DNA of 39,230 nucleotides from assembly GCA_947459425.1 (NCBI GenBank), contig CANHDJ010000032.1:1-39230 (forward strand). The letters run 5' to 3'. The notes under the pieces are model-generated. The model searched no databases, was not told the DNA's origin, and saw nothing but the letters and a program-made list of their open reading frames with translations. Shown here piece after piece: positions 1 through 39,230 of this stretch; within the stretch, counting starts at the first letter, position 1, and each line of letters begins with the position of its first letter. The DNA comes from Ignavibacteria bacterium (GTDB lineage Bacteria; Bacteroidota; Ignavibacteria; Kapaibacteriales; UBA4661). Made by a program: the position numbers and the translations under genes.

Positions 1-111
1 AATGAACACTTTGCCCTGCGAATATTATCAATCTATGGACTTTCGGCAGAGATGATAAAAAATCACCCTGAGTTTCAGAATATCAGCAATTACGCGATTG
101 TTCAGACATAA
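1..111 (+). CDS. C-terminal fragment of an unidentified protein
   Basis: Frame 1 is open from the first base to a TAA at 109-111, giving 36 residues that end in ISNYAIVQT. The composition (aliphatic and aromatic residues, no low complexity) and ordinary codons fit the end of a real gene whose body lies left of the window. I recognise no family from so short a tail. About 140 bases without a plausible gene follow, before the opposing small gene ending at 252. Confidence 0.45.
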   Translation, partial: NEHFALRILSIYGLSAEMIKNHPEFQNISNYAIVQT

Positions 112-251
112 GACCAAAAAAATATCGGGCTAAATGTCCAGACTATTGTAAAAAGAGAGCGTTTTTGTAAAAGATTTTCTCGCAAAGGACTGATGCAAGG
201 CTCAAACTTCCACGCGGTAGTCTCACCCTCTATCTCAACGCTCTATTTTCC

Positions 252-428
252 TTAATGCGCTGGTTTGTCCGTACTTGCTGGCGCTGCGCTGGTGCTGCTT
301 GCAACCTTATCATCGCAATCACATTGGCGCAAGCCAAAGTAGGTAACGGCTGAAACTGCCAAAACAATGAACAGAGGAAATACCACGCGCGGTACGAAGG
401 TGCTGGGTTGTGAGGTTCCTGATGCCAT
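252..428 (-). CDS. small single-pass membrane protein (58 aa), hypothetical
   Basis: An ATG at 428 opens a 58-codon frame ending in TAA at 252-254. The product has a short polar N-terminus (MASGTSQPSTFVPR), one clear hydrophobic span (about residues 15-33, VVFPLFIVLAVSAVTYFGL), then a short tail with a CDCDD motif at residues 36-40 and an Ala/Ser/Thr/Pro-rich end. One membrane helix with a small soluble tail is the simplest reading; the paired cysteines could bind a metal or form a disulphide, but that is speculation. No Shine-Dalgarno is visible, which is common in Bacteroidota. It lies 62 bases downstream of another small minus-strand frame (491-727), so the two could share a transcript. 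I do not recognise a family. Confidence 0.55.
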   Translation of the reverse strand: MASGTSQPSTFVPRVVFPLFIVLAVSAVTYFGLRQCDCDDKVASSTSAAPASTDKPAH

Positions 429-490
429 AACTATTTGATAAAAATGGGTGAAACAACGTGTTTAATTGCAGTGTCGGTGCGGTACGCATT

Positions 491-727
491 TTAGGGAGCG
501 CGTATTGTCACGGCAAAAGTATTGAAGTTTTTGCTTTCCCGCAAGCCAAAAACACGTCCAATGGCAGAATATACGGCGTGTTTGGAAAAAATATCAAAAA
601 AAAGCGGAGAGAGGCTCACCTTTATTACTTTGGGCGCAAGATTTTTACGTCCTGCCCCGACCCAAAGTACCCCTAAAAACAACAGCAAGCAAGCACGGCA
701 AGCCATACTCCGCTTTTTACTCATCAT
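491..727 (-). CDS. possible small exported or membrane-anchored protein, hypothetical
   Basis: This minus-strand frame is read from tandem ATGs at 727 and 724 to a TAA at 491-493 (about 78 aa). It begins MMSKKRSMACRACLLLFLGV, a basic n-region followed by a hydrophobic stretch, resembling a signal peptide or N-terminal anchor. The remainder (VIKVSLSPLFFDIFSK and onward) has no motif I know. The strand sequence TATATTTG at 743-736 matches the Bacteroidota -7 element TAnnTTTG, but it lies only about 8 bases upstream of the start and has no good -33 partner. The gene would diverge from murI. An overlapping plus-strand frame (522-755) is less convincing because it lacks any such N-terminus. Coding status is uncertain. 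Confidence 0.38.
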   Translation of the reverse strand: MMSKKRSMACRACLLLFLGVLWVGAGRKNLAPKVIKVSLSPLFFDIFSKHAVYSAIGRVFGLRESKNFNTFAVTIRAP

Positions 728-789
728 TGGGTCTGCAAATATACACATTTCGTAAATTTTGTGTAAGTTGCTGGAAGTAAGCACTTGAG

Positions 790-1716
790 ATGACTGAAAG
801 TCATGGTGCTTCCTTTGCTGTTACCCATCGAATACCTCCTCAAAGCCGCATGAAATCTTCTTTGACAGAAAATCTACCCAGCCCTACTCAGGAATCCTCA
901 CAAGCCATTGGCGTTTTCGATTCCGGTGTTGGCGGGCTGACTGCTGTTCGCAAACTCGTCAATATGCTGCCCAATGAGCGCGTCGCCTATCTCGGCGACA
1001 CTGCTCGTGTGCCGTATGGCAATAAAACGGCAGCAACCGTCAGTGCGTATTCGCAAGAATGTGTCAGTTTTTTGATACAACGCAAGGTCAAATTAGTGAT
1101 TGTCGCTTGCAATACCGCATCAGCACTGGCTCTGGAGGATGTGCAGCGTATTTCACCCGTGCCAGTTGTGGGCGTGATTGCTCCGGCAGCCGAAGCCGCA
1201 CTTGGGCAGACTCGCTCCGGCAAAATCGGCATTATCGGCACACGGGCAACCGTACAAAGCGGCGCATACCAAAGCGCCATCCGGAATTTATGCGTGAACG
1301 CAGGATTGGAGCGCGAAATTAGCGTCGTCGCCGAAGCCTGCCCGCTTTTTGTGCCATTTGCCGAAGAAGGTTGGCATTACCATCCCGCCACGCGCCTTGT
1401 TGCGGAAGAATACCTTGCACCGCTCAAAAAAGCACAGATTGACACACTCATTCTGGGCTGTACGCATTACCCGATGCTCACGGACGTTCTCCAAGACGTG
1501 CTACCAAATGTGCAGCTTATTAATTCCGGCGAAGAGGCTGTTGCGATTGCTGACCGCATTTTGCATGAGCAAGGCATTCATGCGGCGCAGCGAGGAATGG
1601 AGCGCATTGTCGAGTGTTTTGTTACCGACAAATCAACGGCGTTTATGAGCGTTGCCGAGCGTTTTTTGGGCTTTCCGCTTGGTATGGCAGAAGAAATACG
1701 CTTTGGTAAGTCGTAA
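790..1716 (+). CDS. murI: glutamate racemase
   Basis: Cytoplasmic cofactor-independent racemase that interconverts L- and D-glutamate and supplies D-Glu for the second residue of the peptidoglycan stem peptide. With the ATG at 790, the family landmarks are VFDSGVGG (Asp44), the first catalytic cysteine in VACNTASA (Cys107) and the second in LGCTHYPML (Cys224, followed by His226). The fold is complete to the C-terminus. Residues 1-38 are not family-conserved, so translation may really begin at the ATG at 850 (MKSSLTENL), which would give 288 aa, closer to the usual length. Neither start has an obvious Shine-Dalgarno. It is followed on the same strand, 165 bases on, by a lipoprotein peptidase with no obvious functional link. 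Confidence 0.95.
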   Translation: MTESHGASFAVTHRIPPQSRMKSSLTENLPSPTQESSQAIGVFDSGVGGLTAVRKLVNMLPNERVAYLGDTARVPYGNKTAATVSAYSQECVSFLIQRKVKLVIVACNTASALALEDVQRISPVPVVGVIAPAAEAALGQTRSGKIGIIGTRATVQSGAYQSAIRNLCVNAGLEREISVVAEACPLFVPFAEEGWHYHPATRLVAEEYLAPLKKAQIDTLILGCTHYPMLTDVLQDVLPNVQLINSGEEAVAIADRILHEQGIHAAQRGMERIVECFVTDKSTAFMSVAERFLGFPLGMAEEIRFGKS

Positions 1717-1881
1717 GGCAATGCAGCACTTTGCCTTCGATGCTGATACCATCAAGCCTCCATGCTGATAACTCTGGTGCGGAATCAAACACTTTTTTAT
1801 CGTGTAACAACGAGAAATTCAGTATTTTGCAGCAGTTATGTTGATACTCTTCTTTCGTTCCATTTTTATTCCCCCAACGAT

Positions 1882-3255
1882 ATGAAAACCCGCGTGTATG
1901 CTTTGGTTCTTCTGCTCCCGCTTGTTCTTCTGCTGACGGCTTGTCCGCAACAATCGCCAACTCCTGTCGGAACCGGTACGTCCTCAGCAGCGACATCATG
2001 GTTCACCAATGGCGTAATTACGGATATTTACAGCAATACCACTGCCGCAGAGTTGAATTTGCCGGATTATCTGTATTTGGGCATGAAAGATATTTACTAT
2101 TGGAACAGCAAAGTTCCGCAAAACCTGAATGTTTCGACATTCCCAACGCCCGATTCCTTGCTAAGTTTCACCATTACTCGCCCTGAAGACCGCTTTAGTG
2201 CTATCATTCAAGATGGTATCGGCTATTACAATCGCCTCACTATGGGAACGTCATCACCAATTTTCGGCTTTGGCACTGCCTACGTTGCGCCCGGTGAAGT
2301 CCGTTTGACGCGAGTTCTGGGCGGTTCGAGTGCGGCAAGTGCAGGTTTGCGACGCGGGCAAAAACTCATCTCTCTTGACGGCGCAGCTATTCCCAGCACG
2401 GTTGAGGCTTGGAATGCGATGCTGAATAATCTTGGGGCAACAACAACAATGGTCGTCGAGGATAACGATGGCAAGCGCAGCACAGCAAGTGTGATGCGAA
2501 CGGTCTTTAATGAACAAGTCGTTCCGACAGTGCGTACCTACACGGTTGCCGGAAAAAAAGTGGGTTATATTCTCCTTACTTCCTACACCCAAAGTGCTGT
2601 TGGCGAACTCACGACGGCATTTGCAACCTTAAAAGGGGAAAACATCACCGAACTCGTCTTGGATTTGCGCTATAATGGCGGCGGCTCTGTCGCAACAGCC
2701 GGAGCGCTTTGCAGTCATATCGCAACGCAACTTGCCGGAACGCCATTCGTGCGCTTGAAATACAACAGCCGTTATTCCGCAAACGACCAACAATTTGCGA
2801 TGACTTCGCCGCCGAATGGACTTGCGCTCACGCGATTGTTTGTCATTACCACCGACCGCACCGCTTCTGCCAGCGAACTGACTATCAATGCGCTGCGTCC
2901 CTATATCACCGTGAGAACCGTTGGTGCGCGTTCCTACGGCAAGCCTGTTGGCTCGAATATTCACATTCACCGCAAATCAGGATATATGCTGCTTCCGATT
3001 AGTTTTGCCTATACCAATGCACTTGGACAAGCCGATTTCAATACGGGCTTTGCTCCCGATATTCCTGCCGCCGACGATATTACCCGCGATTTCGGCGACC
3101 CGCAAGAAGCCTCGCTGAAAGCAGCTCTCTTTTTTATTGAGACCGGGCGCGTCTCTGCCTTTGCCAAAACGACTGCACAGTTGAGCGCCGCAAAACCTGT
3201 TATCTCCGACCCACAAGACGGAATGGGCTTTCCGGCGGTTTTGCTGCCGAAATAA
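1882..3255 (+). CDS. S41-family (C-terminal processing type) peptidase, lipoprotein
   Basis: A 457-aa product starting at the ATG at 1882; an in-frame ATG at 1762 is rejected because the signal peptide starts here. The N-terminus MKTRVYALVLLLPLVLLL leads into LTAC, a lipobox, so the protein should be a lipoprotein. A PDZ-like segment (about residues 133-200, VLGGSSAASAGLRRGQKL) precedes the S41 core (about 213-406) with LVLDLRYNGGG. The nucleophile is predicted as Ser329 in TASASE and the general base as Lys354 in SYGKPVG; the 25-residue spacing equals that of Ser430/Lys455 in E. coli Prc. It probably degrades or trims envelope proteins; the substrate cannot be told from sequence. The MFS gene follows on the same strand after about 100 bases. 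Confidence 0.88.
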   Translation: MKTRVYALVLLLPLVLLLTACPQQSPTPVGTGTSSAATSWFTNGVITDIYSNTTAAELNLPDYLYLGMKDIYYWNSKVPQNLNVSTFPTPDSLLSFTITRPEDRFSAIIQDGIGYYNRLTMGTSSPIFGFGTAYVAPGEVRLTRVLGGSSAASAGLRRGQKLISLDGAAIPSTVEAWNAMLNNLGATTTMVVEDNDGKRSTASVMRTVFNEQVVPTVRTYTVAGKKVGYILLTSYTQSAVGELTTAFATLKGENITELVLDLRYNGGGSVATAGALCSHIATQLAGTPFVRLKYNSRYSANDQQFAMTSPPNGLALTRLFVITTDRTASASELTINALRPYITVRTVGARSYGKPVGSNIHIHRKSGYMLLPISFAYTNALGQADFNTGFAPDIPAADDITRDFGDPQEASLKAALFFIETGRVSAFAKTTAQLSAAKPVISDPQDGMGFPAVLLPK

Positions 3256-3358
3256 GACGTGGACGATTGTAGGCTTTGGCAAACTAGGCTGAAGACCGCA
3301 TATATCCTCAGTTCGGGGACCTGTCTGAAGCATTACACTCATTCTGTCCACTTGCACC

Positions 3359-4630
3359 ATGCTCAATCTCAACCAAATAGCCGCACCCTCGCCCAAACGT
3401 TTTTTCTACGGTTGGGTCGTTTTGGGGGCGGTTTTTTTAATTTATGCCTCCGGGACTATCGGCGTTACAACAATTCCGCTTTTGAACGTTAAATTGCGTA
3501 CTGCCTTTGGTTGGACGCATGAGCAAACGGTCTTGGGACCGTCTTTGCTATTTCTGATTATGGGCGTTCTTTCTCCCATAGCGGGATTTTTGCTGGATTC
3601 GCTCAATCCCAAGCGATTACTGGTTATTGGTTGGATGTGCTTTATTGCCGCCCTTATTCTGTATTCGTCCATTACTTCCTTTTGGCAGTATATGGCGTTT
3701 TATGGGCTATATGCGCTGGGAAGTGTGTGTACAGGCGTTATTCCGGGGATGTTTCTCATTTCCAAATGGTTCAAGAAGCACAGGGGCATTGCGACGGGTA
3801 TTTTTACGGTGGGGTCAAGTTTTGGCGGGACGGTATTTCCGCGTTTTGCCGGATATATGCTTGAACGCGCTTCGTGGCAAGAAACCGCGCTTTGGCTGGC
3901 AGTTGGAACGGCTATTTTTGCCGTTGTGCCGTGGTTTTTTATTCGCCTTACGCCGGAGAGCATGAACACCACGATTGACGGGCTTTCCAAACCTGTTATG
4001 GATGAAGAAGAACGTGCGAAAGAATTTACGACCGAAACACTCCAAACTGCACTGAAAACAACGGAATTTTATGTGATTTTGTTTGTAACGGCGCTTGTCT
4101 GGTTCAGCATCCAACCTCTAGTACAAAACCTCAGTTTTCACCTGAAAGACGTTGGCGTAGAGCCATCAAGAGCTGGTGTCATCTTGAGTACGCTCTTTTT
4201 ATGCTCTATCGGCGGAAAACTCTTTTTTGGCTGGTTAAGCGATCACGCCGACAAAAAAAATATCTTGCTGGCAGCGACGCTCAATCTCACACTTGGCGCA
4301 TCACTGGTGCGTTTGACGGGGGTTATTCACGAAGAATGGCTGTTCTATTGCGCAGCCGTTGTCTATGGCATAGGATTCAGTGGGTCTTTTACGATGGTGC
4401 AGCTTCTTGTGGCGGAGCGGTACAGCAAAAGCAAGGATTTTGGCAAAATTTTGGGAGCCGTCACCACCGCAGACTCGCTGGCGGTCGTCGCGGGCGTGTA
4501 TCTGCTTGGGGCGATGCGCACGGCGTTAGGCAATTACGATGCTGCCTTTACCGTCATGGTCTGCTCGGCGCTTTTGGCAGCCGTAGGCGTAGTGCTGCTG
4601 AAGCAATTCGAGCGGAAGAGTATGCCGTAA
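3359..4630 (+). CDS. MFS transporter, monocarboxylate/oxalate-formate antiporter-like
   Basis: A 423-aa polytopic inner-membrane protein with about twelve hydrophobic spans in two halves, separated by a charged cytoplasmic loop (around residues 205-230, DEEERAKEFTTETL). The N-terminal half begins FFYGWVVLGAVFLIYASGTI, which resembles the start of many oxalate:formate antiporter and monocarboxylate-type MFS members; GFLLDSLNPKRLL matches the loop 2-3 signature region, and FGWLSDHADKKN the equivalent loop in the second half. The substrate is likely a small organic anion, but the family is too diverse to say which. The gene converges with the recombinase gene ending at 4673, with 42 bases between and no clear terminator hairpin. 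Confidence 0.85.
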   Translation: MLNLNQIAAPSPKRFFYGWVVLGAVFLIYASGTIGVTTIPLLNVKLRTAFGWTHEQTVLGPSLLFLIMGVLSPIAGFLLDSLNPKRLLVIGWMCFIAALILYSSITSFWQYMAFYGLYALGSVCTGVIPGMFLISKWFKKHRGIATGIFTVGSSFGGTVFPRFAGYMLERASWQETALWLAVGTAIFAVVPWFFIRLTPESMNTTIDGLSKPVMDEEERAKEFTTETLQTALKTTEFYVILFVTALVWFSIQPLVQNLSFHLKDVGVEPSRAGVILSTLFLCSIGGKLFFGWLSDHADKKNILLAATLNLTLGASLVRLTGVIHEEWLFYCAAVVYGIGFSGSFTMVQLLVAERYSKSKDFGKILGAVTTADSLAVVAGVYLLGAMRTALGNYDAAFTVMVCSALLAAVGVVLLKQFERKSMP

Positions 4631-4672
4631 CGATACCCAACGAGTTTCTTCACGACCTCGCTGGCTATTCGA

Positions 4673-5707
4673 TTATCGCTGAGAAGCGCCTTCACCACGT
4701 TTCGCCGATTTCTTCCGTTTTACCGTCTTTTCAAGCGACACCAGCGCCCGTGAATCTACATTGTCGTTGCTGTGCAGTTTCCCTTTTTGCTTAAAATAAA
4801 GCATTGCCGTTGGTCGCCATGCAATGCGCATTCGGGTCATCAATTCCTCTACCGTCGCTCCCGCTTCTACCATCAGGATTCCGGCAGTGTGCCGCAGCGA
4901 AAACGGCGTTAAGCGCCCCGTGCGCCCTTTCTGAACCCCACTCGACTTTAAGCGCAGCAAAATTGCCTCGCGCAAACCGCGAATCGTGATGCGCCCGCCT
5001 TGCGAGCGATTGCTATAACTGAGCAGCATCGGCGAGTCCAATGCCGGCGGGTGTTCTACGCCGTTCACATCAGTTGTGGTGCGGCTTTTGAGATAGTCCT
5101 GGATTGCCAATGCGGTATCGTGCGGGACTTGCACACGCTCGTCTTTAATGGATTTCCCTTTGCCTTGCATGAGTAGAAACGTGGATTTTCCTTGTTGTTC
5201 GAGGTCGCCAACGTCCAGCGACGTAAGTTCAATTTCAGAACACGCACATCCCAGCATAAGGCGAATAATCGCCACATCCCGCAACCCCGCACTATTGGAG
5301 CGGTCTATCGAATTGAGAAGAATATCAACTTCCTCAAGTGTTAAAAACGTGCGATTGTGCTGCTTCGGGCGGGCGCTTCCATAGACGCGCGTGGCGGGAT
5401 TTTTCTCTAAAACTTCGATGTCCACCAAATATTGGCACAAACGCCGAAGCGAAGTCATGTACGTTGCAATCGAAGCATCTTGCATTTTTTTTGCTTGTGC
5501 CAAATGCTTGCGGTAGCGCTCCACATCTTGCACACGGAAGAAGAACTTCCCGTCTTGCGGGAAAAATTGCACAAATTCTCGCAATGCCCGCTCGTATGTG
5601 CCGACCGTCTCTTTGCGCTTGGTTGTGAGCGACGATAGAAAATTATCTCGGTGCTTGATAAGTTCCGAGAGTTTCATTTTCACGGGTTGGAAAACATCTT
5701 CAATCAT
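4673..5707 (-). CDS. XerC/D-like tyrosine recombinase, catalytic residues degenerate
   Basis: A 344-aa protein. The ATG at 5707 is chosen because CAAGGAA lies about 8 bases upstream, while the longer frame to 5776 begins with TTG. The N-terminal SAM-like core-binding domain (about residues 17-105, LTTKRKETVGTYERALREF) is followed by a C-terminal catalytic domain (about 120-320). Against XerD the landmarks align as follows: Arg-I (GLRVSE) is GCACSE, so Ala155 replaces Arg; the beta-hairpin lysine region is GKGK (about 182-185); the His of HxxR (PHVLRH) is Phe269, with Arg272 and His273 kept; the His-III position is Trp297 (tolerated in Cre-type enzymes); the nucleophile Tyr304 (MLYFK) is kept. 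Loss of Arg-I and His-II suggests weak or no strand transfer, perhaps a DNA-binding role. It lies 98 bases downstream of the 1685-aa gene on the same strand. Confidence 0.85.
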   Translation of the reverse strand: MIEDVFQPVKMKLSELIKHRDNFLSSLTTKRKETVGTYERALREFVQFFPQDGKFFFRVQDVERYRKHLAQAKKMQDASIATYMTSLRRLCQYLVDIEVLEKNPATRVYGSARPKQHNRTFLTLEEVDILLNSIDRSNSAGLRDVAIIRLMLGCACSEIELTSLDVGDLEQQGKSTFLLMQGKGKSIKDERVQVPHDTALAIQDYLKSRTTTDVNGVEHPPALDSPMLLSYSNRSQGGRITIRGLREAILLRLKSSGVQKGRTGRLTPFSLRHTAGILMVEAGATVEELMTRMRIAWRPTAMLYFKQKGKLHSNDNVDSRALVSLEKTVKRKKSAKRGEGASQR

Positions 5708-5739
5708 AGCGCGTTCCTTGAAAAAATGTGAATCGTCAT

Positions 5740-5751
5740 TATTGCGCAATA
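5740..5751. promoter_or_regulatory. perfect 12-bp palindrome upstream of the recombinase
   Basis: TATTGCGCAATA is a perfect palindrome lying 33 bases upstream of the recombinase start codon, in the gap after the 1685-aa gene. Its position would suit an operator or recombinase-binding site. A 12-bp palindrome can arise by chance, and no second copy was noticed nearby. Confidence 0.25.
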
Positions 5752-5805
5752 TACGGCATTTGCACCGTTCCCGCAAATGCGACTCGTTGCGCCCAAAAAT
5801 TCACC

Positions 5806-8800
5806 CTACCGAATAATCACCATCGCCTTCGCACCAGTAAACGTGCCGCTTTGCAACACGTAGTGATAAACGCCTTGTGCCAAATTCCGCGTCTCGGTTT
5901 CAACGGCATAGCGTCCTTGTTGCAAAATCTGCCCATCCAAAAGCGTCTGCACAGCGTTTCCGCGATGGTCGTAGATGACCAATCGTGCGGCGGCGGTCTC
6001 GGCGAGTTCAAACTCAATCGTGGTGCGGTCTGTCGCCGGATTCGGATAGCTCTGAAATAATTGTGCGGCGACAACGGTGCCGTTTTGTGACGGAGCGCGT
6101 AAAAACGTGATATTGCAGATGCCGTCTGTCGTCCACACGGCAGCGCTTGGAATAGGGCGAATGCGCAGAAACATCAGGCTATCCGAGCGAAACGATGCGG
6201 AATCGCTGCTCACCAGCATCGGCGTTATCAGTGTATCCGGCACTGCGACTACAAACCGCAAAAAGGCGACTGTTCCTGCTCTGAGCGAATCAACATTGCT
6301 AAAATTCAGTGTTAATGCGCCCCGCAGGGCTGCATTTCGTGGAAATGCGTTCTGTGCCGTAAGCGACGCGCCTGCAAGCGGTGTTGTTGCGCCGATGTAC
6401 TTCAGCGAATAGGGACTGTATGCCAGATTCACGGTAAAACGAAATTTTCGTAGCCAAAACTGCGTTCCGCCCAGTGTTGTCGCCATATCGCGGTTAATAA
6501 GCAGGGGCAGCGTGAGCGTATCGCCAATCGTACCGCGCAATGTGGCACTTGTGAAGGAGAATGTGATCGGAAAGTCCGGTCGGAAGCCGCGTCCGGCGAT
6601 AGTTGCTTGCGTAACGCTGGTGCAAGGAAGTTCGGAACGCACCGCCATCACCGTATCAATGCGGTTTTCGGTGCGAGGGCAGTATTGCAACGTGAGCGTG
6701 AGCGTCCCGCCAACCCGCACCGAATCGGTCAAAGGCGGCGTGGCAGCAATAATGCGAACATCCGGCGGCACATTCACGAGTGAAAACGCCCGCACTGCCA
6801 CATCACCCGTATTGCGCACCGTCAGCAAGCGCGTGGCGCATCCCAAAATCTGTACGCTGTCGAACTGCACCGTCGGGCTTGGCAGCGCGGGCGCATCAAT
6901 CCTCGTTTCTTGCACAATCACCCTCCCCGTCACTCCTGCGGGAATCAGGGTGAAGGGCGCTCCGCTCACCGCACGAGCAACAATGCTGTCAATAACAATA
7001 GGGAACGTGGCTCTGCGCCCCGTGATACTCGCAAACTGAACACGGAAGAGCGCCCGAACGGAATCAAGCCGTATGCTGCCCAACCGCAATTCCACACCGC
7101 CGTTTGTAGAGCGCATCAGCACTTGGCTTTGCGGCAGATGGTCGGAAAATGCGGCGACGGCGCGGATTTTCGTCGTGTCGAAAGCAAGGCGTAGTCGGAT
7201 GTTCAGCGAATCCTGAACTTTTTGCGGTGAGAAAATCGGTACGCTGACCGTGCCACACGTCGTGACGCGGAATGTGTCTGTTACCGCCGATACGTTGTTG
7301 AACCAAATCGGCAAGCCGAGTGGTGCCATAAAACTCGAACTTTGCACCAAAATTGTCGTGTCAATGTCGCGGCAGGGCTGCGATTGATACAGCACCATCC
7401 GTGCGGTGTAGGGACGGGCTTCCGTTGGGCGAAAACCCACGACAACCTGCGTTGGCGGCTGGTTTGGCTGAATGGTAAACCGCCCCACAGGAGAAATGAC
7501 GCGGAATGCTTGCGGAGTTGTCGGAAAGCCGTCTGCCGCCTGAAAGCCGATAGAATCTATCACCACAGGCTGCGGAGAAGGGTTTTGCGAAATACCCGTT
7601 GGGATGCTGAGGCTCACGCTCACGGGCATAGCATCCGTGCCGACAATCGGCGCAACGGGGAAATTCACCACCGTCGGCACAGGCGTAAAGACCAGTGTTC
7701 GCCGTCCCGTCAGGTCAATCGTGAAGCGCTGTTGCCGTGCGGGGCTTTGCGCAACAATGGTAAGCGATGCAGCATTGAGAACGTTTTGCGGCGTGGAAAT
7801 GGAGCGCGGGCAAAAGCGAACCGTGATGGTATCGGTGGCTTGCGGAGGAATTTGGTACGGCGTTGTGCCATTCGGCGAAAAGCGCGAAGTCCACGTGAAA
7901 AACTCCGGCTTGCTGGCAGTTGGCTCGTTGTCATTCGCCCCAATAACGGCGCTTTGAACGGTGAATGCATTGGCAAGCGAGGAGTTGAAGAGCGTGGTCG
8001 TCGCGGTGCGACATTCGCAAGGGCGTGTAAAGCTGATATTGACAGGGTTTGCGCCCGCTTCGAGGTCAGAGCGGATGCCACGCCCTTGGAATCGTCCCGC
8101 CACACTTGCCGGACAGGGCGATTGCGAAAAAGCCGTAACCGTGCCATCGTAGCTTGTTTCCTCTTGTGGCGTGAAGGTCACGCCAAAGCGCACCGTTTCT
8201 CGCGGCTGTAATTGTGCAGACAGCATTTTTTCACTCCAATGCAGCGTAAAACCATTGGGAAGCGTGATTCTATCAAGGCTGATGGGAACAAGCGAAATAT
8301 TTTCCACGACAATCGTATCGCGCTTAGTGTCGCCGATTTCCACTGCCCCAAACGCTGTGACGGGCGTAATAAAGAGCTTTGGTGCAACGGAAGTTCCGCG
8401 AATACTGAGTTGCCACTGCTGCCCTGCGGCGGTGAAGGTGATAAAAGCAGCATCCGTGCGGTCTTGCACGAGATCGGCGGGACTGTAACGAATATCAACA
8501 GCAAGCGATCTGCCACTGGGAATTGTGGTGGAAACAATATTCACGCCGTCTAAGCCTGATATAAGCTGGAAGCGCCCCGTAGGATTATTAAAACGAATGT
8601 CCGTTAATACTTGGTCGGTGCCGGAAATATTCACGATGGTAAGTGTTGCGAGGCTACTGGAACACCCCAACACTCCGTCAAGCCTCGCCACAGGCGGTTC
8701 GATGCGGAAAATCTCTTCTGAGCCTCGTCCTTGCAAGGTGGCGCACGTCGTGAAAAAACAGCGCTGCTCGGAAACGCAGATCTCATCGGCGTAGTCGGCA

Positions 8801-10863
8801 CTGGCGCTGGGGCGAAATGCGATGGGAATGTTGACCGCGCCATTCGGCGGCAGCGTGAAGGAGCGTGCGCCCGTGAGGAAAAAATTGTCGCCTCGCCGGA
8901 GATACACCACCAAGCGCAAGGTGTCTTCGGCGCTGGGGTTTGTGAGGCGAACTGAATTTGTGCCTTGCTGCCCGACGGTGACCGTGCCAAAGTTCACCGC
9001 GCTCGGCAGAAGATTGACCACCGTCGCATTACCGCGCCCCGACACGTAAATTTTTTTCTCAAAACTGCACGTTGCGCCGCCCGGAAGACCGCTTGGAACG
9101 CTGGCGCGAATAATCACCGAATCCCGTACCAAGCCTGGTTGAAGCGGTGCAAAACGGAGAAAATTGGGGTCAGCGAACAAGCCCGGACGCAGCAATATCG
9201 GGTACCGCAGTGAGCGAGAGCGCATGAAGGCAGGAACAATCACGGTATCAATGCGGACATCAGTGCTGGAAATAGCGCTTTCCCACGTAAAATCGAATGG
9301 ATCGGAAATACCGCTTTGCGGACATTCGCGCCCGAAGGCAACGCTGTCCAACCGCGCCAAACCATAGCCGCGCCGAATAATAATTGCTTCTTCGATGCGC
9401 CCCGCAAGCGGCAGAGCCAATTCCGGCTGGCAAGCATCGCCCGTGCGGACGCGCAGTGTGTCGAAATACGTGTTTGCGGTGTCCGTCGCTGAAAACCGCA
9501 CCGTTACTTGCGCCGACGCACCGGCAGTCAGCGTTTGCGTGAGATTACCGATGATGCGAAACATTTGCGCCCGTTGCTGCCGGAATCCTTGGAGGGCAAT
9601 GGGTTGTGTCCCCGTATTGCGCAGCGTCAAGGTTTGGTCAATAAACGGCACTTCGCGGCAGCCCGCATACAGCGTTGCAAAGGTGACGCTTGCGGGGGAA
9701 GGCTGCAACACGGTTGTTCGCGTGAGATTAAAGGGGATGTCGGTGGTGTCGCCGCAAAGATTTTCGCGGGCAATCCGCAAGGTGGCGCGGATGTCTCCGG
9801 TGAGTTGGGTGGAAAGCCGCACCGTTGCTTGCCCAACGGCTCCGGCGGGAAGCGTTATTCGCGCCGGGCTGACGGAAAATTCCCCTGCGGCAGCACCCGA
9901 AAAATTGAGCGTAATATTTTCAGAACAGCCCGCCGACAGCGATTGTATCACGACGTTATAGGTACGGACTTGCGCACAGCTAAAATTCTCACCTACCAAA
10001 GTCGGCTGAACACTGAACGAAGGCGGTATGACGCGGTTTTGTGTGGGGGCTTGGCAACGAGCGCCGGAGCGGAGTTCGCAGAGCGTGTTATTTGGGCTTG
10101 CGTCGCAGAGCCTCGTTGCATTGGCGGCTTCGTTGCACCGATTGTACAGCACCAAATTTGGCTCATTCCCCCGCAATGCTCTGTGCAAGCCGCATAAAAT
10201 CTCGTTTTGCGACAGTACCCGCGACCACAACCGTATTTCGTCCATCTGTCCGCGAAAAGTTGAGTTCTGCTCCCCAAAATTGCCCAAGGCGTTGGTGCTG
10301 CCGATTTGTAATTTGAGCGAGGGCGTTTGTAAGGTGCGAAGGCGGCTTGCGGGTGCGGTGGCATTACGGTTTTGTGCGACCTGCACGCCGTTGAGAAAAA
10401 TGGTAGCAGTTTGCGTTGCGCCGTTAAAGACCGCCGCAATGTGATTCCATGCGCCATAGCGCCCCGCAAAACTTATACGGGCAATCGTATTATCCATTGC
10501 GCCGAGCGCAGTTGTTGCTCCGTTAATTTCAAAAACAAGTTCGTCTTGAGGCGAGATATACAGCACCCACACGTCGTTTGCGTCGGTATTTGGTCCCCAA
10601 AGTCCGGCGATAAATTGCCGTGCGCCCGCCACACGCTGAGGATTTATCCACGCTTCAAAGGTGAGAACTGTCGAAAGCGCGTTTTGAGCGGCATTGGGGC
10701 TAACGTCCACGTATTGCGGTTGGGCGTTTTGCGTCAAGGTGAGTGCATTGCCGAGACAGGTTTGGAGCGTGTCGCAGCGTGATTGCGCCTGAGCGCGGGG
10801 AAAGGATAGTGCGGCAAGAAGACCAACAAGCGCAACTGAGAAAACGAAACGAGGTATAGCCAC
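5806..10863 (-). CDS. T9SS-exported modular protein with LamG, ASH and cohesin-like domains (1685 aa)
   Basis: A large cell-surface or secreted protein. It starts at GTG (10863): an in-frame TGA lies just upstream, and the signal peptide (MAIPRFVFSVALVGLLAALS, cleavage near AQA-QS) begins exactly here. In order: a LamG/concanavalin-like domain (about residues 40-235, with LTFEAWINPQ and DEIRLWSRVLS); a long run of immunoglobulin-like ASH/choice-of-anchor-D repeats (about 285-1190), marked by recurring VNFGTVTVGQ-type strands and VRF.P motifs; two cohesin-like beta-sandwiches (about 1196-1315 and 1431-1581, the second with FSFTSATLRGTIGDTLTLPL); and a T9SS type A sorting domain (about 1601-1685, LFQSYPNPATDRTTIEFEL, ending KAMVIIR). 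It probably acts in surface adhesion or binding; no enzymatic site is visible. An OmpA-family gene lies upstream on the same strand, separated by about 240 bases that contain an inverted repeat. Confidence 0.9.
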   Translation of the reverse strand: MAIPRFVFSVALVGLLAALSFPRAQAQSRCDTLQTCLGNALTLTQNAQPQYVDVSPNAAQNALSTVLTFEAWINPQRVAGARQFIAGLWGPNTDANDVWVLYISPQDELVFEINGATTALGAMDNTIARISFAGRYGAWNHIAAVFNGATQTATIFLNGVQVAQNRNATAPASRLRTLQTPSLKLQIGSTNALGNFGEQNSTFRGQMDEIRLWSRVLSQNEILCGLHRALRGNEPNLVLYNRCNEAANATRLCDASPNNTLCELRSGARCQAPTQNRVIPPSFSVQPTLVGENFSCAQVRTYNVVIQSLSAGCSENITLNFSGAAAGEFSVSPARITLPAGAVGQATVRLSTQLTGDIRATLRIARENLCGDTTDIPFNLTRTTVLQPSPASVTFATLYAGCREVPFIDQTLTLRNTGTQPIALQGFRQQRAQMFRIIGNLTQTLTAGASAQVTVRFSATDTANTYFDTLRVRTGDACQPELALPLAGRIEEAIIIRRGYGLARLDSVAFGRECPQSGISDPFDFTWESAISSTDVRIDTVIVPAFMRSRSLRYPILLRPGLFADPNFLRFAPLQPGLVRDSVIIRASVPSGLPGGATCSFEKKIYVSGRGNATVVNLLPSAVNFGTVTVGQQGTNSVRLTNPSAEDTLRLVVYLRRGDNFFLTGARSFTLPPNGAVNIPIAFRPSASADYADEICVSEQRCFFTTCATLQGRGSEEIFRIEPPVARLDGVLGCSSSLATLTIVNISGTDQVLTDIRFNNPTGRFQLISGLDGVNIVSTTIPSGRSLAVDIRYSPADLVQDRTDAAFITFTAAGQQWQLSIRGTSVAPKLFITPVTAFGAVEIGDTKRDTIVVENISLVPISLDRITLPNGFTLHWSEKMLSAQLQPRETVRFGVTFTPQEETSYDGTVTAFSQSPCPASVAGRFQGRGIRSDLEAGANPVNISFTRPCECRTATTTLFNSSLANAFTVQSAVIGANDNEPTASKPEFFTWTSRFSPNGTTPYQIPPQATDTITVRFCPRSISTPQNVLNAASLTIVAQSPARQQRFTIDLTGRRTLVFTPVPTVVNFPVAPIVGTDAMPVSVSLSIPTGISQNPSPQPVVIDSIGFQAADGFPTTPQAFRVISPVGRFTIQPNQPPTQVVVGFRPTEARPYTARMVLYQSQPCRDIDTTILVQSSSFMAPLGLPIWFNNVSAVTDTFRVTTCGTVSVPIFSPQKVQDSLNIRLRLAFDTTKIRAVAAFSDHLPQSQVLMRSTNGGVELRLGSIRLDSVRALFRVQFASITGRRATFPIVIDSIVARAVSGAPFTLIPAGVTGRVIVQETRIDAPALPSPTVQFDSVQILGCATRLLTVRNTGDVAVRAFSLVNVPPDVRIIAATPPLTDSVRVGGTLTLTLQYCPRTENRIDTVMAVRSELPCTSVTQATIAGRGFRPDFPITFSFTSATLRGTIGDTLTLPLLINRDMATTLGGTQFWLRKFRFTVNLAYSPYSLKYIGATTPLAGASLTAQNAFPRNAALRGALTLNFSNVDSLRAGTVAFLRFVVAVPDTLITPMLVSSDSASFRSDSLMFLRIRPIPSAAVWTTDGICNITFLRAPSQNGTVVAAQLFQSYPNPATDRTTIEFELAETAAARLVIYDHRGNAVQTLLDGQILQQGRYAVETETRNLAQGVYHYVLQSGTFTGAKAMVIIR

Positions 10864-11022
10864 AAGATTATATGCGGTATGTGGAACAGAGTGTCACCGC
10901 TAATTTCTCCAAAATTTCAACACTTTGCAAGAAAATTTGCGACTACCTTGAGAGGAGTGCAGACAAAGACCGCGACAATTCGGATTCTCTGCTCAACACA
11001 CTCGACACCTGTAAACACGAAA

Positions 11023-11069
11023 CCCGCCCGGGACAACAGCGCAAATGCGCCTTTCAGCCGCCGGGCGGG
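11023..11069 (-). terminator. nested inverted repeat downstream of the OmpA-family gene
   Basis: A 9-bp GC-rich stem (CCCGCCCGG at 11023-11031 with CCGGGCGGG at 11061-11069) encloses a second small hairpin (GCGC-AAAT-GCGC, 11039-11050). It sits 34 bases past the minus-strand stop at 11103 and before the start of the 1685-aa gene. On the minus strand only a weak T-rich tail (TTTCGTGTTTAC) follows, so it is a possible terminator or mRNA-stabilising structure, not a textbook intrinsic terminator. Confidence 0.5.
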
Positions 11070-11102
11070 AGTAGGAATAGCCAATGACAAATTCCCCATG
11101 AT

Positions 11103-13457
11103 TTACTTCACAGGCGATTCGACGCGAATTCGTACCAAGCGCTTGTATGCTTCTGCTTCGGGCTGTGTGCCAGTGAGCAGAGGCGTTCCGGAATCGCGCA
11201 GAACAGCAGTTCGAGCATCTAAATTAAGCGCCTGTGCCACAGCGCGAGCATTCACATTCGGTGTGCCGCCAAAAACGACGATATGTACGCGGGATTGCGG
11301 AGTAATCGTGCGCTTTGCCGCTTCAAAAGCACTTTTAGAAGAAGCGTCCATGTCGCTCAGGGAAGCGCCAAATAAACACTCAAAGGTACTGATGGTTTTG
11401 TCTGGCGAACCGCTCTTGCGCTTGTCGGCAAGGGAAACCTGTTCTACTTTTACCGATTTCAAGGCAGGCTCCGGAGCGGCAGCATTGTTGATGTCAAATG
11501 CGCCCATGCGAATAGTCACGGGTTCATTGGACAACGGCACAGTCGTTGCTTCATCGTTCAAACGCCATTCGTAGCGCTGTGGAGCGGGGTCGCCGCCTCG
11601 GGCTTCTTTGATCGTCGTTGGTTGATTGTCCACAATTTGCTGGAATTCCAATTCCCATTGCTTCAAGCCCGCACCAGTATTGATTTCCATGCCAATATTG
11701 AGAACGGGCGGCGAGGCAAGGCGCGTCGTGTAATCCACCGTGAGTGGTGCCAAAACGTCGGCATTGTCGCTGGAGAGCGTCACGGCGCGTTTATCGGCTT
11801 GTGTGCTTGTGGCGGCGGGCTTGGTGGTGCGTTGGATGCGGGTGGCGGGAATTTTCCAGACATCAATCAAATACGACGCAATCGCTTCGGCGCGTTTCTC
11901 CGCAAGTTTTGCATCGGTTTCATCGGTGGTCTGCTGTCCCGTAAGTGTGATTTTTGCTGATGAGGCGCTGAGACGCTTTCCAACAATATTCAGCAAATGC
12001 GCATATATGCTTATTGGTGCAGCATTTGGGTCGCTTGGCAATTTATACGTTTCCCGTTCCGCGCCTTGAATACGACGGTAGCGAGTAACCGAAGGCAGGG
12101 CAGAACCTTGGTCGAAAAACACCGCCGGAAGCAAGCTCCGTTGCGTACTTGCGGCGTACTGCTCCACGCGGAGTGTTGGATTTTCTACTTCTGTACCGTC
12201 CTCACGTGTTCCGGTGATAGTCGTTATCTGTGCTTGAAAGACTTTTTTCTTGGTTTCAGTGAGTTGCGTTGTGAGTACCTTTTTTTGCTGTTCGGCAATG
12301 GATTGCTCGGTTTTGGCAATACGATCGCTGATTTTTGAGGATGCAATAATTGTGTTAATAGCCGAATCCGCCAAGGCAATGGATTTTTTGCGCAGGTAAT
12401 CCACTTGTCCCTGCGATTTCAGCGCCAGAGAACGCACACTGTCTGCCTTGCGCTCCTCTTGCAAAAACTCTTCCTGTTCGGCTTTGTTGGTAAAGTTCAG
12501 CACAAAACTGAGTCCTGCGGTGACGGAAAATGGTTGGACGGTGATGTCATCGAAGCGCTTTCTGCCTGCATTGATCCCCGTTGTTGAGGCTATCGCCGGA
12601 AATCGAAAATTATTATCGCCATATCCGAGAGTGCGAAGTGATTGCTCGACTTCGGTATTCAATGGCTTCATTCCAGCTTCCGTAATGAGTGAGCCAAAGG
12701 CAGGTAAACTATAGCTTGCGTTGGCATTGAGAAAAAAAGTACCTACATTTTTGATAGAAAATAATGCTATTTGCATACCGATACGCGGTGCAATAAGAAG
12801 ATTAATATCTTTTGTCTCAAGGCTTTGTGTCTTTTCGGTCAGTTTAAGCGCCGAAGAAGCTAATGTTTTGTTACTACCGGGGAAAAGCGGAATACCAATA
12901 TTCACCCCCAAGAGAAACCCCGACAAATTCAGCATCGGAGAAAAAGAAAGAAATTGTAGCGTTGTCTGAAATTTTGCCGACTCTTCCTGATTCTCCCTAA
13001 TGGGGTCATTGTTGACGAGTGCTAGGATATAAGCCTTGTATCTCGCCTGTGCAGCATCATCCAAAATATCTTTAGGTCGTACTTTCGTTCCGAACGTATA
13101 GGTAGAAAGCCCAATATCAAGATTAAGTCCAATTTTTTCACTGAATAACATTGGTGCATAAAGAGTGATACCGAAATCCGCTTCTGGCTTGATATCAATG
13201 TCTATTCCACTTGGACCGGCTAAATTAAACGTTGGCAAATAGGTCGGGTTAATCGTCCGAAACGTCGTATTGACAGTGCCGCGAACACCACCATACACGC
13301 CAATCCCCCAGTTTATCACTTCAGAAGGCGGAAGTAATTTTTTACTATCCTCCTCATCCGAACGGACTTGTGTAGGCGTAGTTTGGGCGCGGAGACAAAG
13401 CGGCACTGCGGCGCAGAGCAGCGCACAGAGCAGGAAGCGAGAACCGAAGCGTTTCAT
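11103..13457 (-). CDS. OmpA-family outer-membrane protein with coiled coil and two OmpA-like modules
   Basis: A 784-aa envelope protein starting at the ATG at 13457. A Sec signal peptide (MKRFGSRFLLCALLCAAVPL, ending near RAQ) precedes an N-terminal region of alternating strands (about residues 45-325, with GIGVYGGVRGTVNTTF and IGLNLDIGLSTYTFG) that reads as an outer-membrane beta-barrel. Residues about 326-409 are Lys/Glu/Gln-rich and likely coiled coil. A first OmpA-like module (about 441-565) has LLPAVFFDQGSALP, ITLTGQQTTDETDAKLAEKR and AEAIASYLIDVW. A degenerate second module closes the protein (about 690-784, FECLFGASLSDMD, RVHIVVFGGT, RLVRIRVE). Such proteins usually tether the outer membrane to peptidoglycan. 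The neighbouring T9SS cargo gene lies downstream on the same strand. Confidence 0.8.
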   Translation of the reverse strand: MKRFGSRFLLCALLCAAVPLCLRAQTTPTQVRSDEEDSKKLLPPSEVINWGIGVYGGVRGTVNTTFRTINPTYLPTFNLAGPSGIDIDIKPEADFGITLYAPMLFSEKIGLNLDIGLSTYTFGTKVRPKDILDDAAQARYKAYILALVNNDPIRENQEESAKFQTTLQFLSFSPMLNLSGFLLGVNIGIPLFPGSNKTLASSALKLTEKTQSLETKDINLLIAPRIGMQIALFSIKNVGTFFLNANASYSLPAFGSLITEAGMKPLNTEVEQSLRTLGYGDNNFRFPAIASTTGINAGRKRFDDITVQPFSVTAGLSFVLNFTNKAEQEEFLQEERKADSVRSLALKSQGQVDYLRKKSIALADSAINTIIASSKISDRIAKTEQSIAEQQKKVLTTQLTETKKKVFQAQITTITGTREDGTEVENPTLRVEQYAASTQRSLLPAVFFDQGSALPSVTRYRRIQGAERETYKLPSDPNAAPISIYAHLLNIVGKRLSASSAKITLTGQQTTDETDAKLAEKRAEAIASYLIDVWKIPATRIQRTTKPAATSTQADKRAVTLSSDNADVLAPLTVDYTTRLASPPVLNIGMEINTGAGLKQWELEFQQIVDNQPTTIKEARGGDPAPQRYEWRLNDEATTVPLSNEPVTIRMGAFDINNAAAPEPALKSVKVEQVSLADKRKSGSPDKTISTFECLFGASLSDMDASSKSAFEAAKRTITPQSRVHIVVFGGTPNVNARAVAQALNLDARTAVLRDSGTPLLTGTQPEAEAYKRLVRIRVESPVK

Positions 13458-13626
13458 AGCGTGGCATTCCTAAAAGAGCATGAAGAACGTTGTTAATTGC
13501 TTGGCATTTGGGTGAACGCCAAGGTATTGTCATGGGGCGGTAATCTAACGACAGAAAGGCTTTAACGCAAGGATTTTTTATCAAAATATGGGGATTTTGG
13601 AGCGATATTGCCTTTTGTTTTCCTCA

Positions 13627-14364
13627 TCACGCCGCCGCATCATCATCCGGCACAATACCAGCCGCCCGTAACTGCGCTGCGAGACGTTCTGCACGCTGTT
13701 TTTCCTGCTCGGCGCGTTGTTTTTCCTGTTCCGCACGGTGCTTCTCCTTTGTCAGTGCGTGTTGCTGCATTTCTGCACGGGAGAAAAGCTGGCGGAATGT
13801 CTCGAATCGTCGCCCGTCGTGGCGCGTAACGACGAGTTCACCATCTTCGGTGTGGAAGGAAAGGTTCATCCGTGGGCTGTGTGGAATATCTTCTTCATGC
13901 ACAAGGCGCAAGTACCCATTGTTGCGCCGCCAGATTTTGAGGGCGAGTGTTTCGGGGTCGTACATGAAATATTCTTCCACGCCGTAGGTATCGTAAAAAT
14001 CTAATTTATCCATCATCTCGGCGGGGCGATTGCTGGGCGAGAGTATCTCGAACACGACTTGCGGCGCGATATGCTCTTCCTTCCACTGCATATATGAGCC
14101 GCGATGCCCGCGTGGTCTGCCGAAAACCACCATCACATCCGGTGCGAGGCGCAATTTGTTGTTTCCTTCGACGGGGTACCAAAATAAATCTCCCGCCACA
14201 AACACGTCATCGCGGTCGATGAAGAGTGAATCTATACCGCCATGCAGCATCGTGATGATTTCAAATTGTTTGGTATTTTCTGCCATAGGTTCACCGTCGC
14301 TGTCAGGATAGATAATATCGTCCTCCACAATCGGATGAAGGCTTGTTTGTGTTGTCTTTTGCAT
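13627..14364 (-). CDS. Uma2-family (DUF820) PD-(D/E)XK nuclease-fold protein with C-terminal coiled coil
   Basis: A 245-aa product from the ATG at 14364, which has GGAG about 8 bases upstream; the frame extends to a GTG at 14433 but without a ribosome-binding site. The core (about residues 25-185) shows the family's RLAPDVMVVFG and QVVFEILSPSNRPAEMMDKL motifs, in which the Asp and Glu are the expected PD-(D/E)XK metal ligands, followed by YGVEEYFMYDPETLALKIW. The C-terminus is a charged helix with heptads EKQRAEQ repeated, and ends in a short acidic and alanine-rich tail. The biochemical role of Uma2 proteins is poorly known; they are often found in multiple copies in environmental genomes. 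The gene stands alone between the OmpA-family gene (about 170 bases away) and a divergent DUF2147 gene. Confidence 0.85.
   Translation of the reverse strand: MQKTTQTSLHPIVEDDIIYPDSDGEPMAENTKQFEIITMLHGGIDSLFIDRDDVFVAGDLFWYPVEGNNKLRLAPDVMVVFGRPRGHRGSYMQWKEEHIAPQVVFEILSPSNRPAEMMDKLDFYDTYGVEEYFMYDPETLALKIWRRNNGYLRLVHEEDIPHSPRMNLSFHTEDGELVVTRHDGRRFETFRQLFSRAEMQQHALTKEKHRAEQEKQRAEQEKQRAERLAAQLRAAGIVPDDDAAA
13691..13753. repeat. 21-bp tandem repeat encoding coiled-coil heptads
   Basis: Three adjacent 21-base units (13691-13711, 13712-13732, 13733-13753) share the pattern GCxCGxTGxTTxTCCTxxTC. The first two are close copies and the third has diverged. They encode the repeated EKQRAEQ/EKHRAEQ heptads of the Uma2-family protein. 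Such repeats can change copy number by slippage, which would change coiled-coil length in frame. Confidence 0.7.
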
Positions 14365-14783
14365 TGAGAATACTCCGTACTCTGGAAAAATAGTTGGCGC
14401 TGAAAATATACAAAAATTTGGGCTGGAATCCACTGCAATTCACTGCAATTCCTTTGTATGTCCCTGTCCTAAAGTATGCATCAATTCTATGCTTCATTGC
14501 TTGGAAAAATCCGGCAACATGGCACCTCGCATTCACAGCTTGACAAAAGCAGCATATCAATAACACAAGGAATATTGTATTGACAAGGTGCAGGTTTTTC
14601 AATAACTTGCGACTCAGTTCTCATCAGAGCCTCGTTTCTGATTTGGAAATACTCGTTTATCCGGCACATTTTGATGTCTCGCCCTTCGATAAATTCAGGC
14701 TGAATACCGCATAAATTCTCATGGTGAGATTATCGAAATAATAAACTGTTTGCGTTCACAACCTTATTTTTAGGAATAATTCC
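14365..14783. other. intergenic region between divergent genes, with a 10-bp tandem duplication
   Basis: About 420 bases without a convincing gene. A perfect tandem duplication of CACTGCAATT lies at 14431-14450. Several short minus-strand frames exist, one with a signal-peptide-like start but a TTG codon and overlap with the Uma2 start. The right end should hold the DUF2147 promoter; AGGAAT precedes its start codon. Nothing else is recognisable. Confidence 0.5.
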
Positions 14784-15227
14784 ATGAAAAACACTCTTTC
14801 TACTCTCACGATATTCCTGTCGCTTTTATTACTCACGCAAAGCCGTTCGGCGGCGCAAACTGCCGATGTAATTCTCGGAAAATGGCTCACCGAAGGGGAT
14901 AAATCCATCGTGGAAGTGTGGAAAGCCAATGGCGCATATCAAGGAAAAATTGTCTGGATAAAGGACTCTCTTGAAAACGGGAAGCCAAAAGTGGACAAAT
15001 TCAATCCTATTGAGTCGCGCCGCAAACAGCCCGCCTTGGGGCTTCAGATACTTTCCCATTTGAAATTCAACAATAACGAATGGGTAGAAGGCACAATTTA
15101 TGACCCCGAAAACGGCAAGGAATATAGCTGTAAGGCGACCATGAACGGTGAAAAGCTGGATTTACGCGGTTATGTGCTAGGCTTGCCGTTTCTGGGGCGC
15201 ACCACCACGTGGCGGCGCGTTCCCTAA
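14784..15227 (+). CDS. DUF2147-family exported protein
   Basis: A 147-aa protein with a cleavable signal peptide (MKNTLSTLTIFLSLLLLTQS, ending near SAAQ). The mature part is one DUF2147 domain: ILGKWLTEGDKSIVEVWKAN at the start, KIVWIKDSLENGKPKVDKFNP in the middle, and LDLRGYVLGLPFLGRTTTWRR at the end, all typical of the family. Members are small periplasmic beta-barrel (calycin-like) proteins of unknown ligand. The ATG at 14784 has AGGAAT about 8 bases upstream. Its stop lies 40 bases from the end of the convergent SNF2 gene. Confidence 0.88.
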   Translation: MKNTLSTLTIFLSLLLLTQSRSAAQTADVILGKWLTEGDKSIVEVWKANGAYQGKIVWIKDSLENGKPKVDKFNPIESRRKQPALGLQILSHLKFNNNEWVEGTIYDPENGKEYSCKATMNGEKLDLRGYVLGLPFLGRTTTWRRVP

Positions 15228-15267
15228 CGGGGGCAAGTGTACCCAACCGACAAAGCCTCGGTATTCC

Positions 15268-18200
15268 TCACCGCGCCAATGTAAATATCTCTCGCAATTC
15301 TTTATTCGACATATCGGTAATCCAGTTTTCGCCTGTGCCGACGGTCAAATTTGCCAATTCTTGTTTTGCTTGAATCATCGCGTCAATTTTCTCCTCAAAT
15401 GTGGCTTGCGTAATGAACCGATGCACCTGCACATTTTTTACCTGCCCGATACGATAAGCGCGGTCAGTTGCTTGATTCTCCACCGCCGGATTCCACCAAA
15501 GGTCGTAGTGGATAACATTTGTGGCGGCGGTGAGATTTAATCCCGTGCCGCCCGCTTTGAGCGAAACAATCATAAACCGCGTGGCTGCGTCGTTTTGAAA
15601 GGTTTCCACAAGTTTGTCGCGTTTGGGTCTCGCTACTCCGCCGTGAAAAAAGAGTGCCTCAGCGTTTAACTCCTCAGCAATCATGCGCTCCAGCAGCGTT
15701 CCCATTTCTTTGTACTGCGTAAAAATAAGCGCCTTTTCGTCCGATTCTTGAATACTATCCAGAAGTTCCATCAGCCGTGCGGCTTTGCCGGAATCTTTGC
15801 TGTGCGGGTCGCCTTTTTTTGCGTAGTGTGCCGGGTGGTTACAAATTTGTTTGAGTGCTGTTATCATGCTAAAAATCAAGCCGGAACGGGCAATGGTGTC
15901 GCTCTCGTCCTTGCCTTCGATTGCCTTGAGAGCATTCTGCACGGCGCTTTCGTAGAGTGCTGCTTGCGATTTGGTGAGTGTGCAGTACTCGTTGGTAATG
16001 ATTTTATCGGGCAGATCGGCAATAATGCTTTTGTCCGACTTCAAACGTCGCAAAATAAACGGTGCCGTTACGCGGCGCAAACGCTCAATGCTGTCCGCGT
16101 CGCGGTCTTTTTCAATCGGCTTGATAAAATCATCACGGAAGCGCGTAATACCGTGCAGATAGCCCTTATTCAGCCAATCAAAGAGCGACCACAATTCCGA
16201 CAGGCGATTTTCCACCGGTGTACCCGATAGCGCCAGACGCATCGGTACGGGAATGGATTTCACGGCTTTGGTTTGTGCGGTGTCGTGATTTTTCATGTTT
16301 TGCGCTTCATCCACAATGGCGATGCTCCACGGGTGCGCCGCAAACTCCTTCATTTCGCGCCGCACAATACCGTAGGTGGTAATAACAAGATCGCTGCCTT
16401 CAAAATCAAAGGTACGATCAGCGCCGTGATAAATACTCGCCGTCAACTCTGGCGTAAAGCGATTACACTCGCGGAGCCAGTTCGTGACAAGCGTAGTGGG
16501 GCAAATAATGAGCGCATGGTGCGGAAGTTTGCCGTCATCCTTCAGGCGCTGGAGTAGGGATAGTGCTTGCAGCGTTTTTCCCAAGCCCATGTCATCCGCT
16601 AAAATTACCCCAAAACCGCGCTCCATTGTCGAATACATCCACTGAAAACCGCGCTCTTGATAAGGACGCAAGGTTGCACGGATGCTGCTCGGTAGCGTAA
16701 TATCCTCAATGCTCGTCAGCGATTGAAGTGCGCTTTTGAAAGCAGCATCGCCATCGAAGACAAATCCTTCTTCTTCACCTGCCAAAAGCGCCCTCAATGC
16801 CGCTTGTCCGCTCAATTTCACGCCGCCGTCGAGTTTTTCCAGCAGTGCTTGTGCTTCGGTAGGCGAAAGCATAACGTAGGAATTGCGGAAGCGCGTAATA
16901 CCGTTTGCTTCCTTCAAAAGCCGCTTAAATTCTGGCACCGACACGCTTTCATCGCCAATGGCAACGTCATACTCAAATTTTATCAAATCCAGCATCGAAA
17001 GAAACGTCTGCCCGCCGTGACTTTTTACTTTCGCACGGGGGCGCGGGCGAACAAGCCGCACCAATGCTTGCGGAAGAATCAAACTTACGCCCAGTTCGCG
17101 CAAACGATGTGCGGTTTCGGTTAAAAACGTGTAGAGTTCGGAAAGCGGCAACTGGACAGGTACGCCACGCTCTGCATTTCGCGCATCCAGCATCCATGAG
17201 AGTTCGGGGAAATATTTGGTGGCTTCATCAAGCGTCCGCAGCACGAGTGTTTGGATTTTCTCCGCATCCTGCCCCAAGACTTTCCCTTGAGCATTCAATA
17301 CTTGACGAATCGGAATCGGCTGCGCAAGAGGATTCATGCGGTCTTGCACTTCGCAATGCAGAACAAAGGGCGCGTTGGGATTGTCCGTAATAGCGTCGTC
17401 TGCCGGCTCTTCGATGCGCAGAATTGGCGTAATATCTAGCCCCGACACATCCAACCACGAAAGCCATTCGTGAATTTCGTTTGCCAAAATTGTTACGGGT
17501 ACACTGTTGGAAAAAAGCGGTATCGGCTCGGCAAACATCTCCGACAAAGCATCGGTTAGATGAGCGCCATAGCGCCCTTTGCGTATGGTTTGATGCACAA
17601 CTTCGGTCAATATATCCGAAAAAAGAGTATCAAAACTCTCCGCCGACAAACCGGCAGAATGCTCTTTGTTGATGCACATTTCGGGCGGTAACAAGCCGCG
17701 AAGCGTTGCCATGAGCCGATCCAGTGCTTCTTTGTCTTCTGCTCGGCGCACGAATGGCTCATAGCGAATGTAGTAGCGTACATCTTCGTTTTTGCCGAAA
17801 ATCTTTTTCACGGCTTGTGCTGTTCGGGCTATAACGCCTGTTTTGGCAAGTTTTTCGGGCTGCTTCTGGTCGCCAAAACGCACCAAAACAGGCTTGAGCG
17901 ATAGCGTTGAAACAAGCCTATACGCTACATCCAGCGCCGCACAGAAAAATCGTGACGACTCGGTATGAAATTTCTGCGTCGAAAACCCCGCAACGCTGGA
18001 ACAGATTTCGATAAGTGTTTCCAGCGAAGCAAAGGTCACATCCTGCGCAACGACGCGGATACTACTTTTTTGCCACGTTGGAAGTTTGATACTTTTGACC
18101 TCATTGCGGCGGGCAAGGCGGATAAATTCAAAATGCTCGTCAGGAACGGTGAGGTAGGAATACCAGTATTGATGTTCGTGGTCGTACTCTAACCAAATAT

Positions 18201-19014
18201 GCGGCATCGCGCTTGGCTTTTTCCCGTTGGTTCGGCTGGCGCTGATGCGCTCGGAAAGGCTTTCGTAGAGATGGGTCAGAAACACTCGAAAATCTTTTTG
18301 TGCCGTACTAAAGCGGGGTTTGGGCGGCAGAATTGCCATAAGTCGAGTGGCATCATTTTTCACCAGCACATCAAACCAAGATTTACTCCAATTTTCAGGC
18401 AATGTTGGGCGGGCTGATGAACCCGCAAAGGGAACAAATTCCGGCACAGGAATCGGCGGCACAAGATCAGGCTGTTCGCTGTTTCCGGCAGCTTCAAGGA
18501 GTTCTTTTGTGGTAATGCCGCGCAAGTGGAAGAGCAGCAATGGCGAGCGGTCGAGGTCGTTTGCCAGTGCGTAAAAGACCGCAACTTGGTGTTTGCAAGG
18601 GTCGCCCCAATCGGGACAGGAGCAATCGCCTTTCAGCTCGCTCCACGCCGCCGGAACAATGGGCAAGCGGTTCTCTCGCATCCACGCCATGAACCATTCT
18701 GGCAGTGTGCCGCGACTAAGGTCTTGCGCCAACATTGGGTTCGCGGTGATAAAGCTCAACAGCATACTCTTTTGTTGAGGCGTAAAGGGGCGCAATTCCA
18801 CTTTAACCTTGTAGGGGCGCGGTTCTGAGCCTTGTACCTTGCCGCGCACCGTCGAACCAGTAATTTCAATTTCACGAACTTTCCCCGTGTTTGCGTAGGT
18901 TTTGCCACGTGCCAAGCGTGGGTCAACCATTCCGCGCTGTGTGCCGCCTGTTTCTAATGCCTGTATCCATGCGGCTCCCCATGGAGTATTGCCGTATTGT
19001 ATGCGTTTCGCCAT
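15268..19014 (-). CDS. SWIM zinc-finger SNF2-family DEAD-like ATPase/helicase
   Basis: A 1248-aa cytoplasmic Swi2/Snf2 ATPase. Near the N-terminus is a SWIM zinc finger (about residues 129-145, CSCPDWGDPCKH: CxCx6CxH), typical of bacterial SNF2 proteins. A long SNF2-associated region follows. The ATPase core (about 770-1248) shows motif I DDMGLGKT (near 805), motif II DEAQ (near 896, in place of DEAH), motif III LSGTPVENR, and in the C-terminal lobe LIFTQYKEMGTLLE, GGTGLNLTAA and DRAYRIGQ (motif VI). It probably translocates on duplex DNA and remodels protein-DNA complexes, perhaps at stalled polymerases as RapA does, but its partner is unknown. It is divergent from aroF with 168 bases between; no restriction or defence genes adjoin it. 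Confidence 0.93.
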   Translation of the reverse strand: MAKRIQYGNTPWGAAWIQALETGGTQRGMVDPRLARGKTYANTGKVREIEITGSTVRGKVQGSEPRPYKVKVELRPFTPQQKSMLLSFITANPMLAQDLSRGTLPEWFMAWMRENRLPIVPAAWSELKGDCSCPDWGDPCKHQVAVFYALANDLDRSPLLLFHLRGITTKELLEAAGNSEQPDLVPPIPVPEFVPFAGSSARPTLPENWSKSWFDVLVKNDATRLMAILPPKPRFSTAQKDFRVFLTHLYESLSERISASRTNGKKPSAMPHIWLEYDHEHQYWYSYLTVPDEHFEFIRLARRNEVKSIKLPTWQKSSIRVVAQDVTFASLETLIEICSSVAGFSTQKFHTESSRFFCAALDVAYRLVSTLSLKPVLVRFGDQKQPEKLAKTGVIARTAQAVKKIFGKNEDVRYYIRYEPFVRRAEDKEALDRLMATLRGLLPPEMCINKEHSAGLSAESFDTLFSDILTEVVHQTIRKGRYGAHLTDALSEMFAEPIPLFSNSVPVTILANEIHEWLSWLDVSGLDITPILRIEEPADDAITDNPNAPFVLHCEVQDRMNPLAQPIPIRQVLNAQGKVLGQDAEKIQTLVLRTLDEATKYFPELSWMLDARNAERGVPVQLPLSELYTFLTETAHRLRELGVSLILPQALVRLVRPRPRAKVKSHGGQTFLSMLDLIKFEYDVAIGDESVSVPEFKRLLKEANGITRFRNSYVMLSPTEAQALLEKLDGGVKLSGQAALRALLAGEEEGFVFDGDAAFKSALQSLTSIEDITLPSSIRATLRPYQERGFQWMYSTMERGFGVILADDMGLGKTLQALSLLQRLKDDGKLPHHALIICPTTLVTNWLRECNRFTPELTASIYHGADRTFDFEGSDLVITTYGIVRREMKEFAAHPWSIAIVDEAQNMKNHDTAQTKAVKSIPVPMRLALSGTPVENRLSELWSLFDWLNKGYLHGITRFRDDFIKPIEKDRDADSIERLRRVTAPFILRRLKSDKSIIADLPDKIITNEYCTLTKSQAALYESAVQNALKAIEGKDESDTIARSGLIFSMITALKQICNHPAHYAKKGDPHSKDSGKAARLMELLDSIQESDEKALIFTQYKEMGTLLERMIAEELNAEALFFHGGVARPKRDKLVETFQNDAATRFMIVSLKAGGTGLNLTAATNVIHYDLWWNPAVENQATDRAYRIGQVKNVQVHRFITQATFEEKIDAMIQAKQELANLTVGTGENWITDMSNKELREIFTLAR

Positions 19015-19182
19015 TGTGAAAAGAAAATGTTCGGTAATAAAAAGGTCGTTGTTGGGGGTGTTTCAGTCCGCAAGCTACAAAAAAATCTTGGCTAGGCGTA
19101 AGCGCAAACGCAAAAATTTGGCAGAAAGGAAAAACTTGTGTAGCTTCACCGCGATTTTGTCCCACATTCTTTCCGTTTCATT

Positions 19183-20193
19183 ATGATTATTCAACTTGAG
19201 TCAAAGCTACCGAGCAGCGCCACATCGGATGTTTTGCAAGCCGTCAAAAACATTGGCTACAAACCAACGACCGTCAACACGCAGTTTGGCAATTACGTTG
19301 TTTGCGTCGGCAAAAAAGATTTCGACATTCGTTCTCTGGGCAGTCTTGCCGGAGTGCGCGATATACACTACGTTTCGGACGATTATCAGCTTGTTTCGCG
19401 CAAGTGGAAAGTCGAGCGCACCGCAATTGACCTTGGCGATGGCGTAAAAATTGGCAATGGCGCGTTCCAGATGATGGCGGGACCATGCTCAATTGAGAGC
19501 GAGGAACAGGTTCTCAGCATCGTCCAACACCTGAAACGGTGCGGTGTTCGGATTATGCGTGGCGGTGTTTTTAAGCCACGTAGTTCGCCATATAGTTTTC
19601 GCGGTATGGGATTGGACGGCTTAAAAATGTTTTCGGCAATTTGCCGCGAACACGGCATAAAAATTATCACCGAAGTCATGGAAGTCGCTCAGATAGAGCC
19701 GATGTACGAATATATTGATGTTTATCAAGTCGGGGCGCGAAACAGCCAAAACTTTAATTTATTGGACGAACTTGGCAGAGTTGACAAGCCCGTGATGATA
19801 AAACGCGGCATCTCCGGTACGATTGAAGAACTGCTCTATTCCGCAGAATACGTGTTTTCTGCTGGCAACGAGCGCCTGATGATTTGTGAGCGCGGCATCC
19901 GCACCTACGAAAGCGCTAGTCGCAATACCTTCGATATCAACGCTATTCCCATTTTACGCGATAAAACGCATCTTCCCGTTATCGTTGACCCTTCGCACGC
20001 TATTGGTTTGCGGGATTTTGTTGCTCCTGTTGCCTTGGCTGGCGTTGCGGCAGGTGCAGACGGCATTATTATCGAAATCCACGAAACACCAGAAGAAGCT
20101 GCTTCCGACGGCGCACAAACACTGAATTACGAAGAATCCGCGCAGCTTTTCACCAGAATCCGTGCGCTCTTGGATGTGCAAGAGACGTGGTAA
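19183..20193 (+). CDS. aroF: 3-deoxy-7-phosphoheptulonate synthase (DAHP synthase, type I beta)
   Basis: Catalyses condensation of phosphoenolpyruvate with erythrose 4-phosphate, the first step of the shikimate pathway. The 336-aa product has an N-terminal ferredoxin-like regulatory domain (about residues 1-72, MIIQLESKLPSSATSDVLQA), as in Thermotoga DAHP synthase where it mediates tyrosine feedback, then the TIM barrel. Landmarks are AGPCSIES (metal ligand Cys102), KPRSSPYSFRG (PEP-binding Lys131/Arg133 region), QVGARNSQNF, VMIKRG and VDPSHA. No chorismate mutase domain is fused. The ATG at 19183 has no strong Shine-Dalgarno. A DUF3078 gene starts 41 bases downstream and may be co-transcribed, without obvious functional connection. 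Confidence 0.95.
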   Translation: MIIQLESKLPSSATSDVLQAVKNIGYKPTTVNTQFGNYVVCVGKKDFDIRSLGSLAGVRDIHYVSDDYQLVSRKWKVERTAIDLGDGVKIGNGAFQMMAGPCSIESEEQVLSIVQHLKRCGVRIMRGGVFKPRSSPYSFRGMGLDGLKMFSAICREHGIKIITEVMEVAQIEPMYEYIDVYQVGARNSQNFNLLDELGRVDKPVMIKRGISGTIEELLYSAEYVFSAGNERLMICERGIRTYESASRNTFDINAIPILRDKTHLPVIVDPSHAIGLRDFVAPVALAGVAAGADGIIIEIHETPEEAASDGAQTLNYEESAQLFTRIRALLDVQETW

Positions 20194-20234
20194 ATTCTTT
20201 CTCACCATCATTTTTTACTCTTTTGGAGTTCACT

Positions 20235-21140
20235 ATGAAAAAATTGTTTCTTCTTGGCACAGTGTTTCTTGGAGTATTTTGCTTAACAGCCCGCACCAAT
20301 GCTCAAGTTGGAGCCGACGACCTTCGTAAAGCGATACCCGCAATGGACACGACGGGCTGGACGGTCAAAGGGAATATCGGCATTAATTTTACGAGTATCG
20401 GCTTGTCGAATTGGTCAGGCGGCGGCAATAATGCTACGTCTCTGCTTGGCTTGCTGAATTTCACGGCAAATTATCACACGAAAACCTTTTCGTGGGACAA
20501 TGCTGCTGAATTTGGCTACGGGCTCACCTGGGTTTCTCCTGAAACAAATGCACGCAAAAGCGACGACCGCATTATCATTATTTCCAAAGCAGGCTTGGCG
20601 GCGGCAGAAAATCTGCGTTGGACGGGCTTGCTGGATTTTCGGACGCAATTCACCTTGGGCGAAGATTACACCAAAGCCCCTGGCACGGAAGCCCGCAAAC
20701 TCTCGAATCTCTTTGCTCCCGCATTCTTGACGCTGGCTCTAGGAGCGGAATGGAAACCCGTGGACTATATGAGCATCCTCGTTGCGCCAGTGACGGGGCG
20801 GATTGTGATTGTCGGCGATGCTGATTTAGCGCGGCTTGGCTCGTTTGGCGTTACGGCGGGTCAAAATACCCTCGTGGAATTAGGTGCATTGCTGAACGTC
20901 CAACTCAAACGCGATGTGTGGGAAAATGTTAATCTGGCAACGCGCCTGAATGTATTTGCGCCGTACATCAGCATTGGTAAGCCTATTGTCAACTGGGAGA
21001 ATTTAATTATTCTGAAAGTAAACAAGTTTTTGAATGTAAGTTTGGCGGGCGATCTGATCTATGGCGTTCCCGTGACTAATTCCACAAATCTTTTGCAATT
21101 ACGCGGAGTTGCAGCCATTGGCTTTATCCTGCCATTTTGA
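20235..21140 (+). CDS. DUF3078-family exported, probably outer-membrane protein
   Basis: A 301-aa protein from the ATG at 20235, which has GGAG about 8 bases upstream and begins the signal peptide ([19 protein letters not shown], ending near TNAQ); an upstream in-frame start near 20187 is discarded. The body shows the DUF3078 pattern [35 protein letters not shown], and [14 protein letters not shown]. Its strongly amphipathic alternating strands end in an aromatic residue (GFILPF), typical of an outer-membrane beta-barrel. The function of the family is unknown; it is widespread in Bacteroidota. It sits between aroF and mscL on the same strand. Confidence 0.85.
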
Positions 21141-21204
21141 CGCAGAAGCGGTTATCACAATTTTTCATTCTTTTTTATCTGTTTTTATCGAAGGAGTGAC
21201 GGTT

Positions 21205-21612
21205 ATGGGTATGGTACAAGAATTTAAAGAATTTGCCGTTAAAGGCAATGTCATTGATTTGGCTGTCGGTGTTATCATCGGCGGCGCGTTTGGCAAAATC
21301 GTGTCGTCGTTGGTGGACGACGTGATAATGCCGCCGATTGGATTGGCACTGGGCGGAGTGAATTTCAAAGACTTGGCTATCAAGCTAAAAGACGCTTCTG
21401 CTGATGGTAAAATTCCTGCGGTGATGATAAAGTATGGCGCGTTCATCCAAACCGTACTGGATTTCGCTATTTTGGCATTTATCATCTTTTTGATGGTTAA
21501 AGCTATCAATAGTATGAAAAAAGCAGAAGCCGCAGCCGCCCCGCCAGCACCACCAGAGCCGACGACGCAAGAAAAATTGCTGATGGAAATACGCGATGCA
21601 CTGAGAAAGTAA
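21205..21612 (+). CDS. mscL: large-conductance mechanosensitive channel
   Basis: Inner-membrane homopentameric channel that opens under membrane tension to vent solutes during hypo-osmotic shock. The 135-aa length is normal for the family. The ATG at 21205 follows AAGGAG by 8 bases, so the longer frame starting at 21109 is rejected. Residues 1-13 form the N-terminal amphipathic helix ([13 protein letters not shown]). TM1 (about 15-42) has the conserved [21 protein letters not shown] periplasmic loop follows, TM2 is about 73-95 ([20 protein letters not shown]), and the C-terminal helical bundle ends [17 protein letters not shown] strong bidirectional terminator follows. Confidence 0.97.
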
Positions 21613-21642
21613 GCAGCGTTCTTGTCAGCAGCACATAATAAC

Positions 21643-21686
21643 AAGCAGTTTTTTTTGCTCAACTCGGCAAAAAAACTGCTTTTTTA
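21643..21686. terminator. bidirectional intrinsic terminator between mscL and the EamA gene
   Basis: AAGCAG plus eight T plus GC (21643-21658) pairs with GC plus seven A plus CTGCTT (21667-21681), a stem of about 15 bp with one bulged base and a loop around CTCAACTCG. A T-run follows on the plus strand, overlapping the stop codon of the convergent EamA gene. It can terminate mscL on one strand and the EamA transcript on the other. Confidence 0.85.
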
Positions 21687-22589
21687 TTGACGCTGCGTCA
21701 ATAAAACACCCAAAAGCACCAATGCGCCGCCCACAAAAAAGAAGGGCGAGGGAAAAATACCAAAAAAGACGATGGTGAAAATTGTTGCTAAAACAGGCTG
21801 CAAATTGCTGAAGACCGCAACATTGCTTGCCGGAGTGCGCGACAAGGCATAATACCACAACCAATAGCCCAAAACCGAAATAATCAGCCCCAAATACGCT
21901 CCATACAACAGCGTCAGACCGCTTATTTCCAGAAGCGGTGTGTTGGTGGGCAAAAACGGAAAGACACACGAATACCACGCCATACCGCTTATCATCGTCA
22001 GACCCGTGGCGAAGATTGCTCCGTATTTGAGTGCCAAACGCTGCCCCAAGAGGCTGAACCATGCCCAGGATATGGCAGCGCAGAGTTCCAACATATTGCC
22101 TAAAAACAGCGTTGAAGTGAGATCAATTCCGCGCTCAAACAAAACCAGAAGCGTTCCCGAAAATGCCAGCAATATTCCCGTAATTTTCATCATCGTCGTT
22201 TTTTCGCCAAAAAATACTGCCGATAGAACCAAGACAAATGCCGGAACGAGCGCATACGCAAGCGCGGCATTTGCGGGTGTGGTGTAGCGCAAGCCCGCCA
22301 CAAAGAGAAGTTGGTTACAGGGAATATTGAGAAAGCCGAGCAGGGCAATCAATTTCCAATCTTCGCGGTCAATGGCGCGTAGCGACTTGCGTTGTGGGAG
22401 CAGTATACACGCAAACGCTACGACGGCAATACACCCGCGCACAAACACAATCGTAAACGGGTCTGCGGCTTGATTGGCAAATTTGGCAACAAAATGGGTG
22501 CTGGTGCCAATAATCTGTTGAAGAATCATAACGCCGTAGATGAACGTCGGCGGGGCGGGGAGCGGCTTTGCGTTGGTGGTAGTGGACAT
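21684..22589 (-). CDS. EamA/DMT-superfamily transporter
   Basis: A 301-aa inner-membrane protein with about ten transmembrane helices arranged as two EamA repeats (about residues 12-145 and 160-298). Typical features are [19 protein letters not shown] at the end of helix 2, ALLGFLNIPCNQLLFVAGLRYTTPANAAL in the first repeat, and YYALSRTPASNVAVFSNLQPVLATIF in the second. Drug/metabolite transporters of this group usually export amino acids or small metabolites; the substrate is not predictable. The ATG at 22589 is chosen because the next one upstream (22640) lies inside the tRNA terminator hairpin. The C-terminus converges on mscL across a shared terminator. Confidence 0.9.
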   Translation of the reverse strand: MSTTTNAKPLPAPPTFIYGVMILQQIIGTSTHFVAKFANQAADPFTIVFVRGCIAVVAFACILLPQRKSLRAIDREDWKLIALLGFLNIPCNQLLFVAGLRYTTPANAALAYALVPAFVLVLSAVFFGEKTTMMKITGILLAFSGTLLVLFERGIDLTSTLFLGNMLELCAAISWAWFSLLGQRLALKYGAIFATGLTMISGMAWYSCVFPFLPTNTPLLEISGLTLLYGAYLGLIISVLGYWLWYYALSRTPASNVAVFSNLQPVLATIFTIVFFGIFPSPFFFVGGALVLLGVLLTQRQ

Positions 22590-22614
22590 GAGAAGTGGTG
22601 AGGTGGAGAAACAG

Positions 22615-22649
22615 AAAACCCGCATGGATTCAAGCACCATGCGGGTTTT
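22615..22649 (-). terminator. intrinsic terminator of the tRNA-Phe transcript
   Basis: A perfect 13-bp inverted repeat (AAAACCCGCATGG at 22615-22627 with CCATGCGGGTTTT at 22637-22649) with a 9-base loop. It lies 10 bases past the 3' end of the first tRNA-Phe gene on the minus strand, and ends in TTTT in that direction. Its symmetry could also act on plus-strand transcripts. Confidence 0.85.
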
Positions 22650-22658
22650 GTCAAGAAG

Positions 22659-22731
<73 letters not shown>

Positions 22732-22804
22732 AAGCGTCAGGAAATTTTTACTCGTTTAAGGCGAGTTTGTCCAACATTTGTCGTATGAAAAGAGCGAAAT
22801 ACTG

Positions 22805-22877
<73 letters not shown>

Positions 22878-22892
22878 AGCCAAAACAGACTT

Positions 22893-22923
22893 GCAATATA
22901 CGGATTGAAATTCTTTCGTGCAA
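22893..22923 (-). promoter_or_regulatory. candidate Bacteroidota-type promoter for the tRNA-Phe pair
   Basis: On the minus strand TTGC (22923-22920) is separated by exactly 19 bases from TATATTGC (22900-22893), close to the TTTG-N19-TAnnTTTG consensus of Bacteroidota sigma factors. It lies 15 bases upstream of the 5' end of the first tRNA, the expected position for a tRNA operon. Confidence 0.45.
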
Positions 22924-23180
22924 GGCTTTTTTTATAAGTAGTGCGTTTTACGTTGGCACATTGTGTTGCGGTGGCATACTGTCATTTGTCAAGTTTGAAT
23001 TTCAAGTATTACCCCTGTCCTCCACACCGAACACCATGACTTTTTATCACCGAAGAATATGACTTTACGGACTTTGATGGATGGGGAAACTTGTGTATTT
23101 TACGGGGTCAGGATGTTTTTTTGGATTCTAAATGCTTTCAGTTGGAAAACACATCCAATTGGCTGGTAAAACATCACTCC

Positions 23181-23265
23181 GTCATACCGACGCAGGTCGG
23201 TATCCATATCGAAAAGCACGATTTTATGCGACTCCGATGGATGCCGACCTGCGCCCCAGCATGAC
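23181..23265. repeat. palindromic interspersed-repeat element (MITE/REP-like)
   Basis: The left arm GTCATACCGACGCAGGTCGG (continuing TATCCA, to 23206) is the imperfect reverse complement of the right arm at 23238-23265, which begins TGGATGCCGACCTGCG and ends GCATGAC. The arms are separated by about 31 bases. The plan (GTCAT-CCG...ATCCA facing TGGAT...ATGAC) is that of small palindromic repeats dispersed in many bacterial genomes. It occupies the 465-base gap between the tRNA genes and the giant gene; the rest of that gap holds no gene I can support. Confidence 0.7.
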
Positions 23266-23342
23266 AAATTTTTCCAACTAAAATCATTTAGAACCTTTTT
23301 TTGTTGGTTCACGTTGACTTCGTTTACTTTTTATTTATTGCT

Positions 23343-26300
23343 ATGAAAATGCTCCTCTCTTCGCGTTCGCTCTGCCCAGACTCTTTCTCTTTTTTGCGGA
23401 CAAGCATTATCGGACTGCTCCTGCTTTTGTGCTGCTCTACCCAAAATGCTTGGTCGGCAACATATTTCTACAAAGCGGGCAACCCAAACCCCAATCTGCC
23501 CACAAGTTGGAATACCCTGGTTGGCGGTGGTGGCACCGATGCCACCAATTTTAATACTGCCGGCGATGTATTCGAGATTCCCACTGGCCGCACCGTTACG
23601 ATGATTTCCGGACTTGTTTTTGGTAGCCCCGGTGTGGCAGTGGGTTTTACTATCCAAACGGGAGGGCAGCTTGATATGGGCGGTGCTTTTGTGCTGGATG
23701 TGTATGGTCAATTCATACCCACTGGGACAATCGTGGGGAATGCCAGTGCTTCTATTCGTCTTTACGGCAACGCAGGCGGCGGGTGTATCACGATGGTTGC
23801 GCCGCAAGTGCTGAATCAACTCCAATTAAATGCCACTTTCTCCGGCGGACTTGGCTTGGGAACACCACTCACGATTTTGGGTTCGTTGGCAATCGGTAGC
23901 GGTTCATTGGAGGTGAATAGTTGCGCCGGCGGCGCTGTGCTGACGCTGGGTGCGGCTGCTACCGTTGATGGTTCGCTCCGAATATTTAACGGTGGTACGC
24001 TCAACACGCAAGGATTTGCTATTGTCGGCACAGGCGCATTTGAGTTGCAAGCTGGAGCGACACTCCAACTTGCACGTGCTGGTGGTATCAATGGCGGGGC
24101 AATACAGGTTACCGGCACACGGACATATGCGGCAGGTGCAAACTATATTCTCACCAATAACGGGCTTGGTCTGACCAATATGGGCATCGGCTCTATTACC
24201 ACGATGAACAACCTTACCGTCAATGGCTCTGGCGTTGGTGCCGATTCGTGGCGGTTGGATATGGCTTCGCTTACCGTGAGCAATGTTTTTACCATGAATC
24301 AACGAGTCGTCTATGACTGTGGGCAAGCGCAAACCTTCGTTATCAACAACGGAACAGCCAACCGTGAACTCTGGATAGGCTCCAATCCTGCGGCGGTCTT
24401 TACGGTCAATGGGAGTTTTATCTTTTCTGCATCCGGTATTTTGGATATTGCACCAGCAGGATGCCTACCGAATACTGCTCCCACTATCAATGGCGCTGGT
24501 TCTATTACCTACAATGCTGGCGCGATACTGCGTGTGACGGGCAATGTCCCAACGCTTGATATGCCCGAACTACCCATTTCCCCAACAGCAATGGGCGGCA
24601 ATCTTGATTTAGCAGGTGCCTCAGCGCCCGTAACGATTGCCAACAATCTTCGCTTGCAGGGTAATTTGGATTTGAGTGGGATAGCTGGGCGAAACATGGT
24701 TATGGCGATGAATATGGCACTCACACTCGAAGGCGGCGGCATCATCAACGCACCCGGCGCAGGGTCGAAAATTCAATTAGACAACGTCAACACTCTTGTC
24801 ATGCGCCGTGCCGGATTCAATAGCGTCAGTTTTTTTAATAGCTTCGTCTATCGCCTCGTGATTGATAATGCCGCAAACGTTGCGATGACGAATCCGCTTA
24901 TCGTTGGCGAGGGCGGGTTGCAGTTTCCTCAGGCAGGGGATTTGGCTGTCGGTCCAACGACACTCACGTTGCAAGGCAATGGCACAAACCATGTTTCTGG
25001 CGCTGGCGCTGGTAGAGTCAATGCTACCAATGCCGCTTCCATTCTGCAACTCACAGGAAACCCTCAACTTGATGGGGCAAAATTCATTGCGCCGATTCAG
25101 ACATTGCGCACAGGCGCAGCCCCAGTAGCAGCAGCGTTGCTTAATGCCGGAACCTTTAGCGTCAACACGCTGGATGTCGCCAATGGTTCTTTAACGACCA
25201 GTGTATCCCTTACCACCAATGTCGGCGGCGCAACTGCCGTTGGAACGACACTAACCGTCGCATCGTTTGGGCGATTAATTATTCCCAATGGGGCTACGAT
25301 TACCAATAGCGGTACGATTGATGTCGGAAGCGCCGGAACACTGGAAATACAGGATGATGGCATTGTCTCGGGTACTGCGGTATCATACGATGGTACGGGC
25401 GCACGGGGAACGCTGCTTTACACAGGTGCAACAGGAAAAGTTGTTGGTGCGGAATGGAAAGGCACAATGGACGGTAATGTCACGATTGATAAAGGGGCGG
25501 GAAACTTTGTTCTTCTGTCGGCTGCGCCGCCGCGAAATCAAAATGGAACGCTCACTGTTAATACAGGCTTGTTTCGTGTTGGCGTTGCTGGAAATCTTGC
25601 CTTGAATGCTGCTACGCCCGTGCATAACGTCCAGAATGGAGCAGATTTTCGTATCGCCGATGGAGGAACGATTTCTGGTTTGAATACGCTCACGGTCAAC
25701 AACGGTGGCACATTTTCCGTTCTCTTCAATGGCGGAACGTTGCCCATCAGAACAGGAACGCCGAATTTTTCGCCAACTGCTGTGCTGTCGTATCTTGGCG
25801 TGACAGGGCTGACGACAGGAAGTGAATTTCCAAATGCCATGCCCGGCGCAGTAACCATCGCCAGTGGTGCTGCCATCGTTCAGCAACCGGGAACAACCAA
25901 AACAGTCGCCGGAACGTTCACACTCGTCGGTACAACAATCTATTCCATCAATGGCAGCACCGGAAATGGTTTGGTCTTGAATGGTCCGCTCGTTAATAGC
26001 GCGGGTGGCTACTTCCAAGCCTTCGATAACAATTTCACCATCAACAATACCGTCACTGGAAATCTCCGCTTCGGTCCCACCATTGCCGAACAAACGCTCA
26101 ATAACTTCACCATGGCGGCAGGCTCAGGGGTCGTTGCACTTGGCGCTCCCATCGTCATTGGTGCGACAGGTACGCTGGCTCTGAATGGCGGAAATATCAC
26201 TACAACCGCAGCGAATTCCCTCACCGTCACCCGCACCGCTCCGGCAGCTGTCGTGCGCACCAATGGCTATGTAGATGGACCGCTTATCCGCGCTATGACC

Positions 26301-29300
26301 GCCGCAGGAGTTTATCTGTTTCCAACGGGCAACGGTGGGCAGTATTTGCCGCTTTCTTTCACGAATCCCGGCGCTGTTACCGTTGCAGCAAGCGCGTTTA
26401 ATGCGAATCCAATGGGAAGTTCCGGTGTTGGCTTAACAAGCCCCAGTACCACCGAATATTGGCTGACCAACGTCACGGCAGGCGCGTATGGCGCGGGAGC
26501 AAGCGTCACCCTCCAACGTCCGGCAAACTTCGGCGCAAACACCGTTGTCGGGCGGCGTGATGCCGGAACATCTGCCGGAGCGTACAATAGCGTGGGTCCG
26601 ACGGGCTATGGCGGCGGGTTTAACGTTATCACCAGCGATATTCTCACAACACCCGCAGCTCCCATGTTTTTCACAACGGGGCAAGGAGCGCAGCCCGCGA
26701 CAGGTTTAGTTTTTAGCAATATCACAAACACCAGTTTTGATGCGATTTTCACGGCTCCTACGCCTGTGCCGACAGGCTATGTCGTTGTGCGCCGTCTGGC
26801 ATCATCACCGCCAACATCGCCTACTAATGGCGTACTTCCTGCGGTCGGCTCGGCGCTGGGCGTGGGAACGGTTCTTTCTAATAATGCTTCTACGGGTGTA
26901 TTTGCTAACTCTCTTTTGACAGCCGGAACAGAATATGCCATTGATGTTTATTCCTATACCGGTACAATGGCGACACCATCCTACCTCACGGGGCAGCTTC
27001 TCACGGGAAACGTTACCACAACAGGTGGTGCGGGATGTTTAACAACAACGCCGCCAGCAATCGTTGATGTTAGCATTCTTGAGCGAAATATGAGATTTAC
27101 TGGCGTTGCCATGACAGGCGGTGGCATAACTGCTGGTGCGGGAACAAACGTGATTTATGCAACCAGCAACACGATGATAAACTTGAGCTATATGGTCAGT
27201 AGCACATCTGGTGGGGTGTATTGTCCCGGCTGTATTACGCAAATCTACGTGGGGATGAATGCGACACCAACGGTAAACACGTTTCGTCGGTGTATGAATT
27301 TTTTTCCTCAAATGCTTGCCACGACCTCAGCCTCCCAAACTTTCACTACCCCGGCAGCAGAAGGTGTTTACTATATCAACGTAACAGGAACATGGGATTT
27401 TTCCTGCCAACCCGTCAATTTCGGAACAACCTATGTTCCTAACAATACGATCGGGGTTGTTATCGTCGGTGTGCCGCCCTGTATCAGCTTTAGCGATATT
27501 ATCCCTGATCCTGGTTTTACGCCGTCCACAATCATTCCCTACGTTGCGCATACATCCGGCACCGTCACCGCCGCAATGCCCAACGTGTGGCGATTCCGCT
27601 TGCGCGACGGCGGTGTGGCAGCAATGCCCCTGAACGACGGCGACAACCTACCAACAGTCTTGCAGCAAGTGACCATGACCATCACGAATCCTGCGCCGTT
27701 GGATAATATCGCCTTGTATGATGCTAGCGGTACGGTCAAACTCCATGAAGTACCAGCAGCAGCAAGCGTGACCTTTGTGATTCCAGCAGGGCTGCGGGCT
27801 GCCAATGCGACGGCTGCCGATAATGGCACAGTAGATTTCGTTCTCAAAGCCAGCTATAAAACGACTGTGACCGATAATGCCCTCTTTAGTTTCACCATCA
27901 CCAATGCTGTTTCTGAGCCGTTTACTGCCGCCGCACCGCGTTCAACGATTTTGAACCCATCGGCATCTGTTATGAGCGGCAATAGCGGCATAACGGTTGT
28001 TGCCGACCGCCCGTCGTGGTCAACCCTTTTGGGAGCGGTACAGCCAACGGCAGTCGGCTTGAACCCGCTTCAAATCACACCTGACGTGCGAGTGATAGCG
28101 GTGGACGTGAATGGCAATCTGGATGTGAATTACGTGGGCGCAGTGCAGATAATCAACCCTCCGGCGCTTGTGGGCGGACCGCTCACCGTGAACGCTGTTG
28201 CTGGGATTGCGACCTTCACGGGCGCAAGCGCACTTCGCCACAACACCTCCGGCACGACACAACTGACAGCCCGCATCGGCGTAAATACAGCGCTGAGTAA
28301 TACGTTCAATGTTGATCCCGCTCTAGCAAATGTTACCCCTACATCGTTTAATTTCGGCAATGTCGCCGTCGGACAGGTTGTAGAGCAGTCTTTTACGTTT
28401 ACAGGTTCGACGCTTCCGTCGAATGGGCTTGTCCAGATGGCAGCAGCGCATCCACATTTGAGCATTTCGACGCTTGGCGGCGGTGCATTTGCGACCATTG
28501 CGAGCATCGCGCTTACGCCAACGCCCGCCGCACCAAGTTCCCCAAGCGGCAGTGCGCTTACACAGACATTTTTTGTGCGCTATGCACCAACGGCAAATAC
28601 GCCGATGACGGGCGTGGTCACGTCAGGCTTTGCGGGAAGCGTTGCCGTACCGGTGACGGTGCAAGGGCAGGGTATCGCAACATCCGTGACCGCAACACCA
28701 AACACGCTTAATTTTGGGTCGGTGTTTGTGGGTTCGTCGGTCAATCAATTTTTTAATACGTCTGCTATCAATATCGTCGGACCGCTAACGCTCACAGCCA
28801 GTGCCGGAGTAACGCTCTCCACGACTGGTTCTGCACCATTCACGTCAACATTGACACTGTACCCATCGGCATCAACTATCAATCCGCAACTCATTACGGC
28901 ACGTTTCACGCCGACGAGTTTCGGCGCGGCTATTAACGGCACTATCACGCTTACCAACCCTTACACCACCGCAACTATTGTTGCATGGCAGGGCTTGGGA
29001 GCAAATCCGATTCCGACGGTACTGGGATTTGCTTCGGGTATGGAATCGGCAAGTACCGCCACAGGCGGCATAGCGGGCGCATTGCAAGACGCAGTGCCGA
29101 TAACAATCCAAGCCGCAGCCTTTCGGTCGGACGGCGGTTTGGCAAGCACAACGGCGAATGTTGAACTCGTCGTCAATTCTTTGCCGGGTGGCGTTGCAAC
29201 GTTTGTTGTTGCGGGTGGAACGGGCGCTTTTCCGAATAATAGCCGTATTACCTTGCCCAACGTCAATATTACGTGGACAAATGCGCCACTGGCGGGCGGT

Positions 29301-32300
29301 ACAACACAAGCGATTGTCACGCTACGAGACCTCAGCAATCGTCTTCAATCCACGCAAGCGCTTGTGACGATGAACAAGGGTCCGATTATTCCGCTTATCA
29401 CAGGCATCAGCCCTGTCATTATCGGCTCCGGTTCGACGGTTAGCATAAGTGGGGTGAATTTCTTTGGTTCTACAACCGTTACCTTTGGCGGCGTTCCAGC
29501 AGCAAATTTTACGATTAACTCTCCAACGCTCATTACAGCACGTGTTGGCACAAGCGGCGCAAGCGGTGATGTGGAAGTACGCGCTCCTGGTGGCTCTGCA
29601 CGGACACGCACGATGAGTAACAGCACTGATACGGTGCGGTTTTTCGGCGTACCGACCATTAGCGATTTTAACCCAAAAGAAGCAAAAGAAGGTGATGTTA
29701 TTTCCGTCATCGGCACCAACTTTGACCCCTCCGCTACAACGCTCTTTGGCGGTATTCCGCCACAATCGGTGACGGTCAATAGTCCAACCCAGATGAACGC
29801 TTCGGTCTCGGCAAATGGCGACAATGGCATTTTGACGGTACGAGCCATTGGTGGCAGCACCAATGCTAGTGTTCCGTTCTCGTTTGTGCGTCCGCCGGAG
29901 GTGCAGAGTTTGAGAACACTCTTGGGAACGCTTGGAACGGAAATTGTCGTCACGGGTGCAAACTTTAAGGCGGTGCGCGAGGTATGGCTTGGTCCGGTGC
30001 AGATTACGTTGGCAACGGTGAGCATTCCGTCAGAAAACGAACTGCGTTTCCGCGTTCCTGCTGAAGTCAGTGGACCCGTTACGGTGCGCAATATTGCAGG
30101 TGTTGGTACGAGTGGGCAAGCGTTTACCTACGTTTTCCCACCGCAAATTACCTCCGTAACGCCTGATAGCGGGAGTTTGGGGAATCAAGTTATAATTCGC
30201 GGGCGAAATTTTATCGGCGTTTCGGATGTCAGTATTGCCGGATCGTCGCCCTTGGGGACGTTTGTGACTTCGACAACACAAATCGTTGTGGTTCTGGGAC
30301 GAGGCGAAACGGGGACACAGCCAATTATTGTCCGCACGATTGGTGGCGTGACGGCATCAACGATACAATTTACCTTTATCAATCCGCCCAATATTGCCAA
30401 TATTTTCCCCCGTGTTGGCGGTCCCGGTACGCGACTAACCATCACGGGTGCAAACTTTAGCGTGATAGACCGCGTTATGGTTGGCGGATTGGATGTGAAA
30501 AGTTTTGAGGTGATTTCGACGACGCAAATCGTTGCTATCGTCTCTGATGCTGGCGGCTCAGGGTTTGTGCAAGTATTTAACAGGCTTGGCGGGGCATTTT
30601 CGCCACAGCAATTTGCATTTTTCCTTCCGCCAAGAGTCAATAATTTTGACCCGCTTGAAGGCTCGACGGGTTCAACCATCACCATCAACGGCGATAATTT
30701 TTTCCCGTCAACGACAACCATTGTGACCGTTGGCGGTATGCCTGTTGTCGAATACACGATAGAGTCGCTGAACCGCATCATTGCTATTGTTTCGACGGGA
30801 GCAAATGGGAAAGTTGCCGTTCAAGGCGATGGCGGCTTTGCCGAAAGTACGCTTTCATTTCGATTTGTGCCGCCACGCCAAATTCCGCCGCCACGCATTA
30901 CGAACTTTACGCCCGATTCTGCATCGGTGGACGACCCGATCACAGTCGAAGGTCTCAATTTTATCAACGTGCGGCGAGTGCGTGTTAATGGCGTGACGAT
31001 TGCAAATTTTACGGTTACTTCGCCAACATCACTCACATTTTTGCTGCCGCAAGTGACGGGGGGGACGATTGAAGTGCAGACAACGACGGGAACGGCGTTC
31101 AGTCGGCGGAGCATTACGGTTATTCCGCCGCGCGTGGCGCTCACGCCGCTTCAGCGCGATTCGCTGGCGGCAGTGCAGATATATCTTGCCACAGGCGGCG
31201 AGGAATGGACGCGCCGCCGAAATTGGCTCACCGCCGCGCCGCTTGCGTCGTGGCAGGGCGTGACGGTGGAGAATGGACGTATTGCGCAGTTGTCGCTTGA
31301 TAGTGCGGGGTTGCGCGGCACCTTGCCACTGGCGCTGAATAGTTTGACGGCAATGCGGAGTTTCCGTGCGCGGGGAAACAGCTTGGAAGGCGGCTTTCCG
31401 AGCAGCTTACTTTTGCTTTCGCAACTTCAAGAATTGATGCTCTCGAACAATCTTTTCATGGGGGCAATCCCGGCTGGAATCGGCTCTATGGCAGGGCTGA
31501 CGGTGTTGCGTTTGGACGGAAATCGCTTTGCGGGGCAGCTTCCGCCGGAATTTTGCGAATTACGCAAACTCCGAGAAATCAATCTGGCGCGTAACCAGTT
31601 TTCGGGTGTAATTCCGACCTGTTTTGCATCGGCGGGAATATTGGAAAAACTTGATTTGAGTTTTAATCGCTTCACAGGTGGCATTCCGACAGAGTTTGCA
31701 GCACTTGTGCTGTTGGAAGAACTTTTCCTCCAGAATAACGCTCTCGCGCAGCCATTGCCACGAGGAATTTGGGGCGCAACGTCCAAATTGCTTGCCGAAA
31801 AGGGCGGCGGCGCATCGCTGACAACAACAGGGCTGCGGTCGCTCAAACGCCTGAACATCAGCAATAATCAGATAAGCGGCGAAATTCCAACGGAAATCGT
31901 TGGAACGACGACGTTGCAGGAACTTATCATGGCTAATAATCAATTACGTGGCTCACTGCCAAGTACGCTGGGTGCGCTCACGAATTTGCGCGAATTGGAT
32001 GTTTCACAAAATACTCTTACGGGGCAAATTCCCGTATCGGTGCGGGATTTGCGGCAAATGGAGCGTTTGATAGTGAGTAAAAATACCTTGTCGGGGGCGA
32101 TTCCTGCCGAAGTGGGACAAATGCTCAACGTCCGGGATTTGGCATTGGACAGCAACGCCTTTGCGGGTGCTGTTCCCGATGCACTTGCGTCGCTTGGGCG
32201 CTTGCAAACACTGCGTTTGCAGGGAAATCGCCTGACGAGTCTGCCGAATTTGAGTGGCATCACGTCCTTGAAGAGTCTTGCTGTCGAACAAAACCGTTTG

Positions 32301-34316
32301 CAATTTGAAAGTCTCGAAACGAATGTGCGCACAGGAATTACTGCTTTTAGCTTTACTTACGCGCCGCAAGACAGCGTTGGAGAGGCGCGGGACACGTCGG
32401 CAGCCGTTGGACTGCCCTTTGCCATATCCGCACGGATGCGGAGTGAGCAAAATCGCTATCAGTGGATGAAAAATGGTCGGGATATGAGCGGCAACACGTC
32501 GTTAGCACTGTCTTTCCCGGCGTTTACCCGCTTAGACACTGGTTTGTACAATGTTCGCGTCACCAATACTGCCGTGCGTGGGCTGACGCTTGTCACTCGT
32601 ACGGTGCGCGTAAGAGCGTCGATGGCACCGATTCCGTCAAGCGCACCATTACTCGCTGCACCGAGCAATCAAGCACAAAATGTTTCGCTCAGTGCGGTGC
32701 TGGAATGGCTTGCGGTGCTTGGCGCGACAAGTTATGATGTGCAGATTGCTGCCGATGCCACCTTTAGCGCACCAGTGCTGGATTCAACAGTGAGCGCACA
32801 ACAGATAGACGCACAGCAAATGCGTATCCCGACGGGCGTGCTGCGGAGTTTCACAGGGTACGTTTGGCGCGTTCGCGCTCGGAACGAGAGTGGCGTGAGT
32901 GCTTGGTCGGCGGCTTGGAATTTTACGACGATTGATGCCGGAGCGCTGGTCGTGATTCCGACGACGGACATTGGGCGCTCGGTTGTGGGGCGTACTCGTG
33001 CAGGTAACGTAGAGATTACGAGTGTAAGCGACGTTTCGGTGCGTATTGTCGGAGCGCGATTGGAAGGCGCGGATATTGCTTCGTTCCGTATAGATACGAG
33101 TGCTGCGTCTGTGCGTGATGTGGCGATTCCTGCTTTTGGAACGTATTCGGTGCGTATCAATTTCAGCCCGCTATCGCTTGGCGTGAAGCAGGTGCGGCTC
33201 ATACTGACGCTCAGTAATGGCGGCACCAGCACGACGGAGCGCAGTGGTATTGTGCGCGGTACACCGACGTTTGTGGATGCGAATGATCTCAATTTTGGGG
33301 ATGTTCTTGCGGGCTTTAGTAAAGTAACCAATCTTGTTGTTGAGAATTTGGGGCGCGATACGATCCGGATTCGAGAAGCAATCAAAATAACCAAATCCCT
33401 GCGCGATACGGCAATTTCTACGGTCTTTCAACTGGACCCTACTGCGCCGCAAGCGCCCTACACGATTTTGCCCAATACAACACTCTCGCTTCCGATACAA
33501 GCTTTGTCCAGCATCTTGGGGGAAACATCGGCAACGGCGCGAATTGTGACGACGCAAGACGTGCTTCTTGTTGATATGAAAGCCTCTGTGCGCAATCAAA
33601 GCCCACAAGACGTTCTATTGCAACTTGGGCTTGAGGCAAGCACAACGGCAGCAGTGCCGGGTTCGAGAATAAAATTGTTTTTGCGATTGTACAAGACTTC
33701 GACCACAGGCAGTATTGGAGATATTAACAATGCAGGCAATCCCCTCTTTACGTTTGATGTTCGCATGAATCGCAATGTTCTTGTCCCTGCTGGCGATGAA
33801 TCGAAACTTGTACCACAATCACCGAATGTTTATCGCGTTCCGCAGACTCGCCTTGAGTTTTCCGACCCGACAAAACTTCTTTCTTTTGACTGTATTGTCG
33901 TTGCTGGTGACACGACCCGGACTGCCCTTGAAATACTCTCGCCAACGTGGGCTTCATCACAAATTTTCTTGCTTCCGTCATTCAGTAGTTCTTTGACAGC
34001 TCTTGTTTCCCGGGCGGGTGGGCTACGATTGATTACACCAACGGTAGCACCCACGCCAACAATCACAGCTGTCAAACCAAATCCGGCAAATGCGGAAACC
34101 GTCATTGCTTATACACTGTTCCAGACAGAACCTCTTGAAATAATACTCTTCGACGCACGAGGGGTGAAAATGCGCACCATTCTTTCCGAGATTGAGCAAA
34201 AGGCGGGGGATTACAACTTGACGCTAAAAACGAGTGATTTAGCCAGCGGACAATACCGCCTTGTTATCACTACGCCGTCAGGGACAGCGCAGGAGTCTAT
34301 CAATATCGTTCGCTAG
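23343..34316 (+). CDS. giant mosaic T9SS surface protein: beta-helix-like, ASH, IPT/TIG, LRR, Ig/FN3 (3657 aa)
   Basis: An uninterrupted 10,974-base gene. The ATG at 23343 opens a signal peptide (MKMLLSSRSLC, hydrophobic IIGLLLLLCC, cleavage near AWSA); the frame extends upstream to a non-ATG codon, which is rejected. In order, with approximate residues: Gly/Thr/Asn-rich strand repeats likely forming a beta-helix (30-1050); an FN3-like segment (1120-1226); two ASH domains with FNFGNVAVGQ and LNFGSVFVGS (from about 1665 and 1785); seven IPT/TIG domains (2015-2596); plant-type leucine-rich repeats (2600-2996, LDLSFNRFTGGIPTEFAAL); an Ig-like domain (3020-3091, YQWMKNGRDM); an FN3-like domain (3100-3198); two more ASH-like domains; and a T9SS type A sorting domain (3568-3657, VKPNPANAETVIAYTL). 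It probably acts as an adhesin or matrix-binding protein anchored at or released from the surface. No catalytic motif is seen. It is flanked by the repeat element upstream and a porin gene downstream. Confidence 0.92.
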   Translation: MKMLLSSRSLCPDSFSFLRTSIIGLLLLLCCSTQNAWSATYFYKAGNPNPNLPTSWNTLVGGGGTDATNFNTAGDVFEIPTGRTVTMISGLVFGSPGVAVGFTIQTGGQLDMGGAFVLDVYGQFIPTGTIVGNASASIRLYGNAGGGCITMVAPQVLNQLQLNATFSGGLGLGTPLTILGSLAIGSGSLEVNSCAGGAVLTLGAAATVDGSLRIFNGGTLNTQGFAIVGTGAFELQAGATLQLARAGGINGGAIQVTGTRTYAAGANYILTNNGLGLTNMGIGSITTMNNLTVNGSGVGADSWRLDMASLTVSNVFTMNQRVVYDCGQAQTFVINNGTANRELWIGSNPAAVFTVNGSFIFSASGILDIAPAGCLPNTAPTINGAGSITYNAGAILRVTGNVPTLDMPELPISPTAMGGNLDLAGASAPVTIANNLRLQGNLDLSGIAGRNMVMAMNMALTLEGGGIINAPGAGSKIQLDNVNTLVMRRAGFNSVSFFNSFVYRLVIDNAANVAMTNPLIVGEGGLQFPQAGDLAVGPTTLTLQGNGTNHVSGAGAGRVNATNAASILQLTGNPQLDGAKFIAPIQTLRTGAAPVAAALLNAGTFSVNTLDVANGSLTTSVSLTTNVGGATAVGTTLTVASFGRLIIPNGATITNSGTIDVGSAGTLEIQDDGIVSGTAVSYDGTGARGTLLYTGATGKVVGAEWKGTMDGNVTIDKGAGNFVLLSAAPPRNQNGTLTVNTGLFRVGVAGNLALNAATPVHNVQNGADFRIADGGTISGLNTLTVNNGGTFSVLFNGGTLPIRTGTPNFSPTAVLSYLGVTGLTTGSEFPNAMPGAVTIASGAAIVQQPGTTKTVAGTFTLVGTTIYSINGSTGNGLVLNGPLVNSAGGYFQAFDNNFTINNTVTGNLRFGPTIAEQTLNNFTMAAGSGVVALGAPIVIGATGTLALNGGNITTTAANSLTVTRTAPAAVVRTNGYVDGPLIRAMTAAGVYLFPTGNGGQYLPLSFTNPGAVTVAASAFNANPMGSSGVGLTSPSTTEYWLTNVTAGAYGAGASVTLQRPANFGANTVVGRRDAGTSAGAYNSVGPTGYGGGFNVITSDILTTPAAPMFFTTGQGAQPATGLVFSNITNTSFDAIFTAPTPVPTGYVVVRRLASSPPTSPTNGVLPAVGSALGVGTVLSNNASTGVFANSLLTAGTEYAIDVYSYTGTMATPSYLTGQLLTGNVTTTGGAGCLTTTPPAIVDVSILERNMRFTGVAMTGGGITAGAGTNVIYATSNTMINLSYMVSSTSGGVYCPGCITQIYVGMNATPTVNTFRRCMNFFPQMLATTSASQTFTTPAAEGVYYINVTGTWDFSCQPVNFGTTYVPNNTIGVVIVGVPPCISFSDIIPDPGFTPSTIIPYVAHTSGTVTAAMPNVWRFRLRDGGVAAMPLNDGDNLPTVLQQVTMTITNPAPLDNIALYDASGTVKLHEVPAAASVTFVIPAGLRAANATAADNGTVDFVLKASYKTTVTDNALFSFTITNAVSEPFTAAAPRSTILNPSASVMSGNSGITVVADRPSWSTLLGAVQPTAVGLNPLQITPDVRVIAVDVNGNLDVNYVGAVQIINPPALVGGPLTVNAVAGIATFTGASALRHNTSGTTQLTARIGVNTALSNTFNVDPALANVTPTSFNFGNVAVGQVVEQSFTFTGSTLPSNGLVQMAAAHPHLSISTLGGGAFATIASIALTPTPAAPSSPSGSALTQTFFVRYAPTANTPMTGVVTSGFAGSVAVPVTVQGQGIATSVTATPNTLNFGSVFVGSSVNQFFNTSAINIVGPLTLTASAGVTLSTTGSAPFTSTLTLYPSASTINPQLITARFTPTSFGAAINGTITLTNPYTTATIVAWQGLGANPIPTVLGFASGMESASTATGGIAGALQDAVPITIQAAAFRSDGGLASTTANVELVVNSLPGGVATFVVAGGTGAFPNNSRITLPNVNITWTNAPLAGGTTQAIVTLRDLSNRLQSTQALVTMNKGPIIPLITGISPVIIGSGSTVSISGVNFFGSTTVTFGGVPAANFTINSPTLITARVGTSGASGDVEVRAPGGSARTRTMSNSTDTVRFFGVPTISDFNPKEAKEGDVISVIGTNFDPSATTLFGGIPPQSVTVNSPTQMNASVSANGDNGILTVRAIGGSTNASVPFSFVRPPEVQSLRTLLGTLGTEIVVTGANFKAVREVWLGPVQITLATVSIPSENELRFRVPAEVSGPVTVRNIAGVGTSGQAFTYVFPPQITSVTPDSGSLGNQVIIRGRNFIGVSDVSIAGSSPLGTFVTSTTQIVVVLGRGETGTQPIIVRTIGGVTASTIQFTFINPPNIANIFPRVGGPGTRLTITGANFSVIDRVMVGGLDVKSFEVISTTQIVAIVSDAGGSGFVQVFNRLGGAFSPQQFAFFLPPRVNNFDPLEGSTGSTITINGDNFFPSTTTIVTVGGMPVVEYTIESLNRIIAIVSTGANGKVAVQGDGGFAESTLSFRFVPPRQIPPPRITNFTPDSASVDDPITVEGLNFINVRRVRVNGVTIANFTVTSPTSLTFLLPQVTGGTIEVQTTTGTAFSRRSITVIPPRVALTPLQRDSLAAVQIYLATGGEEWTRRRNWLTAAPLASWQGVTVENGRIAQLSLDSAGLRGTLPLALNSLTAMRSFRARGNSLEGGFPSSLLLLSQLQELMLSNNLFMGAIPAGIGSMAGLTVLRLDGNRFAGQLPPEFCELRKLREINLARNQFSGVIPTCFASAGILEKLDLSFNRFTGGIPTEFAALVLLEELFLQNNALAQPLPRGIWGATSKLLAEKGGGASLTTTGLRSLKRLNISNNQISGEIPTEIVGTTTLQELIMANNQLRGSLPSTLGALTNLRELDVSQNTLTGQIPVSVRDLRQMERLIVSKNTLSGAIPAEVGQMLNVRDLALDSNAFAGAVPDALASLGRLQTLRLQGNRLTSLPNLSGITSLKSLAVEQNRLQFESLETNVRTGITAFSFTYAPQDSVGEARDTSAAVGLPFAISARMRSEQNRYQWMKNGRDMSGNTSLALSFPAFTRLDTGLYNVRVTNTAVRGLTLVTRTVRVRASMAPIPSSAPLLAAPSNQAQNVSLSAVLEWLAVLGATSYDVQIAADATFSAPVLDSTVSAQQIDAQQMRIPTGVLRSFTGYVWRVRARNESGVSAWSAAWNFTTIDAGALVVIPTTDIGRSVVGRTRAGNVEITSVSDVSVRIVGARLEGADIASFRIDTSAASVRDVAIPAFGTYSVRINFSPLSLGVKQVRLILTLSNGGTSTTERSGIVRGTPTFVDANDLNFGDVLAGFSKVTNLVVENLGRDTIRIREAIKITKSLRDTAISTVFQLDPTAPQAPYTILPNTTLSLPIQALSSILGETSATARIVTTQDVLLVDMKASVRNQSPQDVLLQLGLEASTTAAVPGSRIKLFLRLYKTSTTGSIGDINNAGNPLFTFDVRMNRNVLVPAGDESKLVPQSPNVYRVPQTRLEFSDPTKLLSFDCIVVAGDTTRTALEILSPTWASSQIFLLPSFSSSLTALVSRAGGLRLITPTVAPTPTITAVKPNPANAETVIAYTLFQTEPLEIILFDARGVKMRTILSEIEQKAGDYNLTLKTSDLASGQYRLVITTPSGTAQESINIVR

Positions 34317-34425
34317 GCAATATCAGGGATTGGAGTTGTTTGGAGGCTTGGAAGCGCATTGCAGCCGTATCAATCTTGCTTGTTGCGTCTTTTTTCTTCG
34401 TGGTTGGCAGAGATTCTATGAATTG

Positions 34426-34456
34426 TTTGCAATGAAGAAAAAAAATTGTATTTTCC
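34426..34456 (+). promoter_or_regulatory. candidate Bacteroidota-type promoter for the porin gene
   Basis: TTTG (34426-34429), exactly 19 bases, then TATTTTCC (34449-34456), a near match to TTTG-N19-TAnnTTTG. It leaves a leader of about 40 bases before the ATG at 34503, a sensible length. It suggests the porin gene is transcribed independently of the giant gene upstream. Confidence 0.45.
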
Positions 34457-34502
34457 GCGCTTATCACGCTGTTTGTGTTATCACCACTTTCCACCAAACT
34501 CT

Positions 34503-35870
34503 ATGAAACTTGTGCTACGAGTTGCTATACTCATTGTATGCAGTGCGGAGCTTTTCGCGCAAATTACTTTCCCCCCGCAAGACCCCGCAAAACCGACGTT
34601 TCCCTTTGTCCAAATCGGTGGACAAGTGCGCTATCGGGGCGAACTGGACGGTCGTTTTTTCGATGCCACTCAAAAGCCCCTGTTTATCAATATGCTCCGA
34701 ACGCAAATTAGCCTCAAGACGGTATTAAATGAGGATATTAGCGCTTTTGTGCAAGTACAAGACTCCCGCAATTTTGGCGAAGTACAAGATGGCGCTTGGC
34801 GCGGGACGCTGGATGGTCGCGCCGACAATCTGGATTTTCGTCAAGCATGGCTGGAATGGCGGAATTTCCTCACTCCCGGGCTAACGATGAAACTTGGTCG
34901 TCAAAGTTTCGCTACCAATAATGAACGTCTTGTTGGAGCATTGGATTGGCACAACGTCGGGCGCAGCTATGACGGCGCAACGCTTGTTTACGCCACACCC
35001 GACAAATGGCAAGCCCGCGCATTCGGCTTCGTGCTGGGCAATGATGAATTATTGATGACCTCCGCCGACCGCCAAAACCCGCAAGCACTCATGGGAATTG
35101 ACGTGACGATTCCTTGGCAACAAGCATTGAACCTCTATTTGTACCACGACCGTGCCGAGCGGAAAATTCGCCCTTCTGCTTTTGCTGCAATGGGCGACAC
35201 CACCACGTTTCAACGCTTTACCGCAGGGCTGTATCTCAAAAATATTATTGATGGCTGGGAATATGAGTTCGAGGGCGCATACCAATTCGGCACAAAGCAG
35301 GACGTTCCCACACTTGGGCAAAGCGCTAATATTGCAGCATATCTACTAACGGGGTATTTGGGAAAACGTTTTACAAGCGGTTCGCAGAGCGGTGCGGTGG
35401 GAATTGGCGTGGATTATTACACGGGAGACAACACCACGACAACAGGCGTAAGCGAAGGATTTAATCACCTCACCACGACGATTCACAAGTTTTACGGCTA
35501 CATGGATTTTTTCCCATTTACCATTTTGCCGAACACGGGATTGCGCCGCGCTCCGGCAATCACCAACTATGGTTTACTGGATCCGTATTTGCGAATAACC
35601 TACGCGCCCGATACCAAAACGGACTTCTATCTTGCAGGGCATTATTTCCTTGCACAACAATCCGTTTCGTTGCCGCAAAGTCGCACTGCTACTGCATTGG
35701 GGATAGAAATTGATGCTACCATCAATTACAAAGTTACCTCGTTTCTTGCCGCGCAATTCGGTGTTTCGGCATTCCTGCCCGGCGAGGTTATGCGGGAGAC
35801 CAACGCCACACGCGGTTTGGGGCGCGACCTTGGGTATTGGAGCTATGTGATGCTGACGGCGACATTTTGA
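34503..35870 (+). CDS. alginate-export-family outer-membrane porin
   Basis: A 455-aa outer-membrane protein. The ATG at 34503 starts a signal peptide ([19 protein letters not shown], cleavage before QITFPP); the frame continues upstream to another ATG at 34446, which would bury the signal peptide. The mature region follows the alginate-export/porin pattern: [79 protein letters not shown], and repeated amphipathic strands to the final aromatic residue ([11 protein letters not shown]). Proteins with this domain form 18-stranded barrels in Pseudomonas AlgE; in Bacteroidota the substrate is unknown and need not be alginate. It is followed after 55 bases by a chemoreceptor gene on the same strand. 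Confidence 0.85.
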
Positions 35871-35925
35871 GATACGGGCTGTTTTCCACAATTTTTTGAC
35901 CCTACCACGCTATTTTCACGACTCT

Positions 35926-38295
35926 ATGAAATCGCTACCGACTTCTTCCAGCGCGGAGCCGCCGCCGCCGACAACTTTGGCGACATCGTCTTCCGGCAAT
36001 GATTTTTTTTCGCATCTTTTGAATAATCGACCGCTCAAAAGTAAAATCGCCATGATTGTCACGCCGTTGATTATCATTGCGCTTTATGGTATGGGCTTCG
36101 AGTTGTGGTCGGCATATAAGCGCTATACGCGGGCGCAAGAACTAGAACAGGCAAATCGTTTTTCGGATTATATTCTCAAAGCCGCCGGGACGCAAGCAAA
36201 AGAGCGTGGATTCACCGCTACTGCGCTTTCTAATCCACAAGACCAAAAAACACTCAAGAACATTGCAGCTTTGCGCACCAGTGGCGATGCGTATTTGGAC
36301 TCTGCCTTGCGCCTTCTGTCGCTTGACACAAAAGCAGAAACGCGCGTTGCCGTCCAACTCGCAAAATTCAAGGAAGTCCGCATCAAACGTGACGATTTTC
36401 GCAAACGCAATGATGAAATCTTGGGAAAATCCAGCCCCGAAGCAGGCATTATCAAACAATGGATTGCCGTGCAATCAGCAATGATTATGGCAGAACATGA
36501 ACTTGCGAGTGCTACATTTACGGGAGAAAGCCGTTTGGAAGCGATTCTTGCCCTGAACAGTAGCATCAAAAATAGCGTGTTTTATGCCAGCGAATTTTCA
36601 GGGCGAGAGCGGGCAAATATTGGGACGGTTATTGGTTCCGGCAAGCCTATTGACGCAGAGCGTTTTGCCAGCCTTATGCAGTTTCGCGGCATTGTGCAGG
36701 AGCATTGTGATAATATTCTCGCCTTTCGCAATAATCCCGCAATTACCCCTACCATCAAAGCCAGCATTGACACGATGCAGCGCGTGTTCCTCACGGAATT
36801 TGAGACAACGCGCAAAAGTATTTATCAAGCAAGCACCGATAGCGCCGGAAAGCCATCGGCAGCATACCCAATTACCACCGCAGAATGGATACAACGCTCC
36901 ACAGCAGCAATTAACGCTATTTTGAAGGTTTCCGATACTGTCAGCGAAGAAGTCGCCACACTCGCGGCAATGGAGCGTCGGAATAGTCTGTATGCGGTGT
37001 TTGTTGCCACAATCATTGTTATTGTGTTGGTGTTGGTGATTTTGTTGTCGAATGCTATCAGTACACTTGTTGTCAATCGCATTGTTCGCCTTCGCAATAC
37101 CGCGCAAAAGGTGGAACAAGGCGATTTGGATGTGCGTTTGAAGGATGACGCGATGCAGGACGAAATTGGCGATTTGACGCACTCGTTTCACGGCATGATT
37201 GCGTCTTTGAAGCAAGGACTTAACGACCTCGCCCTAGAGAAAGCAAGTGTAGATCGCAAAGTAGAGGAAGCCATTCACGAAATCCGCGACCAGCGCGAAT
37301 ACTTGCAACACAGTGTCCAAGAAATGCTTGCGGCTGTGGAGGAATTTTCGCGGGGAAACCTTACAACCCGCCTTGTGCCTCAGCGTCAGGATGAAATTGG
37401 TACGCTCTTCGAGGGGTATAATCAAGCACTGGAAAATGTGCGATTGATGATTGCGAAAGTTATTGAAGAATCGGAAATTACCGCCAGCGCAAGTACGCAA
37501 ATCACGACGAGTATTGAACATATGGCGCGTGGCATCCATCGTCAACAAGAACAATCCAGCTATATTGCCGTAGCAACCGAAGAAATGACAAAAACGATTG
37601 AAGAAACCACCCGAAGTACGGCGCTTGTGGCGGAGCAATCGCAGCAAGCACGAAAAGAAGCCGAATTGGGCGGTGCTTCGCTAGAGCGCATGGTGGCTGC
37701 TATTGACAGTGTGAATAATATTGTCAGTCGCTCTGCAAAAAGCGTGGAGCATCTAAACACCAGCAGTGAACACATCAGCGATATGGCAAATGCAATTGCC
37801 GAAATTGCTGACCAGACGAATCTTCTCGCCTTGAATGCCGCCATCGAAGCAGCCCGCGCAGGCGAGCAGGGACGCGGCTTTGCCGTTGTTGCCGATGAAG
37901 TCCGTAAACTTGCCGAACGCACACAAGAGGCAACGAAAGAAATTTCGCTGGTTGTACGCACTATTCGGCAAGACACACAAAACGTGGTGGAGACGATGAC
38001 TGTCGGGGTTCGCGAAGTGGAGCAGACGCAAGCGCTGGCTGGCTCACTATCGCAATCCTTTGGGCGCATTGTGACGCGCACCGGAGAAATTTCCGATTTT
38101 GTCTCCCAACTCGCTGTTACAACCGAAGAACAGTACGCCACAAGCGCCGACATTGCAGCAAATATGGATACAATGACGATGGTTGTGTCGCAGTCAGCAG
38201 CCGTGAGCGAGGAAATTGCTCAGACTTCGGAGAGTTTGAATCAAATGACTCTAGCCGTACAGCGCCTGATGCAGAGATTCAAGGTCGAGAAATAG
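35926..38295 (+). CDS. methyl-accepting chemotaxis protein with NIT-type sensor domain
   Basis: A 789-aa transmembrane chemoreceptor. The ATG at 35926 is preferred over an upstream in-frame TTG at 35896. Residues 1-35 are Ser/Pro/Thr-rich and cytoplasmic. TM1 (about 40-60, [18 protein letters not shown]) leads to a periplasmic helical sensor resembling a NIT (nitrate/nitrite-sensing) domain (about 70-345, with [16 protein letters not shown]). TM2 is about 355-378 ([17 protein letters not shown]). A HAMP domain follows (about 380-432), then a second HAMP-like segment (about 460-515, [22 protein letters not shown]) and the signalling hairpin (about 622-673, [20 protein letters not shown] and [16 protein letters not shown]). 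There is no C-terminal CheR-binding pentapeptide. It would relay ligand state to CheA/CheW encoded elsewhere; no che or motility gene lies in this window. Confidence 0.92.
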
Positions 38296-38531
38296 AGCAA
38301 GTTTGCGGATTTTTGCTCACTTTAAGGTTTTTTGCATCGTCCTGAAAAAAGTTGGCAAAAAGCCTTCTCAACTTCAATCAGGAGTTTCGGTCTGCTATGA
38401 AAAAAAGTAAGGCTATCAATTTTTTTTCTTGGAAAAGTGGTCGGGGGGTGGGATAGTTTTGCATTGGTCTCTCTGCTAGCGAGAAACCGTGTCAAATCCT
38501 TTCTTTTTAGTATATTTACAGGAGTTTCCGA

Positions 38532-38744
38532 ATGGAAAACGTAAAGAAAAAATTGAACCTTGAGGATATCAAGGTCAAAAGCTTTGTAACAGCGAATGCC
38601 AATTTGCTTGACACAATTCGTATTCAAGGTGGTGATACAAATGGCTCATGCTGGCACCCATGTACAGACTTGGGTGGAGATGGGACTTGTACTAAAGGTA
38701 GAAATTGCCAAGGTTCTTCAGACCCTATCGCATTTCAGTGTTAA
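38532..38744 (+). CDS. putative RiPP precursor, pinensin-like lanthipeptide family
   Basis: A 70-aa peptide gene with a strong ribosome-binding site (AGGAG, 7 bases before the ATG). The N-terminal half (MENVKKKLNLEDIKVKSFVT) matches the Bacteroidota class I/pinensin leader pattern, KxL-x-L-[DE]-x-[IL]-x-V-x-S-F-x-T. It ends in RIQGG (residues 30-34), a double-glycine processing site. The 36-residue putative core (35-70) has five cysteines (40, 44, 53, 59, 70) and seven Ser/Thr (36, 39, 45, 52, 54, 62, 63), including SCWHPC, GTC and GRNC. Dehydration of Ser/Thr and thioether closure onto Cys would be the expected modification if LanB/LanC-type enzymes act on it. An alternative is a disulphide-bonded small exported peptide. 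No LanB, LanC, transporter or peptidase lies within the window; a terminator and an IS1 element follow. Confidence 0.75.
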   Translation: MENVKKKLNLEDIKVKSFVTANANLLDTIRIQGGDTNGSCWHPCTDLGGDGTCTKGRNCQGSSDPIAFQC

Positions 38745-38808
38745 ATGAAGTAGTAGTCAATCAAAAGTATTTGTAGATATTTCGACAGGTTCAGCATGAG
38801 ATTGGAAG

Positions 38809-38935
38809 CGCTCTTCACCATTATACGTCAAAATTTGTTTGATGAACCATACTTAAAAAGGGTAAAAACTGTATACCCAGCACCCGCTTGGGCGGCAGCG
38901 TTTTCGCATTTCTCATCCGTCAGACGGGAAGAGCG
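38809..38935 (+). ncRNA. possible structured untranslated RNA downstream of the RiPP precursor
   Basis: CGCTCTTC (38809-38816) pairs perfectly with GAAGAGCG (38928-38935). Inside lie three short hairpins: GGGTA/TACCC (38860-38864 with 38874-38878), CCGC-TTGG-GCGG (38884-38895) and CCGT-CAG-ACGG (38917-38927). Together they could fold as a multibranched RNA ending 39 bases before the terminator at 38975. Individual stems are short and could be chance. A 51-codon frame (38796-38951) overlaps it; I see no family for that. Confidence 0.3.
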
Positions 38936-38974
38936 TTTTAACCTTTTTTAGTATAGTAGGCTGTTCCAAGTGAC

Positions 38975-39013
38975 AAGAGCAGTAAAACACTGCCGTTTTA
39001 CTGCTCTTTTTTT
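38975..39013 (+). terminator. strong intrinsic terminator
   Basis: A perfect 14-bp stem (AAGAGCAGTAAAAC at 38975-38988 with GTTTTACTGCTCTT at 38995-39008), a 6-base loop and a T-run to 39013. It probably ends the transcript carrying the RiPP precursor, leaving a 3' region of about 230 bases. It also separates that transcript from the IS1 element. Confidence 0.9.
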
Positions 39014-39084
39014 AACAATTCTTGTTTTACCCCCTAGAATGAAAAATATACTTTTGCATACACATTTATTCTTATTGTTCAATG

Positions 39085-39230
39085 GGTAGTGGTCAAGTAA
39101 TACATGAGAGATTGTAAGTAATAATAAACATTTCGGTTACAATCTGATGCCAAAAGTCTCGTTTGGAAAACGAGAGGGTTTTGCGGACATAACGCCCCAC
39201 TCGTTGCCGAAGGGTGTTGTTCCACCGCTC
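39085..39230 (-). mobile_element. end of an IS1-family insertion sequence
   Basis: The transposase stop codon sits within about 10 bases of GGTAGTGGTCAAG (39085-39097), which I take to be the terminal inverted repeat: IS1-family ends begin with GG and overlap the end of the transposase gene. The exact boundary and the target duplication need the other end, which is outside the window. Confidence 0.5.
39093..39230 (-). CDS. IS1-family transposase, C-terminal part (cut by the window edge)
   Basis: The minus strand is open from the window edge to a TGA at 39093-39095, giving 45 residues. They begin ERWNNTLRQRVGRYVRKTLS and continue FSKRDFWHQIV, closely matching the C-terminal end of IS1-family (InsB-type) transposases, which typically read ERxNxTLRQRxxRxxRKTLSFSK. 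The leading Glu may be the catalytic DDE glutamate. The rest of the gene lies to the right of the window. Whether the element is intact cannot be judged. Confidence 0.88.
   Translation of the reverse strand, partial: ERWNNTLRQRVGRYVRKTLSFSKRDFWHQIVTEMFIITYNLSCIT

Follow-up and report, generated by a model that had tools for sequence, protein, structure and literature searches.

Known pinensin-type systems and the locus analyzed

Pinensins have been assigned to precursor family I 17 of the class I lanthipeptides, and their biosynthesis involves a split LanB (PMC7268733). The class I leaders of Bacteroidota are described in the same source as carrying an LxLxKx5L motif and a GG end, with a C39 protease. 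In the prochlorosins, one synthetase serves many precursors (see also PMC10783134).

We analyzed a small gene near the end of a 39,230-nucleotide stretch of DNA, here called the window, which is contig C32 of its own genome (G000; 3.4 Mb, 93 contigs, 86.6% complete). Like the pinensin family, its leader exceeds the cut-off of the family model, and its relatives have a split LanB, LanC and a C39 transporter; unlike it, the enzymes were not found in G000, and Chitinophaga is a different bacterial group. With the LxLxKx5L leaders it shares the GG end, and a C39 transporter is present in the cluster of a genome of the same genus, G006, whereas the precursor described here has LxLEDIKVxSF. The system resembles the prochlorosins in that a conserved leader precedes many divergent cores, 17 of them in G006, while the enzymes are few; its enzymes, however, are class I split LanB and LanC rather than a class II ProcM.

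Our best reading, with a probability of roughly 0.7 for family and build, is that the product of the gene is a lanthipeptide precursor of class I whose leader is pinensin-type, and that it belongs to a diverse Candidatus Kapaibacterium-like precursor family. The range of pinensin-type lanthipeptides thereby grows to include a little-studied group represented here solely by metagenome-assembled genomes (MAGs). Literature searches found nothing joining pinensin with an orphan precursor; for Kapabacteria with lanthipeptide there was nothing on the subject among the matches listed, and in the broader lanthipeptide literature Kapabacteria or Kapaibacteri were absent among the matches listed.

A short gene with a pinensin-type leader

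The gene and its parts are located as follows in the window.

38520..38524, + strand: ribosome-binding site AGGAG; AGGAGTTT is kept in 6 of 6 aligned upstream regions
38532..38744, + strand: precursor peptide gene of 70 aa; open reading frame with an NF038180 match of 35.3 bits and a closest relative found that is 55% identical
38532..38633, + strand: leader, residues 1-34, with GG end; NF038180 match at residues 6-34, model positions 1-28 of 28
38634..38741, + strand: core, residues 35-70, with five Cys and seven Ser/Thr; in the comparison with L041:1588-1806, pN is far lower than pS

The initial annotation had proposed a 70-aa gene with an AGGAG site, a leader of the pattern KxLxL[DE]x[IL]xVxSFxT, a GG junction and a core with five Cys and seven Ser/Thr. 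All of these could be placed by position: the reading frame runs from an ATG at 38532 to a TAA at 38742-38744, the distance from AGGAG to the ATG is seven bases, the motif covers residues 6-20, and GG corresponds to residues 33-34. Its assignment to the pinensin-type leader family also held when tested with NF038180 (NCBIfam, pinensin family lanthipeptide), on which the leader scored above the curated cut-off of 24 bits with all 28 model positions covered. Across all six frames, the window contains the leader motif a single time, and none of 60 first-order Markov copies contains it; this test was made after the fact, because the motif came from the finding under test. In Pfam, the precursor gave only a weak coiled-coil match (E 0.11, 12.6 bits, cut-off 28.7).

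The core cysteines are at positions 40, 44, 53, 59 and 70, and the Ser/Thr residues at 36, 39, 45, 52, 54, 62 and 63. Two details of the earlier description had to be corrected. The gaps between the cysteines (3, 8, 5 and 10) give one CxxxxxC spacing rather than two. Furthermore, the odd cysteine count does not imply a free thiol: a lanthionine consumes a single Cys and a single Ser/Thr, and the seven Ser/Thr are therefore enough for all five Cys. A plausible pairing would be T36-C40, S39-C44, T45-C53, T54-C59, and S62 or S63 with C70.

The core is conserved in one relative

The closest relative found, L041:1588-1806 in genome G007, aligns with the precursor across its whole length, and its core is the sole similar one found in a scan of named genomes. 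It retains all five core cysteines, S39, T45, T54 and a hydroxyl at position 63 (S63 as Thr), and is without T52 and S62. The expected conservation of GG and the core cysteines in relatives was thus observed in one relative. Elsewhere in the genus, precursors built in the same way are genes of their own, and the gene is therefore not a fragment of a larger protein. On NF038180, L041 scores 20.6 bits, under the curated cut-off of 24.

Between the two cores, pS was 0.83 and pN 0.22, giving a pN/pS of 0.2-0.3 with synonymous sites saturated; in the conserved block the values were 0.81 and 0.16. The values for the core point to long-standing selection on the peptide. Being small and located at a contig end, the frame might be taken for a chance ORF or for part of a larger protein. 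This is contradicted by the leader match, the upstream region common to other precursors, the relative with the same core, the low pN relative to pS and the lack of the motif in the Markov copies, and we rejected the idea, which we consider hardly credible. The ORF at 38532-38744 is a real gene; the family of its precursor is already known, and its core is a new member.

Occurrence of the leader in the genus and the phylum

The scan of named genomes matched 105 stretches, seven of which encode a relative, in six loci. Four of these loci are from MAGs of Candidatus Kapaibacterium (Prado071; 336R_metabinner_7), and an Ignavibacteria MAG (STA_27) and a Saprospiraceae MAG contribute one each. NCBI places Kapaibacterium in Bacteroidota, class Eximiradiia. 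The leader model matched in 5 of 80 relatives at an E value of 0.01 or better, in four of them over the cut-off (G000, G001, G006 and G007), and in none of 14 control genomes. In a sample spread over the phylum, 3 of 392 genomes matched at 1e-4 or better (G000, G007 and G403). A match in G014 was set aside as chance (19.5 bits, below the cut-off, within a 380-aa frame).

Altogether, 30 leader matches were held by four of the eight genus genomes searched. A motif scan of the fetched stretches counted 17 precursors in G006, seven in G001, five in G007 and one in G000, in agreement with the leader-model counts for these genomes, as well as three in STA_27 and one in G403. These counts include one copy at G001:C68 whose leader has no in-frame ATG close by, as well as two short-core copies in G001 with one or two Cys. 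Outside STA_27, GG or GA was present in 29 of the 31 precursors within the stretch scanned, and the cores of these 31 contained from 1 to 12 Cys, most genus cores being Cys-rich.

L094, a Saprospiraceae peptide without Cys, passes the NF038180 cut-off at 25.0 bits, and no lan genes were recognized when the ORFs listed for its 12.7 kb were read by eye. Therefore, the leader alone is no proof of lanthionines, and L094 was left out of the count of genomes with enzymes.

Lanthionine enzymes accompany the leader in other genomes

We searched for the enzymes that a lanthipeptide precursor would need. LanC (LANC_like, PF05147) was found in 2 of 11 genomes tested, and of the LanB domains (PF04738, PF14028), Lant_dehydr_N and Lant_dehydr_C were each found in 2 of 10; in every case the genomes were G001 and G006. 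Both are also among the 8 of 10 genomes with a C39 peptidase, which was not found in G000 or G003. A tailored profile detected LanB in G001, G006 and G403, whose own sequences are part of it, and no divergent LanB in the other six of nine genomes, G000 and G007 included. In the assembly of G000, LanB (both models), LanC and C39 peptidase were thus all not found; the absence of LanB is not certain because the genome is 86.6% complete. LanB and LanC were not found in G007 either, although this genome is rated 99% complete and carries the closest relative. A simple reading meets its main difficulty here, because LanB and LanC were found in neither of the two genomes that have this core.

The leader type occurs together with split LanB and LanC in four other genomes (G001, G006, G403 and STA_27), and it is encoded beside LanB/LanC at G006:C44, G001:C440, G001:C262, G403:C34 and in STA_27. 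At G006:C44, 15 of the 17 precursors lie between a C39 transporter and a LytTR response regulator with LanC; of the remaining two, one lies beyond the transporter and one adjoins Lant_dehydr_C. The order in G403, a genome of the same class, is LanB-N, LanB-C, LanC and then the precursor, and in the Ignavibacteria genome STA_27 the precursors adjoin LanB-N, LanB-C and LanC.

By analogy with these relatives, the precursor would follow a modification and export route. The large protein of the split LanB would glutamylate Ser/Thr residues of the core, and the small protein would eliminate glutamate to yield Dha/Dhb. LanC would then add the Cys thiols to form (methyl)lanthionine rings, and a C39-peptidase ABC transporter with its HlyD partner would cut after GG and export the product.

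It could be argued that the peptide is unmodified and disulfide bonded, its leader being a double-glycine export signal only, given that G000 and G007 have precursors with a core under selection and that LanB and LanC were found in neither; the Cys-rich nature of most genus cores would fit as well. However, the search for a C39 peptidase was negative in G000. G007 has a single one, but its contig shows no leader match, and the small GG-leader-like peptide encoded some 5 kb away is a different one. The odd number of cysteines is awkward for disulfides, and the leader co-occurs with lanthionine enzymes in four other genomes. We thus regard an unmodified peptide as improbable and favor a lanthipeptide precursor.

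Two short LanB-like fragments were seen near contig ends in G006, at C44:48943-49047 and at C21:51-143, the latter with two internal stops. They are either broken extra LanB copies or, for the C44 fragment, the result of a contig break. The G006:C44 locus (L033) also harbors arrays of a 21-bp unit (GGAGTGAACGTAGGCAAAAAC): seven between 3528 and 10381, with 3.3-3.5 copies each, and one at 16499-16551 with 2.5 copies. Each of the seven lies at most 260 bp upstream of a precursor start. The LytTR regulator, whose gene is close by, may use the arrays as its sites.

Precursor genes share an upstream region

The region preceding the gene contains the following features.

38413..38531, + strand: upstream region common to other precursor genes of the genus; DNA search, 7 places in 4 of 8 genomes, with a further copy at G007:C38
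38454..38461, + strand: TAGTTTTG, candidate -7 box; TA and TTTG invariant in seven sequences
38466..38488, + strand: hairpin or palindrome; the loop TGCTAGC is constant, the stem covaries; seven copies compared

The DNA search with the 122 bp before the gene recovered the window itself, two copies at G001:C68, one at G006:C44, two at G007:C108 and a partial one at G000:C85. The G006:C44 copy, 84% identical over 110 bases, precedes the precursor that adjoins Lant_dehydr_C (LanB-C). The candidate box TAGTTTTG fits TAnnTTTG, the pattern of the Bacteroidota -7 box.

Across seven copies, the partial C85 copy being left out, 91.1% of the cells of the 8-pair stem were paired, compared to 34-56% when the stem was slid, and three of the eight pairs were changed on both sides. 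None of 500 shuffles reached the paired cells or the covariation score, whereas 272 had as many as three pairs changed on both sides, and 498 equaled the stem in its number of pair types; independent covariation events are few because there are two main stem versions. Upon folding of four copies, the stem was formed in three and not by the window's own, with unremarkable z-scores of -1.2 to +0.4. The element could be a hairpin in the mRNA or else an operator.

Secreted-looking S41 peptidases or erythromycin-esterase-like proteins are encoded near several precursors, at G006:C44, G007:C54, G007:C108, G001:C68, G001:C486 and G001:C262. The frame at G001:C262 is cut by the contig end; it matches the S41 query by tblastn and reaches no Pfam S41 model. 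No such neighbor was noted beside the G007:C30 and C38 precursors, whose ORF lists were read by eye. As a guess, these proteins could act in self-protection or maturation. In G000, the tblastn search for the peptidase neighbor returned only a distant S41 (27%).

Signs of decay in the genome of the window

Two repeats follow the gene.

38849..38956, no strand assigned: dispersed repeat, about 105 bp long; the same genome has 16 further places at 73-88% identity, some partial
39083..39230, - strand: end of an IS1-family element, at which the contig stops; repeat search, PF03400 22.9 bits

The IS1-like element lies about 340 bp downstream of the precursor gene, and its frame resembles the C terminus of an IS1 transposase, with a PF03400 score just under the cut-off of 24.1. 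Its end recurs at 99-100% identity over 101-150 bp in at least 19 other places, at least 17 of them seen as contig ends, these counts being lower bounds from 40 of 79 scored candidates. Because this repeat is common to so many contig ends, the contig cannot be extended rightwards. A biosynthetic cluster had been expected just there; the contig stops in the repeat, and the assembly shows none of the enzymes looked for. The dispersed repeat is probably outside the precursor system. Rfam found no family at gathering score in 38290-39230, the dispersed repeat included; four matches below that score, to unrelated eukaryotic or plastid families, were taken as chance.

A second locus was found in G000 on contig C85. 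Positions 132-236 hold a 105-bp tail of an S41 peptidase, which has 84% identity to the S41 gene on G007:C108; too short for the tblastn cut-off, it surfaced through the promoter search. It is followed by part of the shared promoter (245-296) and by a 229-bp stretch with 19-base inverted ends (303-531; L110), apparently an element that has interrupted one copy of the promoter found before the precursors. Neither the leader-model search nor reading of the locus revealed a precursor behind this copy. G007:C108 still has S41, promoter and precursor in unbroken order, and its S41 gene adjoins the relative. From this comparison we infer that G000 once held more of the system. The surroundings of the precursor gene likewise look partly decayed.

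Taken with the lack of enzymes in the assembly, the IS1-like element downstream and the second promoter locus, with its peptidase remnant and no precursor, make the gene look like an orphan of a lanthipeptide system. A working locus, with LanB, LanC and C39 genes in unassembled or unbinned DNA that modify the peptide in trans, is possible and yet, in our view, unlikely. The incomplete assembly in 93 contigs, many of which stop in the same IS end, leaves room for it, and some G001 precursors (C68, C486 and C432) are on contigs without LanC/LanB matches. Against this, four enzyme families are all missing from G000, the sister locus at C85 is decayed, and G007 is likewise without LanB or LanC at 99% completeness. 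On the orphan reading, ring formation and export would be the work of such a system, and the strain would have lost production; whether it makes a product is uncertain.

More speculatively, and with considerable doubt, Kapaibacterium-like bacteria might possess a class I counterpart of the prochlorosins, in which one split LanB/LanC set would serve many pinensin-leader precursors, some spread chromosome-wide behind a shared hairpin promoter. Some lineages (G000 and G007) would keep selected precursors after enzyme loss, borrowing modification or exporting unmodified peptides. Selected precursors in genomes where LanB and LanC were not found raise the question of what the leader is for, and the 17 divergent cores of G006, with one enzyme set, could be tested together.

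HINT-domain precursors in STA_27

The three pinensin-leader precursors of STA_27 (L092:8001-8726, 8776-9546 and 9596-10360), located beside LanB-N, LanB-C and LanC, are 241-256 aa long; two of the three were tested on NF038180 and scored 40.0 and 41.6 bits. Each harbors a PT-HINT/intein-like domain within a Cys-rich core (PF07591, E 8e-17 to 1e-20). We found no literature on a lanthipeptide with a HINT domain, and among the matches listed for lanthipeptide and intein no title concerned such precursors. The last residues of the domain are VHN and the next one is Lys, and ordinary splicing therefore looks unlikely; self-cleavage or cyclization would be our guess.
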